The notes beneath the pieces are model-generated. The model made no database searches. It was given only the letters and a program-made list of their open reading frames with translations, and was not told the origin of the DNA. A DNA stretch of 64,000 nt from Candidatus Brocadia sp. (lineage in GTDB: Bacteria > Planctomycetota > Brocadiia > Brocadiales > Brocadiaceae): NCBI GenBank assembly GCA_021646415.1, contig SOEU01000004.1:62001-126000 (forward strand), read 5' to 3'. A program made the translations under genes and the position numbers. Shown piece after piece: positions 1 to 64,000 of the stretch (position 1 is the stretch's first letter; every line of letters begins with the position of its first letter).

Positions 1-675
1 CAAGGAGCCGGGGGGATAATCGTCCATCCGGCAGGCTATCTATCAGGAGCGCGGACTTTGTGCAAGAAATATAACGTGCTTTTTATTTTAGACGAGGTAC
101 TTACCGGCTTTGGACGGACAGGCAAAATGTTTGCCTGTTTCCATGAAAATATTGTCCCTGATATCATGGCGGTGTCCAAAGGCATCAATGGGGGCTATAT
201 GCCATTGGCCGCCACACTTGCCACCGAGGAAATTTACCATGCTTTTTTAGGAGAATATTCACAGCTTAAGACATTTTTTCACGGGCATACCTACACGGGA
301 AATCCTTTAGGTTGTGCAGCCGGGCTGGCCAGTCTGGAATTATTTGAAAAGGAACATCTACTGGAAAATCTGAAATCAAAGATTAATCATTTACGAGCCA
401 AACTTAAGCGCTTCGAATTGTTGGAACATGTTGGAGACGTCAGACAATGCGGGCTTATCGCAGCTCTTGAACTGGTGAAGGATAAATCCACGAAAGAACC
501 ATATCCCTGGGAAGAGCGGGTAGGAATCAGGGTATGTCTCGAGGCCAGACAACGCGGCTTGCTCATACGACCGCTTGGACACATTCTTGTTCTTATGCCC
601 CCACTAACTATCGAAATTAACGAATTGGACAGATTACTCAATATCGTTTATGAATCTATACAAAATGCAGTATGA
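1..675 (+). CDS. bioA: Adenosylmethionine-8-amino-7-oxononanoate aminotransferase, 3' part
   Basis: The gene runs in from the left edge, so only about 224 C-terminal residues are present and the start lies outside. BioA is a PLP-dependent class III aminotransferase that makes 7,8-diaminopelargonate in cytoplasmic biotin synthesis, with S-adenosylmethionine as amino donor. Visible landmarks are the DEVLTGFGRTG block, whose Asp contacts the PLP ring, the Schiff-base lysine in SKGINGG (about residue 60 of the visible part), and HGHTYTGNPLGCAA. The HGHTYTGNPL form favours BioA over other class III aminotransferases, although no other bio gene is in view. The reading frame is open from base 1; a TTG at 58 is not the start. 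Its end overlaps murD by 26 bases. Confidence 0.93.
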   Translation, partial: QGAGGIIVHPAGYLSGARTLCKKYNVLFILDEVLTGFGRTGKMFACFHENIVPDIMAVSKGINGGYMPLAATLATEEIYHAFLGEYSQLKTFFHGHTYTGNPLGCAAGLASLELFEKEHLLENLKSKINHLRAKLKRFELLEHVGDVRQCGLIAALELVKDKSTKEPYPWEERVGIRVCLEARQRGLLIRPLGHILVLMPPLTIEINELDRLLNIVYESIQNAV

Positions 676-2047
676 ATTTAAAAAGAAAAAAATCACTGTT
701 ATGGGGTTAGGCTTGTTTGGAGGCGGGGCAGGCGTTGCCCAATTTCTTGCAAAACGCGGTGCTCACGTTACCATAACCGACCTGAGAAACGCCACAGAAC
801 TTGCTCCATCCATAAAACAACTTGAAGGACTTCCTATTACATACAAACTCGGTGGACACTGCGACGAAGATTTTATCAATGCGGACATGATTATCGTTAA
901 TCCTGCTGTACCAAAGGAATCAAGATTTATACGAATCGCAAGAGATAACCACGTTCCATTAGATACAGAAATAAACATTTTTTTTCAATTATGTCCGGCC
1001 CCTATTATTGGCATCACCGGTAGCAACGGGAAATCAACTACCACAACACTTACCGGTAAAATATTGCAACAGACACAACGTACAACGTGGGTCGGCGGAA
1101 ATATCGGGAAATCACTCCTCTTACATCTTGAAGAAATAAAGCCTTCCGACATCGCGGTCCTTGAGCTTTCCAGTTTTCAGCTGGAAGAACTCCATAATGC
1201 AAAAAAAAGTCCCGGCATCAGCATCGTAACCAATATATCACCCAATCATTTAGACCGCTACTCAAGCATGGATGACTACATTCAAACAAAAAAAGGCATC
1301 ATCTTACACCAAAAACCAGATGATTATGCAATCCTCAATTATGATGATCCGGAACTGAGAACGTGGCAAAAAGAATGTAAAAGTACTGTTTTGTGGTACA
1401 GCGCAAAAGACACGTTAACCGAAGGTGCCTTTGTAAAAAATGATACCATCGTCCTCTCTGTGAAGGGTAAGATGACGACAATACCGTGCATATCCAGGAT
1501 CAGGATACCCGGTGTCCATAATCTTCAAAACATTCTTGCTGCCTCAGTGGCAGCCTATCTGGCCGGCACCGGCGAACAATACATTGAAAAGGCCATAACC
1601 ACCTTTTCTGGATTAGAACACCGTCTGGAATTTGTTCGTAAGATAAACGGTATACGGTATTACAACGATTCTAAGGCCACTACACCAGAATCGGCCATGG
1701 CTGCCATTACGGCATTCCAGACACCAGTAATACTTATTGCCGGTGGATATGACAAGGGTAGTAGTTTCGAGAAATTTGCTGAGGCATGTGCAAGGCACAC
1801 CAGGGCAGTTGTCCTCATGGGGAAAACAGCGAAAAAAATAAAAGAACTCATACTACAGAAACAGGCGCAAAAAGAAACCCCATCAATATTCACGTCAAAC
1901 ACCTTCCAGGAGGCATTTCAGCAGGCAAATATCCTGGCAAAGGCGGGAGATGTTGTATTACTTTCTCCTGCCTGCGCCAGTTACGACATGTTCCTTAACT
2001 ACGAAGAGCGTGGAAGGCAATTTAAAGACATGGTACAAGCATTATGA
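650..2047 (+). CDS. murD: UDP-N-acetylmuramoylalanine--D-glutamate ligase
   Basis: MurD adds D-glutamate to UDP-MurNAc-L-Ala in the cytoplasmic phase of peptidoglycan synthesis, using ATP. The protein is 465 residues, a usual length. It has an N-terminal Rossmann-like UDP-binding part (VMGLGLFGGGAG), the Mur-ligase P-loop GITGSNGKSTTT near residues 121-133, the central EHRLEF block, NDSKATTPES and a C-terminal GGYDKGS motif. The start at 650 lies inside bioA; ATG at 665 is an equally good alternative and neither has a clear ribosome binding site, so translation is probably coupled to bioA. It stands outside a dcw-type cell-wall cluster, so its partner enzymes must be elsewhere. It implies a peptidoglycan cell wall. 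Confidence 0.95.
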   Translation: MNLYKMQYEFKKKKITVMGLGLFGGGAGVAQFLAKRGAHVTITDLRNATELAPSIKQLEGLPITYKLGGHCDEDFINADMIIVNPAVPKESRFIRIARDNHVPLDTEINIFFQLCPAPIIGITGSNGKSTTTTLTGKILQQTQRTTWVGGNIGKSLLLHLEEIKPSDIAVLELSSFQLEELHNAKKSPGISIVTNISPNHLDRYSSMDDYIQTKKGIILHQKPDDYAILNYDDPELRTWQKECKSTVLWYSAKDTLTEGAFVKNDTIVLSVKGKMTTIPCISRIRIPGVHNLQNILAASVAAYLAGTGEQYIEKAITTFSGLEHRLEFVRKINGIRYYNDSKATTPESAMAAITAFQTPVILIAGGYDKGSSFEKFAEACARHTRAVVLMGKTAKKIKELILQKQAQKETPSIFTSNTFQEAFQQANILAKAGDVVLLSPACASYDMFLNYEERGRQFKDMVQAL

Positions 2048-2213
2048 ACACATCGGTCCTGCAGAACAAAAAAAACTTTTAGCCCGATTTAACTTGGCCA
2101 GATACCACACACGGTGTTTTCCACTGAAAAATTTTGTCTGTTATGGAAAGAGAAGGGTATGTTGTTTTTGTATAATCCCTTGGACATGTCCGATGACATT
2201 TGATATATATCCT

Positions 2214-2241
2214 TTGAACATTGTATATTTGTCGTTATAAT
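2214..2241 (+). promoter_or_regulatory. Sigma-70-type promoter upstream of the acyl-CoA synthetase gene
   Basis: TTGAAC at 2214-2219 and TATAAT at 2236-2241 are separated by 16 bases. Transcription would start about 50 bases before the ATG at 2302. It lies in the 254-base gap after murD and fits a separate unit carrying the following two genes. Inferred from sequence match only. Confidence 0.6.
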
Positions 2242-2301
2242 AAAATAAGTCTTGCGGTTTTTAAAGTAAAATCAGGATGTTTTCGAGTTAAGGAAATCTG
2301 T

Positions 2302-3027
2302 ATGAACAAATTTATGACACACGGTGGAAAAACTGCCCGTCATATTATACAAAAAGCCTTAGTCCAGAGTCGATATGAATTACTTGAACCTGAGGCTAAG
2401 GAATTCATTGAAACGTTTGGTATAAGCGCTACCAGGCATATCGTTACATCTTCACGTGCAGATGCAATTCAGGCCGCGACTTCTATCGGATATCCGGTTG
2501 TCCTCAAGATTGTTTCTCCTGATATTAGCCATAAAACCGATGTCGGTGGTGTTAAGCTTGGTATAAAGGATGATGAAGGTGTCAGGAGTGCGTACGACGA
2601 AATTATAAGAAGTGTAAAAAAGAGGCAGCCGGACGCACGGATTGATGGGATTCTTGTTCAGGAAATGGCAACACCTTCCACGGAAGTTATTATAGGCGGG
2701 CTTCGGGACCCTCAATTTGGCCCGGCCGTGATGTTCGGGTTGGGGGGTATCTTTGTTGAGATTTTTAAAGACGTATCTTTTCGTATCGCCCCGGTGGAGG
2801 AATATGAGGCATTGAATATGATTCACGATATAAAGGGGGCAAAGGTATTCAAGGGTTTTAGGGGTAGGGAAGCAGCGGATATTTCCGCATTGACACAAAC
2901 CATTGTACGGGTATCAGACATCATGGTTTCCATAGAAGAAATTAAGGAGATAGACCTGAACCCAGTCCTTGTTTATCCGAAAGGCTTGAAGGCTGTTGAT
3001 GCGAGGATTATTTTATGTCAATTGTAG
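2302..3027 (+). CDS. ADP-forming acetyl-CoA synthetase beta subunit (ATP-grasp)
   Basis: The 241-residue protein matches the ATP-grasp beta subunit of ADP-forming acyl-CoA synthetases, which couple acyl-CoA cleavage to ATP formation through a phosphohistidine relay. Diagnostic blocks are GYPVVLKIVSPDISHKTDVGG, VQEM, GPAVMFGLGG and EIKEIDLNPV. The ATG at 2302 is chosen because it is preceded by an AAGGA-type site and the similarity begins right after it; the open frame continues 27 codons upstream without support. The alpha (CoA-binding and ligase) subunit is not adjacent, so this is either a split enzyme with a distant partner or a stand-alone protein. A strong promoter-like sequence precedes it and hflX follows 13 bases later. 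Confidence 0.88.
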   Translation: MNKFMTHGGKTARHIIQKALVQSRYELLEPEAKEFIETFGISATRHIVTSSRADAIQAATSIGYPVVLKIVSPDISHKTDVGGVKLGIKDDEGVRSAYDEIIRSVKKRQPDARIDGILVQEMATPSTEVIIGGLRDPQFGPAVMFGLGGIFVEIFKDVSFRIAPVEEYEALNMIHDIKGAKVFKGFRGREAADISALTQTIVRVSDIMVSIEEIKEIDLNPVLVYPKGLKAVDARIILCQL

Positions 3028-3040
3028 AATAGAGGTATAA

Positions 3041-4339
3041 GTGAAATTAAAAGACACTGCATTTACGGTAAGGGCGGAACGCGCCATTCTTTTCCGGGTT
3101 ATGCTGTCTGGAGATCATAGTGATAATGAAGCACCCCTGGAAGAACTTCGGCGATTGGCAAAAACTGCAGGTGCAAACGTTGTCCACACAGTAGTTCAAA
3201 AAAGACCGAACATCGATCCCGTATATTATGTTGGGAAGGGAAAAGCAGCCGAATTATCCGGGATTTCAAAGGATTTAAGTGCCGATGTGCTTATTTGTGA
3301 CGACGACCTTACTCCGGCGCAGGTCAGAAATCTTGAAAGAGTTATCGAGAAAAAAGTAATTGACAGGAGTGAATTAATCCTGGACATATTTGCTACCCGT
3401 GCAAAAACATTTCAGGCAAAACTTCAGGTAGAATTAGCTCAATTAGAGTATACTCGACCCAGATTAAAGAGGCTGTGGACACACCTCTCCAGGATTGAGG
3501 GTGGTATTGGAACAAGGGGACCCGGTGAAAAACAATTGGAAGTTGATAAGCGCATTGTGTTAAAAAAAATCCATGACCTGAGAAAAAAATTACATGAGAT
3601 CGAAAAGAGGCAGGAACGGCTAGTCGCCTCGCGGAAGGAATTTTTCACGGTATCCATCGTGGGATACACCAATGCCGGGAAATCGACATTAATGAATGCC
3701 CTGACGGAGATTGATACCTTTGTAGAGGATAAACTCTTTGCAACACTTGACACAAAGACAAGTATCTGTAAATTGGAAAACGGAAGAAAGGTTTTAGTAA
3801 GTGATACGGTGGGTTTTATCCAGAAGCTACCTCACCACCTGGTTTCGTCCTTTAAAGCAACACTTGAGGAGGCCAGGCACGCCGACCTTCTGCTCCATGT
3901 TGCAGATATGAGTTCCCCTCTGGTTCACAAACAAATCGGCGCGGTGAATGCCGTGTTAAAGGAATTAGGATGCGACAATAAACCGACGATCATGGTATTT
4001 AACAAAATAGATGCCATAAAAGACGAGTCTGCTGTTCCTTTGCTCCAGAGTTATTACAGGGATTGCGTTATGATCTCTGCGAGGACACACCAGGGGATAG
4101 AAGAACTGAAACGAAAGATCAGGGAAATACTGGAAAAAAATTTTATGGAAGTGGAGCTTACCTGCAGCCCAGCCAATGGGAAGTTAATTGCATATCTTCA
4201 TGAACATGCACATACTTTAAGTAGCCGTTTTGAAGAACAGCGGGTAACATTCCGATTGCTTATAGAAGACAAGCTTATTCAGAAATTACGGGTGCTGGAT
4301 GATGACATACAGATAAAAGAAGCTGTTGTGGCGAATTAA
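3041..4339 (+). CDS. hflX: GTPase HflX
   Basis: HflX binds the 50S ribosomal subunit and splits stalled or stressed ribosomes at the cost of GTP. The 432-residue protein has the HflX N-terminal domain (about 20-190, with the glycine-rich IGTRGPGEKQLE linker), then an Obg-like G domain: G1 GYTNAGKST near 208-216, G3 DTVGF near 255, and G4 NKID near 320. Translation starts at GTG 3041 behind AGAGG. It lies 13 bases after the acyl-CoA synthetase gene and is probably cotranscribed with it, although no functional link is evident. Confidence 0.95.
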   Translation: MKLKDTAFTVRAERAILFRVMLSGDHSDNEAPLEELRRLAKTAGANVVHTVVQKRPNIDPVYYVGKGKAAELSGISKDLSADVLICDDDLTPAQVRNLERVIEKKVIDRSELILDIFATRAKTFQAKLQVELAQLEYTRPRLKRLWTHLSRIEGGIGTRGPGEKQLEVDKRIVLKKIHDLRKKLHEIEKRQERLVASRKEFFTVSIVGYTNAGKSTLMNALTEIDTFVEDKLFATLDTKTSICKLENGRKVLVSDTVGFIQKLPHHLVSSFKATLEEARHADLLLHVADMSSPLVHKQIGAVNAVLKELGCDNKPTIMVFNKIDAIKDESAVPLLQSYYRDCVMISARTHQGIEELKRKIREILEKNFMEVELTCSPANGKLIAYLHEHAHTLSSRFEEQRVTFRLLIEDKLIQKLRVLDDDIQIKEAVVAN

Positions 4340-4361
4340 GTCTTTATGACCACTTCATGCT

Positions 4362-4384
4362 GGTTCAGGCTTGTAGCCTGAATC
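4362..4384. terminator. Hairpin between convergent hflX and lgt
   Basis: GGTTCAGGC and GCCTGAATC pair around a 5-base loop, with one wobble. No T-run follows. The rest of the 260-base convergent gap holds two weaker dyads (4431-4467 and 4476-4493) and no gene. The hairpin probably ends transcription of hflX, but a dispersed repeat is also possible. Confidence 0.4.
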
Positions 4385-4599
4385 AAAACATTTTAGAGGT
4401 ATCCAAAAAGGTCCCGTGCAACTTAATTTTAGCCCTAATCAAAACGTTGAAAAAGCTGTCAAGGGCTGATGAATTGGCATGGGTTTATGCCATAGCGCGG
4501 TTCAAAACCATGGTCTGGTTCAAAATAAACGGATAGCACTCATCCAGGGAAAATCACCCTCCCGGTTTCTTCCTTTGATGGGGGATTAACTTAATGACA

Positions 4600-5469
4600 T
4601 TAATTATGTGGTATCCCCGGGTTGTTCCTTACCGGTTTAAGTCTGGAGATAGCAAAAAGACTTATTGATATAATAAACATAGCGATACTGATAATCTGCG
4701 CGATGGTAAAAAGCCCAAAGAATAATGGATTATCATCCCGGAGTGCTTCCATGCAAAATCGTATGATGGGATAAAGTATACCAAAGAGGAGCAGCACCTC
4801 TCCATCCCTTTTCCGATATTTAAAGAAAGCACTGAGAATAAAGAAAAGGGCAACATCGGAAAGAAATGAATACAATTGGGTGGGATGTATGGGCAGAGTA
4901 TGTACATCAGAAAGGTGAACTAATCCGAGTTCGTATTGATGAAGGAAGGCAGGGCTGCCATCTATCATGCCTGTTTTATCCTGCGTTCTTGGGAATTGAA
5001 TTGCCCAGGGGATATGGAGGGCAACCTTTCCAAAGCAGCATCCGTTCAGGAAACATCCGATACGGCCAAAGCCGAGCCCCAGTGCAGCAGAAGGCATAAG
5101 GATATCAATGATCTTTAAAAAAGACAGTTGATGCTTCTTAACATACACAAACAAAGTAACAATGCCGGCGAAGAGTCCCCCATAGTATACTAAACCGCCT
5201 TCATAAATCTTAAAGATGCTTAAGAGATTGTTTTTGTAATCTTCATAGAATTGAATAATAAAAAACAACCTTGCTCCAAAAATTCCTGCACAGACGAGAT
5301 AAATGCCAAGATCTGTAATCTTATTTGGGTCAATACCTTCCTTCCTTGCCCTCCATCGTGCAATGGTAATGGCCACCAAAAAGGCGACCATCAACATGAA
5401 TCCGTATGAATAAATGGGTATGTTTCTCTGGAGGAAGGGGAGCGGGATTTCGAATAAGATTCTTCTCAT
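4600..5469 (-). CDS. lgt: Prolipoprotein diacylglyceryl transferase
   Basis: Lgt transfers diacylglycerol from phosphatidylglycerol to the lipobox cysteine of prolipoproteins in the inner membrane. The 289-residue protein has about seven hydrophobic segments, the conserved GGLVYYGG block near residues 91-98 and the Lgt signature GRIGCFLNGCCFG at 135-147. The two adjacent cysteines are common in this family. It begins two bases after panD ends, so the two are probably translationally coupled. Several genes in the window (small cytochrome c, Slp proteins, amidase) encode lipoprotein signals that would be its substrates. Confidence 0.96.
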   Translation of the reverse strand: MRRILFEIPLPFLQRNIPIYSYGFMLMVAFLVAITIARWRARKEGIDPNKITDLGIYLVCAGIFGARLFFIIQFYEDYKNNLLSIFKIYEGGLVYYGGLFAGIVTLFVYVKKHQLSFLKIIDILMPSAALGLGFGRIGCFLNGCCFGKVALHIPWAIQFPRTQDKTGMIDGSPAFLHQYELGLVHLSDVHTLPIHPTQLYSFLSDVALFFILSAFFKYRKRDGEVLLLFGILYPIIRFCMEALRDDNPLFFGLFTIAQIISIAMFIISISLFAISRLKPVRNNPGIPHN

Positions 5470-5471
5470 AA

Positions 5472-5828
5472 CTAGAGGGTTTTCATGAGTTTGTTGTTTC
5501 CGTCAACGAGAATAATCTTCGGTTTCCAGTTTCTTGCCTCTTTATCTTCAACAAGGCAATAAGAAATAATGATGACCCGGTCTCCTGGTTGTGCCCATCG
5601 TGCAGCAGCACCATTTAAACATATGATACCGGAGTTGCGTTCTCCCTCAATTATGTAAGTTTCTACCCGCGTTCCATTGTTAATATTGAGGACCTGTACC
5701 CGTTCGTAATGCAGGATGTCTACAGCATCGAGAAGGGCTTTGTCAATAGTAATACTACCGTTATAATTAAGGTTGGTTTCCGTTACTGTTGCAGCATGGA
5801 TCTTGGCCTTGCACATCTCCCGTAACAT
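5472..5828 (-). CDS. panD: Aspartate 1-decarboxylase
   Basis: PanD makes beta-alanine from aspartate for pantothenate and coenzyme A. It is a self-cleaving pyruvoyl enzyme. The 118-residue sequence has the cleavage site Gly24-Ser25 inside YNGSIT, the KAKIH N-terminus and the ICLNGAAAR block that lines the active site. Length and motifs are normal, so it should mature and be active. It is the first gene of a panD-lgt pair. Confidence 0.97.
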
Positions 5829-5914
5829 TGTTTCTCCCTATTAGGTTGATTACATACAAATTTTCATAATGTACAAATTTTATCTTAAACTAAGACAAAA
5901 TCAATAGTAACTCC

Positions 5915-6274
5915 TCATTGTTCCTGTGGCGGGTAATAACTCCTGACGCAAACCTTGACCAGATCAACAATCTCTTCGTCTTTCAGCTTGCCCTTAAAGC
6001 CAGGCATCTTTTCTTTACCATTGGCCACAGAAATAATTAATCTCGAATCGGATACGTTGTCCTGCCATTTGTGATTGGTAAAATTCGGGATTTTGAAAAT
6101 AAGTCGACCGATGAAAGAACCCTTTCCGTTAGCTCTGTGGCATTTCTGGCATTCCCTTTCATATACTGCCCAGATCCCGCCTTTTTCTGACAAGGCTGTT
6201 TGTTTGGTATTGCATCCATAGGATAACAAGACACAAAAAATAAAGATACCTATAAAGGAAGTAATTTTTTTCAT
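5915..6274 (-). CDS. Small monohaem cytochrome c lipoprotein
   Basis: This is a 119-residue class I cytochrome c with a lipoprotein signal: a hydrophobic stretch ends in LSYGC, so Cys21 would be lipidated and the haem domain would face the periplasm. The haem site is CQKCH at residues 42-46, and Met90 in KMPGF is the probable sixth ligand. The start at 6274 is chosen because it follows a GGAGAG ribosome site and gives a proper signal peptide; the open frame extends upstream without support. It stands alone, so its electron partner is unknown. A periplasmic electron carrier is the natural reading. Confidence 0.85.
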   Translation of the reverse strand: MKKITSFIGIFIFCVLLSYGCNTKQTALSEKGGIWAVYERECQKCHRANGKGSFIGRLIFKIPNFTNHKWQDNVSDSRLIISVANGKEKMPGFKGKLKDEEIVDLVKVCVRSYYPPQEQ

Positions 6275-6378
6275 TCTTCTCTCCTGTGATAGTTCTTTGT
6301 GTTTGTTTTTACTTAACTTTCCGAGTTTACCATAAAACAGCATATATTCAAGTCTCTTATCCTATTATTGTGATAAAT

Positions 6379-6417
6379 TTAACACAAAATTAACAATTCT
6401 TTAATAATTTTTTAACA
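6379..6417 (+). promoter_or_regulatory. Pho-box-like array of 11-bp direct repeats
   Basis: TTAACA occurs at 6379, 6390 and 6412, and TTAATA at 6401, giving four units at an exact 11-base period. PhoB/PhoP-type regulators bind tandem repeats spaced by one helical turn. A -10-like TATAAC lies 12 bases downstream at 6430-6435, and the perfect palindrome ATACTAGTAT covers 6423-6432. The site is upstream of the phosphate porin and pst operon, so control by phosphate starvation is inferred. No phoB/phoR gene is in the window. Confidence 0.6.
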
Positions 6418-6493
6418 TTAAAATACTAGTATAACAACAAGATTTTCATGATTAACCCCCATGTGAATCTCCGGTAAGGATAACCGGACCCCA

Positions 6494-6656
6494 TGCGGGA
6501 GAGAGATTTCCTCCCCTCTCCCGCAATTCTTGAAATTACGCTGTTGAGTAATTAGGTTGTATAGGAAGGTTCATTTTATTATGCAGTTTCTTAGGCGGCC
6601 GAGGTATAAAAATCCCCGTAGGGACACGGCGCTCCGTATCCCTGCAAGGGGGATTG
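6494..6656 (+). repeat. Hairpins in the leader of the phosphate porin gene
   Basis: TGCGGGAGAG (6494-6503) pairs with CTCTCCCGCA (6516-6525). Further on, a nested palindrome spans 6611-6656: outer arms AATCCCC and GGGGATT, inner arms GGGACACGG and CCGTATCCC around CGCT. Both would lie in the 5' untranslated RNA of the porin if transcription starts near 6440. They may be dispersed palindromic elements or an RNA control structure; nothing here decides between these. Confidence 0.5.
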
Positions 6657-6729
6657 GTTTGAAATTTATGGAAAGAGTAGTTTTGTACGTTTATATGAAA
6701 GGCTACTTGTAGAAAAGGAGGGTTAAGAA

Positions 6730-8112
6730 ATGCGAAGTAAATGGTGTAAATATGTTTTGTCGTTTGCCACGGTATTTTGTGGGACATACACAGACGGTAT
6801 GTTGCAAGATGTGTTTGCCCAGGAGACAGAACAAACCGAGGAGATATCAGGAAGCGCGCGGGATTATTTACAATGGCAGTTGAAACGGATGGAGGAATCA
6901 ATGCAAAGGCAGCAGGAACAGATACAGGCCTTAAAAAATCGAGTGGAGGCATTAAGTGTAGAGAAACCACCGGTTACGAAGGAAGAGATTAAGCATGAAA
7001 TTGAGGACTATCTTGCCACAGATGAGGCACGGAAAAAGATGGGGCTAGGCCTTCCGAGTCTCCCAGCCGTCTACACCCCTGATGATGAAAAATATGCACT
7101 GAGCGTTAGGTCGCCTGATGGCAAATTTTCCTTAAATACGGGTGGCCGATTGCAGTTCCGATACACATTCAAGGATAGAGATGCAGATTTTGGAAAAAAC
7201 GATACCAATAACATTGATGTTCGCCGGGCAAGGGTTTACTTTGGTGGAAATATTTACAGTAAACTGGTGCATTATTACGTTGAGCTAGACGGAGATAGCT
7301 TTGATGTTGGCATTAGGGATTTTTATGTATACTGGACTCCTCTTGAAGAATTAAATGCCAAGATCGGGTACTTTAAAGTACCCTTTAACAGACAAAGAGT
7401 TGCATCATCCGCAAAGCTCTTATTCCAGGACAGATCCATTGCCAGCGAAGCCTTTGATCAGGATCGAGACTATGGATTCGATATCTATGGACACCCCTTT
7501 GAAGGACACATGGAATACCATGCAGGGATATTTAATGGGGCTGGTGAAGATCCTGAAGATAGGGGTACGGACGATAACCTCGATAATGAACTCATGTATG
7601 TGCTTAATGTTAGATATAATCCATTTGGAGAGTATGATTATTACGATGAAACCGATGTGAAGTATTCCGATGCCTTAAAGGCAACAATCGGTGTTTCTGT
7701 AACTTTTAATGCAAAAGATAGAGATGAAAAGCTTGAGAATACTGATGCAATAGCCGGAGTCATTGATCTTGGTGTAAAGTACAGGGGCTTATCATGGAAC
7801 AACGAGTATTATGTAATGACACAGGACCCGGAATCTGATGGCGATTCAGTAGATTCCGATGGTTTCTTTACCCAGCTCGGCTATTTCGTGATACCGAAAA
7901 GACTGGAATTGGACGTTCGTTATTCCCAGCTTGATCCCAATAACGATGTATCGGACGACTTTGAGAGGGAATATGCGGCCGGTGCAAACTATTACTTCCG
8001 TGCCCATCGTTCCAAGATACAGGCAGATTTTGGTCACCATGTAACCAAAAAGGGTGATGCGGGAGATGAAGATGAGAATCGGTTCAGGGTGCAATATCAG
8101 ATTATATTTTAA
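6730..8112 (+). CDS. Phosphate-selective porin, OprO/OprP family
   Basis: This is a predicted trimeric outer-membrane beta-barrel that lets phosphate or related anions into the periplasm. The 460-residue protein has a signal peptide ending near VFA-QE (about residue 30), a short coiled-coil or Q-rich segment at about 45-85 that is typical of planctomycete and deltaproteobacterial porins, and a barrel domain to the C-terminal phenylalanine. Family blocks include RLQFRYTFKDRD, DVRRARVYFGGN and RGTDDNLDNEL. The ATG has a GGAGGG site 7-10 bases upstream. It heads the pst operon and follows a Pho-box-like array. A close relative lies at 16086-17552. Confidence 0.87.
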   Translation: MRSKWCKYVLSFATVFCGTYTDGMLQDVFAQETEQTEEISGSARDYLQWQLKRMEESMQRQQEQIQALKNRVEALSVEKPPVTKEEIKHEIEDYLATDEARKKMGLGLPSLPAVYTPDDEKYALSVRSPDGKFSLNTGGRLQFRYTFKDRDADFGKNDTNNIDVRRARVYFGGNIYSKLVHYYVELDGDSFDVGIRDFYVYWTPLEELNAKIGYFKVPFNRQRVASSAKLLFQDRSIASEAFDQDRDYGFDIYGHPFEGHMEYHAGIFNGAGEDPEDRGTDDNLDNELMYVLNVRYNPFGEYDYYDETDVKYSDALKATIGVSVTFNAKDRDEKLENTDAIAGVIDLGVKYRGLSWNNEYYVMTQDPESDGDSVDSDGFFTQLGYFVIPKRLELDVRYSQLDPNNDVSDDFEREYAAGANYYFRAHRSKIQADFGHHVTKKGDAGDEDENRFRVQYQIIF

Positions 8113-8135
8113 TATTTAGAATTTCAAACTTTTCG

Positions 8136-8202
8136 CCTCCCCCTTAATCCCCCTCATTGAGGGGGACAACAACTGTCCCCCGCTGGTGGGGGTAAGGGGG
8201 TG
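8136..8202. repeat. GC-rich palindromic element, three-way-junction type, copy 1
   Basis: Outer arms CCTCCCCCTTA and TAAGGGGGTGG enclose two hairpins, one built on CCCCCTCA/TGAGGGGG and one on CCCCCGC/GTGGGGG. A close copy lies at 13690-13758. The element fills most of the spacer between the porin and the next gene. It could act as a transcript-processing or attenuation site, but copies elsewhere suggest a mobile palindromic repeat. Confidence 0.75.
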
Positions 8203-8270
8203 GAATTTTGTTGTAAAAAAGGCGTACGTGTAAGTAGCCGAAGGCCTAATTTAAGGAGGTAAGAAAGAGT

Positions 8271-8600
8271 ATGAGAAAATTGAGCAGAAGGTTTTCGAAT
8301 GTGTTTTTTGCCATGGTTGTGGCTCACATGCCATCTTATGTTGTTTCGCAAATGGCAATGTCCCATGCTGCTGACCCATCGCAGGCCGAGTCATCAAAGG
8401 AAAGCGCATATCAGGAGACCGAAAGGGACGGAAGGCTGTATGTCTTTACTTCATCCACGTGGTTAACAGATTTTGAAAAATCGGGAGAACTTGGCAAGGC
8501 AGCAGTTATCAAAATAGGTTACGGACCAAATGGTGAAACGGTCGTCTTTGATTCTGACGAAGCTGTGAAAGAATATAACTACCGACGTTATGAAAAATGA
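8271..8600 (+). CDS. Small exported protein of the phosphate operon, unknown function
   Basis: A 109-residue protein with a good AAGGAGG site and a signal-peptide-like N-terminus (basic start, hydrophobic residues about 11-34, then AADPSQ). The mature part, about 70 residues, is polar and ends in a compact domain containing GRLYVFTSSTWLTDF and KIGYGPNGETVVFDSDEA. I do not recognise the family. Its place between the porin and pstS suggests a periplasmic accessory of phosphate uptake, for example a partner of the binding protein or the porin. Codon use and spacing support a real gene. Confidence 0.7.
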   Translation: MRKLSRRFSNVFFAMVVAHMPSYVVSQMAMSHAADPSQAESSKESAYQETERDGRLYVFTSSTWLTDFEKSGELGKAAVIKIGYGPNGETVVFDSDEAVKEYNYRRYEK

Positions 8601-8665
8601 ATCGACTTCTGCAATAAATTTGATTAAGATATTGTCCACGAACATCTATTTAAGGAGGGGGATGT

Positions 8666-9640
8666 ATGGTAAAAAAATTATGGCTTTTGATGTCAATTTT
8701 TAATCTGGGTCTGGCCTGTACTGCCATAGCTGGTGAAACTATCCATGTGGACCCGAAGATTAAGTCATATGTCAAAGTGGGTGGGGTTTCTGGAAATCTC
8801 AACAGCATAGGCTCTGACACCATGAATAACCTCATGACCTATTGGGCAGAGGGTTTTAACAGGGTATACCCAAACGTGAAGGTTCAGATAGAGGGGAAGG
8901 GATCTACAACCGCACCACCGGCCTTAATCTCAGGAACGGCACAGATGGGACCCATGAGCCGGGCAATGAAACCGACAGAAATTGATGCCTTTGAAAAGAA
9001 ATACGGCTATAAACCCACAGCAATAAAAACTGCACTGGATGCCCTTGCAGTATATGTAAATAAAGACAATCCTTTAAAGGGTTTAACCCTTTCACAAGTT
9101 GATGCTATTTTTTCAAGAACCCGAAAAGGTAAATATAAAGAAGATATTAAAACATGGGGGCAACTCGGATTAACGGGAGAATGGGCAACCAGACCGATAA
9201 GCCTCTATGGCCGTAATTCTGCATCAGGTACCTATGGTTATTTCAAGGAGCGGGCCCTTTTCAAGGGAGACTTCAGAGATACCGTAAAAGAGCAACCCGG
9301 TTCTGCTTCTGTTGTGCAGGGTGTAACTGAAGACCAATATGCCATGGGTTACAGTGGGATTGGATACAGGACTTCAGGTGTGCGTACTTTGCCTCTTGCA
9401 TTTAAAGAAGGGGAACCGTATAAAGAGGCTGAAATGGAAAATGTAATGAACGGTTCCTATCCGCTGGCACGGTTTCTTTACGTATACCTTAATAAGAGGC
9501 CGGGTCAGCCGCTCGACCCTCTGGTTAGGGAGTTTGTGAAATTTATTCTGAGCAGAGAAGGTCAGGAAGTAGTCGTAAAAGACGGATTTGTACCTGTACC
9601 GACATCGGTTGCTGAAGAGGAACTGAAGAAAATAAATTAG
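8666..9640 (+). CDS. pstS: Phosphate ABC transporter substrate-binding protein
   Basis: PstS binds phosphate in the periplasm and delivers it to PstCA. The 324-residue protein has a signal peptide (cleavage probably after Ala22) and PstS-family features: GSDTMNNLMTYWAEGF at about 50-65, GKGSTTAPPALISGTA, the hinge segment with VYVNKDNPLKGLT, and the SASGTYG phosphate-contact loop in the second lobe. It starts at ATG 8666 after AAGGAGGGGG; an overlapping ATG at 8662 is out of frame. It is followed four bases later by pstC. It is closer to the type seen beside long PstC/PstA proteins than to E. coli PstS. Confidence 0.92.
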   Translation: MVKKLWLLMSIFNLGLACTAIAGETIHVDPKIKSYVKVGGVSGNLNSIGSDTMNNLMTYWAEGFNRVYPNVKVQIEGKGSTTAPPALISGTAQMGPMSRAMKPTEIDAFEKKYGYKPTAIKTALDALAVYVNKDNPLKGLTLSQVDAIFSRTRKGKYKEDIKTWGQLGLTGEWATRPISLYGRNSASGTYGYFKERALFKGDFRDTVKEQPGSASVVQGVTEDQYAMGYSGIGYRTSGVRTLPLAFKEGEPYKEAEMENVMNGSYPLARFLYVYLNKRPGQPLDPLVREFVKFILSREGQEVVVKDGFVPVPTSVAEEELKKIN

Positions 9641-9644
9641 ATAC

Positions 9645-12038
9645 ATGAAAAGTTTGAAGAGAAGAAAGTTTACAGATATGGCTGCCCACTGGGTAATTAC
9701 ACTCGGTGGAGCGGCTACCGTTTTTGTTGTACTTGCCCTGTTTTTCTTTATCTTTTTAGAAGTTTATCCACTTTTACAGGGCGCTAAGGTAACAAAGGAA
9801 AATACCTACACTTTACAGGGTAAGGCAATTTCCATAGGAGTGGATGATCACCAGGAGGTTGCCTTTGCCGTTTATAATAACGGCAATATAGAGTTTATCT
9901 CACTACCAAATGGAGAGGTCTTTAAAAAATATACTGTAAAAGGCCTTAACGGTTCTTTCCTGCCACATCAAGCCGCAACCAATTTCCCCCCTAAAACAAA
10001 TGCACAGAGTAATTACATCACATCCGTTAGTCAAGATCGCGATCGTCTTGCTTTGGGAACGAATGACGGGAGGATCTTAACAGTATCTATCAGCTTTTCT
10101 GAATCGTTTGACAATGAGAAAAGGATTATTCTCCCTGAGATATCAGAAGCGGAAACTGTACTAGTAAACACCGAAGGAATAGGGCTCAAATCTATTACAT
10201 CCAGGGGAAATGAAGGCGCAATAGTTACGGCAGTCCATACAGAAGATGGGAAATTAGTGTTCATATCCTCAGAAGTCGAAAGGACGCTCTTTGGTGAGGG
10301 TGAAAGAAAGGAGATTAAGAAGGATATCACCGATCTCGTTGTGCAGTATAGCTTAAACCAAATTCCCCCCCCTTCGCAAAAGGGGGACTTCGTCGTGAGC
10401 ACTCAGTCGAACAATGACGGAGGAGGAAAACCTGAGCCTGGTACAATGCTTATATCACATAACCCGATACATTTGACAGAACAGGGAAACAAGACCGGGA
10501 TAACTTCCCTTGCGCTTGACCTCTTTATGGAAAACCTTTATGTGGGGACATCTTCGGGTGAGCTGTTCCACATAAACGTGAGTGACAGGAGTAATCCCTA
10601 TCTTGTAGAAAAGGTAAAAATGTCTGACGAAGCAGTTACCGCATTAGATTTTTTATTGGGTGATGTTTCACTTATCGTCGGCGACGCCGCAGGTGGAGTG
10701 AATGTATGGATGCAGGTAAGAGATGAGATGTCATCTTCAGGATGGGCTTTGAAAAAGGTGCATACCCTTACATCTCACAGCGCTCCGGTTCTGGCAATTG
10801 CCCGGTCTATGAGGGATAAAGGGTTTGTGACAGCAGCAGCTGACGGAACAATTCATCTCAACCACGCAACCTCTGAACAAACACTTTTAAAACTCGGGAC
10901 AAAATCTATTCCGGCGACCCTTTCCTTTTCGCCAAAGGCCAACGGCATTCTGGCGGCTGATGCGAATAACCATCTCTTTCAATGGATCATTTCAAACCCT
11001 CATCCGGAAACGACCTTAAAAACCCTGTTTGGACCGGTATGGTATGAGGGATACGAAAAACCGGAGTTTATCTGGCAGTCTACGGGTGGTACAGATGATT
11101 TTGAACCGAAGCTGAGCCTGGTACCATTGATCTTTGGCACTATTAAAGGTACAGTATATGCCCTGATTATTGCTGTACCTATTGGCATCCTTGCTGCACT
11201 CTATACTTCCCAGTTTCTTCATAATTCCTTAAAAATAATAAAGCCGGTTATTGAAATCATGGCGGCGCTTCCCAGCGTTATCCTTGGTTTTCTTGCCGGA
11301 CTCTGGCTTGCGCCATTATTGGAGAGAATATTTCCTGCAATCATTATCATGCCGTTTTTCATTACCCTATCCATTGTCATAGCCCTTGTTATCTGGAAAA
11401 TCCTGCCAGTCTTTGGAAAGGGTTGGCACAAGTATGGAACAGAGGCACTCGTTTTAGTACCCTTTCTTATCGGGGCGATATATGTGTCTCTTCAGCTTGG
11501 TGATATCTTTGAATCCTTCTTTTTAGGAGGTGATTACAGGGAATGGTTTTCCAATATTTTTGGATTAAGGTATGACCAGAGGAACGCCGTTGTTGTGGGT
11601 ATTGCTATGGGATTTGCCGTCATACCCCTTATCTTTACCATATCAGAAGATGCCATGAGCAATGTTCCCAGTAGCCTCCGGTCGGCCTCACTGGCGCTTG
11701 GTGCAACCCCGTGGCAGACGGCGGTCAGGGTAGTTTTACCCACTGCAAGTCCGGGAATTTTTTCAGCCGTCATGATTGGTTTTGGGAGGGCGGTGGGCGA
11801 GACAATGATTGTTCTTATGGCCACCGGTAATACTCCCATCATGGACTGGAATTTGTTTAATGGCTTCAGGGCACTTTCGGCAAATATAGCGGTTGAGATA
11901 CCGGAGGCGCCGCTTGGAGGAACACTCTACCGGGTACTTTTTCTTGCTGCATTGCTCCTTTTTGTAACCACCTTTATCGTTAATACCCTTGCAGAAATGG
12001 TAAGGCACAGAATGAGGCTAAGGTATAACAAGCTATGA
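9645..12038 (+). CDS. pstC: Phosphate ABC transporter permease PstC with large periplasmic domain
   Basis: The 797-residue protein is more than twice the length of E. coli PstC. An N-terminal membrane helix (about 17-45) is followed by a roughly 430-residue soluble region that should face the periplasm and reads like a beta-propeller: repeated IGVDDHQEVAFAVYNNGNIEF, RLALGTNDGRILTV and FVTAAADGTIHLNH blocks. The permease domain (about 490-797) has the usual helices and the EAA-type loop SLALGATPWQTAVRVVLP. Long PstC forms are known in pseudomonads and others. A GC-rich palindrome sits inside the soluble part, encoding IPPPSQKGD. It overlaps pstA by four bases (ATGA). Confidence 0.9.
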   Translation: MKSLKRRKFTDMAAHWVITLGGAATVFVVLALFFFIFLEVYPLLQGAKVTKENTYTLQGKAISIGVDDHQEVAFAVYNNGNIEFISLPNGEVFKKYTVKGLNGSFLPHQAATNFPPKTNAQSNYITSVSQDRDRLALGTNDGRILTVSISFSESFDNEKRIILPEISEAETVLVNTEGIGLKSITSRGNEGAIVTAVHTEDGKLVFISSEVERTLFGEGERKEIKKDITDLVVQYSLNQIPPPSQKGDFVVSTQSNNDGGGKPEPGTMLISHNPIHLTEQGNKTGITSLALDLFMENLYVGTSSGELFHINVSDRSNPYLVEKVKMSDEAVTALDFLLGDVSLIVGDAAGGVNVWMQVRDEMSSSGWALKKVHTLTSHSAPVLAIARSMRDKGFVTAAADGTIHLNHATSEQTLLKLGTKSIPATLSFSPKANGILAADANNHLFQWIISNPHPETTLKTLFGPVWYEGYEKPEFIWQSTGGTDDFEPKLSLVPLIFGTIKGTVYALIIAVPIGILAALYTSQFLHNSLKIIKPVIEIMAALPSVILGFLAGLWLAPLLERIFPAIIIMPFFITLSIVIALVIWKILPVFGKGWHKYGTEALVLVPFLIGAIYVSLQLGDIFESFFLGGDYREWFSNIFGLRYDQRNAVVVGIAMGFAVIPLIFTISEDAMSNVPSSLRSASLALGATPWQTAVRVVLPTASPGIFSAVMIGFGRAVGETMIVLMATGNTPIMDWNLFNGFRALSANIAVEIPEAPLGGTLYRVLFLAALLLFVTTFIVNTLAEMVRHRMRLRYNKL
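10361..10395 (+). repeat. Palindromic insert within pstC coding sequence
   Basis: CCCCCTT and AAGGGGG are separated by five bases (CGCAA), flanked by further C and G runs, inside the periplasmic domain of PstC and in frame. It encodes IPPPSQKGDFV, a likely surface loop. It resembles the C-run/G-run elements of the operon spacers and of the AddB-like gene. Confidence 0.5.
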
Positions 12039-13633
12039 AAAAACTTTTTAGAACCGGTAACCCGTATATATGGTTGACAGCTGGAACGCTGACATTTTGT
12101 CTCCTGATGATAGGTGGGTTGGTTGTACTCATTATGGTAAATGGATTCGGTATATTCTGGCCTCGGAAGATAGTTCAGTTTACCCTCCGGGACGGGACGG
12201 TAACTTTGGGAGAAATTGCAAAACGAGAATCCATTCCCCACAAAAAAGACTCTTACCGGACAAAGCTGAAAGTTGGTAACAGGGATGTTTATGGTATGGA
12301 TTTCAGATGGATAGATAACGCAGATATTGTATCTCAGGATTATCCTGTACATGCGTTAGTTTTCGAAAGACGCGAGTGGGGCAATATGTATGGCTTTTTA
12401 AAAGGTTTTAAACAGGATGATGGTGTTAAACCACTGAAATTAGAAGACATGGTTTCCTTGCTCGAAGAGAGCCACACTCTTTACAAAAGGATACGGTATG
12501 TAGAGAAAAAAGAGATTGGTAATATAAATTACCGGATGGAAAAATCCCGTCTTGAGTTGAAGCGTCTGATGACGTTTCAGCCATCCGAAAAAATTCAAAA
12601 AAAAATCGCGGCTGCGAGGATCAGGACGGACAATCTGGAAAAAACATACCGGGAAAAAGAAGATGTGCTTGCCGGACTTTATACGAAGGTAAGGGGAAAA
12701 GAGGTTGTTGTGCTCCTTGCGGATGGCAAGGAAAAGATTTTACCTGTTTTTCAGATTATCCGTATCTATGCCCCGAATGAGATGGGAATTCTTACCAAAA
12801 TGGGTTTTTATACAACAAAATTTTGGGAGTTTATCTGGGGCGAACCGAGGGAGGCAAATACCGAAGGTGGTGTATTTCCCGCTATTTTTGGGACAGTTAT
12901 GATGGTCCTGATCATGAGTATTGCAGTTGTTCCACTCGGTGTATTGACAGCGGTATATCTCAAAGAATATGCCAACGATAATTTTATTGCCAGGCTTGTC
13001 AGGATATCAGTAAGCAACCTGGCGGGCGTGCCATCTATCGTCTTTGGTGTTTTTGGCCTCGGTTTTTTTATTTATTTTATCGGGGGAGGTGTAGACAGAT
13101 TGTTTTTCTCGGAATCCCTACCGACTCCTACCTTTGGAACAGGTGGAATTCTGTGGGCATCGCTTACCCTGGCGCTCCTGACCGTACCGGTGGTTGTGGT
13201 AGCAACGGAGGAGGGTCTGTCAGCTGTACCCATGTCCATACGAGAGGGCTCGTATGCGCTTGGCGCTACCAAGAGTGAAACTCTATGGAAAGTGGTGATT
13301 CCTCAGGCAACTCCTGGTATACTTACCGGCACTATTCTGGCTATGGCAAGGGCTGCCGGAGAGGTCGCACCCCTGATGATTACCGGTGTTGTGAAGCTAG
13401 CACCCTCTCTGCCAATTGACAGTTACTTCCCCTATATCCATTTGGAGAGGAAATTTATGCACCTGGGGTTTCATATTTATGATGTCGGATTCCAATCACC
13501 CAATGTAGAGGCGGCCATCCCCATGGTCTATACCACAACCCTCGTTTTGCTCTGTACAGTGCTTGTGTTGAATCTTACGGCCATTGTGGTGAGAAATAAA
13601 CTGAAGAAATGGTACAGCACTGGGGCGATGTAG
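12035..13633 (+). CDS. pstA: Phosphate ABC transporter permease PstA, long form
   Basis: This 532-residue PstA has an extra N-terminal region: one membrane helix (about 13-40), then about 230 residues with beta-rich segments and a helical, possibly coiled-coil stretch (about 145-215, rich in E, K and R). The permease domain (about 285-530) has the EAA-type loop SYALGATKSETLWKVVIP and four to six hydrophobic segments. It overlaps the end of pstC by four bases, so the two permeases are translationally coupled. Long PstA and long PstC usually occur together, which suggests that their extra domains interact in the periplasm. Confidence 0.9.
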   Translation: MKKLFRTGNPYIWLTAGTLTFCLLMIGGLVVLIMVNGFGIFWPRKIVQFTLRDGTVTLGEIAKRESIPHKKDSYRTKLKVGNRDVYGMDFRWIDNADIVSQDYPVHALVFERREWGNMYGFLKGFKQDDGVKPLKLEDMVSLLEESHTLYKRIRYVEKKEIGNINYRMEKSRLELKRLMTFQPSEKIQKKIAAARIRTDNLEKTYREKEDVLAGLYTKVRGKEVVVLLADGKEKILPVFQIIRIYAPNEMGILTKMGFYTTKFWEFIWGEPREANTEGGVFPAIFGTVMMVLIMSIAVVPLGVLTAVYLKEYANDNFIARLVRISVSNLAGVPSIVFGVFGLGFFIYFIGGGVDRLFFSESLPTPTFGTGGILWASLTLALLTVPVVVVATEEGLSAVPMSIREGSYALGATKSETLWKVVIPQATPGILTGTILAMARAAGEVAPLMITGVVKLAPSLPIDSYFPYIHLERKFMHLGFHIYDVGFQSPNVEAAIPMVYTTTLVLLCTVLVLNLTAIVVRNKLKKWYSTGAM

Positions 13634-13689
13634 AAGAATAACGATTTACCACAGTAACCTTGACTTACAGGAATTTCAAATAAAAATTT

Positions 13690-13758
13690 CCTCCCCCTTT
13701 ATCCCCCTCACTGAGGGGGACAAACAACTGTCCCCCGCTGGCGGGGGTGAAGGGGGAG
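13690..13758. repeat. GC-rich palindromic element, three-way-junction type, copy 2
   Basis: Outer stem CCTCCCCCTT with AAGGGGGAGG; inner hairpins CCCCCTCA/TGAGGGGG and CCCCCGC/GCGGGGG. It has the same plan as 8136-8202, with changes that keep the pairing. It lies in the 353-base spacer between pstA and pstB, a region without any gene. Confidence 0.75.
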
Positions 13759-13818
13759 GGCTGTTATTGCAAAAATAGATATTTTAAATTGCCGAAGGCC
13801 AAATTAAATGTTAATTTC

Positions 13819-13867
13819 ACTTCCCCCCCATAATCCCCAGTAAACGGGGGGATTATGGGGGGGAAGT
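13819..13867. repeat. Perfect 20-bp hairpin between pstA and pstB
   Basis: ACTTCCCCCCCATAATCCCC at 13819-13838 pairs perfectly with 13848-13867 around a 9-base loop. It is followed by another stem, CAAAACAATC/GATTGTTTTG (13905-13933), inside sequence of the widespread GCAAC...CACTCGCATGACA type. Together these palindromes separate pstB from pstSCA and could lower its transcription. Confidence 0.7.
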
Positions 13868-13986
13868 CATCGAAGGCCTGATTAAATTGTGAGAAGCAAC
13901 GCGACAAAACAATCTCAAACGAGGATTGTTTTGCTATCACTCGCATGACAATCGCATGCCAACTTATTTGAGACGTTCACCATACT

Positions 13987-14766
13987 ATGGAAAATGAGAG
14001 AACAGAAGTCCCGGAACCGATCGTTAATATCATAGACCTGGTCCTTTATTATGGCAAGATTAAAGCATTGAAAGGGATCTCTCTGGAGATCCCAAAGAAG
14101 AAAATTACTTCTTTTATCGGTCCGTCCGGGTGCGGGAAGTCCACATTAATCCGGTGTTTAAACCGTCTGAACGATCTTATAGAAAGCGTGACAATTGAGG
14201 GGAGTATCAAAATAGACGGCAGGGATATCTACGATCCCGCAATTGATGTTACTGAGCTCAGAAGAAGGGTTGGCATGGTCTTTCAAAAGCCTAATCCTTT
14301 TCCAAAAACCATTTATGAAAATGTAATATTTGGTCCCAGGATTGTGGGGATTAAGAAAAGGGGTGTACTGGACGAAATTTGCGAAAAGGCGCTGAAAAAG
14401 GCAGCCCTCTGGGAAGAAGTAAAAGAGAGGCTCCATACGAATGCCCTCGACCTTTCCGGCGGCCAGCAACAGCGAATTTGTATTGCCAGGGCGATAGCCA
14501 TGGAACCCGAGATTATCCTCCTTGACGAACCATGCTCCGCCCTCGACCCCATTGCCACAGCCAAGATAGAGGATATGCTCGTGGAACTCAAAAAGGATTA
14601 TACCGTTATCATTGTCACTCATAATATGCAGCAAGCAGCCAGGATATCGGACTTCACAGGCTTCTTTATGCTTGGAGAACTTGTTGAGTTTAACGTTACC
14701 ACCGGGATATTCACGAACCCACGGGAAAAACAGACGGAAGACTATATTACGGGCAGGTTTGGGTAA
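13987..14766 (+). CDS. pstB: Phosphate ABC transporter ATP-binding protein
   Basis: PstB is the ATPase that drives PstCA. The 259-residue protein has Walker [10 protein letters not shown] at 45-53, the PstB-typical [16 protein letters not shown]-loop, the signature LSGGQQQR near 156-163, Walker [13 protein letters not shown], and the H-loop in VTHNMQQA. Length and motifs are normal. It is separated from pstA by a 353-base spacer full of palindromes, and it is followed by phoU, the usual partner. Confidence 0.96.
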
Positions 14767-14903
14767 ATTTGCTGTAAGAAGTTTCCTGCTGGACGCGGAT
14801 GAACGCAGATAGATACGTATGTTTATAGTAGAGGTTTAAGATTTTAAACCCCTAACACGAATGGATCGGAAGAGACAAAATCCGAAGCACGAAATTTGTG
14901 AGC

Positions 14904-14938
14904 TAACCCTGTCAGGGTTTAAAACCCTGACAGGGTTA
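14904..14938. repeat. 35-bp palindrome between pstB and phoU
   Basis: TAACCCTGTCAGGGTTT at 14904-14920 pairs perfectly with 14922-14938 around one base. It contains repeated CCTGTCAGG-type cores, a kind of dispersed palindrome seen in many bacterial genomes. The rest of the 274-base spacer has no gene. It may serve as a transcript end or processing site before phoU. Confidence 0.7.
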
Positions 14939-15040
14939 ATATTCATATTTTTGCTAAAAATGTCAAAATATTTTTTATAAGATATATTATGTATCTGTGA
15001 AAATCTGTGTCCTGTTTTAAAATAAAAATGAGGAGAAACC

Positions 15041-15706
15041 ATGACACGTGAGGCCTATCACAAGGCATTAAAAAATCTTGAGGACGAAGTGCTGCAGATG
15101 GGGGAGATGGTGGCAAACGCCATAAGAAACTCTGTGGAGTCGTTACAAAAAAGGGATATAAATGCATCCAGGGAGATCATAAAGAACGATCTTCTCATAA
15201 ATAAAAAACGGTTTGATATTGAAGAAAAGTGTATTTTGCTTATTGCCACACAACAACCCATGGCGGTTGATTTGAGGGAGTTGACTTCTATCTTAAGCAT
15301 AGTAACGGATCTCGAACGCATGGGTGACCATGCAGAGGGGATTGCAAAGATAAACATTTTAATGGGTAGCGAGCCGTTGGTAAAGCCTCTGATAGATATT
15401 CCCAGGATGGCCGATATAGGGCTATCCATGCTTGACAAATGCCTTAAGGCATTTATTGATAGAGATACGGAGACGGCAAGACGTATCTGCAATGAGGATG
15501 ATCAGGTGGATGCCCTTCATGACCAGATTTACAGGGAGCTCCTGGTACTCATGATGGAGAATCATCGGATAATCCGCATGGCTACCTATCTTACCTGGGT
15601 GTCCCACAATCTGGAACGCATTGCTGACAGGGTTACTAATATTGCAGAAAGGATTGTCTTTATGGTCACAGGGAAGATGGAAGAGATAAACGTGTCGAAG
15701 TATTAG
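15041..15706 (+). CDS. phoU: Phosphate signalling protein PhoU
   Basis: PhoU links the Pst transporter to the PhoR/PhoB sensor system and limits phosphate uptake. The 221-residue all-helical protein shows the two three-helix-bundle repeats, each with a metal-binding ExxxD-type motif: TDLERMGDHAEGIA in the first and HNLERIADRVTNIAE in the second. An ATG with GAGGAGA upstream fixes the start. It ends the first pst operon; no pho two-component genes are in the window. Confidence 0.95.
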   Translation: MTREAYHKALKNLEDEVLQMGEMVANAIRNSVESLQKRDINASREIIKNDLLINKKRFDIEEKCILLIATQQPMAVDLRELTSILSIVTDLERMGDHAEGIAKINILMGSEPLVKPLIDIPRMADIGLSMLDKCLKAFIDRDTETARRICNEDDQVDALHDQIYRELLVLMMENHRIIRMATYLTWVSHNLERIADRVTNIAERIVFMVTGKMEEINVSKY

Positions 15707-16085
15707 TCTTGTTGTGATTGTTTCTGATTGTGAATAAAATCGGCTCGATTTTCAGTACCTCCATACTGATGTTGCCCAAAAAGTTTCAAAAAACGATTTT
15801 GGTATACAACATGTAGCGCGAAGTTCACTTCGCTTTACTTATAGTGTACAGGTAAAGTATGGGCAGAAATTTTTGGAGATTCCCAAAACGTTTCGGTTCA
15901 ACCTACAAGATTGAACCGGCAAAAGAGTATTTCATTTTCAAGTTTCATTCTATAAAAGTAATGCTTCGGCACAGAGGTAGAGTTTTGCATGCTGCCCGGC
16001 AGAACAGTATGCTTGCCAGAGGGTTCCACTGCCTAATGATCCGCTCCATAACTGTTAAGTCTTGCACGCTTATTGGCAGTAAAAA
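15707..16085. other. Convergent gap without a recognised gene
   Basis: The gap lies between phoU and the convergent porin. It holds a small hairpin GCGAAG-TTCA-CTTCGC (15818-15833) and a 76-codon open frame (15859-16089) that has no ribosome site, an odd composition and overlaps the porin stop. I do not regard that frame as a gene. The hairpin may terminate one of the operons. Confidence 0.4.
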
Positions 16086-17552
16086 TTAAAATATCATTTG
16101 ATATTGTAGTTTGAATCTGTTTTCGTTTTCATCCGTCTCTGTGGTATCAGTTACGAAGTGACTCATGTCGGCCTGTATCTTTGAGCGATGGCCCCTGAAG
16201 TAATAATTGATACCATCCGCATACTCCTTCTGGACATCATCCGGCATATCATTGTCAGGGTCAAGCAAAGAGTAACGGGCTGCAAGTTCTAGTTTTTGGG
16301 GAAGTACAAAATACCCTGCCTGGGTATAGAAACCGTCAGAAGTTATTGAGTCGCCATTATCCTCAGGGTCATTTTTCCTTATGTAATATTCACTATCCCA
16401 GGTAAACCCTCTGTATCTCATACCCAGGTCAACGTTACCCATGATGGAATCGGTATCCGCCAGCTTTCTATCTCTCTCCTTTGCATTACTGACCACAGAT
16501 GCACCCATTACGGCCTTAAATTGCTCTTCATATTTCAGGTCAGTCTCATCCCAACCCGTTGCCAAATTATAAGAATTATACCATCCAAAAGGATAATACC
16601 GTGCGGTAAGCACATACAGGAGTTCATTGTCGATATTTTCATCCTTTCCGAGTACCTTTGAGGGATTCTGACCAACACCGCGGAAAACGGCTGCGTGATA
16701 TTCCATATGGCCATCAAATGGTCGTCCAAAGATATCCAGGCCATAATCACGGTCCTGCTTAAAGGCATCGCTGGCAATGGACCTGTCCTGGAACAGGAGT
16801 TTAAAACCCGATGAATTCCATTGACGGTTGGCCGGTACCTTAAAATACCCGGTCTTTATATTTAATTCCTCCAGGGGTGACCACCAGACATAATAATCCC
16901 TCAGATTTACCTCAAAGCTGTCGCCATCGATTTCCACGTAATAATTCACATCCTTGCTATAGATATTACCACCAAAGCAGAGTCTTGCCCTGCGCACATC
17001 GATATCGGTTTTATCGGGTTCGTCAAAATCATGGTCATTGTCTCTATAGGTAAATCGTGTCTGGAATCTGAAACCCATATTGAAAGAATAATTTCCATCT
17101 CGTGTTTGAAAACCTATCGAGGCCTTTTCCTTGTCGAGCAGGTAGTAACCGTTAACAGGTACATCTTTGCCAGGCAAGCCTAATCCCAATTTTTCGCGCG
17201 CCTCATCCGATGCGAGGTAGTTTCCTACCTCTTGCTTTACTTCTTCTTTTATTTCTTCTTCGGTAACTATTGCAGATTTTTCACTAACCTTTTCGATGCG
17301 ATTTTTTAATTCCAGGATTTGCTCTTGTTGTTTTGAAGTGGATGCTACCAATTGCTGTATCAGCTCCTGTTGCTTTATAAATGCCTCTTCCATCTGCTTT
17401 AACTGTTTTTTCAAATTATCTGTTTCGCTTTCAGATGACTCATGAGTTTGTTCAGCCTCCTGCGAAAACACTTCCAGCAGTTTCCCATGTGAATAAGTAA
17501 TGAAAAATACGATTACCGGCAGCAAAACTGTTTTACACAAACTTCTGACCAT
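16086..17552 (-). CDS. Phosphate-selective porin, OprO/OprP family, second copy
   Basis: This 488-residue outer-membrane porin is clearly related to the one at 6730-8112 (shared DVRRAR-CFGGNIYSK, LLFQDRSIASDAFKQDRDYG and GHRSKIQAD blocks). The signal peptide ends near residue 30. A Q/E-rich coiled coil at about 40-110 is longer than in the first copy, and then comes the barrel to the terminal phenylalanine. The start at 17552 is chosen because GGAGA lies 5 bases upstream and it begins the signal peptide. It is the last gene of the minus-strand Pst-like cluster but has its own upstream region with a duplicated 46-bp block. Confidence 0.87.
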   Translation of the reverse strand: MVRSLCKTVLLPVIVFFITYSHGKLLEVFSQEAEQTHESSESETDNLKKQLKQMEEAFIKQQELIQQLVASTSKQQEQILELKNRIEKVSEKSAIVTEEEIKEEVKQEVGNYLASDEAREKLGLGLPGKDVPVNGYYLLDKEKASIGFQTRDGNYSFNMGFRFQTRFTYRDNDHDFDEPDKTDIDVRRARLCFGGNIYSKDVNYYVEIDGDSFEVNLRDYYVWWSPLEELNIKTGYFKVPANRQWNSSGFKLLFQDRSIASDAFKQDRDYGLDIFGRPFDGHMEYHAAVFRGVGQNPSKVLGKDENIDNELLYVLTARYYPFGWYNSYNLATGWDETDLKYEEQFKAVMGASVVSNAKERDRKLADTDSIMGNVDLGMRYRGFTWDSEYYIRKNDPEDNGDSITSDGFYTQAGYFVLPQKLELAARYSLLDPDNDMPDDVQKEYADGINYYFRGHRSKIQADMSHFVTDTTETDENENRFKLQYQMIF

Positions 17553-17697
17553 CCCATTCTCCTTTATTTCTGTATTTCTTCTTATTTTCAAACGCTCCAA
17601 TTCCTTATTTTTACAATGCCGACGATTCTTTAAAATTGAGCAAGTGCCAAAGCGTTATATCATAAAAGACATAACAAAATCAAGAAGTTTATCCGTT

Positions 17698-17789
17698 TTA
17701 TTCTACTAGTATTTAAAAAGATTCCTTACATCAAAGCTACGTATTATTCTACTAGTATTTAAAAAGATTCCTTACATCAAAGCTACGTA
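17698..17789 (-). repeat. Perfect 46-bp tandem duplication in the porin promoter region
   Basis: Bases 17698-17743 and 17744-17789 are identical. Read on the minus strand, each unit carries ATACTAGTAGAAT, which shares ATACTAGTA with the palindrome in the promoter of the first porin (6423-6432). The block lies about 145 bases upstream of the porin start, so it may be a duplicated promoter or operator. The rest of the 403-base spacer (17553-17955) has no gene. Confidence 0.8.
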
Positions 17790-17955
17790 ACCCTTAAATA
17801 GTGAGTCAAATAGCCAAAGAATAAGACATTGCGAAAGTATCATGGGATGATTTTCGAAGGAAGCTAGCGAAAAAACTTACCGAACAATGCAAAACTCTTT
17901 AAAATAAGTATCTTACAGCTTATTTATTCCTCCTTACTCAGCAGTGAACAACTGC

Positions 17956-18969
17956 TTATATTGTATAGATGCCTTCCCGCTTTTGAATGAAAATTTCCCA
18001 GTCTGTTTGGTTAATCCTCTTTACTTCAAGAATCTTGTGCCCTTCGAATTCCATGGCTTTTGGCACCTCGTTTACGGCTACTTCGTAATCAACTACGACC
18101 TTCAAAACCTGACCGTGTTTCAACTCCTCTAAAGCGAGTTTTGCCTTTACAAAATTATCAGGACAGACGGTCGCCTTTAAATTCAATTCTTTATCAATGG
18201 TAAGTTCTTCAATAAATTCTCCGTTAATGTAGTTTTGAGTTTTTACATATTTTGGGTTCTTAAGAACTTGCACAGTTGGACCATGTTCAATGAGATTGCC
18301 TAAATATAGAAAGATAACATAGTCGGCGAGTCTTTCCGCTTGTCTTAAGTTATGGGTGACGAGTACAATCGTATATTGGTTTTTGAGTTCCAGGAATCGT
18401 TGTTCGATGCGTTCGGCGGAAAGAGGGTCTAGGGCCGAAGTGGGCTCGTCTCCTAAAATGACCTCGGGCTCAACGGCCAAACCCCTTGCCAGGCAAAGTC
18501 TTTGCTGTTGACCAATGGATAGTCTTGTGGCAGAGCCGTGCAGTCGGTCTTTTACTTCATTCCAAAGGCTTGACACTTTTAGATAGCATTGAACAATACC
18601 ATCCAATTTCTTCTTATTCCTTACACCGTGTATCCTTGGGCCATAAGCAACATTTTCATAAATAGACATCGGCAAAATCTGTGGTCTCTGTAAAAGCAGC
18701 CCCATCTTTTTTCTCAGGTGCGTAATTTCAACCCTGGGATCATAAATATCTTCACCGTCGACTAATACTTGGCCACTAACCCGAATTTCATCTTGCAGGT
18801 CAATTATTCTATTTAACGACTTTAATAAAGTCGTCTTACCGCAGCCCGAAGGCCCAATGATAGCCGTAATTTTTTTATCAGGGATATCAATACTAATATT
18901 ATTCAATACTTGAGTCTCTCCGTAAAAGACACTCAGGTTTTTAACGCTTATATGAGTCTTATTTTCCAT
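17956..18969 (-). CDS. PstB-like ATPase fused to a TusA-like domain
   Basis: Residues 1-245 form a PstB-type ABC ATPase: Walker A GPSGCGKT at 39-46, a variant signature LSIGQQQR (second Gly replaced by Ile) and Walker B VILGDEPTSALDP. Residues about 258-333 match the TusA/SirA sulfur-carrier fold: CPDNFVKAKLALEELKHG, then VVVDYEVAVNEVPKAMEFEGHKI. The TusA cysteine is kept (Cys269) but the usual CPxP reads CPDN. ATG 18969 has AGGAG upstream; an in-frame TTG at 18993 would overlap pstA. The fusion suggests a link between oxyanion transport and sulfur status. The substrate may be phosphate, sulfate or another oxyanion; sequence alone does not decide. Confidence 0.85.
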   Translation of the reverse strand: MENKTHISVKNLSVFYGETQVLNNISIDIPDKKITAIIGPSGCGKTTLLKSLNRIIDLQDEIRVSGQVLVDGEDIYDPRVEITHLRKKMGLLLQRPQILPMSIYENVAYGPRIHGVRNKKKLDGIVQCYLKVSSLWNEVKDRLHGSATRLSIGQQQRLCLARGLAVEPEVILGDEPTSALDPLSAERIEQRFLELKNQYTIVLVTHNLRQAERLADYVIFLYLGNLIEHGPTVQVLKNPKYVKTQNYINGEFIEELTIDKELNLKATVCPDNFVKAKLALEELKHGQVLKVVVDYEVAVNEVPKAMEFEGHKILEVKRINQTDWEIFIQKREGIYTI

Positions 18970-18982
18970 GAATTCTTTTCTC

Positions 18983-19834
18983 CTATTTGACAATGCGTTT
19001 GCTAAATTTCTTTGACAAGATCCTCGACAATATACTTATCAGGAAAATTATCCCGGTTAATACCAACGCCGAGGCATAACCGCGTTCTTGTACCTCAGGG
19101 AACGGTGTGCCTAGTTGGAAAAATATTGCCAGTGGTAGTGTTGCTACGGGTTTAAAGAACGAATAAGGCAAAGAGTCTGTGAAACTAGCCGTAAATAATA
19201 CTGCTGCAGCATCACCGATACCCCTGCCGAAGGCAATCAAAATTGCTGTAATAATCCCAGGCAATGCTTGTCTGAATATTACTTTTGCTGCGGTTTCCAA
19301 CCTCGTTGAGCCTAATGCAAAAGATGCCTCTTTTAATTCTAAGGGAATCATCTTTAAGACCTCATCCATGCTCCTAGACATAATGGGAATGATTACTAAG
19401 GCCACGGTAATCATGCCGGCTAAAAGTGACGCTCTTAAGCCAAAGAATATCATCAGGGTGAAACCAAATGCCCCATAAACAATGGAAGGGATTCCCCAGA
19501 GAACGTCGAGAAAGAAACGCACAAGAAAGGCAAACCTTGACTTTCTTCTTACACATAAATTTAAGTAAAACACCAGGGGAAGACTGATAACGAGGGCCAA
19601 AAATGTCGCCCCTGTTCCCAAAACAATTGACCCCAGGATAGCATTGAGTATCCCGCCTTCTTTCCCTATGTAATACCCGCCTTTGGGTGTCTTTATGAGC
19701 ATATCCAGATTTAATGCCGGAAACCCTTTTAAGAATATCGTCACCAAAATAAGGGCTAAACTTCCTACGACCACAATGGTAGAAAGTACCATGAAACAGC
19801 GGAATATATTCTCTTCTATCTTTCTTTTATTCAT
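18983..19834 (-). CDS. PstA-like ABC transporter permease
   Basis: This 283-residue inner-membrane permease has the short form, unlike the long PstA of the first operon. It shows about six hydrophobic segments, the EAA-type loop SFALGSTRLETAAKVIFRQALPGI and an FGRGIGDAAAV segment typical of PstA/PstC. ATG 19834 follows GGGAGG at 8 bases; the open frame extends 22 codons further without support. It lies 13 bases before the fused ATPase gene and after a 229-base palindrome-rich spacer that follows pstC. With the other subunits it makes a complete importer. Confidence 0.87.
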   Translation of the reverse strand: MNKRKIEENIFRCFMVLSTIVVVGSLALILVTIFLKGFPALNLDMLIKTPKGGYYIGKEGGILNAILGSIVLGTGATFLALVISLPLVFYLNLCVRRKSRFAFLVRFFLDVLWGIPSIVYGAFGFTLMIFFGLRASLLAGMITVALVIIPIMSRSMDEVLKMIPLELKEASFALGSTRLETAAKVIFRQALPGIITAILIAFGRGIGDAAAVLFTASFTDSLPYSFFKPVATLPLAIFFQLGTPFPEVQERGYASALVLTGIIFLISILSRILSKKFSKRIVK

Positions 19835-19875
19835 AATGAATACCTCCCTCTTGATTTTTGTCATTTGCTTTGCTT

Positions 19876-19956
19876 GTTCCCAAACTCTGTTTGGGAACAC
19901 AATTGTATAGAAACTGAGTTTCTCGTCTATTACACTCCCAAACAGGAGTTTGGGAG
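19876..19956. repeat. Pair of related hairpins between pstC-like and pstA-like genes
   Basis: GTTCCCAAAC/GTTTGGGAAC (19876-19898) and CTCCCAAAC/GTTTGGGAG (19935-19956) share the CCCAAAC core, with a small dyad GAAACT/GTTTC between them. Oligomers of the GAAATCC type follow at 19990-20065. These are dispersed repeat types that interrupt the operon; they may process the transcript. Confidence 0.65.
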
Positions 19957-20063
19957 CGAGTAAGAAAAAATTTACGATTTACGAATTACGATTTGAGATT
20001 TTAAAAATCTGAAAATCATTCGGCTTGGCTTATGACGAAATCCGAAATCCAAAATCTGAAATC

Positions 20064-20990
20064 CTAAATAGATTCCCTCCTTTCAATGCGAAGCAGGATT
20101 CCCCATCCAACGAGATTGAATAGGATGGATACAACCAACAAGATAAATGCCGCTAAAAGCACGGCTGCATCATATAACGGTATCGACATCATCTCGCCGT
20201 AGGTATTAGCAATGAGCGCAGGTAAAGGATATGCCGGATCAAAGATGGATTTCGGAAATGTATTAAGGGCACACCCTGCAACCATGAGTACCGCTATGGT
20301 TTCACCAAATGCACGAGACAATCCCAGAATTATTGCTGCGATAATGCCTGGCCAGGCCTTTTTTAAGATCACATGTTTTACGGTCTGCCACTTCGTTGCA
20401 CCCAGAGCCAATGATGCCTCCCGTATCTCAAAAGGAACCGTTCTGATTACCTCACTGACTATGGATATAATTATAGGGCAGACCATTACTGCTAAAATGA
20501 TACCACCGCTAAGGGCAGTAAAACCGGTATAATTATCAGAGGCAAACGGGAAAAAGGGCATCTTCTCACTCATGAAAGGCATGAGATAGTCACGTACAAA
20601 AGGCACGATTGCAACTACTCCCCAGACACCGTAGATAACGGGAGAAATTCCTGCAAGTAAATCAATCATTGGTTTCACAATTTCACGCACCCGTTTGTGA
20701 GAATATTCTGAAAGATATATTGCTGTTAGTATGCTTAAAGGTACGGCAATAATCATTGCAATTGAAATAACCCAGAGTGTGCCAACAATGAAACTCGACA
20801 GACCAAAATTACCCTGAGCAGGATGCCAGGTGGCAGAAAAGAGCAAATCCTTCACACTCTTTATTGCCAGAATTGGCCTGGACCTTTGATATAAACCAAA
20901 GATTATGAGAAAAGTTAAACTCAAGACAAATATACACAGAAGAAACATCACTTTTTGAGCAACAATATCTTTGAATTTCCTCGTATTCAT
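20064..20990 (-). CDS. PstC-like ABC transporter permease
   Basis: This 308-residue inner-membrane permease has a normal PstC length. It has about six hydrophobic segments and the loop SLALGATKWQTVKHVILKKAWPGI, followed by LSRAFGETIAVLMVAG. The start has GGAGGGGA directly upstream. Its ATG overlaps the TGA of the kinase-like gene as ATGA, so its translation is coupled to that gene. It pairs with the PstA-like permease downstream. Confidence 0.88.
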   Translation of the reverse strand: MNTRKFKDIVAQKVMFLLCIFVLSLTFLIIFGLYQRSRPILAIKSVKDLLFSATWHPAQGNFGLSSFIVGTLWVISIAMIIAVPLSILTAIYLSEYSHKRVREIVKPMIDLLAGISPVIYGVWGVVAIVPFVRDYLMPFMSEKMPFFPFASDNYTGFTALSGGIILAVMVCPIIISIVSEVIRTVPFEIREASLALGATKWQTVKHVILKKAWPGIIAAIILGLSRAFGETIAVLMVAGCALNTFPKSIFDPAYPLPALIANTYGEMMSIPLYDAAVLLAAFILLVVSILFNLVGWGILLRIERRESI

Positions 20991-21859
20991 TTCCCCTCCG
21001 GAGATGAAGATACATAATTTCTTAAAATGTTACGAACTTCCACATCTAACTCCTTCCTCCACTCTAAGTATTTTCTTGGAAAAAGTTTCTTTTCCTTCAA
21101 CACTTTATATAAATAATTAATCCTGGAGATTACCATTAATTCAGCGGTTTTTGTATTATCATGAATGTATTTATCTAGCAAACTTAATATCTTATCTCGG
21201 TTTTTATAAAAGTTTTCTATCAATTCCGCAATATGTGAAATATCGTGAACAATCCAACTGCAAAAGAAACATATTGTTGAATTTGGAAAAGACAAAATAT
21301 CTTCGTCTTTACTAATAATAAGGCAAGCGCTGTTATCTATAGCGTGTATCTTATTATCATCTGTAAACAATACATTTTCCAGGTGTCTGTCACTATTCCC
21401 GATCACGAAATCAAAGACCTTTAGCCGTTCATAATCTTTTCTTTGTTCACTTGTAAATCTTTCTATCTGATACCCCTCTTTAGCGTCTTGAATCCAATCC
21501 TGAGCCGAACCATTGTATCGTACATTGTTAATTGTGTCGTCAATTACCATGGTTTTCGGTACTAATCCAAGCTCCACGGCTTTGTCAATTTGAAAAACTA
21601 TCGCATCGCGAATGGCGGTATCGGGATTATTGGCGCTCCAGTAATGCCGAATATCACACTTAAATATTACGGAGCTACCGTCCTCAAATGTTATTTTCTC
21701 AGGTCCCCGCAGTCCTCCCCACCACCGATCGCGGTCTATTCTAGCGATCTCCTTGCCCTTTATACTGCCAAAGATGCCAGCTTTTATCCCGTCTACAATG
21801 GTCTTATTTTGTTTATTATGTGTATCACTTTTTTCAATTACTAGGTTATGACCACTCAT
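20987..21859 (-). CDS. PI3/4-kinase-like (HipA/Fam20-type fold) protein
   Basis: This 290-residue protein has a catalytic region resembling bacterial PI3/PI4-kinase-fold proteins: FVIGNSDRHLENVLF (about 151-165), with Asp157 and Asn162 as the likely catalytic and metal residues, and IHAIDNSACL (171-180) as the second metal site. The upstream half has a basic DRDRWWGG segment and an EDGSSVIFK strand that could form the nucleotide-binding lobe. The protein substrate is unknown. The stop codon overlaps the start of the PstC-like gene (ATGA), which ties it to the transporter. HipA, Fam20-like and spore-coat kinases share this layout, so the exact family needs a profile search. Confidence 0.65.
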   Translation of the reverse strand: MSGHNLVIEKSDTHNKQNKTIVDGIKAGIFGSIKGKEIARIDRDRWWGGLRGPEKITFEDGSSVIFKCDIRHYWSANNPDTAIRDAIVFQIDKAVELGLVPKTMVIDDTINNVRYNGSAQDWIQDAKEGYQIERFTSEQRKDYERLKVFDFVIGNSDRHLENVLFTDDNKIHAIDNSACLIISKDEDILSFPNSTICFFCSWIVHDISHIAELIENFYKNRDKILSLLDKYIHDNTKTAELMVISRINYLYKVLKEKKLFPRKYLEWRKELDVEVRNILRNYVSSSPEGK

Positions 21860-21906
21860 ATTTTACTCTCTCCAAAAAACCATGATATTTTCAATGAGTT
21901 CAAACA

Positions 21907-22806
21907 TCAAAATTCCTTAAACAAAACAGTAGACAAATATCTTTCGCCCGTGTCCGGAAATACGACCACAATCAGCTTCCCTTTGTTTTCGGGTCTTGCT
22001 GCCACCTGCAATGCCACATATGCAGCGGCTCCTGAAGAAATACCAACCAAAATGCCTTCTTCGTGTGCCAATTGCCGGGCTAATGCGAATGCCTGCTCAT
22101 TTTTGACCGTAAAAATTTCATCGATTACCTTCATGTTGAGGATATCGGGGATAAACCCTGCACCAATTCCTTGTATCTTGTGGGCTCCGGGTTTCCCTCC
22201 TGAAAGCACCGGTGAATCGGCAGGCTCAACGGCAACGATCTTAAGTGACGGTTTGCGTTTCTTGATGACCTCCCCAACGCCCGTAATCGTTCCCCCTGTG
22301 CCCTCTCCTGTTTTGATAGGTACTAATAACCGGGAACGAATTTCCGGTATCTTAACCCGACACCTTGTATCGATATGTGCATCGGGAATAATAAGGGGCT
22401 CCCCGGCCGTGAATACGTGGCCTCTCAGTCCCTCGTCTGTTTTAAAGCGTGAATTCAAATGCTCATGCTGTTTATTTATCCCCATAGCGCTCTTAACAAC
22501 CAATTCGTGTGTTTCCCTATCCAGGACACTAATTGTTCCATTGGATGTACGAAGCACCTTTCCAATGGATTCCAGCGCCAGATCAAAGATGTGTTGCAAG
22601 GCAGAGGGATCATTTAAAGACCAACTACTCAGAAGTTCAACGATCATGAATATATTTTCCGATAGTTTCAATTGCTCCTGAGACGCGATAAGTTCGGAAT
22701 AGTAGATCTCGCATCGCGAACAATTCTTAGTCCTGGTTCTGTTTATCTGGTCTTGATTGTTATGTCCTTGTCCAAGAACATCTTTTTGTTCTTTATCTAC
22801 CACCAT
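21907..22806 (-). CDS. Chimera of a GAF domain and the C-terminal half of cysteine synthase
   Basis: Residues about 50-165 are a GAF domain (sensor-type, with [22 protein letters not shown] and [15 protein letters not shown]). At about residue 167 the sequence changes to the second half of Cys[19 protein letters not shown], then [13 protein letters not shown] and [16 protein letters not shown]. The first CysK half, with the PLP lysine, is missing, so it cannot be a normal O-acetylserine sulfhydrylase. The join is seamless and in frame, and the ATG has a GGGGA site. It may be a ligand-sensing protein that kept the CysK regulatory surface, or the product of a deletion. It lies 47 bases upstream of the kinase-like gene. 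Confidence 0.8.
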
Positions 22807-22960
22807 TTTTCCCCTTTAAGAAACGTTCTTCTCTACTTCCTTGTGTAAAGAATCTTCTTTCATTTGATAATATCCCAAGCCATTTTGTAAGTTGTTCTAC
22901 ATGGCTCTTTCCCATTTACACATCCTTAAATCGGGCTGCCTTCGGCAGTTTTATAACAGT

Positions 22961-22988
22961 GTAGTGGCAAGGCGCGCCTTGCCACTAC
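22961..22988. repeat. 28-bp perfect palindrome
   Basis: GTAGTGGCAAGGC, two bases, then its reverse complement. The arm GTAGTGGCAA recurs at 28183-28212, so it is a dispersed palindrome family. It lies in the spacer between the zinc-ribbon gene and the GAF-CysK gene. Confidence 0.75.
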
Positions 22989-23004
22989 GGTTGGTTTGAA
23001 ATTC

Positions 23005-23238
23005 CTATTTCTTGATAAATGTCTTGCCGATAGCTTGCGCGGTATCGCAATCAAATCTTTGAGAGCACAACTGACATTCAATATAGTTGTCATTTTCTCG
23101 TAAATTTGGCAAAGCGCCGCTTTCTATTCGTATCCCCATTTCAGGGGATTGCTCAATGCTCCGAAAGCTGCTTGTAAAGACCCTGAACTTCTTTTTGTTA
23201 CCGCACTTGGAGCATGCAAAAAATGTATTTGATATCAT
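23005..23238 (-). CDS. Small zinc-ribbon protein, unknown function
   Basis: A 77-residue protein with two cysteine pairs, CSKCGNKK (Cys9, Cys12) and ECQLCSQRFDC (Cys55, Cys58, Cys64), which should bind zinc in a ribbon fold. A GGAGG site lies upstream. It belongs to no family I can name. It sits between the PstS-like gene and the GAF-CysK gene, and its coexpression with the transporter suggests a regulatory or chaperone role, but this is inference. Confidence 0.65.
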   Translation of the reverse strand: MISNTFFACSKCGNKKKFRVFTSSFRSIEQSPEMGIRIESGALPNLRENDNYIECQLCSQRFDCDTAQAIGKTFIKK

Positions 23239-23255
23239 GTTTCAACCTCCTTTCT

Positions 23256-23310
23256 GCCCTGCCCTTTCTTGACATATGAGACCTTAAAATGTTTATTGAA
23301 AGGGCGGGGC
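23256..23310 (-). terminator. Hairpin just downstream of the PstS-like gene
   Basis: GCCCTGCCCTTTC (23256-23268) and GAAAGGGCGGGGC (23298-23310) pair at 12 of 13 positions around a 29-base loop, starting 5 bases after the stop codon on the minus strand. Hairpins in this position often stabilise the transcript of a binding protein or partly end transcription before the downstream genes. Confidence 0.5.
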
Positions 23311-23315
23311 TCGTT

Positions 23316-24281
23316 TTACTCTAAACTTTTTAACAGCTTCTCCCTTTCTGCCTTGAGTACAGGGAGGCTTGTTCCCGCCTCATCAACAATCTTTGCGCCT
23401 TCATCGGAAAGGGCAAATTTGATAAATTCTTTCACTATGCCTTGAGGCTTACCCTTAACAAAGAAGTAATTCTTTCGTGTGGCAGGGTATCTGCCGGACC
23501 GTATGGCCTTAATCGCTGCCTCCCGGCTTTCGTAGATCTCATCGGGGTCAGCAATACCGTTTTCATTAGAGTCTATGGGGATCAATTTTATCCCTTTTAA
23601 TACTTTGCCTTCGCGCGTAAAGACGAAACTGAAGTTCCCATAGCCAATACCAACGGGGTCTTTTTTTGCAGCCTCAATGACCCCCGGATCACCATAGATA
23701 CCAACGCCTTTTAAGTCTTCCTGCTTTTTGTTGCCAAGGTATTTTGCCCAACTGGCAGCAGCTCCGCAAGAATCGGATCGTGTATAAACATGTACGGGTT
23801 TGCCTACTTTGTTGCCCACTACCACATCCCAACTCTCTATAATTCCCTTAATATAAAGCTCAATCAAAGTTTGCTTCTTTACGCCTTTCTTTAAAAGGCC
23901 ACCAAGCGCCGGATTTTTCTCGCTTACTACAGGAAATACCGCATCATGCAGGATGTATATGGGGACGATACCCTTTTTAATCTCGGCGGGGTCGGGGTCC
24001 CGTGAGACCATCCCGATATCCACAAGGCCCGCAATGGCATCAGATGCGCCTTTGCCTGCCCCGCCGGCAGACACATCGACTTTTACCCTGGGATGCAATG
24101 CCTGGAATGCATTACCCCACGCTACTGCTGTTGGATAAATTGCCCATGCGCCTGACAGGGTTACTGTGCCTTCGAGTTCTTCCTCCACAGCGCCCACAGG
24201 TTCTTTTTCCTGAGCCGATACCAGAGCATGGCTCAAGAACAAAATACTGATGAACAACAAACCACGAATTAATCCCTTCAT
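23316..24281 (-). CDS. PstS-like substrate-binding protein
   Basis: This 321-residue periplasmic binding protein has a signal peptide ending near VSA-QE (residue 23). Family blocks are LSGAWAIYPTAVAWGNAFQ, SAGGAGKGASDAIAGLVDIGMVSRD and the SDSCGAAASWA loop, which takes the place of the phosphate-contact SGT loop. DSNENGIADPDE (about 236-247) looks like a calcium-binding loop. It is only distantly like the PstS at 8666-9640, so the ligand could be phosphate or another oxyanion. A GGAGA site precedes the start. It lies between the porin and the zinc-ribbon gene. Confidence 0.82.
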   Translation of the reverse strand: MKGLIRGLLFISILFLSHALVSAQEKEPVGAVEEELEGTVTLSGAWAIYPTAVAWGNAFQALHPRVKVDVSAGGAGKGASDAIAGLVDIGMVSRDPDPAEIKKGIVPIYILHDAVFPVVSEKNPALGGLLKKGVKKQTLIELYIKGIIESWDVVVGNKVGKPVHVYTRSDSCGAAASWAKYLGNKKQEDLKGVGIYGDPGVIEAAKKDPVGIGYGNFSFVFTREGKVLKGIKLIPIDSNENGIADPDEIYESREAAIKAIRSGRYPATRKNYFFVKGKPQGIVKEFIKFALSDEGAKIVDEAGTSLPVLKAEREKLLKSLE

Positions 24282-24308
24282 TTCTCTCTTCTCCTTAAAA
24301 AAACCGTA

Positions 24309-25964
24309 TTAAAACGACAACTGAAGGCGGGTGGAGAATACCTTTTCCGTCTGACGATCTCCTCCGCCCGCCGCACCACCATCAAAATAAGTTTCCTCAT
24401 AGTTGGCCATGAGCCGCGTAGCTTTGTTGAGGAACCAGTTTGCGCCCACAGTCCAGGTTCTCGCATGGTTCACCGACCTGTCAGGATCCAGGAATGCAAA
24501 AGTATCATCATCGATGTCCAACTCCGTCCAGCGCGCTGAAAGTTGCAGGGCACCCCATCCCCCATTCCGCGGATCGAAGTTTTTCCGGGGAGTTACACTC
24601 TGGAAGGTATTGTCTTCACCGGTCACCACATAAGAAGCTTGCACCTGCCAGGCAGTATTGTCTTGTCGAATGAAGCTCTCACCGCTGGCATTTTTGCCCA
24701 GCAATTCTTGCGACGACACCACGTATTCGCCCAACAATCCGAATGGCCCATAGTACCAGTAGGCTTGCGGGGAAACGCGGGTGTGGTCACCACCATCGGC
24801 GGTAAGTGAGGTAACACCGCTTCCCAGTTTCGAATAATCGACAATCGTATTTTGGCCGTTCGGGCTGGGCAAATTCGTCAGCCTTCGTGTATGTGGCTGC
24901 CCCCAACTGCTGCTCACACCGATACCCAGGCCATCGAGTATATCGACACCGCTGTACTGAAAGGGATGCGCCCAGATGCGGCCGGCGAACTCCTTATTGT
25001 CGTCGAAATCCGTTTGTTGATCAAGGGGTCCGTTGTCACCAACGCCATTGAAAACACCGAGTTGATAACTGAATAAATTTTTGAAGTTCACGTGGCTGCC
25101 GGTGTACACCGTTTTATAGCCCGGTCTGGCGAACTCGCCGTGCAGCACGATGCCGACATCGCGGTTTGGTCCCAGGTATGTGGGGTAAGCCCGCTCTAAG
25201 AATGTAAAATCGTTATCACCCTGCAAACGCTCCAGAATGATGGGCGGCTTTTGCTTCCCGACATTGAGACTGGCGAATGAGAAATAGTGGGTGTCAAGAT
25301 AGGCATCGTACAAACGAGTGCCGCTGTTGCCGCCGAAATCGGGCATAATCTTGAAGTCGAAGTATCTGAACAGCGTACCTTCGAGTCGGAGACGGGCTTG
25401 TTTGAGTTCAAACCTGTCCGTCAGATTGCTGCCCGCTTCGGGCGTACGTTTATTGTCAGGTTTATCGTCTATGAAGAATTTGCCGTCAGTTTGCACTGAA
25501 CCGCGCAAATTCAAGACGTGTGCGCCATCGGCTGAACTGAACCGGAGCCCGGCGCTGCCAGCTTCGATTTTCGGTGCTTTTTTGGCGGTCTCCGCGGCAA
25601 ATTCCTCTCCCGCCTCCACCCTTTGCTCCAGAACCTTTATCTTTTGATCCAATGCTTTAATGTCTGGCTGCGAACCAGTCGGTACGATTGTGGATTTTTC
25701 GGCGCGAAGTCTTGTATTTTCCCGCTCGGATTCTTCCAGCCGCTGCTCAAGCGTCTCGATATGCCGTTCCAATTTTTCCAACCGTTGTTCCGATTCCTTT
25801 CTTGTCATATCCCCCCTTAGCCCGGCTGCCTTTTCTGGTGTAATCAAGTGCTTTCCTTGAAGAAGGTCGAGTAAGTCATCTGCACTAGTTTCTTCTGCAT
25901 GAGATGAAGTTGTTAAAAACAAAAGGCTGATTATCAGCCAACTAAAAACGAGAAAAATTCTCAT
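24309..25964 (-). CDS. OprO/OprP-type porin with N-terminal coiled coil
   Basis: This 551-residue outer-membrane protein has a signal peptide (cleavage near SHA-EE, residue 24), a coiled coil at about 50-130 (KESEQRLEKLERHIETLEQ and KALDQKIKVLEQRVEAG) and a porin barrel ending in SF. It belongs to the phosphate-selective porin family but differs from the other two copies and is visibly richer in G+C. ATG 25964 follows GGAGG. It lies 27 bases upstream of the PstS-like gene, and the pair should supply anions to the binding protein. Confidence 0.85.
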   Translation of the reverse strand: MRIFLVFSWLIISLLFLTTSSHAEETSADDLLDLLQGKHLITPEKAAGLRGDMTRKESEQRLEKLERHIETLEQRLEESERENTRLRAEKSTIVPTGSQPDIKALDQKIKVLEQRVEAGEEFAAETAKKAPKIEAGSAGLRFSSADGAHVLNLRGSVQTDGKFFIDDKPDNKRTPEAGSNLTDRFELKQARLRLEGTLFRYFDFKIMPDFGGNSGTRLYDAYLDTHYFSFASLNVGKQKPPIILERLQGDNDFTFLERAYPTYLGPNRDVGIVLHGEFARPGYKTVYTGSHVNFKNLFSYQLGVFNGVGDNGPLDQQTDFDDNKEFAGRIWAHPFQYSGVDILDGLGIGVSSSWGQPHTRRLTNLPSPNGQNTIVDYSKLGSGVTSLTADGGDHTRVSPQAYWYYGPFGLLGEYVVSSQELLGKNASGESFIRQDNTAWQVQASYVVTGEDNTFQSVTPRKNFDPRNGGWGALQLSARWTELDIDDDTFAFLDPDRSVNHARTWTVGANWFLNKATRLMANYEETYFDGGAAGGGDRQTEKVFSTRLQLSF

Positions 25965-26074
25965 TGTTTTCCTCCTAGAACTTTCCTGCCTCCAGTTGAC
26001 TGGTCAGCCTGAAATATTTACATTAATAATAAATCAATTTCACACCCACCGTTGTCGGATTGGTGTAATGTTTT

Positions 26075-26272
26075 CTAATCGTTTTCACCCCCTTTCGGTT
26101 TTAACGACTTTAGACCATCTAATCGAAACTTCTCCGTCTTCTCAATTTGAACTACCTTGGAATCTTGAACAGTAATTTGGACATAACCGTATTGAATGCT
26201 CTTTAGCGCTCTGAGAATCTGAGTTATGATTGCCTCATCGGTTTTCTTGTTATCAGTTAAGTTTTCATCCAT
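26075..26272 (-). CDS. YezD/DUF2292 family small protein
   Basis: A 65-residue protein with the whole DUF2292 core: ILRALKSIQYGYVQITVQDSKVVQIEKTEKFRL. The family is small and its function unknown; its members often lie near sulfur-assimilation genes, which is the main hint for this cluster. The ATG is on the edge of the promoter region and is the first gene of the minus-strand run (DUF2292, porin, PstS-like and so on). A 17-bp palindrome lies 37 bases upstream. Confidence 0.88.
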   Translation of the reverse strand: MDENLTDNKKTDEAIITQILRALKSIQYGYVQITVQDSKVVQIEKTEKFRLDGLKSLKPKGGEND

Positions 26273-26308
26273 TTTTAGAAACTTCCCTTTAATACATTGT
26301 CTATAAAA

Positions 26309-26325
26309 TCTACTAAATTAGTAGA
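26309..26325 (-). promoter_or_regulatory. 17-bp operator-like palindrome TCTACTAAATTAGTAGA
   Basis: A perfect dyad (eight-base arms around one A) 37 bases upstream of the DUF2292 start. Its ACTAAATTAGT core resembles sites of Rrf2-family regulators such as IscR. A second site with the same TCTAC-N7-GTAGA plan lies at 26728-26744. Regulator unknown. Confidence 0.55.
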
Positions 26326-26428
26326 CAACTAAAGAAAAAATTTTTTAATTATATAAAAAGCTTGTCCAATAGCATTAACACTACAGATTCTGTCAAAGAT
26401 GTTCATGTGTCTAATGTAATCAAAAATT

Positions 26429-26665
26429 GTATCAATTTAGTTTTTGAAAAAACACTTTGAAAAGCTCCGTTAGGAGTAGCATATTAATTAACAGGAAAAC
26501 GATTTACACCAATGTTAAGCTCTATCGGAGCTATACATTGTTTGTTTCACGTGTCGCTCCTCTGGAGCTATGATTTTGTGTATGATTCTTTTTCTATTAA
26601 TATTTTGCCCCTAACGGGGCTTTAGAAATACTATTTTGATTTTTTTCAAAAAACTAAATTGTTAC
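26429..26665. mobile_element. MITE-like element with about 25-bp inverted ends
   Basis: Bases 26429-26453 and 26641-26665 are inverted repeats with one indel and one mismatch; the right end reads TTTTTTCAAAAAACTAAATT and so on. The 237-base unit has no gene and holds several short GGAGC/GCTCC and CCCC/GGGG hairpins of the kind found around hsdS. A third copy of the end lies at 28241-28265, beyond the IS element. The whole gene-free stretch 26273-26804 contains this element and the two operator-like sites. Confidence 0.5.
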
Positions 26666-26727
26666 CAAAAATTTTATATATTAAACCCTTGCCAATAAGA
26701 TGGCAGTTTCAGTTTATTTATATAAAT

Positions 26728-26744
26728 TCTACAAAGATAGTAGA
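26728..26744. promoter_or_regulatory. Second TCTAC-N7-GTAGA site
   Basis: TCTACAAAGATAGTAGA has the same 17-base length and the same outer pentamers as the palindrome at 26309, with a different centre. It lies 419 bases further from the gene, next to the IS element, which may have separated it from its own promoter. Confidence 0.4.
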
Positions 26745-26804
26745 TAATGTAAAAAGTTCAAGTACTTTTGTCAAACATTTTTTTAAAATTTTTCGACACC
26801 GGAT

Positions 26805-28146
26805 CAGCATTGTCCGGTTAGGGAATTGCGAAAGAGCGTCCATGTTGTTCTTTGAGATTATGAATATCTGCCTGATGACAGGCAGGAGTTGGTAGACCAG
26901 AGTCGAGATTGCGGGCTTCGTTTTGTATTTTGATGCGCAACTCTCTGACCCTTTTAATACTCACCTTCTCCTTATGATGGTTGTAACAATAAATTGCAAG
27001 AAGCAGATAGGTTATAAGACCACCGAGTATTTGCGCCATTAATCCGTGTTCACTTCTTGCGATAAGATGATAGACTTTGAGATGTCGTTTCCACCAGCCG
27101 AAGAAGATTTCGATGTTCCATCGGAGCTTATAGACGGTTGCGATTTCTTCCGCAGAGAGGTCAAATCGGTTCGTGGCAACCCAGTATACTTTATTATCAA
27201 CGCGATAGCCAATAACCCGCAATTCCTTTTCTGTTTGGTTAACTCCGGCAGTGCCAAGCAGTACAAGAGCATCATAAAAAACGATGCTGCCGGGTTTAAC
27301 GATATTGGCTTTTATACAGGTCTTTTTGGTATTTTCTCTGATACGACAGACAAAGGACTTTCCTTCTGTCTGCCAGAGATCAAAATCTTTATGGCACTGG
27401 TAGTACCTGTCCATAATTCCGGTTTGACCAGGCGAAAGTATCTGTTGGACAAAGGGACGTTCATCAGCCTTGCCATCAGTGAGAAATATTTTTGACGGTA
27501 TGGATTGATTAATGTCAAAGCCTATATGTACTTTGGCCTTTCTGCAATCTTTGCGATAGTCGGCCCAGTGCATGGAAAGAACCGCATCAATGAGCGAACC
27601 GTCAATAGCAACGAGATTTCCAAGCTCTGCATGTCCTTGGGCAGGATTTTAGCTGCGCTAGCCTGGAGTTGCTGGAATACATATATTAACTGTTCAAGAC
27701 CGCGGGAATTTATTGCCTCGAAGAAGCTGCTCTTTTTTATTCCCTCAGGCGGTGCTATCATTTTACGGGCGAAGTCGTCTTCTTCGAGAACTTGTAGGAG
27801 ATGTCGCCCTGAGGTATGTTCTTCAAGGTGGAAGAAAACTAATGACTTAAGCTGGTGTTCAAAATCCATTTGCAAAGGTCTATTTCCCCGTGCCTCAAGC
27901 GGAGGCATACTGATAAAAACGGTTTCGACAGGTTGCCATAATTCGTGAAATGAAGGTACATTTTGTTTTTTGTCGTGAGGATGAAAGGTGCACGGCATTT
28001 TTCGTAACTCCTATAGTTAAGGGTTTTTACGAAAAATTGTGCATGCACATTTTACTGATTTGTCAAGTAAAATATCTCCTCAAAACATTATTTTTTCTCG
28101 TTTTTTCTCACACTGTATTACGCAATTTCCTAACCGGACAATGCTG
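26805..28146 (-). mobile_element. IS4-family-like insertion sequence, about 1.34 kb
   Basis: Left end CAGCATTGTCCGGTTAGG at 26805 and its reverse complement ending at 28146 form terminal inverted repeats of about 26 bases with one mismatch. The element carries one transposase frame on the minus strand, now broken by a frameshift. The stop codon of the transposase lies inside the left terminal repeat. I see no target duplication at the borders given; true ends might differ by a few bases. Confidence 0.85.
26818..27998 (-). pseudogene. IS4-type transposase, frameshifted
   Basis: Two overlapping frames make one DDE transposase. The upstream frame (27998 to about 27630) ends its normal sequence at AKILPKD; the match then continues in another frame as AELGNLVAIDGSLIDAVLSMHWADYRK, which carries the first catalytic Asp (VAIDGS). 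A single missing base near 27628, in GACATGCAGAG, explains the shift. The downstream frame holds the rest, including GIMDRYYQ (second Asp region) and the IS4 signature YKLRWNIEIFFGWWKRHLKV with the Glu. A programmed shift is possible but no slippery run is visible, so it is probably inactive. Confidence 0.8.
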
Positions 28147-28182
28147 AAAACATCCATGATTGAAAATGCCTTTGTGACAGTA

Positions 28183-28212
28183 TGTAGTGGCAATTCACGA
28201 ATTGCCACTACA
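28183..28212. repeat. Palindrome of the GTAGTGGCAA family
   Basis: TGTAGTGGCAATT and its reverse complement around a 4-base loop. It shares the GTAGTGGCAA arm with 22961-22988. It lies just beyond the IS element. Confidence 0.7.
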
Positions 28213-28240
28213 GTGCATGATAACCACAATTATTGCTGGA

Positions 28241-28408
28241 ATTTTTCAAAAAACTAAACTGTTACGTACCAAGTAATAGCGAACGGCCGAAACTTGAGCT
28301 TGCGATAAAGAGTCCAGCGATGATCGGTGATGCAAAATCAACCGTCGTATAGACTTTATATCCTTCACAGACATCATCATTTTTGACGGTTATATAAAGG
28401 CATGAACA
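28241..28408 (-). pseudogene. Gene remnant next to a repeat end
   Basis: On the minus strand an open frame of about 48 codons runs from 28408 to a stop at 28262. It reads protein-like (KNDDVCEGYKVYTTVDFASP and then IIAGLFIASSSFGRSLL) but has no start codon, because a stop lies directly upstream. I do not recognise it. It lies downstream of the ABC transporter genes and could be the tail of a lost third gene. Its last bases merge with a copy of the MITE-like end (28241-28265). The gap 28147-28471 holds nothing else. Confidence 0.3.
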
Positions 28409-28471
28409 TCAGCAAAAACCTCAGATCGGGATGTTGCATAAAGCAAAAATTCGTGTTCATTCGTGGCCAAA

Positions 28472-29137
28472 CTAATACCCAATTCTGCCGTTTTTCATTT
28501 TGATGGTTACGTCGGCAATCTTTTCAAAAGAAGTATCGTGGGTAGCAATGAGGATGGTTACTCCTCGTGCTTTTAGTTCGCTCAGAAAATTTAGTATATG
28601 CGCGCTGGTTTCGTCGTCGATATTTGATGTGGGTTCGTCCGCAATAATAATTTCAGGATTATTTATCAGCGCCCGTGCGATAGCCACCCGCTGCTGCTGC
28701 CCTCCGCTGAGTTCCTCAGGGGTATGGTCTAACCGGTCGCCAAGTTCCATCTTTTCTAAAAGGAATTTTGCCCTTTCAAAACGTCCTTTGAAACCGATCC
28801 CTAATGGGATAAGCGGATAAGCGACATTCTCCCAACTGGTAAGCCTTGGGATCAGATGAAAATCCTGAAAGATAAAGCCGATCTTTTCACGCCGCAGCCG
28901 TGCAAGGGCAATATCGGAAAACGAGGTGATTTCCTCTCCATACATGAACACCTTACCCGCAGTAGGTCTGTCCAGAGTACCAATAATATTCAGCAGGGTA
29001 GTCTTTCCTGAGCCAGATGGACCGTTGAATACCACAAAGCTGTTTTTTGAAATGTTTACGGTAATATCATATAAAGCGCGTACCTCATAATGTGAATGCA
29101 GTCTATAAGATTTATACAGATTCTCTGTTCTTATCAT
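28472..29137 (-). CDS. LolD/MacB-type ABC transporter ATP-binding protein
   Basis: A 221-residue ATPase of the class that works with FtsX-like permeases in lipoprotein release, efflux or cell-envelope work. Walker A GPSGSGKTT, signature LSGGQQQR and Walker B IIIADEPTSNID are intact. The start at 29137 is chosen because its ATG overlaps the permease TGA as ATGA, and the ABC fold begins at once (MIRTENLYKSYRLH); the open frame extends 33 codons upstream inside the permease gene. The substrate is unknown; no periplasmic adaptor gene is present, and a gene remnant lies downstream. Confidence 0.9.
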   Translation of the reverse strand: MIRTENLYKSYRLHSHYEVRALYDITVNISKNSFVVFNGPSGSGKTTLLNIIGTLDRPTAGKVFMYGEEITSFSDIALARLRREKIGFIFQDFHLIPRLTSWENVAYPLIPLGIGFKGRFERAKFLLEKMELGDRLDHTPEELSGGQQQRVAIARALINNPEIIIADEPTSNIDDETSAHILNFLSELKARGVTILIATHDTSFEKIADVTIKMKNGRIGY

Positions 29138-30282
29138 TGCATCGACACAACCGGTGATACCGTTGATGCCCTCCATGAAGAATAGACACTGCCAACCATA
29201 GTCAGGAGAAAGGCGAAGAAAAAACTCAGGAGGCACGGTAAGGGGAGAAACTGTGCAGGGAGAGTAAATTTGGGCAACATGGTCACCTCCGCAATAAAAA
29301 ATTGTGCAATAAAAGCACCATTAAAACCCTTGACCCAAAGGATGGATAGCACTATGGCAATGGTAGCCCCCAACAAACTGATGAGTAACTGTTCAAAGGA
29401 AATGAGTTCTAATACCTCCAGGGTATGCCACCCCGTAGCCTTCATAATACCGATTTCCTTTTTTCGCTCAGATAACCCAAAACCAGACGCAACCAGGATA
29501 GCTGGAACTCCTAATGCAAAGGCAACGATATATAACGCACTAAAGATACCTTCCTTGAGCATAAACCCCTTTTTAAAATACAGTTCTATCATATGTTTAT
29601 CTTGTAGCCGGTAGGCTTCATTCTGAAAGATGTCATACAAATCTGTAGCAATTTCTGAATTATGCCCCGGCAGGCTGTGAATTTGTATATCGGTAGCGAC
29701 ACCCTGTTTGCCAAACAGTTCTCCCGCATCATTGAACGACATGAATATCATAGATGCCCCCCAGATACTGGAGTCTGAAGAAAAGAAACCTACAACAGTA
29801 AAGGTCTTCCGTTGCTGGCAGCGCATGCTAAACTGGTCACCGATATTAAGCTGGAAATGCCTCGCCAGTTCATGGCCCACAACCACCTCATTCGCATTTT
29901 CAAAAATCCTGCCTGAAACACAGGATATGGACTCAGGGATATCTTCTTTATTAAGACCAACGATGACCGTCAGTTTATTTTGCAAAAACCCCCTACCAAT
30001 AATTCGGGGTATCACCTTTGTTACCCCAAAGATTTTTTTAATCTCGTCCAGATATTTTAATGGAATGGCTGAATTTCGGCCAAATTCATCAAATGTCAGA
30101 TAGAGATCCGCACCGGCATTTACGGAGATGAGTGATTGAGCACGTACCCCCTCCGAAATGGCAATAGCAGTAATAAACGGTGTAAGGATGGCAATAATAC
30201 AAAGGCAGACGACAATAGTCTTTGTCCTGTGACGCAACAAATTTTCAGTTGCCAGAAGAAGTAAATTACTATGTTTGCTCAT
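29134..30282 (-). CDS. FtsX/MacB-type ABC transporter permease
   Basis: This 382-residue protein has the FtsX-family plan: one N-terminal membrane helix (about 20-43), a periplasmic MacB-type domain (about 45-250), then three membrane helices (about 255-275, 300-325 and 345-370). The SERKKEIGIMKATGWH motif just after the second helix is the coupling site for the ATPase. It is coupled by ATGA to the ATPase gene. It most resembles LolC/E-like or macrolide-type exporters of unknown substrate. Confidence 0.88.
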   Translation of the reverse strand: MSKHSNLLLLATENLLRHRTKTIVVCLCIIAILTPFITAIAISEGVRAQSLISVNAGADLYLTFDEFGRNSAIPLKYLDEIKKIFGVTKVIPRIIGRGFLQNKLTVIVGLNKEDIPESISCVSGRIFENANEVVVGHELARHFQLNIGDQFSMRCQQRKTFTVVGFFSSDSSIWGASMIFMSFNDAGELFGKQGVATDIQIHSLPGHNSEIATDLYDIFQNEAYRLQDKHMIELYFKKGFMLKEGIFSALYIVAFALGVPAILVASGFGLSERKKEIGIMKATGWHTLEVLELISFEQLLISLLGATIAIVLSILWVKGFNGAFIAQFFIAEVTMLPKFTLPAQFLPLPCLLSFFFAFLLTMVGSVYSSWRASTVSPVVSMQ

Positions 30283-30551
30283 AATACGTTTATATCGTTA
30301 TATTCACTAAGAACGTTTTCAGTTCAACAGAAACCCTTTTTTGTGATATATACTGAATTGATGAAAGGTTGTTTATTTTTCCTTATACTGGTTCATCCTG
30401 AGCATGTCAATAGATGGACGGCAATAAATCAAAACAAAATCTTCATTTCTCGTACCTTCATGTGTATTTTATTTAATTGTATACACATTATCAAACGTTA
30501 TATTGAAAAAAAACATCTTCAGGTATCTCCTGTAATCATGCTGATTTTAGG

Positions 30552-30580
30552 TTGACACGCGCTATTTCATGAGATACTAT
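30552..30580 (+). promoter_or_regulatory. Consensus sigma-70 promoter
   Basis: TTGACA at 30552-30557 and TACTAT at 30575-30580 with a 17-base spacer, about 150 bases before the gene at 30726. The remaining bases of the 443-base gap (30283-30725) hold no gene that I can support. Confidence 0.6.
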
Positions 30581-30725
30581 GCTGAAGATTAAGGAATATT
30601 GATTTTATACAATTTGCAGAATGTATCGGCGCTCTCTTGTGAATGTCACAAGAAAGTTGGTATAACGGTTTGCCTTGTAAATTTCCCGGTCGCTCACTAA
30701 TCAAGCATGTCATTATGCGGAAACA

Positions 30726-31898
30726 ATGAAGAACTATCACGTACCCACCATCACTGAAGTCGATCGAATCTCTGCAATTCAGGACCCGATCCTGCGCAAT
30801 CTGCAGATCACACAGTGCTATCACGAATTGTCCGCAGTACTTTCGGAACGAACGGGTCTGAGTGCTAACTGGTGCACGTTCGCAACCTGGGCATCCAAGC
30901 AAGCCGGGCAGACAATTCGCAAAGAGGACCTCGTGCAATCACTGGAAAACATACTCGATAGAGAGCCCATAGTAACACAGGCAGTCAGGGATATCGCCAC
31001 ACTCGCACAACAAGCCGGCGCAAGACGAGACATCCGGGAGATACAGGAAACAGTGCGGGATATCTTGAATCCTTTCTTGGCAATTGATCGGGCAGGCAAT
31101 GTGGTGGGCAGAGGCAATAAAAAGGTCTTTGAAGAAATCGGCCGCGAATTTGCCCGCTTCTTTTCAATGTGCCTGCACGACGAAACGTTCGATGCCGGTA
31201 AGATAGGACGTTTCTGCGATGAACTGCGGCCCGGCGATCCGCCCGATGGACAAAGATATTTGAGCCAGGCATTCACGCGGCACTATCAGTCGTTCTTCGA
31301 AGACGATGCTAAAAAGCGTGCAGAACTCAGGCTGCTGGCCAATATTGAAATCGGTTTTCATGAACAGACGCGATTACAGCCAGAGATTGCAGAAGCCCTT
31401 AATGCTGCCATCACGGATCACCGGCAGTTCGCCCATCTCCTCATAAAGGCTATTTTCACCTCCAGAGGATGGCTTGCACTGGTACAACGACTTTTTACAC
31501 GACTGCTTGGCAGGCTGAAGCCATTCGAAGCGGCGATCAACACGCTCATTACCACCGCACGACAAAAGGCCCGGCTGGTTATCACTGAACACTTGATGAC
31601 CATTAGCCTGCCACACGAGCGGTTACGGTTGGGCAAAGACCTGAACGCGGAGTTTCCCGTTTTACTGAAAGAGATAACAAACCCCGATCTGCGTGCCCTG
31701 CTTGATCGGATCGACCCGACACCTGACAGCCTGAACGAAACCGGTGCAGTTGATTGGGCTGATCTGCCAGATCGATTACACTTTATCATCGACCTGTTCC
31801 GATGTTATCAGGAGTCGCAGTATCTCTTCGAGCCACCCTTCACCCCCGAACAGGTTACTGCACTGAAAGCCGGTCACATACCCGGCGGCCAGTTGTGA
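30726..31898 (+). CDS. Protein of unknown function, G+C-rich
   Basis: A 390-residue soluble protein, largely helical, with no signal peptide or membrane segment. It contains a well-ordered region LRLLANIEIGFHEQTRLQPEI near 200-220 and EHLMTISLPHERLRLG near 285-305, with conserved-looking His and Glu residues that could bind a metal. I do not know the family. The gene is clearly richer in G+C (about 52-54% by eye) than its neighbours and has a strong promoter of its own, which suggests transfer from another organism. It stands alone between two minus-strand units. Confidence 0.7.
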   Translation: MKNYHVPTITEVDRISAIQDPILRNLQITQCYHELSAVLSERTGLSANWCTFATWASKQAGQTIRKEDLVQSLENILDREPIVTQAVRDIATLAQQAGARRDIREIQETVRDILNPFLAIDRAGNVVGRGNKKVFEEIGREFARFFSMCLHDETFDAGKIGRFCDELRPGDPPDGQRYLSQAFTRHYQSFFEDDAKKRAELRLLANIEIGFHEQTRLQPEIAEALNAAITDHRQFAHLLIKAIFTSRGWLALVQRLFTRLLGRLKPFEAAINTLITTARQKARLVITEHLMTISLPHERLRLGKDLNAEFPVLLKEITNPDLRALLDRIDPTPDSLNETGAVDWADLPDRLHFIIDLFRCYQESQYLFEPPFTPEQVTALKAGHIPGGQL

Positions 31899-32165
31899 GT
31901 ATTTGATTCCGTCCAATCGGCATGGTTTATTCATAGAAACCTTATACCGGAGCACAGTCACGACCAAACCAACCACCTTTGTTCCACACCTTCGCAAGGC
32001 AACGTCAATGAATTAAGATAATGTGTCGCCCTTTCAGGGCTATAAATATTATTAAATATTTATTCCAGGGCTGTCGCTCGGACTTTACTTCAAAGAGAAA
32101 ATCGCTTTTGCCTTAATTCAATAACATTTTCTTGCGAAGGAGGGAAAAAGGAGAAAGAGGAGTGG
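31899..32165. other. Convergent gap with small hairpin
   Basis: The 267-base gap has GCCCTTTCAGGGC (32028-32040), a small hairpin of the dispersed type, and an A+T-rich stretch. No gene is seen. It may terminate the + strand gene. Confidence 0.4.
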
Positions 32166-32942
32166 TTATAACTTGACAAATACTTCAACAAATCTTTCCA
32201 CAAGATAGGCAAGGTATTCAATGTCAATGTAAGCCTCAGCGCTACTGTCCAGAAAGAGCTTGCAACTCGCCGGAAACTCTTCATCGGCCTCCCAAAAGCA
32301 TAAATATAAGGGTATGCGTGGCAAGAGGTTAAAACGACAGATATAATCGGCCTTCATTTTGCCCTGGCTTTCCAGCCCTCCTAGTTCTTTACACCGTTCC
32401 TTCAGGCCATTCATATTCTTGTTGAAGGTTGTCGCGATCTTCTCTTCAGCACTGCGTTGAAATGCCTTTACATGCGAGGCAGTATTAGGGAAATATCCCA
32501 GCGTGACCCAATCACCTGTTAAAGGCTTATTTCCCTTCCTGCGTATATAATCATAGATTATGATTTTTGACCACGAATCGTGACAATACGCACCATTTTC
32601 AAATAAACCCTCTTTGCACATCTCGTAAAGTTTGTTCATCATGGTAAGCCGTATCGTTTCCTGGCCATTTTTAGCTTCAAAATTGCCGCCGATGGCATGA
32701 GCCGACTCTTTGAAGTCAGTATGTTTGGCCGCAACTTCTAATTCATTACTTACACGTTCGTAGTTATCATCCATGGTGACTGTGGCTTTCTGGGGAACGG
32801 ATTCCACATTTTCTTTGGCAATATAAGGACAATCCCATATCTTGAGTTGTGCATTTTTTACCTTAAGTGCAAAGGCCATGCAGGTAGGTACACCACATTT
32901 ACCGCAATTTGTCTTGGGTAGTTTTTTATATATCTCAATCAT
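32166..32942 (-). CDS. DUF3786 protein with 4Fe-4S domain
   Basis: A 258-residue protein. The first 40 residues hold Cys13, Cys16, Cys21 and Cys38 (C-x2-C-x4-C-x16-C), the 4Fe-4S pattern of the corrinoid iron-sulfur protein family. The remainder (about 70-258) matches DUF3786, found in anaerobes. The function is unknown; a corrinoid or electron-transfer role is possible. It lies 114 bases downstream of rubrerythrin on the same strand, in a weakly defined unit with other redox-linked genes. Confidence 0.85.
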   Translation of the reverse strand: MIEIYKKLPKTNCGKCGVPTCMAFALKVKNAQLKIWDCPYIAKENVESVPQKATVTMDDNYERVSNELEVAAKHTDFKESAHAIGGNFEAKNGQETIRLTMMNKLYEMCKEGLFENGAYCHDSWSKIIIYDYIRRKGNKPLTGDWVTLGYFPNTASHVKAFQRSAEEKIATTFNKNMNGLKERCKELGGLESQGKMKADYICRFNLLPRIPLYLCFWEADEEFPASCKLFLDSSAEAYIDIEYLAYLVERFVEVFVKL

Positions 32943-33056
32943 TAGATTTTTTAAAGCGTTCAGCCACCAGTGGTCAGTATTCGACTTTTGCCTGATTGCT
33001 GATGGCTGATGCTAACTGCTTAAGGTTTTTTGTTCATCCGCCTGAGCCAATGCCTG

Positions 33057-33548
33057 CTAGCTAATCTTTGTAAACATGGACTTGGATGCGCCGCAGATAG
33101 GGCATTTATCCGGTACGGTCTTTTCAACCGTATTTCCACAGACCTGGCAAACATAGTAATCCATAGTCTCATTCTTTCCCAAATCTTGTAATGCCTTTTG
33201 ATAAAGACCGGCATGGATCTTCTCTACTTTACTGGCAATCTCAAAGCTCTGCAGGGCCTGTTTGTTTCCCTCTTTCCCGGCCTCCTCAATCATTTGCGGG
33301 TACATCTTGGTAAACTCGTGCGTTTCTCCACCAATGGCCTCCTGGATATTTTCTTTTGTACTCTTAATACCTCCCATTACCCTCAAATGGTTATGGGCGT
33401 GCACAGTTTCGGCCTCGGCTGCAGCACGGAAAAGCTTCGCTACCTGCTGAAAACCCTCTTCGTCCGCCTTTTTAGCGAAGGCGAGATATTTTCTGTTGGC
33501 CTGCGATTCACCCGCAAAGGCATTCTTCAAATTATCCATTGTCGACAT
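33057..33548 (-). CDS. rbr: Rubrerythrin
   Basis: Rubrerythrin reduces hydrogen peroxide in anaerobes using a diiron site and a rubredoxin-like centre. The 163-residue protein has the ferritin-like four-helix part with its carboxylate and His ligands (AETVHAHNH, GETHEF, EKIHAGLY) and a C-terminal rubredoxin domain with Cys134, Cys137, Cys149 and Cys152 (YVCQVCGNT, KCPICG). Start ATG 33548 has GGGGAGA upstream. It fits a life with little oxygen. Confidence 0.95.
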   Translation of the reverse strand: MSTMDNLKNAFAGESQANRKYLAFAKKADEEGFQQVAKLFRAAAEAETVHAHNHLRVMGGIKSTKENIQEAIGGETHEFTKMYPQMIEEAGKEGNKQALQSFEIASKVEKIHAGLYQKALQDLGKNETMDYYVCQVCGNTVEKTVPDKCPICGASKSMFTKIS

Positions 33549-33605
33549 ATTGATTCTCCCCTCTTTTTATTAAATTTTATCAAATAAAGCATCACGAGAA
33601 AATGG

Positions 33606-34427
33606 CTACTCGCAGATAATCCCCTCATTTTGTAATAACCGTTTGCACTTCGTTATCATCACCTCCCTTTCGTTTCCGGAGATATAAAACCTTACCTTCG
33701 CTCTTAAAGGAATCTTATGGGTTTCTTTTGCTGCCTCGTCACTCAGCAGACATTCGCTTTGAAGAGCTTTCCGTAAATGTCTGGCTGTCCCACAATTCCC
33801 ATCTATAATAGCAATTTTGCATCCTACCGTATTCACAATTTCTTTTTTTATTAAGACATAGTGAGTGCAACCCAGGACGATGGCTGAAATACTTTCTTTG
33901 TTTACCGGAGAAAATATGTGAAAAAGATATTCTTTAATCTCGCTTCCATGGGAATGATCACGTTCAATGATCTCCACAAGTCCTGCGCACGGGAACGGAA
34001 CGATCTCGACACGATGTTTGTAATGACACGCCAACCCTTTAAATTTATTACTTTTTAACGTAACGGGGGTAGCCATAACGAGAATTTTTCCCGCAAGTCC
34101 CAGTTCCACAGCTGGTTTTAGTGCAGGTTCCATACCGATTACGGGGAAGGGATACATCTTCCGAATCTCATTAATCGCAACGCTTGTAGCTGTATTACAT
34201 GCGACGACCAGGGACTTTATGCCTACAAGGGATAGGAATTCAGCTGCCTTTATGGATAAAGAACGAACAACATCTTCCGGCTTGGTCCCGTAAGGGGAAT
34301 GGAGCGTATCTGCAAAATAAACAAACTCCTCGCAAGGAAGTATCCTGATTATCTCGGCAAGGACAGAGATCCCTCCAATGCCGGAATCGAAGATTCCGAT
34401 TGGCAATTGGGTTCCTGGGTTTTCCAT
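33606..34427 (-). CDS. murI: Glutamate racemase
   Basis: MurI supplies D-glutamate, the substrate of MurD earlier in the window. The 273-residue protein has the catalytic cysteines in VACNTATS (about residue 80) and LGCTHY (about 195), plus the DSGIGG start motif. Length is normal. It begins six bases after nadE ends on the same strand, so they are probably cotranscribed. Confidence 0.95.
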   Translation of the reverse strand: MENPGTQLPIGIFDSGIGGISVLAEIIRILPCEEFVYFADTLHSPYGTKPEDVVRSLSIKAAEFLSLVGIKSLVVACNTATSVAINEIRKMYPFPVIGMEPALKPAVELGLAGKILVMATPVTLKSNKFKGLACHYKHRVEIVPFPCAGLVEIIERDHSHGSEIKEYLFHIFSPVNKESISAIVLGCTHYVLIKKEIVNTVGCKIAIIDGNCGTARHLRKALQSECLLSDEAAKETHKIPLRAKVRFYISGNEREVMITKCKRLLQNEGIICE

Positions 34428-34433
34428 TCAATT

Positions 34434-36074
34434 TTAGCACATAAAATTATGGGCAATGGGCATTCGTCTGCCTGATCCAAATGCCTTGGAAGTTACTTTG
34501 ATACCAGGGGCTGCCTGTCGCCTCTTGTATTCATTCCTGTTTACCTTTCTGATAATCTCACGCACAACCTTTTCATCAAACCCCATCCGAATAATTTCGT
34601 CAATTCCCCTGGCATCTTCCACATATGCCTTCAGGATACCATCCAGTACATCGTAAGGGGGTAAACTGTCCTGATCGAATTGATCCGGTTTCAATTCGGC
34701 TGAAGGAGGCTTGGTGATAGAATCCAGCGGAATAATTTCTTTTTCCCGATTTATATACCTGGCCAGTTCATAAACCATCGTTTTGGGGACATCGGAGATC
34801 AGGGCAAATCCGCCACTCATGTCTCCATACAATGTACAATAGCCTACGGCCAGTTCCGACTTATTTCCCGTTGTCAGAACAAGGTATCCATACTTGTTAG
34901 AGAGTGCCATCAGAATATTGCCTCGGATGCGTGCCTGAAGATTTTCTTCGGTAATACCAAAGGAGAGTCCTTTGAATTCTGTCTGCAGGGTTTTCTGATA
35001 TGTTTCAAATACGTCTTTAATGGGTATGACCTTGTAAGCAATACCCAGATTCTGAGAAAGCTTCGCGGCATCATCGATACTGCTTTGCGAAGAAAACTGG
35101 GATGGCATGAGCACCCCGATGACATTTTTATTGTCCAGGGCTTCTACGGCCAGCGCGGCGGTTACGGCAGAATCGATCCCCCCGCTGAGGCCAATGACCA
35201 CTTTCTTAAAGCCGCACTTTATGACATAATCCTGGAGTCCGGTAATTAAGGCCATATGAACGGTTTGGATAGGGGAATAGGTCTTAGGTTGCACTTGTAC
35301 CGCCTCGTTTTCAATATCGACCACCATCAAGTCCTCTTCAAAGGTAGCAGCTTGGGCAATAAGTTTGCCCTGGGCATTTATTACGACACTGTTTCCATCG
35401 AAGACGAGATCATCATTTCCTCCCACCTGATTTACATAGATAAAAGGGATTTTATATTTCACAGCATCATGAATGAGCATGCGCAATCGTATCTTGTCAT
35501 GCTTCTCCACGGTAAAGGGCGATGAAGAAATATTTATCATGACATTCGCCCCGTAAGAGATCAGGTTCTCGATGGGGTCTATCTCATATAAGGGGCGTGG
35601 CCAAAACTCTTCGTCATTCCATATATCTTCACAGATAGATATACCCAATATGGAGTCCATAAATTTTACCGGAGAAATCGTATGTGCCGGCTCAAAGTAA
35701 CGGCATTCATCAAAGACATCATATGTCGGCAGGAGTGACTTGTGATGGACAGAAACAATTTTGTGGTCTTGAATAAATGCCGCCGCATTATGGACAAACT
35801 TACCATGCCGTCGTTTGTTTCTGTCGACGAAGCCTACAATGGCAGAAATACCATATACGCGGCTGGCTATTGTGTCGAGAGTTTTCAGGTTCTCATCGAT
35901 AAACGCGGGAATGTCCAGAAAATCCTTTGGAGGGTAGCCCGTAACAGCTAATTCCGGAAAAACGATAAGATCGGCACTTTTGCTCCTGGCACGTTCAATG
36001 TACGAGCATATCTTTTCGGCATTTTTCTGAAAGTCGCCTACGGTTTGATTAATCTGTGCCAGCGCAATTTTCAT
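34434..36074 (-). CDS. nadE: Glutamine-dependent NAD+ synthase
   Basis: This 546-residue two-domain enzyme makes NAD+ from nicotinate adenine dinucleotide. The N-terminal nitrilase-type glutaminase domain (about 1-260) has the catalytic triad region with SICEDIW; the C-terminal synthetase (about 285-546) has the ATP-pyrophosphatase loop GLSGGIDSAVTAAL. The start at 36074 (MKIALAQIN) fits the family; the open frame extends 39 codons further upstream across A+T-rich sequence without homology. Only a weak AAGAG site precedes it. Three 11-bp direct repeats lie 60-95 bases upstream. Confidence 0.95.
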   Translation of the reverse strand: MKIALAQINQTVGDFQKNAEKICSYIERARSKSADLIVFPELAVTGYPPKDFLDIPAFIDENLKTLDTIASRVYGISAIVGFVDRNKRRHGKFVHNAAAFIQDHKIVSVHHKSLLPTYDVFDECRYFEPAHTISPVKFMDSILGISICEDIWNDEEFWPRPLYEIDPIENLISYGANVMINISSSPFTVEKHDKIRLRMLIHDAVKYKIPFIYVNQVGGNDDLVFDGNSVVINAQGKLIAQAATFEEDLMVVDIENEAVQVQPKTYSPIQTVHMALITGLQDYVIKCGFKKVVIGLSGGIDSAVTAALAVEALDNKNVIGVLMPSQFSSQSSIDDAAKLSQNLGIAYKVIPIKDVFETYQKTLQTEFKGLSFGITEENLQARIRGNILMALSNKYGYLVLTTGNKSELAVGYCTLYGDMSGGFALISDVPKTMVYELARYINREKEIIPLDSITKPPSAELKPDQFDQDSLPPYDVLDGILKAYVEDARGIDEIIRMGFDEKVVREIIRKVNRNEYKRRQAAPGIKVTSKAFGSGRRMPIAHNFMC

Positions 36075-36136
36075 GGCTCTTAATTTAATATGTAATTTTA
36101 TCTTTAGCAAACAAATTTTATTCTTTTGGATTGATT

Positions 36137-36169
36137 TTAGCACAAAATTAGCACAAATTATGACACAAG
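36137..36169 (-). promoter_or_regulatory. Three 11-bp direct repeats upstream of nadE
   Basis: TTAGCACAAAA (36137), TTAGCACAAAT (36148) and a weaker TATGACACAAG (36159) follow at an exact 11-base period, about 65-95 bases before the nadE start. One-turn spacing suggests tandem binding of a regulator. Nearby, GGCCGGT and ACCGGCC (36214-36245) form a hairpin with an 18-base loop. Confidence 0.4.
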
Positions 36170-36245
36170 AATTTACCATATAACCTTGCATAAATAGAGC
36201 TACAATGTACTCGGGCCGGTCTCTCGCACGAAATCTGAACCGGCC

Positions 36246-36872
36246 TGTTTGTGGATAATGTCAATAATATTTATATCGCTTTATTTATGCAATGCTGTAT
36301 AAAACACCAATTCTCGGATAACGGATAACATGAAAAATTCGACCCCGTTCCTTTCCCCGGAAAAAACCAAAAAAGCTTGCATTCTTCTTTATTATTGTAT
36401 TATCATCCTTTTTAAAGAAAAAACAATTTCCAACCCTCTCTCCATTTAAAAGAAGCTTGACATTGCAAAACGGTAAATGACAATATCTGATTACCTTCAC
36501 CAAAGACGTCACCATGACGATAATATACACCCATGCCTTGAGCAAAAGAGGTCACACGAAGTGTCCGAAGCCCGGTTGATGGGTTGTAGGCAGGATTATA
36601 CAGTCTGTAATAATCCAGAATGGGCAATTGCCGAAAATGCAGAAAAAGCTGTATGCGAAAGTAATTACAATGCGTGACAAGAAGGCATGGCTACTTCGTT
36701 TAAATTTGATGAACCTAATCTGAACGAGTGGATTGAAAAATAGTTATTCGCTTATTATTGTATATTATGTTTGCAGGTTCTTAAAACACAAAACTCTTCC
36801 GACTCGTTCGGGTCAGGAATAATAACACGATAATTTAAAAGTACGAATGTCTCTGAAGGGAGGGGGATAAAT
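36246..36872. other. Gene-poor divergent gap
   Basis: About 630 bases between nadE and slp. Open frames here are short, have poor starts and no recognisable domain. A short + strand frame near 36690-36740 ends in EPNLNEWIEK and could be a gene tail, but too little is left to name it. An AGGGAGGGGG site for slp is at 36859-36868. Confidence 0.4.
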
Positions 36873-37403
36873 ATGATAAAAAGACGCGAATGCTTCAGTT
36901 TTTCTCATTCAATGCTGATTGTCTTCTTGTTATTGATATCTGGTTGTGCGCCGGTTATATCAAAGCAAGTCAGGGATCAAGCCAGGCCAGATATTGCTTT
37001 CGAAGAAGTATTGAGTGAACCCGAACAATACAAAGACCGGATGATTATCTTAGGTGGGATCATTATCGAAACTAAAAACACCAAAGAAGGAACCTTCTTA
37101 GAAGTATTGCAATGTCCCGTTGGTTACCGCGGGAAGCCTAAAAACGTGGACGAAACCGGAGGGAGGTTTCTGGCTCTTGACAGTCGCTATCTCGATGGGG
37201 ATGTATTTGCCAAAGGGCGGTCTGTTACGATTGCGGGGGAGATTCAGGGAAAGAGGACGTTACCGTTGGGAGAAATAGAGTACAACTATCCCCTGATTTA
37301 TGTCAAAGAAATATACCTCTGGCCAGTTGAAAAAAATTATCCCAGTCGTTATTATTACTACAATGACTATTGGTGGTGGAGAAGCCACTATTTGTATTAC
37401 TAA
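36873..37403 (+). CDS. Slp-family outer-membrane lipoprotein, copy 1
   Basis: A 176-residue lipoprotein. Signal ends in LLISGC (Cys about 25), followed by APVISKQVRDQARPDIAFEEVL, the start of the Slp fold, and a beta-rich core (MIILGGIIIETKNTKEGT, GRSVTIAGEIQGKR, YPLIYVKEIYLWP). Slp proteins are starvation- or acid-induced outer-membrane lipoproteins of unclear function. The tail is rich in Tyr and Trp (YYYYNDYWWWRSHYLYY). A close copy follows 71 bases later; the two arose by tandem duplication. Confidence 0.85.
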   Translation: MIKRRECFSFSHSMLIVFLLLISGCAPVISKQVRDQARPDIAFEEVLSEPEQYKDRMIILGGIIIETKNTKEGTFLEVLQCPVGYRGKPKNVDETGGRFLALDSRYLDGDVFAKGRSVTIAGEIQGKRTLPLGEIEYNYPLIYVKEIYLWPVEKNYPSRYYYYNDYWWWRSHYLYY

Positions 37404-37474
37404 CCCGGATATCCTGCGCAGCCAGAGAAGTAGCATAAGCAAGGGATCTCCCATATTCACGAAAGAGTGATCAC

Positions 37475-38167
37475 ATGATATTGCGCAGCAAATACTTTAC
37501 ATTCCCTAAATCAATGTTGTTTGTGGTATTATTTTTAACGGTTGGCTGTGCACCGGTTATATCGAAGCAAATCAGGGATCAAGCAAGGACCGATGTTACT
37601 TTTAGGGATGTACTCAATGACCCTGAGCTTTACAAAGGCCAAATGATTATTTTCAGCGGCGTCATTATCGAAGCCAGAAATACTGCGGAGGGGACTTTGT
37701 TACAAGTATTACAGCGCCCTGCTGGTTTCCGTGGGAGGCCGAAAGAGGTGGACGAAACCGGAGGAAGATTTCTGGCGATTGACAACCGTTACCTGGATGT
37801 GTACGTATATGAGAAAGGACGAGATGTTACAATCGCAGGAGAAGTTCTGGGAAAGAAGATTTTACCTTTGGATAAAACAGAGTATGTCTATCCACTGATT
37901 CAGGTGAAAGAAATATACCTCTGGCCGGTAATTGAAAAAGGATACTACGTTCCTTATCCCTATCCCTACTATTACTATGATGACTATTGGTGGTGGCAAA
38001 GCCATCTTTCGCCCAGAAGAAAGCATCATCGACATCGGAAAAATCGGAAACAATCGCAGGGGATGTTAAAACTTCAAACTGTTAGTTCCTTGGTTTGGCT
38101 ACAACCCTGTCTTTTGCAAAGCCTTGCCATGTATCCTCCATCCCCTTCATCCACGCTGGGCAAATAA
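37475..38167 (+). CDS. Slp-family outer-membrane lipoprotein, copy 2, with run-on C-terminus
   Basis: Near copy of the preceding gene: signal ending in LTVGC, the same APVISKQIRDQART block and the same YYYYDDYWWWQSH tail at about 165-180. Beyond that the frame continues for about 50 residues, first basic (RRKHHRHRKNRKQ), then 31 codons that lie antisense within the end of rsmB (38074-38167). The first copy stops just after the YW tail, so this extension looks like a lost stop codon. It may be harmless or a sequencing error. The ATG at 37475 has GAAAGAG upstream. Confidence 0.8.
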   Translation: MILRSKYFTFPKSMLFVVLFLTVGCAPVISKQIRDQARTDVTFRDVLNDPELYKGQMIIFSGVIIEARNTAEGTLLQVLQRPAGFRGRPKEVDETGGRFLAIDNRYLDVYVYEKGRDVTIAGEVLGKKILPLDKTEYVYPLIQVKEIYLWPVIEKGYYVPYPYPYYYYDDYWWWQSHLSPRRKHHRHRKNRKQSQGMLKLQTVSSLVWLQPCLLQSLAMYPPSPSSTLGK

Positions 38168-39489
38168 TATGCCTCTGCGTCCAGGGAAAATTGGGATTCA
38201 ATGCCCATAAATTTTTTTACTATATCCTGATTTTCTTCGGGTTCGATACTGCAGGTGCTATATACCAAATAGCCGTTAGATTTTAGCAGAGAGGCACCCG
38301 TTTTTAGTATCGAATATTGGAGATCAGCAAGTTTTTTTATATCGCCTTCCTTTAACCGCCACCGGGCCTCTACGCGGCGTGAAAGAACCCCCGTATTGGA
38401 ACACGGTGCATCTATGAGTATACGATCAAATTTCATCTGGAAAGGAACCTTTTCGTCTGATGCATCACCACAAACAATAGAAACGTTGTGAATTCCCATC
38501 CGCAAACAATTTTCTTTGATCAACTGCAACCGTTTTGCAGAAATATCTAACGCATATATCTTGCCCGTATTTCCCAAAAGTTCCGCAATATGAGTCGTCT
38601 TTCCTCCGGGCGCCGCACACATATCTAACACGGTATTCGATTTTTCTACCTTGAGGAATTGCGCAATCTTCATAGCGGATATGTCTTGCACAAAGAACAA
38701 TCCTTCTGCAAACCCCGGAATTTCAAAAACTGCAATATTTTCAACAACGACAGCGGTATCAGTGGCGCGTGCACTGATGCCCTCTTTATCGAGCAAAGCA
38801 AGAAATTTCCGGGTAGACATTTTTTCCTGATTTACGCGAAGGAATACCTTTGGGACAAGATTATCGGCTTTGCATATCGCAACGGTCTTTTCCTTCCCAT
38901 ACCTGCTGATCCAACGTTTTATCAACCATTCAGGGTGACTGTAATTAATTGCTATGGAAGAGGAAAGATGTTTGACCGGATCGGGAAAGATCGGATGGTG
39001 AAACGTACACCATATGTTTTTTCTTCTGTACAGGGCTTTTTGCAGGTCGGCAATCTCCGGTTCGCATGCAGATTTATTTTGGATACTTCTTTCGATGGCG
39101 CGGAGAATCGCATTGGTAAATCTGACCGCGTCCGTTCGGCGGACCAATTTTTTTACGATTGCCACTGACGTGTTTACTGCGGCGGAAACGGGGATTCTGT
39201 CCAAATAGACAATTTGATAGAGACCCGCACGCAGGGAGTATAATACCCATGGTTCTATCTTATTTAAGGGAATATTCGAAAAAAAGGAGATAAGGGTATC
39301 GAGGGATAAACAATGGCGAATAACACCGTTTACTAATTCTGTGAGAAGGTTTTTGTCCCGCTTTGACAAATCACCCTGTACACATCTTTCAGAGATAAGT
39401 TCCCGGGCAAAAACCCCTTTGTCATCAACTTCTCTCAGTATACGAATGCCTGCGTAGCGAACGTCTGTCTTATGTGAGGAATTTTTCAA
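38074..39489 (-). CDS. rsmB: 16S rRNA m5C967 methyltransferase
   Basis: RsmB methylates C967 of 16S rRNA. The 471-residue protein has an N-terminal NusB-like RNA-binding domain (about 10-145) and a C-terminal SAM methyltransferase: AAPGGKTTHIAELL (SAM site), IDAPCSNTGVLSRR and the catalytic cysteine in YSTCSIEPEENQ. It overlaps the upstream DUF116 gene by 20 bases and belongs to the def-fmt-DUF116-rsmB cluster, a common arrangement. Its last 94 bases overlap the run-on end of slp copy 2 on the other strand. Confidence 0.95.
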   Translation of the reverse strand: MKNSSHKTDVRYAGIRILREVDDKGVFARELISERCVQGDLSKRDKNLLTELVNGVIRHCLSLDTLISFFSNIPLNKIEPWVLYSLRAGLYQIVYLDRIPVSAAVNTSVAIVKKLVRRTDAVRFTNAILRAIERSIQNKSACEPEIADLQKALYRRKNIWCTFHHPIFPDPVKHLSSSIAINYSHPEWLIKRWISRYGKEKTVAICKADNLVPKVFLRVNQEKMSTRKFLALLDKEGISARATDTAVVVENIAVFEIPGFAEGLFFVQDISAMKIAQFLKVEKSNTVLDMCAAPGGKTTHIAELLGNTGKIYALDISAKRLQLIKENCLRMGIHNVSIVCGDASDEKVPFQMKFDRILIDAPCSNTGVLSRRVEARWRLKEGDIKKLADLQYSILKTGASLLKSNGYLVYSTCSIEPEENQDIVKKFMGIESQFSLDAEAYYLPSVDEGDGGYMARLCKRQGCSQTKELTV

Positions 39490-39913
39490 TAGCTTCTTTT
39501 ACCTCATCCAGATACACATCCGTATCCTTACAATATCCGTGAGGTCTTAGATTAGGAACTGCAAAAATTGCCTTAGACATGGCAGCCATCAAACCCGTCC
39601 GGAGTTCCTTCTCGCAGGCAATAGCTATTACCCCATGTATGTCTTCAGCCATTACCCTTTGAAGGGCAACACGCCCCCCTGTTGCAAGGCTAATATGCAC
39701 CCCATATTTCTCAGAAAATTCCAGTAAATCCTTGATTTTACATTTTCCACAACGTTTACATTCGTTCAGGTCATTCCTGACATTTTGTTTGCACTGTGAA
39801 TTCTGGATGCAATGGGGAAACAAGATCAACAAATTTTTCGGAGAACACTTTTTCTTGCGAAACTTCAACATAAGGTTATTGATAGAAACTACTTTTTTAT
39901 CAATAAATTCCAT
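39470..39913 (-). CDS. DUF116 family protein
   Basis: A 147-residue protein with six or more cysteines in FPHCIQNSQCKQN and NECKRCGKCKIKDLLEF, able to bind metal or an iron-sulfur cluster, followed by a Rossmann-like part (ISLATGGRVALQRVM, GVIAIACEKELRTGL). DUF116 genes are often found between fmt and rsmB; the role is unknown. ATG 39913 is preferred because the family starts there and an AGG site precedes it; the open frame extends 18 codons upstream. It overlaps rsmB by 20 bases. Confidence 0.85.
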   Translation of the reverse strand: MEFIDKKVVSINNLMLKFRKKKCSPKNLLILFPHCIQNSQCKQNVRNDLNECKRCGKCKIKDLLEFSEKYGVHISLATGGRVALQRVMAEDIHGVIAIACEKELRTGLMAAMSKAIFAVPNLRPHGYCKDTDVYLDEVKEAIEKFLT

Positions 39914-40004
39914 GGTACCTGCCTTTGAGTAAATGATAAAAATTTGGTTTACCGCAGAAAACACCAAGGTTGCGGAAAAGTATTACAGCAAATGAAAAAT
40001 GGTG

Positions 40005-40964
40005 TTACGATACAAACATGTCTTCAACTACTATCTTATGACCACGCAAGTATTCCTGTGCACTCATCGCTCGCTTACCCTCCGGCTGTAATTGCGTAAT
40101 ACAAACAAACCCGTCCCCGGTAGCAACATGGATTCCGCATTGAGCAATCTCAATTATCATACCGGGGTTAAGAGATATTTTCGTCTTTGGTACGTCGTGA
40201 ATTTGCGTCTTCAAGATAATAATTCTTTTTTTCTCTTTGGAATCTTTTTTGAGATAATACGTATAAGCTCCGGGGGATGGGGTTAATCCGCGTATCAGAT
40301 TTTGAATTTTTTTTGTTTCCTGGGACCACGGAATTAAGCCGTCTTCTTTCTTCAATTTAGGAGCAAAAGTTACTTCTCTTTCGTCTTGTTTTGTGTAAGT
40401 AGCCTTTCCTGTTTCCACAAGGTTTAACGTCTCAATCAACAGATCTGCCCCCATGGAAGCCAGTCTCTTTTCAATATCCCCTGCATTTTCTCCTGAAAAT
40501 ATTGGCGTTTTTTTCTGGGCAATAATATCCCCTGCATCCATTTTTGCGGTCATAACCACAGCAGTAACACCGGTGACGGTCTCTCCCTGCATAATTGCCC
40601 AGTTAATGGGTGCGGCACCTCGATATTTTGGTAACAAAGAGGCGTGGATGTTAATGCATTGATAGCGCGGAAGATGGATAATCGAATTGGACAAGAATTG
40701 CCCGAAGGCAACAACAACGATACAATCAGGCGAGAGATTTTGAAGTTGTTTCACAACCAGCTCATCATTGACATTGACAGGTTGCATAATTTTTAATCCC
40801 AATTTTTCAGCGGCTTCCTTTACCGGTGAAGGACACGGTATTTTACTCCTTCCTTTTGGTCTGTCCGGTTGTGTAATAACAGTGATAATTTTTTGTGTAG
40901 CTGTTGCCAATGAACATAAACTGGGAACCGCAAAATCTGGTGTTCCCATAAAGATCACATTCAT
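40005..40964 (-). CDS. fmt: Methionyl-tRNA formyltransferase
   Basis: Fmt formylates initiator Met-tRNA. The 319-residue protein has the formyltransferase core with the catalytic Asn-His-Asp region: INIHASLLPKYRGAAPINWA (about 104-123) and KMDAGDII (about 141-148), and the C-terminal tRNA-binding domain (about 205-319). It lies between def and the DUF116 gene, as expected for this cluster. Confidence 0.96.
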   Translation of the reverse strand: MNVIFMGTPDFAVPSLCSLATATQKIITVITQPDRPKGRSKIPCPSPVKEAAEKLGLKIMQPVNVNDELVVKQLQNLSPDCIVVVAFGQFLSNSIIHLPRYQCINIHASLLPKYRGAAPINWAIMQGETVTGVTAVVMTAKMDAGDIIAQKKTPIFSGENAGDIEKRLASMGADLLIETLNLVETGKATYTKQDEREVTFAPKLKKEDGLIPWSQETKKIQNLIRGLTPSPGAYTYYLKKDSKEKKRIIILKTQIHDVPKTKISLNPGMIIEIAQCGIHVATGDGFVCITQLQPEGKRAMSAQEYLRGHKIVVEDMFVS

Positions 40965-41024
40965 TATTTTAAAACACCATCCTGTGTCCCTTGTTTGACT
41001 TTTTTATGTAAGCGTAATTATCAA

Positions 41025-41546
41025 TCACACAGGAACTTGTGTGCTTTTGTAGGTCCGTTCAAATTCTTTTAACCGCTGTGATATAGCCAAACGGTTTGAA
41101 GGACTCATTCTGTCAATAAAAAGTTCCCCGTTGAGATGGTCCAGCTCGTGTTGCCATGCACGTGCAACCAGCCCTTCTGCCTCTATTTCTAATTTTTGTC
41201 CTTTGAGGTTATAAGCGTAAGCCTTAATTCGCTGGGCTCGGATGATTTTGCCCATAATGCCTGGAAAGCTTAAACAACCCTCCTCTTTGTTCAACTCGCC
41301 AGTTTCTTCTATTATTGTCGGATTGATAAACACCTTTTCTTCATGGCTATTCCCACCAGCATCAATAATGAACAGGCGGACAGACCATCCCACCTGAGGT
41401 GCTGCCAGCCCAATACCGTGAGCTTGATACATCAATTCCATCATTTCTTCTGCTTTTTTGCATACTTCTTTATCAATTTCCTTGATCGGTTTCGCCTTCT
41501 GGCGAAGTACCGGGTCTGGATACAGGACAATATTCATGAATTTCAT
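41025..41546 (-). CDS. def: Peptide deformylase
   Basis: Def removes the N-terminal formyl group from new proteins, undoing the work of Fmt. All three family motifs are present: GIGLAAPQVG, EEGCLSFPG (metal Cys) and QHELDHLNG (HExxH). The start at 41546 gives MKFMNIVLYPDPVL; ATG 41537 three codons later is equally possible, and a TTG upstream is less likely. It begins the def-fmt-DUF116-rsmB run. Confidence 0.95.
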   Translation of the reverse strand: MKFMNIVLYPDPVLRQKAKPIKEIDKEVCKKAEEMMELMYQAHGIGLAAPQVGWSVRLFIIDAGGNSHEEKVFINPTIIEETGELNKEEGCLSFPGIMGKIIRAQRIKAYAYNLKGQKLEIEAEGLVARAWQHELDHLNGELFIDRMSPSNRLAISQRLKEFERTYKSTQVPV

Positions 41547-41642
41547 TTCTCTCAATAAACTAAGGTTTTATATGATTCTTGATTCACTATACTAAAAAAA
41601 CAGAAAGATTGCAAGTCTCTTTCATTTTCCTGTGTTTTCCTA

Positions 41643-41671
41643 TTGACTTTATGTTATAAATTCAATACATT
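41643..41671 (+). promoter_or_regulatory. Sigma-70-type promoter of rpsT
   Basis: TTGACT (41643-41648) and TACATT (41666-41671) with a 17-base spacer, about 70 bases before rpsT, in the divergent spacer from def. The match is moderate. Confidence 0.5.
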
Positions 41672-41740
41672 ATAGTTCTTTCAGTTTTTGAACCTGATAA
41701 TATTTATCATTATGGATCTTAATTAAAGGAGCATCGGACA

Positions 41741-42025
41741 ATGCCTATAATGCAATCAGCCAAAAAAAGGCTCAGGCAAAATATAAAACGCAATTTGAGA
41801 AACCGGTCTTACAGATCTGCACTGAAAACTCAAATAAAGAATTTTTTGGGTGTTATGAAAGCAGGCAATGTTCAGGCTGCCGAAGAAGAACTCCGGCTTG
41901 CGATAAAAAAATTAGACAAAGCAGCCGCGAAGGGAATTTTGCATAAAAATACTGTCAGCAGAAAGAAGTCGCGCCTGACTAAGAGATTGAATAAAATAAA
42001 AGCCTCAGCACCACAGAAAAGTTAA
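41741..42025 (+). CDS. rpsT: 30S ribosomal protein S20
   Basis: S20 is a basic helical protein that binds 16S rRNA early in 30S assembly. The 94-residue sequence shows the family pattern: SAKKRLRQNIKRNLRNRSYRSALKT near the start, then DKAAAKGILHKNTVSRKKSRLTKRLN. A GGAGC site precedes the ATG. The stop codon abuts the stop of the convergent HDAC-like gene. Confidence 0.97.
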   Translation: MPIMQSAKKRLRQNIKRNLRNRSYRSALKTQIKNFLGVMKAGNVQAAEEELRLAIKKLDKAAAKGILHKNTVSRKKSRLTKRLNKIKASAPQKS

Positions 42026-42958
42026 TTATGCCTGCAGTAATGCCTTGAGGTGGGCTTCTATACATGAAGGGAGATCGGATAGATTGTAACCACCTTCAAG
42101 GCATGATACAATCCTGCCGCGGCATCTTTCAGCACATGTCATAACAATTTCTGTCAGCGTACGGAAATCCTGTATTTCCAAATTTAATCCACCAATAGTG
42201 TCTTTTCTATAGGTATCAAAACCTGCTGAGATAATGATAAATTCCGGGGCAAATTGATTTACCCGATGGTCCATAATATCCAGAAATGCTGCGATATACT
42301 CTTGAGAAGTTATATCTGCCGGAAGAGGTACATTAATGGTAAATCCCTTGCCTTTGCCCTGTCCATCTTCCTCTTTCCGGCCTGAACCGGGGTAAAACAG
42401 GTGTCGGTGTATGGAAAAGTACAACACCGTTGGGTCACAGAAAAACGCATCCTGTGTACCGTTTCCATGGTGAACATCCCAATCAACGATACAGATTTTT
42501 TCTAGCCTATACCTGGATTGAATGTATTTTGCTGCAATGGCTACATTATTGAAAAGGCAAAACCCCATACCCCCTGAGGGTGTTGCATGGTGACCTGGTG
42601 GACGTACAAGACAAAAGGCATTCTTCCCTTCGCCTTTCATTATCAAATCTATTGCCGTTAATGGCGCCCCTGCTGCATGAACAGCAGCATCATATGAGGC
42701 TGTAGAAACCACGGTATCACCATCCAGCCAACCCCCGCCAGTATCAGCGATTTGTTTGATAGCCTCAATATAGGTTTGTGGATGAATCAGGCCAATTTCC
42801 TTTATCGATGCTGCGCGGGGATTTACAACCCTTAATTGTTCCCAGAGGCTGTTTTCTTTCAGATACCTTAGGGTGTTTTCCAGTCGCCGGGAATTTTCCG
42901 AATGCCCAAAGCCAGTATCATGTTTTAAGAAGATTTCATCATAAATGAGGAGTGTCAT
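42026..42958 (-). CDS. Histone-deacetylase-like zinc hydrolase
   Basis: A 310-residue class II HDAC/acetoin-utilisation-type amidohydrolase. Zinc ligands and catalytic residues are visible: RPPGHHATPSGGMGFC (His pair), VDWDVHHGNGTQ (Asp and His) and SAGFDTYRKD (Asp). Such bacterial enzymes remove acetyl groups from proteins, polyamines or small amides; the substrate here is unknown. It begins just upstream of nothing obvious and ends adjacent to rpsT. Confidence 0.93.
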   Translation of the reverse strand: MTLLIYDEIFLKHDTGFGHSENSRRLENTLRYLKENSLWEQLRVVNPRAASIKEIGLIHPQTYIEAIKQIADTGGGWLDGDTVVSTASYDAAVHAAGAPLTAIDLIMKGEGKNAFCLVRPPGHHATPSGGMGFCLFNNVAIAAKYIQSRYRLEKICIVDWDVHHGNGTQDAFFCDPTVLYFSIHRHLFYPGSGRKEEDGQGKGKGFTINVPLPADITSQEYIAAFLDIMDHRVNQFAPEFIIISAGFDTYRKDTIGGLNLEIQDFRTLTEIVMTCAERCRGRIVSCLEGGYNLSDLPSCIEAHLKALLQA

Positions 42959-43164
42959 AGATTTTAAACCTTATACCCGGTATTACATTTTTTACGTTCT
43001 TTTGTGATAGGAAAGCCCATGAAGGTTTATCAGGAAAATGAAAGGGCTTCTAAAAAGAACCATTCCGTCTGCTAAGAATGGCTTTTTTTCCAGAAAGGAG
43101 TTTGAAGTAATGTACACCTCTTGGAATCTCGGTTTTAAAAACGAAGAATTGCTTAAATTTTGAT

Positions 43165-43935
43165 CTAACCCTTATAGCGTATAAACATATCCTGAAGTTT
43201 CCTGAAGATTTCTTTAACAAACGTGGTATTATTAAAGAAAATACCCCAGGGGAATTGCCCGTCCTCAAAAGATTCAGCAAAGTTCCCCCCTCGATCATGA
43301 CCAGAAATCGGTGCTGCTTTCTCTACCAGATGATTTACCTGGTCATGCCGTAACATCAAAGTTGGCACACGCTCTTCTACCCTGGTAATCATCTCAAGAG
43401 GGATAATTCCATTCCACTCCTTCGAAAAACCCTCCACAATATACGCACTGCCATGCTTATCAAATAATTGATACCATACATGGGCAAAGGCAATCGAAGT
43501 ATTTCTGTCTACCACCCAGCCCCATACCAGATCACCATTAATGTCCAGTCCGGAGAGATTTGAAAAGAACAAGAAGATCGAATCTTCACAATCGCCCTTT
43601 TTGCTTTGACGTGTTTCTCCCGGTGTCTGCCAGTAGTCTGTCTTCGGTGGTTCGGCCCGGTAGTCAATATCAAAGGCTATTTCCCTATACGCATCATAAA
43701 TTTGTTCGCCATTCTTGAAGGTGTTGATACACCATTCTTTGTAAAATAGATTGTCAGGTATGCAGCTCCCATCCGGTGAATGAGCCGTCAATGGCTTTTC
43801 TGCCCAAATATCTTCAACCGGTTTATAGCCCCTTCCCGTCAGAAATAAATCGGCGTACGAAACATCCGCATATGTTTCCACGCAACACATCCCCGATAAA
43901 ACTAAGGTGGTTACAATCATTACCAAATGTTTCAT
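43165..43935 (-). CDS. Exported transglutaminase-like cysteine protease
   Basis: A 256-residue protein with a signal peptide (hydrophobic residues about 5-20, then VETYADVSYA). The transglutaminase-like triad region is visible: KKGDCEDSIFLF (Cys), FAHVWYQLF (His) and YIVEGFSKEWNG (acidic). This fits bacterial transglutaminase-like cysteine peptidases that act in the periplasm. ATG 43935 gives the better signal peptide; the frame starts six codons earlier. The target is unknown. Confidence 0.75.
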   Translation of the reverse strand: MKHLVMIVTTLVLSGMCCVETYADVSYADLFLTGRGYKPVEDIWAEKPLTAHSPDGSCIPDNLFYKEWCINTFKNGEQIYDAYREIAFDIDYRAEPPKTDYWQTPGETRQSKKGDCEDSIFLFFSNLSGLDINGDLVWGWVVDRNTSIAFAHVWYQLFDKHGSAYIVEGFSKEWNGIIPLEMITRVEERVPTLMLRHDQVNHLVEKAAPISGHDRGGNFAESFEDGQFPWGIFFNNTTFVKEIFRKLQDMFIRYKG

Positions 43936-44185
43936 AAATGGCTTCAATTGCAACTCCTCTCATTTCGGATTTGGGATTGCGGATTTCTGATTTTCGCCTG
44001 TTCCGCAACCCACATACTATAATCAACAAAATCAAAACTTAATTGCGCTTCTCCTTTATAATACGATAAATACTTCGTTTTCAACAAGTTTCTGCACTAT
44101 ACAGGAGGGTGAACTTAATTTCGTCTTACTTCATCTCCCCTTACAAAGGGGAAAAGAGGATCAATTTGGTTGCAGTTGCACGGCA

Positions 44186-44950
44186 CTATGAAGTTTTCAG
44201 TACCGTAAGATCGTGCTTTACCTTTGTATTTCCACGTTCTTCAATGGTCTTTATAAGTTTTTCTTTTGTCGTCCATCCCCGATAAAAACTAACCATCACT
44301 TCATTGGTAACAATATCGACATCCGAACCGGACACTCCAAATATACCCAAAAGATATGCCCGCACGTCGTGGGCATCAACCTCAGCCATACCCTCTGTCT
44401 CAAAGGTAATTGCGTCTATGGGCACTATAGCCTTAAATCCATTATCTTCAAGGGTTTTGACTATCTTTCTGGCAAATCGGATCCAGCCTTCATAATAGTT
44501 GATAGTGACGTCCTTTGTATTAAGGTCGATATTGGCAGTTGTAACTCCCGGTAGTTCATCCAGGCACTCCCTTAATCTTTTCACATCTGATTCATGTATG
44601 AAATTATCAATTTTAAAAGTAAGGTAATCGGGTAACGATGCATCATAGCCTGCATCTTTAATGGCTTTTATAATCTGCTCCTCTGTGATTGCTCCCGGGC
44701 AGAGGGTAGAAATACATATCTCAGTTTTATCAGGGCTGATATTGGCGCACTTGATCACCTCGTTCTTTTGTAAAGTGGCTTTTAGTTGAATGGCCTCTGC
44801 AAGATCATTTACTCCCCGTAATTTTAAAGTAATGCCATCAGGCGAGGAACCACCGCCGCCGCATGCAGAGAGTTCATTCGAAATCGTATTGAACGATACG
44901 AAACTTACGAATAATAACAATATCGTCATGTATTTACATGAAATCTTCAT
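44186..44950 (-). CDS. Exported protein with three HMA-like domains lacking CxxC
   Basis: A 254-residue protein with an N-terminal signal segment (about 5-25). Then come three repeats of about 65 residues with the beta-alpha-beta-beta-alpha-beta pattern of heavy-metal-associated domains: ITLKLRGVNDLAEAIQLKAT..., LTFKIDNFIHESDVKRLREC... and ITFETEGMAEVDAHDVRAYL.... In true HMA domains a CxxC loop binds the metal; here each loop lacks it. The start of repeat 1 has a GGGGSS linker following a cysteine. It may bind something other than soft metal ions. A GGAAGG site fixes ATG 44950. Confidence 0.7.
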   Translation of the reverse strand: MKISCKYMTILLLFVSFVSFNTISNELSACGGGGSSPDGITLKLRGVNDLAEAIQLKATLQKNEVIKCANISPDKTEICISTLCPGAITEEQIIKAIKDAGYDASLPDYLTFKIDNFIHESDVKRLRECLDELPGVTTANIDLNTKDVTINYYEGWIRFARKIVKTLEDNGFKAIVPIDAITFETEGMAEVDAHDVRAYLLGIFGVSGSDVDIVTNEVMVSFYRGWTTKEKLIKTIEERGNTKVKHDLTVLKTS

Positions 44951-44999
44951 TTGTATTCCTTCCTGAAGATAGTATTTTATCAAAATAGTTTTTAAATAA

Positions 45000-45034
45000 A
45001 TTGAATGACCCGCCGATATAGCGGGTCATTCAAT
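45000..45034 (-). terminator. Intrinsic terminator of the dihaem cytochrome gene
   Basis: ATTGAATGACCCGC at 45000-45013 pairs perfectly with 45021-45034 around a 7-base loop, directly after the cytochrome stop on the minus strand, followed by a T-rich stretch in that direction. Confidence 0.8.
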
Positions 45035-45042
45035 CTGGTACT

Positions 45043-46068
45043 TTACAAAGCCTTCAGGAACTCCACCAAATCCTGCAAATCTTGAGCACTCAGGTGTGAC
45101 GTCCTTCCATGCATGTCCTTATCATTTACCGTGTTGTTGATCGTGTCAATCAACGTCCTGGCACTCCCGTCATGGAAATACGTACCTGAAGCATAGATGT
45201 CCCTCAGGGTCGGTGTATCAAACTCCTTCACCAGGTCTAACCCAATGATCGGCGTATCACTCTCCTCTCCATAGGGATCCTCACCGGCATTCAATGCCTG
45301 CATGTTAAATACCTTACCCGGTGTTGACCTGAAACCCTTCACTCCTACACGACCGGTTCCCACATCATGGGTCTGTGCATCGCTAAATAAGGCCTTCGGA
45401 TCCATTGCATCACCAGGATGACACTCCGCACACCCTACATTCGGATCATTAAATAACTTCTCACCCCTCTTTGCAGCCTCTGTCAAACTGCCATCCGCAT
45501 TCCTGAACGGACTTCCCGTAAACTCCAATGCCCGAATGTAACAAATCAAAGACTCCAGCCTCTCCGGTGAAAAGTTCTCACTCCTGAACACAAACCCAGG
45601 GTCTCTTCCGCACACCCTGTCAAGAGAACTTGTTGCACCTACGATTTCATCCGGATGACCCGTAAACCCTTCATGCCTGAATGGAGGCAAATACCTTCCG
45701 CCACGGATATACTTTACATTCTTCCAGCTTCCCCATCCTTCATCTCCAAGGTCCCAGATCAAACCGGTCGTCTGTCCCCTCTCGTAATGGCAGCTGGCGC
45801 ATGCATACTCACCCTGTAACCCCCATGATGCGTCATTGAATATGAACTGCCCGTACCTCACCAACTCACTCTTAAAGGGTGAGTGTTTTACCCGGTAATG
45901 TACCTCAGGCACCGTCAATGGCTCGCCCCTGGGAAGAGGCTCCCACTCCGGCCCCGTCTGGATCGTTGCTATCACCTGTGGCGTACCCGCCATCAACTCT
46001 CCAGTTGTCACCACCCCTGCTATACCAAGGACTGCGACCAAGCCTAATTTTAAAGTCTTTGTAAACAT
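45043..46068 (-). CDS. Dihaem cytochrome c peroxidase/MauG-like protein
   Basis: A 341-residue periplasmic protein with a signal peptide (cleavage near MAGT, about residue 27) and two c-haem sites, CASCH at 90-94 and CAECH at 213-217, in the order of bacterial cytochrome c peroxidases and MauG. SFDTPTLRDIYASGTYFHDGSA-type sequence near the end is a family block (here EFDTPTLRDIYASGTYFHDG). Two extra cysteines (153, 176) are unusual. The codon use is regular, suggesting strong expression. It follows a 23-residue ORF whose stop is one base before its ATG, and a sigma-54-type promoter upstream. Confidence 0.88.
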   Translation of the reverse strand: MFTKTLKLGLVAVLGIAGVVTTGELMAGTPQVIATIQTGPEWEPLPRGEPLTVPEVHYRVKHSPFKSELVRYGQFIFNDASWGLQGEYACASCHYERGQTTGLIWDLGDEGWGSWKNVKYIRGGRYLPPFRHEGFTGHPDEIVGATSSLDRVCGRDPGFVFRSENFSPERLESLICYIRALEFTGSPFRNADGSLTEAAKRGEKLFNDPNVGCAECHPGDAMDPKALFSDAQTHDVGTGRVGVKGFRSTPGKVFNMQALNAGEDPYGEESDTPIIGLDLVKEFDTPTLRDIYASGTYFHDGSARTLIDTINNTVNDKDMHGRTSHLSAQDLQDLVEFLKAL

Positions 46069-46069
46069 G

Positions 46070-46141
46070 TTAAACCTCCTTCACTACATAAAAAATTGCA
46101 AATCCAAGAATGAGACCGACAAAAACAGTAAAACACATCAT
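46070..46141 (-). CDS. 23-residue membrane peptide ORF upstream of the cytochrome
   Basis: Reads MMCFTVFVGLILGFAIF and six more residues ending in KEV: one hydrophobic helix of about 17 residues. It has a strong AAGGAGG ribosome site 7 bases before the ATG, and its stop codon (46070-46072) is one base before the cytochrome ATG, so the two are tightly coupled; the cytochrome ribosome site lies inside the end of this ORF. It is too short for normal gene calling. It could be a small subunit that anchors the cytochrome or a leader peptide. Confidence 0.65.
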   Translation of the reverse strand: MMCFTVFVGLILGFAIFYVVKEV

Positions 46142-46270
46142 AATTTATCCTCCTTCCGTTATTTCACTTGCTAAACAGTTCCTCCGGAATCACCTCCTTT
46201 CATTCGGGTTCAATTTCCTTTCATTTCCCCTATATTCTCTGTCGTAGGTGAATATCTGTCCTATAGAATT

Positions 46271-46286
46271 AGCAATGAGAGTGCCA
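46271..46286 (-). promoter_or_regulatory. Sigma-54 promoter TGGCACTCTCATTGCT
   Basis: Read on the minus strand, TGGCAC-N5-TTGCT matches the -24/-12 consensus with the right GG and GC spacing. It lies about 130 bases upstream of the small ORF and dihaem cytochrome. RpoN promoters need an NtrC-type activator, and the gene for one is next in line upstream. Confidence 0.75.
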
Positions 46287-46350
46287 GGATAAATCCAATT
46301 GGGTATTTAGTTCTACAACTATTTATAAATTCATAACTTAAAGAGATTCA

Positions 46351-46406
46351 AAACAAAGTTGTTTGTGTTTTTTAGAAATCGGTAACACTTGAAATTTGAC
46401 TGGTGT
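46351..46406 (-). promoter_or_regulatory. Candidate activator-binding dyads upstream of the sigma-54 promoter
   Basis: AAACAA-AG-TTGTTT (46351-46364) and a longer ACAC...GTGT dyad (46385-46406) lie 65-135 bases upstream of the -24 element, the usual range for NtrC-type enhancer sites. The match is to position and symmetry only. The rest of the gap 46142-46630 has no other gene. Confidence 0.35.
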
Positions 46407-46630
46407 AAGTCTGGAATGCTTCCTGGTAAGAATAAATTTTGTATTAAGCCTTGAAAATATAGGACTTAGAAAAGTGCCTAAATGTGGGCACCGTCTCGCC
46501 CATTCACTGGCAGGAACATTTTTTTATATGTAGTTTACCGCAGAGGACGCAGAGAACACAAAAAAAATAAAAGAGAGAAATACTTCATTTTATTTTATTA
46601 TAGCCATGCTCAGTCAGAATGGGATTGCTG

Positions 46631-48040
46631 CTATGCAGATGTCTGTTCAGTGGCGGGGATATTGGTTTTTGTTATGTTATACTTAACGAGCTTATTTTGA
46701 AGCGTAGTACGAGGTATCCGCAATATTTCTGACATGCGTACCTGGTTACCGTTTGTCTTCTGATAAGCCCACAAAAGAAGCTTTCGTTCAGCTTCGCTAA
46801 GGGTTTCTTGCAGGTCCAAGGAGTCAATCGTAGAAAGTTCAATAGGGAATATACCAGAAGAGGTCTCTCCCTGCGTTAAATTTTGTGGGAGATTTTTTGG
46901 GAGAATTGCACCAGATGTACAAAACGCTACGGCATGTTCCACAGCATTTTCTAATTCGCGGATGTTTCCAGGCCAATTATACGATAACAGCAAATGAAGC
47001 GCTTCCTGAGAGATTGAATTAATCACGACACGTTGCTGTGCGGCATATTTTTTCATAAAGTAATTTACCAGGAGTGGTATATCTTCTTTCCTTTCCCTTA
47101 AGGGTGGAAGATGAAGAGTGACTACATGAAGTCGATAATACAAGTCTTCACGAAATCGCCCTTCCTGGACAAGCTTTTTAAGGTCTTTTTTGGTTGCGCA
47201 AATAACTCGGACATTGACGGGAATCGTTTCCTCACCTCCAACGCGTTCAAATTCCCGTTCCTGAAGGACTCGCAGGAGTTTCACTTGCATTTCTAATGGA
47301 ATATCATCTACGTCATCGAGAAATATCGTGCCTCCATCGGCGAGTTCAAAACGGCCCCGCCTCGTTTTTATCGCACCGGTAAAAGAACCCTTCTCATGTC
47401 CAAAGAGTTCGCTTTCCAGGATTTCCTTGTTTAAAGAGGCGCAACTGAGCTTTATAAAAGGCCCATTCCGCCGGTTACTATTGTAATGAATAGCCCCAGC
47501 TGTAAGTTCCTTTCCGGTGCCGCTCTCTCCCTGAATAAGGATTGTGGTATCACGATTGGATACCGTGTTTATAATTTCAAACACGTGCTTCATAGCATCG
47601 CTGCTTCCTATCATATTGTCGTAACCATATCGGCTCATAACCTGTTGTTTCAGTAAAATGTTTTCTGCAACCGTGTCTTTGTGTTTGAGTGCCTTCTGGA
47701 GTTTAATCATTAATTCTTCCAGGGAAAAGGGCTTCGTTACGTAATCATACGCCCCTGCTTTCATTGCTGTAACAGCACTTTCAATGGAACCATAAGCAGT
47801 CATGATGATAACAACCATATCGGGTGATGATTTTTTTATCTCCTTCAAAAAATCTATCCCATCCATCTTGGGCAGGCGCAAATCTGTTATTACCGCATCG
47901 AAGTTTGTTGATTGCAGTACCCTGAGACCTTCAGTGGCATTTGACAAACAAGTGACGGCATATCCCTCTTTCACTAATTTATCTTCAAGGGATACACGCA
48001 TAAGTTTTTCATCATCAACAATTAGTATTTTGCTTTTCAT
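46631..48040 (-). CDS. NtrC-family sigma-54-dependent response regulator
   Basis: A 469-residue activator in three parts: receiver domain (1-120, phospho-acceptor Asp53 in [12 protein letters not shown], Lys in YVTKPFS), AAA+ domain (about 140-375, Walker [29 protein letters not shown] with the sigma-54-contact GAFTGA, Walker [10 protein letters not shown]) and a Fis-type helix-turn-helix at the end. The start at 48040 is chosen because the receiver begins there; an in-frame extension upstream overlaps the kinase gene. It lies 11 bases after the kinase gene, so the two form a pair. Confidence 0.95.
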
Positions 48041-48051
48041 TTGAAAAATGT

Positions 48052-49986
48052 TCAGTCTCCTCTGCGACTGGGAAGACATACCTGAAAGGTAGTCCCTTCC
48101 CCCACATTACTTCCTATACGGATTTCCCCGCGGTGGTCCTCGATAATCCTCTTCGATATTGCCAATCCCATCCCCAGCCCTTTTTCACCTTCTTTGTTTT
48201 TCGTGGTAAAAAAAGGTTCGAAAATCTTATCCATAATTTCTCCCTGGATGCCGCAGCCGGTGTCACTAATACAAACGGCAACACACCCTTCATGTCTCTT
48301 GCAAGTATCTGTCTTTATGGTCAGTGTTCCCCCGTCTGGCATACTCTCAATGGCATTAACCAGCATATTGATGAATACCATAGATACGTGGTCCACATCT
48401 ATAAAAACCGGTGGAAGGGATTCGTTGAGTTCTTTCTGAATACGCACAAGGCTGGGTTCAATCCTGTGCTCTACAAACTCGAGAGAATTATTTATGACCA
48501 CGTTAATATTGTTTTCAGAAAAGCGCAGTGTATAGGGTCGGGAAAATGTTAAAAGGCGTTTTACAATCAATTCCACCCGCTTTAGTCCTTCCAGCATAAG
48601 AGTGGCGTATTTCTTCGTTTGCGGGACATTTTCCGGTTCGTGTTCAATCATGCTGGCAAAGTTCTGCAAACCACCCAATGGGTTATTGATTTCATGGGCC
48701 ACCTCGGCTGCAAGCTCTCCTACCGCAGCGAGGCGTTCAGCGCGCAACAACTGTGCCGTTCGTTCCTCTACCTTTTGTTCCAGATTCGAATACGACTCTT
48801 TCAGTTTTGTGGCCATGTGATTAAATTCCCTGGCAAGAAGACCCACCTCATTTTCCGATAGAATCGATATACGATGGTCAAGATTTCCTGAACCAATAGC
48901 CTTTGCCCCCTGCGCCAGTTGTAATATAGGCTGTGTGATCCGGTTGGTGAATGAAATGCCAAGAGCAATGACCACGGTAATACAAACAAAGATCAGCACG
49001 ATAACACGGTTTTTCAGTTTTTCAACCGCGGCAAATGCCTCTGTTAAATCCTGTTTTGCCACAAGTCCCCAATTGAGAACGGGGATGTGCCGGTAGGCAG
49101 AAAGTACGGGAACATTCCTGTAGTCTACAGATTCTTTAATCCCTTCTTCGCCACCGGAGCTTAACACCGAAGGGATATCCAGGGTAGAATGGATGGGGCT
49201 GGTAAATTGCAAGGCCGCTCCCTCCTTATGACGAAGGTCATTTAAATAGACAATGGTATTCCCTTCTCTCCTCACCAGGAGTGTTTCTCCTGTTGTTCCC
49301 ATTCCTGGCCAGTTGCGAATCACCGGTTCAACGCTGTTTTTCACATTAACATCCAATAATATGGCGCCAATGATAATGTCGCTGCTTTCCAGGGTAATGG
49401 TATCTGTCATGCAAACCGGGCAAAAATACGTCATACAATTCTGGTCGGTCAGTTCAGAGGTATGGATATCCTTCACTGCTACCTCTTTTTCCCCCAGGAT
49501 ATCTATGTAACTGCTAAATGAATCCAGGGTTTTACCCACGATCCCGGGGTATGTGGATATAACCACCTCCCCATTTGCGCCGTCTATTATAGAGATAACG
49601 TTGTAATGTTTATAAAACTGCTTCAGGACATGAAGATTGTCTAAAATTCGTTCGTAATTTATCCGGCCGGCTTCTGATTTTCTCAACTCATCGATACTTT
49701 CAAATCTTCTCCTCTGTTGTAAAAGACTTGTTGCTGCCGCAGCAAGCACCTTGTTGCGGGCAATTACCGAGGTATCTGTCAACCGCTCTTCCAGCCAATT
49801 GTTCAGCTCGCTTTTTTTCAGATCAGCAATGGAGGTCAATTGTTCGATCATCCGCTGTTCAATGGCGTTCTTACTACTGTAATATTCCACGACACAAACA
49901 AACAATAATGGAACAGTGGTTAAAAGACAGATATAAGAGATGAGTTGTATCTTAATACTTTTGAAGATGTTTCTGTAGTAATTCAT
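48052..49986 (-). CDS. Membrane sensor histidine kinase
   Basis: A 644-residue kinase. Membrane helix 1 (about 10-30), a large periplasmic region (about 31-325, two-lobed sensor type), helix 2 (about 330-350), HAMP domain (about 351-405), a coiled coil (SNLEQKVEERTAQLLRAERL), HisKA with the phospho-His in EVAHEINNPLGGLQNF, and a HATPase domain (N-box INMLVNAIESMPDG, DTGCGI, GLGMGLAISKRIIEDH). It is the partner of the NtrC-type regulator. The signal is unknown; a redox or nitrogen signal would fit the cytochrome it probably controls. Confidence 0.95.
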   Translation of the reverse strand: MNYYRNIFKSIKIQLISYICLLTTVPLLFVCVVEYYSSKNAIEQRMIEQLTSIADLKKSELNNWLEERLTDTSVIARNKVLAAAATSLLQQRRRFESIDELRKSEAGRINYERILDNLHVLKQFYKHYNVISIIDGANGEVVISTYPGIVGKTLDSFSSYIDILGEKEVAVKDIHTSELTDQNCMTYFCPVCMTDTITLESSDIIIGAILLDVNVKNSVEPVIRNWPGMGTTGETLLVRREGNTIVYLNDLRHKEGAALQFTSPIHSTLDIPSVLSSGGEEGIKESVDYRNVPVLSAYRHIPVLNWGLVAKQDLTEAFAAVEKLKNRVIVLIFVCITVVIALGISFTNRITQPILQLAQGAKAIGSGNLDHRISILSENEVGLLAREFNHMATKLKESYSNLEQKVEERTAQLLRAERLAAVGELAAEVAHEINNPLGGLQNFASMIEHEPENVPQTKKYATLMLEGLKRVELIVKRLLTFSRPYTLRFSENNINVVINNSLEFVEHRIEPSLVRIQKELNESLPPVFIDVDHVSMVFINMLVNAIESMPDGGTLTIKTDTCKRHEGCVAVCISDTGCGIQGEIMDKIFEPFFTTKNKEGEKGLGMGLAISKRIIEDHRGEIRIGSNVGEGTTFQVCLPSRRGD

Positions 49987-49992
49987 AAAAAT

Positions 49993-50409
49993 CTATTTTA
50001 AGAGCAATATCCCGCCTAAAATAAGTAACATACCTGCTACCTTGGACAGAGTCACCTCCTCGCCCAGGAAAATCCAACCCAAAAGAAATGTAAATAACGG
50101 GTAACAGCTTGTAATGGGAATAACCCTAGATATCTCACCCATCTTGAGCGCCTTGTAAAATATCAATTGTGCTACAACACCTGCCAGAATACCAGCAAAG
50201 ATAAGAAAGAAAATCGATTTAACCCCCATCTTCCCAAAAGATGGAAACTGAGGTGTAAAAGCGATAAGGATTACAACACCCAGAAAAACGCCTGAGCATC
50301 TTACCAGGTACGCTGCTGTGGGTTCAACGGACGAGAGTCCTACCTTTTCCAGAAAAGGCACGAATCCCCAAATAAAGGCCGTAAGTAAGGCAAGGAAAAA
50401 TGTTTCCAT
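49993..50409 (-). CDS. EamA-type membrane protein
   Basis: A 138-residue protein with about four or five hydrophobic helices, the half-length EamA (DMT superfamily) form: FLALLTAFIWGFVPFLEKVGL, then FAGILAGVVAQLIFYKALKMG and PLFTFLLGWIFLGEEVT. Such half-length forms usually work as dimers in small-molecule export. ATG 50409 has GGAG upstream; the open frame extends 20 codons further. It lies six bases before the sensor kinase gene and is probably in the same transcript. Confidence 0.85.
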   Translation of the reverse strand: METFFLALLTAFIWGFVPFLEKVGLSSVEPTAAYLVRCSGVFLGVVILIAFTPQFPSFGKMGVKSIFFLIFAGILAGVVAQLIFYKALKMGEISRVIPITSCYPLFTFLLGWIFLGEEVTLSKVAGMLLILGGILLLK

Positions 50410-50678
50410 GAAAGTACTCCAAAAATAGGTGGCTTTCCTCAGAGAATTAAAATTATTAATATTAAGCAACGAATTAACGCCGATAAGGATACATATAACA
50501 AATGTACGGTGTAAAGTCGCACGATTATATGAAAATCCAGGAAAAATTTCTTTAGCAATATTTTCATGGCCTTTTCGATGTCTTGATATATTTTGTCCTC
50601 TTATGATTTTACCAGTATTTTTCAGGCATTCAAGACAATTTGAAGCTTGTATGTTTTCATCAAATCTGATATGTTTTT

Positions 50679-53462
50679 ATGACGATGAGTAATCAAAATC
50701 CGGAACAAAGAGCACGAGACCATATTGATAAGCAACTCACTGCCTGCGGCTGGCTTATTCAGAAAAAGAACAGGATTAATCTTCATGCGGGAATTGGAGT
50801 TGCGGTTCGTGAGTATCTGACTGATGCGGGGGTAGCCGATTATGTTCTGTTTGTTGATGGGAAACCCGTTGGTGTTATTGAAGCCAAGCGTGAGGAAGAA
50901 GGACACCGCCTCACCGTTCATGAAGTACAATCTGAAGAATATGGCTCATCAAAACTCAAATACTTGCATAACGAAAAACTCCCGTTTGTATATGAAAGCA
51001 CAGGCGAAGTAACCCGGTTTACCGACTTCAGAGACCCCAAGCCACGCTCAAGACCGGTATTTTCCTTTCACCGCCCGGAAACCTTCCGTGAAAGGCTGAA
51101 GAAATCGAAATCGCTCCGTGGCAGTTTGCTTGACCTGCCAGCGCTACCTGTTGAAAGATTGCGTGATTGCCAGATCAAGGCCATCAACAACCTTGAAATA
51201 TCTTTCAAAGACAATAGACCGAAGGCGTTGATTCAGATGGCAACGGGTTCCGGAAAAACCTATACCGCCATCACGTTTATCTATCGTTTACTGAAATACA
51301 CCCAGGCAAAACGTATATTGTTTTTAGTTGATACCAGAAATCTGGGCGAACAGGCAGAACAGGAATTCATGGCGTATCAGCCAAATGACGACAACCGCAA
51401 GCTCACCGAGTTGTATGGTGTGCATCGTTTGAAATCAAACAACCTCCCTTCCGACAGCCAGGTTTACATCAGCACCATTCAGCGATTGTATTCCATTCTG
51501 AAAGGAACGGAACTGGAGGAAAGCGCTGAGGAACAAAATCCGAACGAGAAAAGATGGCAGCCGAAAGAAGTCCCGCCTGTTGAATACAACGAAAAATTGC
51601 CGACTGAATTCTTTGATTTTGTGGTGATTGACGAATGCCACCGCAGTATTTACAACCTGTGGAAGCAGGTGCTGGAATACTTTGACGTGTTTCAGGTGGG
51701 ATTAACCGCAACACCTGACCAACGCACGGTGGCTTACTTTGACCAGAACCTGGTCTCGGAATATGCTCACGAAATGGCTGTGGCTGACGGTGTGAATGTA
51801 GGTTACGATGTATTTCTTATTGACACGCGAATTACTCAACAGGGCGCTACCTTCTGGAAGGGCGCATACATAGAGCATCGTGAGCGATTGAGCAGGAAGA
51901 AACGACTGGAGTTGCAGGATGAGGATGAGACTTATACCGCCCAGCAGTTGGACAGGGACGTGGTGAATCCGAATCAGATCCGCACGATCATTCGCACGTT
52001 CAAAGAACATCTGCCCGAAATATTTCCCGACCGCTACAATGGACAAGGCGAATTTGAAGCGCCCAAGACACTCATCTTCGCCAAGACCGATTCCCATGCT
52101 GACGACATCATTCAGATCGTCCGTGAGGAGTTTGCCGAAGGGAATCATTTCTGTAAAAAAGTGACTTACAAAACAACTGAAGACCCGAAGACCGTGCTGG
52201 CGCAATTCCGCAACGAATATTATCCGAGGATTGCCGTTACGGTTGACATGATTGCCACCGGCACGGATGTAAAGCCATTGGAATGTTTGCTTTTCATGCG
52301 TGATGTAAAAAGCCGGAATTATTTTGAACAGATGAAGGGGAGAGGCACTCGAACCGTTCCCTTCGATGACCTGAAAAAGGTCTCGCCTTCTGCCAAATAT
52401 ACCAAAGACCATTTTGTGATCGTTGATGCCATCGGCGTTACAAAAAGTCTGAAAACCGACAGCCGTCCACTGGAAAAGAAGCCCGGTGTGCCTTTAAAAG
52501 ATTTATTGGCAGCCATTGCCGTAGGCGCGCGGGACGAAGAGTTGTTCACCTCTGTTGCCAACCGTCTGACACGGCTGGAAAAACAAATTACCGATAAAGA
52601 GAAACGGCAATTTTCTGAAAAGACCAATGGCAAAACCATTTCGCAGGTGGTAAAAGACTTGTTGAATGCCTTCAATCCTGACGTCCTGGAAGATTTGCGC
52701 TCGAAAGTAGAACAGGAAAATCCTGACGCAGCGCCCGTTGTGAAGGAAGAAAAATACAACCATCTGAAAACCGAACTGCAGAACAACGCAGCAAAGGTAT
52801 TTACCGGTGAGTTGAATGAATACCTTGAAAATGTCCGCAAGGCGCACGAACAGAAGATTGATATGCAGAACCCCGATACCGTAACTGCCGTGGGTTGGGA
52901 CAGAGACAGTAAAACAAAGGCGGAAATCATCGTACATGATTTCAAGTCATGGATGATGCAGCACAAGGATAAAATTACTGCCTTGCAGATATTTTATGCG
53001 CAGCCTTATCGCAGGCGTGAACTCACCTACGCCATGATTAAAGAGGTGCTGGAAAGATTGAAGGCAGAGAAGCCCGTGCTTGCGCCCATGCAGGTGTGGC
53101 GCGCATACGAGCAACTGGAAAAAGCAAACGGCTCACCGAGAAATGAACTGATTGCATTGGTCTCTTTGATCCGTAAAGTTTCAGGTATGGATAAGACGCT
53201 GACGGCTTACGACAAAATCGTGGACAAAAATTTCCAAAACTGGGTGTTTAAGAAACAGGCGGGCGCATTGAAGTTTACAGAAGAACAGATGCAATGGTTG
53301 CGGATGATAAAAGACCACATCGCCACCAGCATCCATCTGGATGCCGATGACCTGGATTACACACCCTTTGATGCCGCAGGCGGCAAGGGGAAGATGTATC
53401 AGCTTTTTGGCGACAAGATGAATGAGATTATAAACGAACTCAACGAGGCATTGGCGGCATGA
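50679..53462 (+). CDS. hsdR: Type I restriction enzyme R subunit
   Basis: HsdR is the motor and nuclease of the type I restriction complex. The 927-residue protein has a PD-(D/E)xK nuclease near the start (VADYVLFVDGKPVGVIEAKREE, about 52-73), helicase domain with Walker A QMATGSGKTYT (about 185-195) and DECHRS (about 320), helicase motif VTVDMIATGTDVKPLE, and the C-terminal domain for assembly with HsdM. It is intact. It comes first in the cluster, with hsdS and hsdM further along; a 780-base repeat cluster follows it. Confidence 0.95.
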   Translation: MTMSNQNPEQRARDHIDKQLTACGWLIQKKNRINLHAGIGVAVREYLTDAGVADYVLFVDGKPVGVIEAKREEEGHRLTVHEVQSEEYGSSKLKYLHNEKLPFVYESTGEVTRFTDFRDPKPRSRPVFSFHRPETFRERLKKSKSLRGSLLDLPALPVERLRDCQIKAINNLEISFKDNRPKALIQMATGSGKTYTAITFIYRLLKYTQAKRILFLVDTRNLGEQAEQEFMAYQPNDDNRKLTELYGVHRLKSNNLPSDSQVYISTIQRLYSILKGTELEESAEEQNPNEKRWQPKEVPPVEYNEKLPTEFFDFVVIDECHRSIYNLWKQVLEYFDVFQVGLTATPDQRTVAYFDQNLVSEYAHEMAVADGVNVGYDVFLIDTRITQQGATFWKGAYIEHRERLSRKKRLELQDEDETYTAQQLDRDVVNPNQIRTIIRTFKEHLPEIFPDRYNGQGEFEAPKTLIFAKTDSHADDIIQIVREEFAEGNHFCKKVTYKTTEDPKTVLAQFRNEYYPRIAVTVDMIATGTDVKPLECLLFMRDVKSRNYFEQMKGRGTRTVPFDDLKKVSPSAKYTKDHFVIVDAIGVTKSLKTDSRPLEKKPGVPLKDLLAAIAVGARDEELFTSVANRLTRLEKQITDKEKRQFSEKTNGKTISQVVKDLLNAFNPDVLEDLRSKVEQENPDAAPVVKEEKYNHLKTELQNNAAKVFTGELNEYLENVRKAHEQKIDMQNPDTVTAVGWDRDSKTKAEIIVHDFKSWMMQHKDKITALQIFYAQPYRRRELTYAMIKEVLERLKAEKPVLAPMQVWRAYEQLEKANGSPRNELIALVSLIRKVSGMDKTLTAYDKIVDKNFQNWVFKKQAGALKFTEEQMQWLRMIKDHIATSIHLDADDLDYTPFDAAGGKGKMYQLFGDKMNEIINELNEALAA

Positions 53463-54245
53463 GATGAATGACAGAAATCCTACAGCGTGTTTGGGTTTGT
53501 AATCTGCAACCAAATAGTTTGTTCGCTGGCAACGTTGGAAATTCAAATCGGCTTGGAGATTAAATAAAGCGCTGGCGGCGTAATCCCGAAGGGATGCTAT
53601 GATTATAGCAATGCATTATGAAAACGCATTTGAATCCCGTATGGATGACATAAAAAATTTCACCCCTTCGGGGGTTGTTTTCAAATTTAGGTGGTCAATT
53701 ACGCAACCATAGTCAAATAAATCTGATTTTAGAAATTTAAGCGCCAGAATAGGGCTTAAAACTGGGGAGCTCTATAAAAATTTTTCGAAAAATAGATTTT
53801 TTGACTAGATAAACATTCCACGCCCCTGGTGCTAATGAGTATATACAGCATCACTATAGCTGCAGGGCAGCGATATGTTTATAGAAAAAACAAACCAATG
53901 AGCCAAAATAGCTCCATAGGAGCGAAATGTAAATGGTGAGAGAACATATCACCCCTACGGGGTTGCATATATGGAGGGAATTACACGACTATAAACATCC
54001 CGCACCTCTGGTGCTGATAAGTATGTACGGTACACTATAGCTGTGAAGCAATGACATGTTTATAGGATTAAAATCTCATTTGATAGTAATTCGATAGGCA
54101 GGGGTTGTTTCAATCGTAACTCCTTAATTAACAACCATTTTTTTATTTGATGGTTATTTGATAGATATCCCGTATTGGTCCCGTATTAATTCCGATTTGT
54201 TTACAATATTGTTCCGGTATTTACCCATAAAAAAGCCGTATAAAA
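53463..54245. repeat. Hairpin repeat cluster between hsdR and hsdS
   Basis: A 783-base stretch without a gene, filled with short hairpins such as ACCCCTTCGGGGT-type, GCTCC(ATA)GGAGC, GCTGCAGGGCAGC and CACCCCTACGGGGT, joined by ACATGTTTATAG-type spacers. A block at 53815-53932 is repeated with about 75% identity on the far side of hsdS (55818-55934), and 42 bases (53848-53889 against 55853-55894) differ at one position only. The two sites are in the same orientation. Confidence 0.8.
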
Positions 54246-55733
54246 ATGATTGACAAAAGCAAAATACCTCCAAGCTGGGATGTGGTAAAGTTGGGGGAAG
54301 TGTGTGAAAACGTTGAAGTGGTAAAACGAAAAGAAAAAAATGGAGACACAGAATTTCTGTATTTAGATATAGGTGGAATTGACAACTCAATAAACAAAAT
54401 TGTCAGTCATAAGAAATATAAATGGAAAGATGCACCTTCAAGAGCGCAGCGAATTATTTTTAAAGATGATGTTCTTTTTTCAACGGTAAGAACTTACTTG
54501 AAAAACATTGCAATAGTTGAGAATAAGACATACAACGGAGAAATTGCTTCATCAGGTTTCACTGTAATCAGAGGCGATAAGAAAGTCACAAATCCGAAGT
54601 TTCTTTTTTACCTATCTTTGTCTCATTCATTTCTTCAACCATTGAATGAATTGCAAACAGGAAGCTCATATCCTGCTGTTCGTGATAAGGATGTTTTCTC
54701 ACAGGCAATCCCTCTTCCCCCCCTCCATGAACAACACCGCATCGTTTCCAAAATAGAAGAACTCTTCAGCGAATTAGACAAAGGCATTGAAAGTTTAAAA
54801 ACCGCCCAGCAGCAACTCAAAATCTACCGCCAAGCCGTGTTGAAGTGGGCGTTTGAAGGAAGGTTGACAGAGGAATGGAGAAAAGAAAACTCACATTTAA
54901 ATACAGCCTATGACTATTTAAGACAAGTATCGGAAATACGTAAGAAGAATTTTTTAGAAGCTAAAAAAAATGGTATAAAGGCAATTGAAAAAAATTATGA
55001 TTTTGAATTTAGACGAAGTGAGGAAATAAATACTTGGGCAAAAGCCACTTTGAGTAAATTAATCTACATAGCGGGTAGAATAGGATGGAGAGGTTTAACA
55101 AAAGATGAATACACAACTGAAGGCCCATTGTTTTTAAGTGTGCATTCACTTAACTATGGAAAGCATGTAGAGTTTGAAGACGCTTATCATATTTCCGAAG
55201 AAAGGTATTTGGAAAGTCCAGAGATAATGCTTAAAGATAAAGATATATTGCTTTGTAAAGATGGTGCAGGTATTGGTAAAATTGGCATCATTAATAAACT
55301 TCCATCGGAGGCAACGGTAAATTCCTCTTTGCTTATAATAAGAGGTATGGAAATATTTATCCCTGAGTTTTTATATCATCTGCTAAGTGGACCTAAATTA
55401 CAGAGTATAGTGCGAAAACGAATTACTGGAAGTGCTACTCCTCACTTATTCCAAAATGATATTAGAAAGTTTGAACTTCTTATTCCTCCCCTTGAAGAAC
55501 AAAACCAAATCGTTCAAGAAATAGAAACCCGCCTTTCTGTATGCGATAAATTGGAGGAAACCATTACAACTGCTTTGCAGCAAAGTGAGGCGCTGAGACA
55601 AAGCATTTTGAAAAAGGCATTTGAAGGAAAGCTGGTAGAACAAAACCCCAAAGACGAACCGGCATCAAAACTGTTGGAGAGGATAAAGGCAGAAAAAGCT
55701 GCTGAGCTGCGACATGTTTATAGGAAAAAATAA
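54246..55733 (+). CDS. hsdS: Type I restriction enzyme specificity subunit
   Basis: HsdS chooses the DNA target for the methylase and the restriction complex. The 495-residue protein has two target-recognition domains (about 1-155 and 255-425), each followed by a conserved helical spacer: LPPLHEQHRIVSKIEELFSELDKGIESLKTAQQQ and IPPLEEQNQIVQEIETRLSVCDKLEETITTALQQ. The second spacer ends in AFEGKLV, typical of the C-terminus. The gene is whole. It is isolated from hsdM by a transposase gene and by hairpin repeats on both flanks. Confidence 0.95.
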   Translation: MIDKSKIPPSWDVVKLGEVCENVEVVKRKEKNGDTEFLYLDIGGIDNSINKIVSHKKYKWKDAPSRAQRIIFKDDVLFSTVRTYLKNIAIVENKTYNGEIASSGFTVIRGDKKVTNPKFLFYLSLSHSFLQPLNELQTGSSYPAVRDKDVFSQAIPLPPLHEQHRIVSKIEELFSELDKGIESLKTAQQQLKIYRQAVLKWAFEGRLTEEWRKENSHLNTAYDYLRQVSEIRKKNFLEAKKNGIKAIEKNYDFEFRRSEEINTWAKATLSKLIYIAGRIGWRGLTKDEYTTEGPLFLSVHSLNYGKHVEFEDAYHISEERYLESPEIMLKDKDILLCKDGAGIGKIGIINKLPSEATVNSSLLIIRGMEIFIPEFLYHLLSGPKLQSIVRKRITGSATPHLFQNDIRKFELLIPPLEEQNQIVQEIETRLSVCDKLEETITTALQQSEALRQSILKKAFEGKLVEQNPKDEPASKLLERIKAEKAAELRHVYRKK

Positions 55734-55997
55734 ACCAACCGTAAATAGAGCTCTATACGAGAGGACATGTCACCCCTACGGGGTTTTTCTATTTGGGTGG
55801 TGATTCCATAGCTATAAACATTCCGCACCTCTGGCGCTAGTGAAGATATGCGGCATCACTATAGCTGCAGGGCAGCGACATGTTTATAGAAAAATAGACC
55901 ATCCACAAATAGAGCTCCATAGGAGCGGCATATTTATAGAATGCGTAGCTGTGGCATGTTTATAGGAAATTCGACTACCAAACGGAGGCGCTAAAAA
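55734..55997. repeat. Hairpin repeat cluster downstream of hsdS
   Basis: A 264-base gene-free stretch of the same repeat modules as the upstream cluster: CACCCCTACGGGGT, GCACCTCTGGCGC, GCTGCAGGGCAGC and GCTCCATAGGAGC, separated by ACATGTTTATAG-like spacers. It carries the second copy of the 42-base direct repeat (55853-55894). Confidence 0.8.
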
Positions 55998-56456
55998 ATG
56001 GCAAATACCTATACACAAATTTATCTGCATGTGATTTTTGCAGTGAAGGGACGAGACAATCTTATTTCGCCCACGTGGAAAGAGGAACTATACAAATACA
56101 TCACTGGCATCGTTACCAACAAAAATCAAAAACTGATTGCCATTAATGGCATGCCCAACCATGTTCATCTGCTGGTTGGATTGAAACCAGACATCGCACC
56201 TTCAGACTTAATCAGGGATGTAAAGGCAAACTCATCCAAATTCATCAAAGATAAACAATGGGTCATGGGAAAATTTGAATGGCAACTCGGTTTTGGTGGA
56301 TTTTCATACAGCCATTCACAATTAGATGTCATTATCAATTACATCAGAGGCCAGGAAGAGCATCATAAAACAAAATCATTCAAGGAGGAATACCTTGAAT
56401 TTATGAAACGCTATGCAATTGATTACAAGACGGAATACCTGTTTGAAGATGTTTAG
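55998..56456 (+). CDS. Y1-type transposase (IS200/REP-associated family)
   Basis: A 152-residue HUH transposase with His55 and His57 in MPNHVHLLVG and the catalytic tyrosine Tyr115 in the YxxxQ motif (INYIRGQEEHH). This is the single-domain IS200/IS605 or RAYT class, which cuts single-stranded DNA at hairpins. It sits between hsdS and hsdM, with hairpin repeats on both sides that could be its substrates. It looks intact; an upstream CGGAGG site and ATG fit. Confidence 0.9.
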   Translation: MANTYTQIYLHVIFAVKGRDNLISPTWKEELYKYITGIVTNKNQKLIAINGMPNHVHLLVGLKPDIAPSDLIRDVKANSSKFIKDKQWVMGKFEWQLGFGGFSYSHSQLDVIINYIRGQEEHHKTKSFKEEYLEFMKRYAIDYKTEYLFEDV

Positions 56457-56607
56457 GGAATAAACACCAATAAACGACATGTCACCCCTACGGGGTTTTA
56501 AATCTGGGAGGTGGATCTATTGTCTATAAACATTCCGCGCCTCTGGCGCTGACAAATTGAACAGGCATGGAAACTATACCACAATATAAGGACAGGATTA
56601 AAATAAT
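56457..56607. repeat. Short hairpin repeat stretch upstream of hsdM
   Basis: About 150 bases with CACCCCTACGGGGT and GCGCCTCTGGCGC, the same modules as the clusters around hsdS. It separates the transposase from hsdM. Confidence 0.7.
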
Positions 56608-58095
56608 ATGAACAACACATCCGGCACTATCAGCAAAATATGGAGCTTTTGCAACACCCTTCGGGATGACGGTGTAGGCTATGGCGATTATTTAGAGCAA
56701 CTCACGTATATGCTGTTCCTGAAAATGGCAGATGAGTTTTCCAAACCGCCATATAACCGTAAACTTCCCATCCCTCAGGCATATACCTGGGAAAGTCTGA
56801 CTGAAAAGAAGGGCGCAGCGCTGGAACTACATTACACCACGTTGCTTCGTGAGCTTTCGCAACAAAAAGGCATCCTGGGGCAAATTTTTACCAAGAGCCA
56901 AAACAAGATTCAAGACCCCGCCAAACTCTACAAGCTCATTGACATGATTGACAAGGAACAGTGGAGCACCATGGGCACAGATGTGAAGGGACAGATTTAC
57001 GAAGGGCTGCTGGAGAAAAATGCAGAGGACACCAAAAGCGGCGCCGGGCAATACTTCACACCAAGGGCGCTGATTAAAGTAATGGTGGAATGTCTTAGGC
57101 CTGAGCCTTATAAAACCATTGCAGACCCGGCATGCGGGACTGGTGGTTTCTTCTTGGCTGCTTACGATTTTATTGCCAGCAAACCTTCGCTGGATACGGG
57201 ACAAAAGCGGTTTCTTAAGTATAAGACATTTTTCGGTAATGAGATTGTCGCCAGTACCCGCAGGCTGTGTCTGATGAATATGTTCCTGCACAACATTGGT
57301 GACATTGACAGCGAGAGTGTGATTTCTTCCAACGATGCGCTGGTTGCCGACGATGGCAGGCGGTATGATTATGTCCTTACCAATCCGCCTTTCGGAAAGA
57401 AGAGCAGTATGACGTTTACCAATGAAGAAGGCGAACAGGAAAAGGAAGACCTTACCTACAACCGGCAGGATTTTTGGGCAACTACGAGTAACAAGCAGCT
57501 CAATTTTGTCCAGCATATTCACACCATTTTAAAAACGACAGGGCAGGCAGCCGTCGTGGTGCCTGATAATGTATTGTTTGAAGGCGGGGCGGGAGAAACG
57601 GTGCGCAGGAAACTTTTGGAAACAACTGACCTGCACACCATCCTTCGCTTGCCAACGGGGATTTTTTACGCTCAGGGCGTAAAGGCGAATGTGATTTTTT
57701 TTGATGCAAAAACTGCCGGGAAAAAGGCATGGACGAAGGAAACCTGGTTTTACGATTACCGTACCAACATTCATCACACACTGAAAAAAAATCCCCTACG
57801 GTTGGACGACCTGAAAGATTTCATTACATGCTATAATCCAACTAACCGCCACAAAAGGAAGGAAACATATAACCGTGAAACAAATCCCGAAGGCAGGTGG
57901 AGGAAATTTATGTATGACGAAATCATTGGCCGTGATAAGACCTCGCTTGACATCACATGGATAAAGGATAAGTCCTTAGCCGACCTTGATAACTTGCCCG
58001 ACCCTGATGAACTGGCTGGAGATATCATTGAAAATTTGGAAGCTGGTCTGGAAAGTTTCAGGGAGATCATGCAATCTATCAACGGTAGGAAATAG
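56608..58095 (+). CDS. hsdM: Type I restriction enzyme methylase subunit
   Basis: HsdM is the adenine-N6 methyltransferase of the type I complex. The 495-residue protein has the N-terminal helical HsdM domain (about 5-130), SAM-binding motif PACGTGGFF (about 175-183) and catalytic NPPFG (about 263-267). Complete. It is separated from hsdS by the transposase and repeats, so it must have its own promoter or depend on read-through. HsdS from the other side of the insertion is presumably still its partner. Confidence 0.95.
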   Translation: MNNTSGTISKIWSFCNTLRDDGVGYGDYLEQLTYMLFLKMADEFSKPPYNRKLPIPQAYTWESLTEKKGAALELHYTTLLRELSQQKGILGQIFTKSQNKIQDPAKLYKLIDMIDKEQWSTMGTDVKGQIYEGLLEKNAEDTKSGAGQYFTPRALIKVMVECLRPEPYKTIADPACGTGGFFLAAYDFIASKPSLDTGQKRFLKYKTFFGNEIVASTRRLCLMNMFLHNIGDIDSESVISSNDALVADDGRRYDYVLTNPPFGKKSSMTFTNEEGEQEKEDLTYNRQDFWATTSNKQLNFVQHIHTILKTTGQAAVVVPDNVLFEGGAGETVRRKLLETTDLHTILRLPTGIFYAQGVKANVIFFDAKTAGKKAWTKETWFYDYRTNIHHTLKKNPLRLDDLKDFITCYNPTNRHKRKETYNRETNPEGRWRKFMYDEIIGRDKTSLDITWIKDKSLADLDNLPDPDELAGDIIENLEAGLESFREIMQSINGRK

Positions 58096-58189
58096 TCAAG
58101 TCCGTGACCCTGACGGACTGTCCTTAAACATAGGGAAAATACTAGAAGCAACAAAGAACTTTTACGAAGTGATACTATAGGATAACGAT

Positions 58190-59449
58190 ATGTCAGATCA
58201 AACAATAACATGCCCCTATTGCGGTAAAGAGATACCATTAACTGAAACACTCTCCCATCAGATAAAAGAAGGGCTTCGAAAAGAGTTCGAACTGAAATCA
58301 CGGGATAGAGAATTAGAGCTTGCCAAGCGTGAGAAGATACTTGCAGAAGAGAAGAAAATTCTGGAAGACTCACAGAAGGCAATTGACCAGCAGGTCTCCC
58401 AGAGATTGCAGGCCGAAAGAGAAAAGCTAAAGCAAGAGGCTAGAAAAGAGGTTGAGAACGCCATTCAGGTTAAGTTAAAAGATTTGCAGGAACAGAATAA
58501 TGAAAAAGAGGTGAAAATTGCCGCGGCCCAAAAGGCCGAGTTAGAATTTCGCAAGAAGATACGCGAGTTAGAAGAATTGAGAAAGAACCAGGAACTCGAA
58601 ATAACCAGAAAACTCGACGAAGAACGTAAATTGATCTCTGAAAAGGCTAGAAAAGAAGCGGAGGAAGAAAATCGCTTAAAACTCATGGAAAAAGAGAAAC
58701 AACTGGAAGACACCAAAAAGGCCCTTGACGAAGCCAAACGCAAGGCACACCAGGGTTCCATACAAACTCAGGGTGAGGTGTTGGAGTTGGATTTGGAATC
58801 TCTTTTAAGGTCCCAATTTCCGGTTGATGAAATCCAACCAGTACCCAAAGGAATTAAGGGGGCTGATATCGCTCAAAAAGTCCATAACCGGAGTGGCCAT
58901 TATTGCGGCACTATTCTATGGGAATCAAAGCATACGAAGGTCTGGAATGACGGCTGGCTATCGAAACTGAAAGATGATCAGCGGGAGGTAAAGGCAGAAA
59001 TTGCCGTCCTGGTGACAGAAACTCTGCCCAAGGGACTAGAAACTTTTGGTCAAATAGAGGGGGTGTGGGTCACGGGTTCTTTGTTGTCAATTGCCCTGGC
59101 GTCAGTTTTACGGACGAGTTTAATAGAGTTGGCGCAACACAAATTATCCATTGTTGGCAAAAGCGAAAAAATGGAGGTGCTTTACAATTATTTGTCAGGA
59201 CCGGAATTCAGACAAAGAATTGAGGCGATCGTCGAATCGTTTAAAACCATGAAAGAAGATCTGGATCAGGAAAAAAGGGCAATGATAAAAATATGGGCAA
59301 AGAGAGAAAAACAGATTGAAAGGATAGTCAATAATACCGCCGGTATGTATGGCGACATGGAAGGTATTATTGGTGCGTCTCTGCCGCACATCAAGAGTTT
59401 GGAATTGACCGATGGGGCAGAGCCTCTTAAGAGAGATGATATCTCCTAG
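58190..59449 (+). CDS. DUF2130 protein with coiled coil and nuclease-like fold
   Basis: A 419-residue protein: an N-terminal CPYCGKEI zinc motif (9-16), a long charged coiled coil (about 30-205) and a C-terminal DUF2130 domain (about 205-345) with the PD-(D/E)xK-like ILWESKHTK-WNDGWLSKLKDD motif. DUF2130 genes are common next to restriction systems and may be nucleases or DNA-binding proteins. It lies 94 bases after hsdM on the same strand. Its role is not established. Confidence 0.85.
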   Translation: MSDQTITCPYCGKEIPLTETLSHQIKEGLRKEFELKSRDRELELAKREKILAEEKKILEDSQKAIDQQVSQRLQAEREKLKQEARKEVENAIQVKLKDLQEQNNEKEVKIAAAQKAELEFRKKIRELEELRKNQELEITRKLDEERKLISEKARKEAEEENRLKLMEKEKQLEDTKKALDEAKRKAHQGSIQTQGEVLELDLESLLRSQFPVDEIQPVPKGIKGADIAQKVHNRSGHYCGTILWESKHTKVWNDGWLSKLKDDQREVKAEIAVLVTETLPKGLETFGQIEGVWVTGSLLSIALASVLRTSLIELAQHKLSIVGKSEKMEVLYNYLSGPEFRQRIEAIVESFKTMKEDLDQEKRAMIKIWAKREKQIERIVNNTAGMYGDMEGIIGASLPHIKSLELTDGAEPLKRDDIS

Positions 59450-59599
59450 TGCGTCTCAGTAAAAGGTTTACATGAATACTTTTCTATTATATAAATTCGA
59501 AATTCGAGTTTCGGATTTTGAATTTAGTGTTTAGTAGTCAGCGGAATATGAATCAATTCCAAAAAACGTAAAAAGAGGTTTTTGGCAAGGTAAACTATA

Positions 59600-62500
59600 A
59601 TGTTATCCGTTAAGATTGGATACTATCATCCATCCCTTGAAGATTCGTTTGTAAATACCATACAAACGTTAAAAGAGAACGATCCCTTAGCACCCCTTGC
59701 CGTTGTGGCACCCATAAACTGGATGCTGAATCGCCTCCAGGAACGTCTGGTTCAGGAGCATGACGCCTCATTTATGAATATCTCGTTTATGAACTTCTCT
59801 ATCTTTGCAAATGAGATATGCAGACGGTCAGGAGTAGACGCAGGCCAGATTATTCAACAGCAGGTTATTTATGAAAGCATCATTGCCGGATTATTAAAAC
59901 AATATACGACTCAAGAGCCTCTCTTTAAAAATGTACAGTCCCTACCTGCCCTCGCTAAAGCCCTATTCCAGGTCATACAAGACCTTATTGACGCAAATGT
60001 TCGGGTCGATGACTTGAAAGAGGCTGTTCGTGAAGGATTCGTCGAAGGTATGGAAATACAGAAACTTCACGGAATTATACATCTCCATAACATGTTCTGC
60101 CGGAAATTGAAAACCTTAAATATATCCCATTATTCTGATGTCTTTCGGATGGCCACTGCATGTATACCGGATTCCGGATTTCTTAAAGGTTTTAATCGCA
60201 TCCTGGCATATGGGTTCTATGATCTTACAGGAGTCGAACAGGATTTTTTCAGAGAAATATTTCGGACTTATCCATCAATACTGTTTTTGCCTTACCAAAA
60301 GAAACATCCCGCCTTTTCCTATGTAAAGCCCTTTTTTGAATCATTCGTTCTGGGACTGGCACGTGATGTAGAGGAGTTATCCGCAGAGGGCGATACCGGA
60401 TTCTCATACCTGATTGCTCTTCAATCAGAAGATAGCTCTGTTGCGGGTTGCGGGTCACGGGTCGCTGGACACAAGTTAAACACACAACACACAACTCACA
60501 ACACGAAACCCGTATCAGATATCCGTATTATAAATGCCTCAGGTAAACGGGATGAGGTCTGGACGGTTGCTAAGGAGATACTTACATTAGCGGATGAGGG
60601 TTATAAGATGGAGGAGATCGGCGTAGTCGCAAGATCGCTTGATCCTTACACCGATGCCATCAAAAGAATATTCCAGGAGAATTCTATCCCATTTATAACC
60701 AGTGCACAGGAACCTCTGGTAAGGTATCCATTGGTAAAAGTCATCCAACAGATCCTCAGGTTGAAGCGGGAAGATTTCTATCGTCCTATGGTCATTGAAT
60801 TGCTCTGGTCACCTTACTTCAAGGTGCCGCCGTGTGATCCTCAGGGAGTTATTCCACGCCCCGACCTCTGGGACATCCTGAGCAGAAGGCTGGGTATTCG
60901 GGGTGATATCACGTGCTGGTTGTCGAGACTTGAGCAAGCGAGGACAATGCCGTCAGAATCTGTTGACATGGATAATGAAAAATCCATATCAAAAGAAGAC
61001 ACAAATATTGGCGGAAATACCCCTTCGTATTCCCCTTTTAGTGAAGGGGATGTCAGGGGGGGAAAAAATATGTTTCCAGATGATGAAGAGACAGGCAGGC
61101 GCGTCCACATCCCCACGGATCAAGTGAAGCTTCTGGAAAATATCCTCTATACGTTATCAAATGATCTATCTTCCCTTCCTGAAAAGGCGTCATGGACGAT
61201 TATGAGTCAAAAAATAACTCATTTTCTCTGGAACTATATCCACATTCCCTCCGAAGGCATGAATCCGGAGGAGGAAGAAAGAGACCTCTTAATACTGAAT
61301 AAAATAGGGGATTTGTTGCGCACTTTATGCACCCTGGACTGTTTGGGTGAAGAGGTAACATCGGATCAATTTATAGATACCTTCATAGACGCATGTTGGC
61401 AGGAATCCTTACCCATAGGATTGGGAAACGGCAGAGGTGTAAAGGTTCTGGATGCCATGTCGGCCCGCGGCATCCCCTTCCGTGCCCTGTTTGTACTGGG
61501 TCTCAATGAAAAGATATTCCCCCGTGCCATTTCTGAAGAACCCTTTTTGCGCGACCATGTCCGCCGCAGGCTTTCTGAAGTCCTGGGAAACTTCATTCCT
61601 GAAAAGCTCCGGGGGTTTGATGAGGAACGTTTGCTCTTCACTTTCTTGTTAAATGCTGCGGGGGAGCGACTCTATCTCCTCCATGAACGTTCAGATGAAG
61701 CAGGAAAGCCGAAGGTTCAATCACATTATCTCCTGGATATCCTTCAAAATATAAAAGGGATGTCTGTGACTGGAAAGAATCTTTTGAAAAAGCCGGAATA
61801 CGCAGTTTACGCTCCGCGGGGTATTAAGGACAAGCTATTCAATAGAGAAGTGTCCTTGCTTACACCCAAAGAGATTGGCATTCGCATGGCACTCGACCGA
61901 ATAGACCCCACCCATTATCTGAAGACCTTTGGAATCAACCGGGATGTCTTTGATCGCTCACAGTCAAGCTTAGGTTTTCTCGAAAGCTACATGCCTCACT
62001 TAACATCATGTGACGGGGTTATTGGTGACATGTCCGAATGGCTAAATGAGCAGGCATGCCGTGGTCTTAGCCCTACCGCGTTAGAGGTCTTTGGGGTCTG
62101 TCCGTTTAAGTTTTTTATGAGCAGGATTCTCGGATTGGAGTCCCTGGAAGAACCAGAAACGGCCGAGATGATAGCAGCCGTGGACCTTGGTACCCTTTAT
62201 CACAACATACTGAGGGACTTTTATCATGCCCTGATAGAGAAAGGATATTTTGCCATAAAAGGACATAAATTGAATTCTGTAGAACAAAACAGTAGCGGGC
62301 CAAAGACATCTCCTTGTCGTGATCGGAATACCCCTCCTTCATCCCTCCCTTGCAAAGGGGAGGAAACAAGGGGGGGAAAAGCCCGCGATGGAAAAAAGAC
62401 GTTTTTACATGGGAATCCTATAGAACTTTTGCGCAGTATTGCCCAAAAATATTTCACAGAAATAGAGCAAAAGATACCGATTCCATACCCAATCATCTGG

Positions 62501-63235
62501 GAAATCGAAAAAGAGGAGATACTCGACCTTCTCACAAGGTTTATAACTTGGGATCTCGAACAGATCGAAAAAACGGGCTATATCCCCACTTACCTGGAAA
62601 AGACAGTAAAACTGGGTCCACAAAATGATTTGTTCAAACTCATCCCCGAATCCTTTCAACAGGAAAAAGGTTCAAAGATGACGTTTAAAGGAAAGATCGA
62701 CCGGATAGATATAAAACAAGCCGGGGACATAGCTAGTTTTCATGTGATCGATTACAAATCCGGGAAGTTTCCTGTGGAAAATCTCTTGAAATCTGTCATC
62801 AGGGGTCAAAGATTGCAACTTCCCTTCTATATCATCATGGCAGAACATTTACTATTGGGGGAAATTAAGAAGGGTCGTATTCCCAAAGATCAGGTCAACT
62901 TGGATGAGGCCTCCTTTGTATACATTGCAGGGTCTCAGGAGGAAAAGAAGAGGCAGATGTGTCCGCAAAAAAAGACCATCGACGGTGAGGGTTGGGTGTC
63001 GTGCAAGGAGCAATACTGGGAGACCTTGCGTGAATTTCTCCGGGTCATTCGTGAGGGCATCTTTCCCGTTTCGCCGGCAGAAGACACACAAAAATGTGCA
63101 TGGTGCGAATTTGCTACCATATGCCGAAGGGGACACCAACCGTTGCGATTTAGACTGGAACAGGATGCAAGGCTAAAAAAATATAGGGAAATTATTAATT
63201 TGAATATCACGAAAAAGTCAAATAAACACCGATAA
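59600..63235 (+). CDS. AddB-like exonuclease/helicase-related protein with FeS nuclease domain
   Basis: A 1211-residue protein of the AddB/RexB class: inactive helicase-like N-terminus (VVAPINWMLNRLQERLV), a middle part with MSARGIPFRALFVLGLNEKIFP and a C-terminal RecB-type nuclease (GKIDRIDI and VIDYKSGK) with a likely iron-sulfur cluster: the first cysteine in VFGVCPFKFF and the last in CAWCEFATIC. Such proteins resect broken DNA, normally with AddA. AddA is not in the window. The protein carries three in-frame runs of atypical, repeat-derived sequence near residues 281-304, 473-489 and 910-927. Confidence 0.85.
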   Translation: MLSVKIGYYHPSLEDSFVNTIQTLKENDPLAPLAVVAPINWMLNRLQERLVQEHDASFMNISFMNFSIFANEICRRSGVDAGQIIQQQVIYESIIAGLLKQYTTQEPLFKNVQSLPALAKALFQVIQDLIDANVRVDDLKEAVREGFVEGMEIQKLHGIIHLHNMFCRKLKTLNISHYSDVFRMATACIPDSGFLKGFNRILAYGFYDLTGVEQDFFREIFRTYPSILFLPYQKKHPAFSYVKPFFESFVLGLARDVEELSAEGDTGFSYLIALQSEDSSVAGCGSRVAGHKLNTQHTTHNTKPVSDIRIINASGKRDEVWTVAKEILTLADEGYKMEEIGVVARSLDPYTDAIKRIFQENSIPFITSAQEPLVRYPLVKVIQQILRLKREDFYRPMVIELLWSPYFKVPPCDPQGVIPRPDLWDILSRRLGIRGDITCWLSRLEQARTMPSESVDMDNEKSISKEDTNIGGNTPSYSPFSEGDVRGGKNMFPDDEETGRRVHIPTDQVKLLENILYTLSNDLSSLPEKASWTIMSQKITHFLWNYIHIPSEGMNPEEEERDLLILNKIGDLLRTLCTLDCLGEEVTSDQFIDTFIDACWQESLPIGLGNGRGVKVLDAMSARGIPFRALFVLGLNEKIFPRAISEEPFLRDHVRRRLSEVLGNFIPEKLRGFDEERLLFTFLLNAAGERLYLLHERSDEAGKPKVQSHYLLDILQNIKGMSVTGKNLLKKPEYAVYAPRGIKDKLFNREVSLLTPKEIGIRMALDRIDPTHYLKTFGINRDVFDRSQSSLGFLESYMPHLTSCDGVIGDMSEWLNEQACRGLSPTALEVFGVCPFKFFMSRILGLESLEEPETAEMIAAVDLGTLYHNILRDFYHALIEKGYFAIKGHKLNSVEQNSSGPKTSPCRDRNTPPSSLPCKGEETRGGKARDGKKTFLHGNPIELLRSIAQKYFTEIEQKIPIPYPIIWEIEKEEILDLLTRFITWDLEQIEKTGYIPTYLEKTVKLGPQNDLFKLIPESFQQEKGSKMTFKGKIDRIDIKQAGDIASFHVIDYKSGKFPVENLLKSVIRGQRLQLPFYIIMAEHLLLGEIKKGRIPKDQVNLDEASFVYIAGSQEEKKRQMCPQKKTIDGEGWVSCKEQYWETLREFLRVIREGIFPVSPAEDTQKCAWCEFATICRRGHQPLRFRLEQDARLKKYREIINLNITKKSNKHR
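60441..60512 (+). repeat. In-frame low-complexity insert, G+T then C+A rich
   Basis: GTTGCGGGTTGCGGGTCACG is followed by a C/A-rich partner (CACACAACACACAACTCACA and so on, ending AAACCCG) inside the AddB-like gene. It encodes VAGCGSRVAGHKLNTQHTTH, unlike the surrounding protein. The G/T- and C/A-rich halves are nearly reverse complementary. Confidence 0.55.
61016..61066 (+). repeat. In-frame palindromic insert in the AddB-like gene, copy 1
   Basis: A 51-base unit starting AATACCCC and ending in a G-run, with CCCCTT/AAGGGG pairing. It encodes NTPSYSPFSEGDVRGGK. It is similar to 62327-62380, in the same frame. Confidence 0.6.
62327..62380 (+). repeat. In-frame palindromic insert in the AddB-like gene, copy 2
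   Basis: A 54-base unit with the same plan: starts AATACCCC, CCCTTG..AAGGG stem, ends in a G-run and GGAAAA. It encodes NTPPSSLPCKGEETRGGK, clearly related to the first copy. Confidence 0.6.
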
Positions 63236-63285
63236 GTCTATTGCTCTCATGAAGATCATTGAATTTCAAATCGATGTGATATATT

Positions 63286-63909
63286 TCAATAACGATAAGT
63301 ATTGGCAAGCAACTTATAATAGGGAAAATTTCGCCCTGGGCAATCCGTCTGTCTGCAGTGTCTGTGCATGATAACATTTTCCGAAGGAATATGACATCTG
63401 TTCTGCAAGTATTCTGTCAATACTGAAAGTGAGGCCATTTGAGCTGCCGTTGGAGAGGATTCGTTAAAGTTTCCCACAAGGCATATTCCTATGCCATAAT
63501 GGTTGTATTCCTCCACGCCGGCATGGGCGCCATTAATCTGATTTACCCATCGATTACCGATCTCAATCTTTCCGTCCGGGGTGCCGTTTCCATTCCCGAT
63601 CACAAAATGATATCCCAGGCCATTCTCCCATCCTTTTTTTTCCCTGTGAAATCTGTCAAAATCGGCGGCGCTACCGGACGCTGAGGCACTATGATGAATA
63701 ACGATGTACTTCCAGTCTCGCACAAAATAACGGTCTAATTGACTGATAATATAAGGTTCTGCTCTTTTATGGGGTTTTCCAGGGGGCAGGGTACTTTCGC
63801 GAGGTTTTATGATAGTAATCGGTTTTTGAGCAGGCGGTGTATAACAACCGTACACGCCAAGGACTGCAAGAAAAGATATACAAACATATATTTTCCACCG
63901 AAAGTGCAT
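63286..63909 (-). CDS. N-acetylmuramoyl-L-alanine amidase lipoprotein (amidase_2)
   Basis: A 207-residue lipoprotein with signal ending in GVYGC (Cys22), anchored in the envelope. The amidase_2 fold (about 60-195) has the zinc ligands His72/His73 region (VIHHSASA), His in HRHCRQTDCPG and Cys in that motif, plus GYHFVIGNG. It cleaves the bond between muramic acid and stem peptide, so it acts in cell wall remodelling or recycling. It faces the AddB-like gene convergently. The 5' flank continues to the window edge without another gene. Confidence 0.92.
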   Translation of the reverse strand: MHFRWKIYVCISFLAVLGVYGCYTPPAQKPITIIKPRESTLPPGKPHKRAEPYIISQLDRYFVRDWKYIVIHHSASASGSAADFDRFHREKKGWENGLGYHFVIGNGNGTPDGKIEIGNRWVNQINGAHAGVEEYNHYGIGICLVGNFNESSPTAAQMASLSVLTEYLQNRCHIPSENVIMHRHCRQTDCPGRNFPYYKLLANTYRY

Positions 63910-64000
63910 GGATATTCTCCTAAATAGATTTGATACCGGCTAAGCACCTGAAATGGTTATAATTTCTCCTGAACAACAAAATTCATCTGATGGTTTTTTC

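Follow-up and report, generated by a model that had tools for sequence, protein, structure and literature searches.

The window analysed here, a stretch of 64,000 nucleotides of a Candidatus Brocadia sp. genome (contig SOEU01000004.1), carries a histidine kinase and its response regulator, a leader region with a promoter-like site, a 23-codon reading frame, and a cytochrome gene which that frame almost abuts. The features of the locus, all on the minus strand and numbered by position in the window, are as follows.

48052..49986, minus strand: histidine kinase, the regulator's partner (dCache, HAMP, HisKA and HATPase domains; Pfam)
46631..48079, likely start near 48040, minus strand: NtrC-type sigma-54-dependent response regulator (Pfam Sigma54_activat, Response_reg, HTH_8)
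46272..46286, minus strand: sigma-54 (-24/-12) promoter-like site TGGCACTCTCATTGC, from a composite-pattern search
46189..46201, minus strand: upstream extended Shine-Dalgarno sequence GAAAGGAGGTGAT, from the 16S 3' end complement
46149..46155, minus strand: mini-cistron ribosome site AAGGAGG, 7 nt before the ATG
46070..46141, minus strand: 23-codon mini-cistron MMCFTVFVGLILGFAIFYVVKEV, with one predicted membrane-spanning stretch, conserved in 6 genomes and subjected to a coding-constraint test
46075..46081, minus strand: hzsC ribosome site AAGGAGG, within the last mini-cistron codons (21-23)
45043..46068, minus strand: orphan hzsC, hydrazine synthase subunit gamma, 341 aa, two CXXCH motifs and a signal peptide (NCBIfam NF052341 and PDB 5c2v chain C)
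44186..44983, minus strand: exported protein with a heavy-metal-associated (HMA) domain, downstream of hzsC (Pfam HMA)

An orphan gene for hydrazine synthase gamma

The gene following the mini-cistron encodes hydrazine synthase gamma (HzsC). Its product scores 741 bits against NCBIfam NF052341, where the cut-off is 625, and 665 bits against chain C of PDB entry 5c2v over residues 28-341, colinear and gap-free. This identity marks the DNA as that of an anammox bacterium; the relatives retrieved from the genome collection were named anammox bacteria or Planctomycetota. The preliminary description of this DNA had linked the cytochrome to a peroxidase, which proved to be wrong: the protein clears the threshold of Pfam's broad domain CCP_MauG at 40 bits, and falls far under the NCBIfam peroxidase and MauG cut-offs while lying well over that for hydrazine synthase.

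Neither hzsB nor hzsA was found beside this hzsC in the window, nor beside its counterpart in the relative G006 (L128), whose complete hzsBCA operons lie at other loci (L126, L127). Their company is a trait of the usual operon and not of the HzsC family, and its absence is no bar to membership. The operon of the window's own genome is split by contig ends, one contig (C37) ending in hzsB and another (C26) in hzsC then hzsA. Elsewhere in the family, locus L090 of G025 (3001-4522) has the leader element described below and an hzsC without upstream hzsB, followed directly by hzsA, an order unique among the loci; because hzsA follows hzsC, this leader is not that of a true orphan. A decayed hzsBC was also encountered (L114, G024:C7:87447-92941), in which hzsC has several internal TGA or TAA codons and the hzsB leader keeps GAAAGGAGGTGGTTT.

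Within one genome, orphan and operon hzsC differ at 13-54 of about 1026 bases, 11-16 of these differences falling in the first 100 bases, the signal-peptide end. The sequences downstream of the two genes are unrelated, with the downstream context out of view in several relatives where a contig breaks inside hzsC. Protein identity of HzsC between genomes is 85-93% for most. As different genomes differ more than the copies within one, the within-genome copies appear homogenised, and orphan and operon hzsC appear to be held nearly identical through concerted evolution; such homogenisation points to ongoing gene conversion. Homogenisation with the exception of the signal-peptide end is seen for the hzsC of the window, for L086 compared with L108/L109, for L110 compared with L141/L142, and for L092 compared with L137/L138.

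Downstream, the HMA-domain gene is possibly co-transcribed with hzsC, and the whole or part of this neighbour also lies downstream in L106, L128, L088 and L093. A transglutaminase-like protein (43165-43953) is likewise encoded downstream of the orphan hzsC. Upstream, the protein tree of the NtrC-type regulators places those linked to orphan genes as a sister clade to those preceding hzsBCA operons.

Anatomy of the 23-codon frame

The mini-cistron begins with ATG and runs for 23 codons to a TAA located 1 base ahead of the hzsC ATG. Its coordinates, strand, length of 23 aa, AAGGAGG site, hydrophobic stretch and stop 1 base before the cytochrome's ATG were all confirmed as first described, as was the location of the cytochrome's ribosome site inside the frame. 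The layout is that of a two-cistron unit, comprising a ribosome site of its own, an embedded second site, and a stop 1 nt from the next start. The first of these sites is purine-rich in all six homologues of the frame, and an alignment of orphan hzsC leaders shows a purine-rich site at the position of the hzsC AAGGAGG. The C-terminus of the peptide, KEV followed by the stop, is the hzsC ribosome site AAGGAGGTTTAA translated in frame, and conservation of this end is therefore not independent evidence of coding. A small-xxx-Gly motif (G9..G13) is kept in all six homologues. The peptide had no match in Pfam or NCBIfam, searches in which so short a query is weakly tested.

Promoter-like site and extended Shine-Dalgarno sequence

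The orphan hzsC leader is roughly 190 nt long. In the promoter-like site, of the form TGGCAY-N5-TTGC, the GG and GC lie 10 nt apart, and the gene of an NtrC-type activator adjoins it. The extended Shine-Dalgarno sequence follows the sigma-54-like site by about 50-80 nt in orphan leaders and, in the window, GAAAGGAGGTGAT is perfectly complementary to 13 nt at the 3' end of this genome's own 16S rRNA. With G-U pairs allowed, a 16S-pairing stretch of 10-15 nt was found in 18 of 18 leaders standing directly before hzsC; shuffled controls gave a mean of 6-7 nt and reached at least 10 nt in 1.3% of shuffles. No start codon behind this element is conserved across the 18 leaders, and a short frame started by it was accordingly ruled out. 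In all six leaders bearing the mini-cistron, the element keeps a constant distance from the hzsC start (-130 to -132).

The combination of promoter and element appears to be confined to hydrazine synthase genes. A composite pattern searched over 33 family genomes was found at 12 places, namely nine orphan hzsC leaders and three hzsB leaders, and nowhere else in these genomes, while a reversed control returned 0. The strict pattern misses some leaders, in which the promoter site is altered or absent. The element also lies about 75-144 nt before hzsB in regulator-linked operons, in a weaker form in G020. One of two hzsBCA copies has its own kinase and NtrC-type regulator together with the extended Shine-Dalgarno leader (L124 1792-3783; L126; L136; L137; L142). 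The other stands behind a different regulator and a small protein and is without that leader element, which was not found before its hzsB. In the divergent L037 and L046, the element occurs about 90-150 nt upstream of hzsC behind a sigma-70-like promoter (TTGACA...TATACT, by eye); since that promoter closely precedes it, the element would sit near the mRNA 5' end.

The leader gave no Rfam match above threshold to a structured RNA family. Folding in silico revealed no special hiding of the hzsC ribosome site, which was unpaired at about 0.3-0.5 with or without the frame; a concealed hzsC site that would make coupling necessary is not supported by these folds. The folding also bears on the idea that the frame encodes a sensing leader peptide, the nascent chain of which would stall at the membrane, report export or haem status, and gate hzsC translation in a SecM-like manner. 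A hydrophobic leader directly ahead of an exported cytochrome, set in a constant leader geometry, would suit such a device. However, no alternative RNA structure hiding the hzsC site emerged from the folding, no arrest motif was recognised, and the peptide is very short. We regard this reading as highly improbable.

Conservation and loss of the frame

A search of 62 genomes of the order with a six-row profile of the mini-cistron homologues recovered exactly six of the 62 (G000, G006, G008, G011, G027 and G030), belonging to two genera and having one copy each at the same locus, with scores of 51-59 bits. The next best match reached 16 bits, and no mini-cistron was found elsewhere in the order by this search, the rest scoring at or below about 16 bits. 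All six homologues are 72 nt long, with zero indels and the start codon kept, and residues 8, 10, 11, 13, 14 and 17-20 are invariant. Among the 30 substitutions inferred in the six frames, 12 are synonymous, against a neutral expectation of about 7-8 (P about 0.04-0.08), and every pairwise dN/dS among the homologues is under 1, mostly 0.2-0.5. Under neutral simulation, all six frames stayed open in 48-68% of runs; for all six being both open and this hydrophobic, P was about 0.002-0.004. The frame is more than chance, and the figures above argue moderately for coding constraint.

The homologous stretch is frameshifted in L097, shortened in L091 and L110, deleted in L095, and interrupted by in-frame stops in the Jettenia loci L087 and L089. 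At least four close relatives in which the frame is broken or deleted keep the same hzsC and its ribosome site. The comparison of upstream regions of homologous cytochrome genes proposed at the outset thus yields a mixed outcome: the frame is conserved in six genomes and not conserved in about 10 others whose hzsC copy is of the same kind. When read on the regulator protein tree, which includes no regulator from L095, the frame is reconstructed as already present in the ancestor that the Brocadia-type genomes share with the g11 genomes, and as lost at least once within these two groups.

Such patchy retention is what might be expected of a fortuitous or decaying frame without function in an AT-rich leader, where the ribosome site would yield KEV and a stop, and a T-rich stretch the hydrophobic residues. 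The large share of neutral runs in which all six frames remain open is also compatible with this explanation. It accords poorly, however, with the excess of synonymous changes, the lack of any indel in 72 nt, the retention of start codon and ribosome site in two genera, and the low probability of frames both open and hydrophobic, and we consider it improbable. A relic of the hzsB signal peptide was rejected as well, a comparison by eye of hzsB N-termini and leaders with the mini-cistron having revealed no evident nucleotide similarity.

Membrane protein or coupling leader

The preliminary description had offered two roles for the frame, a small membrane subunit or a translation-coupling leader. 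That the frame should encode an obligatory membrane subunit is unlikely, since it has been lost through frameshift, stops or deletion in close relatives with the same hzsC. A less demanding version is a facultative small membrane protein present in some Brocadiaceae, for which coupling would merely set the ratio to HzsC. It might, for example, serve to dock or assemble the additional HzsC at the membrane of the anammoxosome, or act on the adjacent sensor kinase. The invariant residues and the small-xxx-Gly motif shared by all six homologues speak for such a protein, as do the strong hydrophobicity in six of six and the single copy always at this locus. Its loss from close relatives in which the same hzsC persists, the lack of a Pfam or NCBIfam match and a length of only 23 residues speak against it, and we entertain it as a tentative possibility. 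More doubtful still is the specific proposal that, in some anammox bacteria, an undescribed 23-residue membrane protein is produced in stoichiometric amounts with an extra HzsC under separate regulation, and places or assembles that HzsC at the anammoxosome membrane.

The coupling leader is the better supported of the two roles, coupling itself being deduced from the layout. We hold, with slightly more belief than doubt, that the 23-codon frame is a real and translated leader mini-cistron which delivers ribosomes to hzsC by termination and reinitiation. Ribosome delivery is favoured because the two-cistron geometry matches both an engineered layout and natural short frames to which ribosome delivery is ascribed. 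Under this proposal, the sigma-54 promoter would be activated by the adjacent kinase and NtrC-type pair. On the resulting transcript, the extended Shine-Dalgarno sequence may dock 30S subunits without initiation, so that the mRNA is protected or primed. Translation of the mini-cistron would then begin from its own site, and the ribosomes, terminating 1 base before hzsC, would cover the hzsC site and reinitiate on hzsC. The hydrophobic peptide would probably be inserted into a membrane, whether as a by-product of ribosome delivery or as an accessory.

Several observations are consistent with this coupling role. Firstly, the two-cistron geometry is ideal. Secondly, the frame is conserved across six genomes from two genera, and its changes lean towards synonymous ones. 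Thirdly, the spacing from element to hzsC is constant in the six genomes, and the frame appears ancestral on the regulator tree. Set against these, hzsC has a good ribosome site itself, which folding does not show to be specially hidden, and relatives manage without the frame. Furthermore, the test for coding reaches only moderate significance, and a pure coupling device needs no conserved amino-acid sequence.

Hydrazine synthase is the key anammox enzyme. Its genes rank with those expressed most strongly in anammox bacteria (PMC3482989), and we came across few published accounts of how they are controlled. Taken together, the orphan hzsC, its kinase and regulator, the sigma-54 promoter and the non-initiating extended Shine-Dalgarno element that the hzsBCA operon shares would define one regulatory unit. 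It also prompts one to ask why anammox bacteria retain a copy of a single subunit under separate control and homogenised in sequence. For its part, the mini-cistron would be a natural case of a coupling arrangement known otherwise chiefly from synthetic biology.

Comparison with known systems

Duplicated hzs clusters are already known in the literature. Identical hzs operon copies have been noted (PMC12758564), as has a sigma-54 regulator adjoining the Kuenenia hzs cluster (PMC12053348). In the openly searchable literature, as distinct from subscription sources, no account came to light of an orphan hzsC accompanied by its own regulator pair, nor of the leader shared with operons, nor of the mini-cistron.

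The mini-cistron and hzsC are arranged as in engineered bicistronic leaders (PMC5995908), and a review mentions short upstream frames that may serve only to supply ribosomes (PMC12548453). The resemblance to bicistronic design (BCD) and to natural two-cistron coupling lies in a first cistron that is short and has a ribosome site to itself, an embedded second site and an adjoining stop. Unlike BCD leaders, the mini-cistron is natural and found in anammox bacteria, its peptide is hydrophobic and apparently conserved, its coupling is deduced, and it stands behind an upstream extended Shine-Dalgarno sequence. That sequence, in turn, resembles the STAB-SD of Bacillus thuringiensis cry3A, which lies near -129, binds 30S subunits via the 16S 3' end without initiation, and protects the mRNA (PMC4113751). 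The element of the hzsC leader likewise lies at about -130, pairs strongly with 16S rRNA and has no initiation codon, although it belongs to a distant phylum and to sigma-54 leaders of hydrazine synthase genes, where stabilisation is presumed by analogy.

With respect to hzsBCA operons and 5C2V chain C, the orphan product is a full-length member of the same family, and its head of kinase, regulator, promoter and leader is like that of one operon copy. The orphan gene differs from these operons in lacking hzsB and hzsA, with the 23-codon frame standing in the place of hzsB. Kuenenia MBR1 has a partial extra copy of hzsBC (PMC5854607), which is similarly an additional and incomplete hydrazine synthase unit. 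There, however, hzsB is kept, whereas here hzsC stands alone with its own regulator pair.
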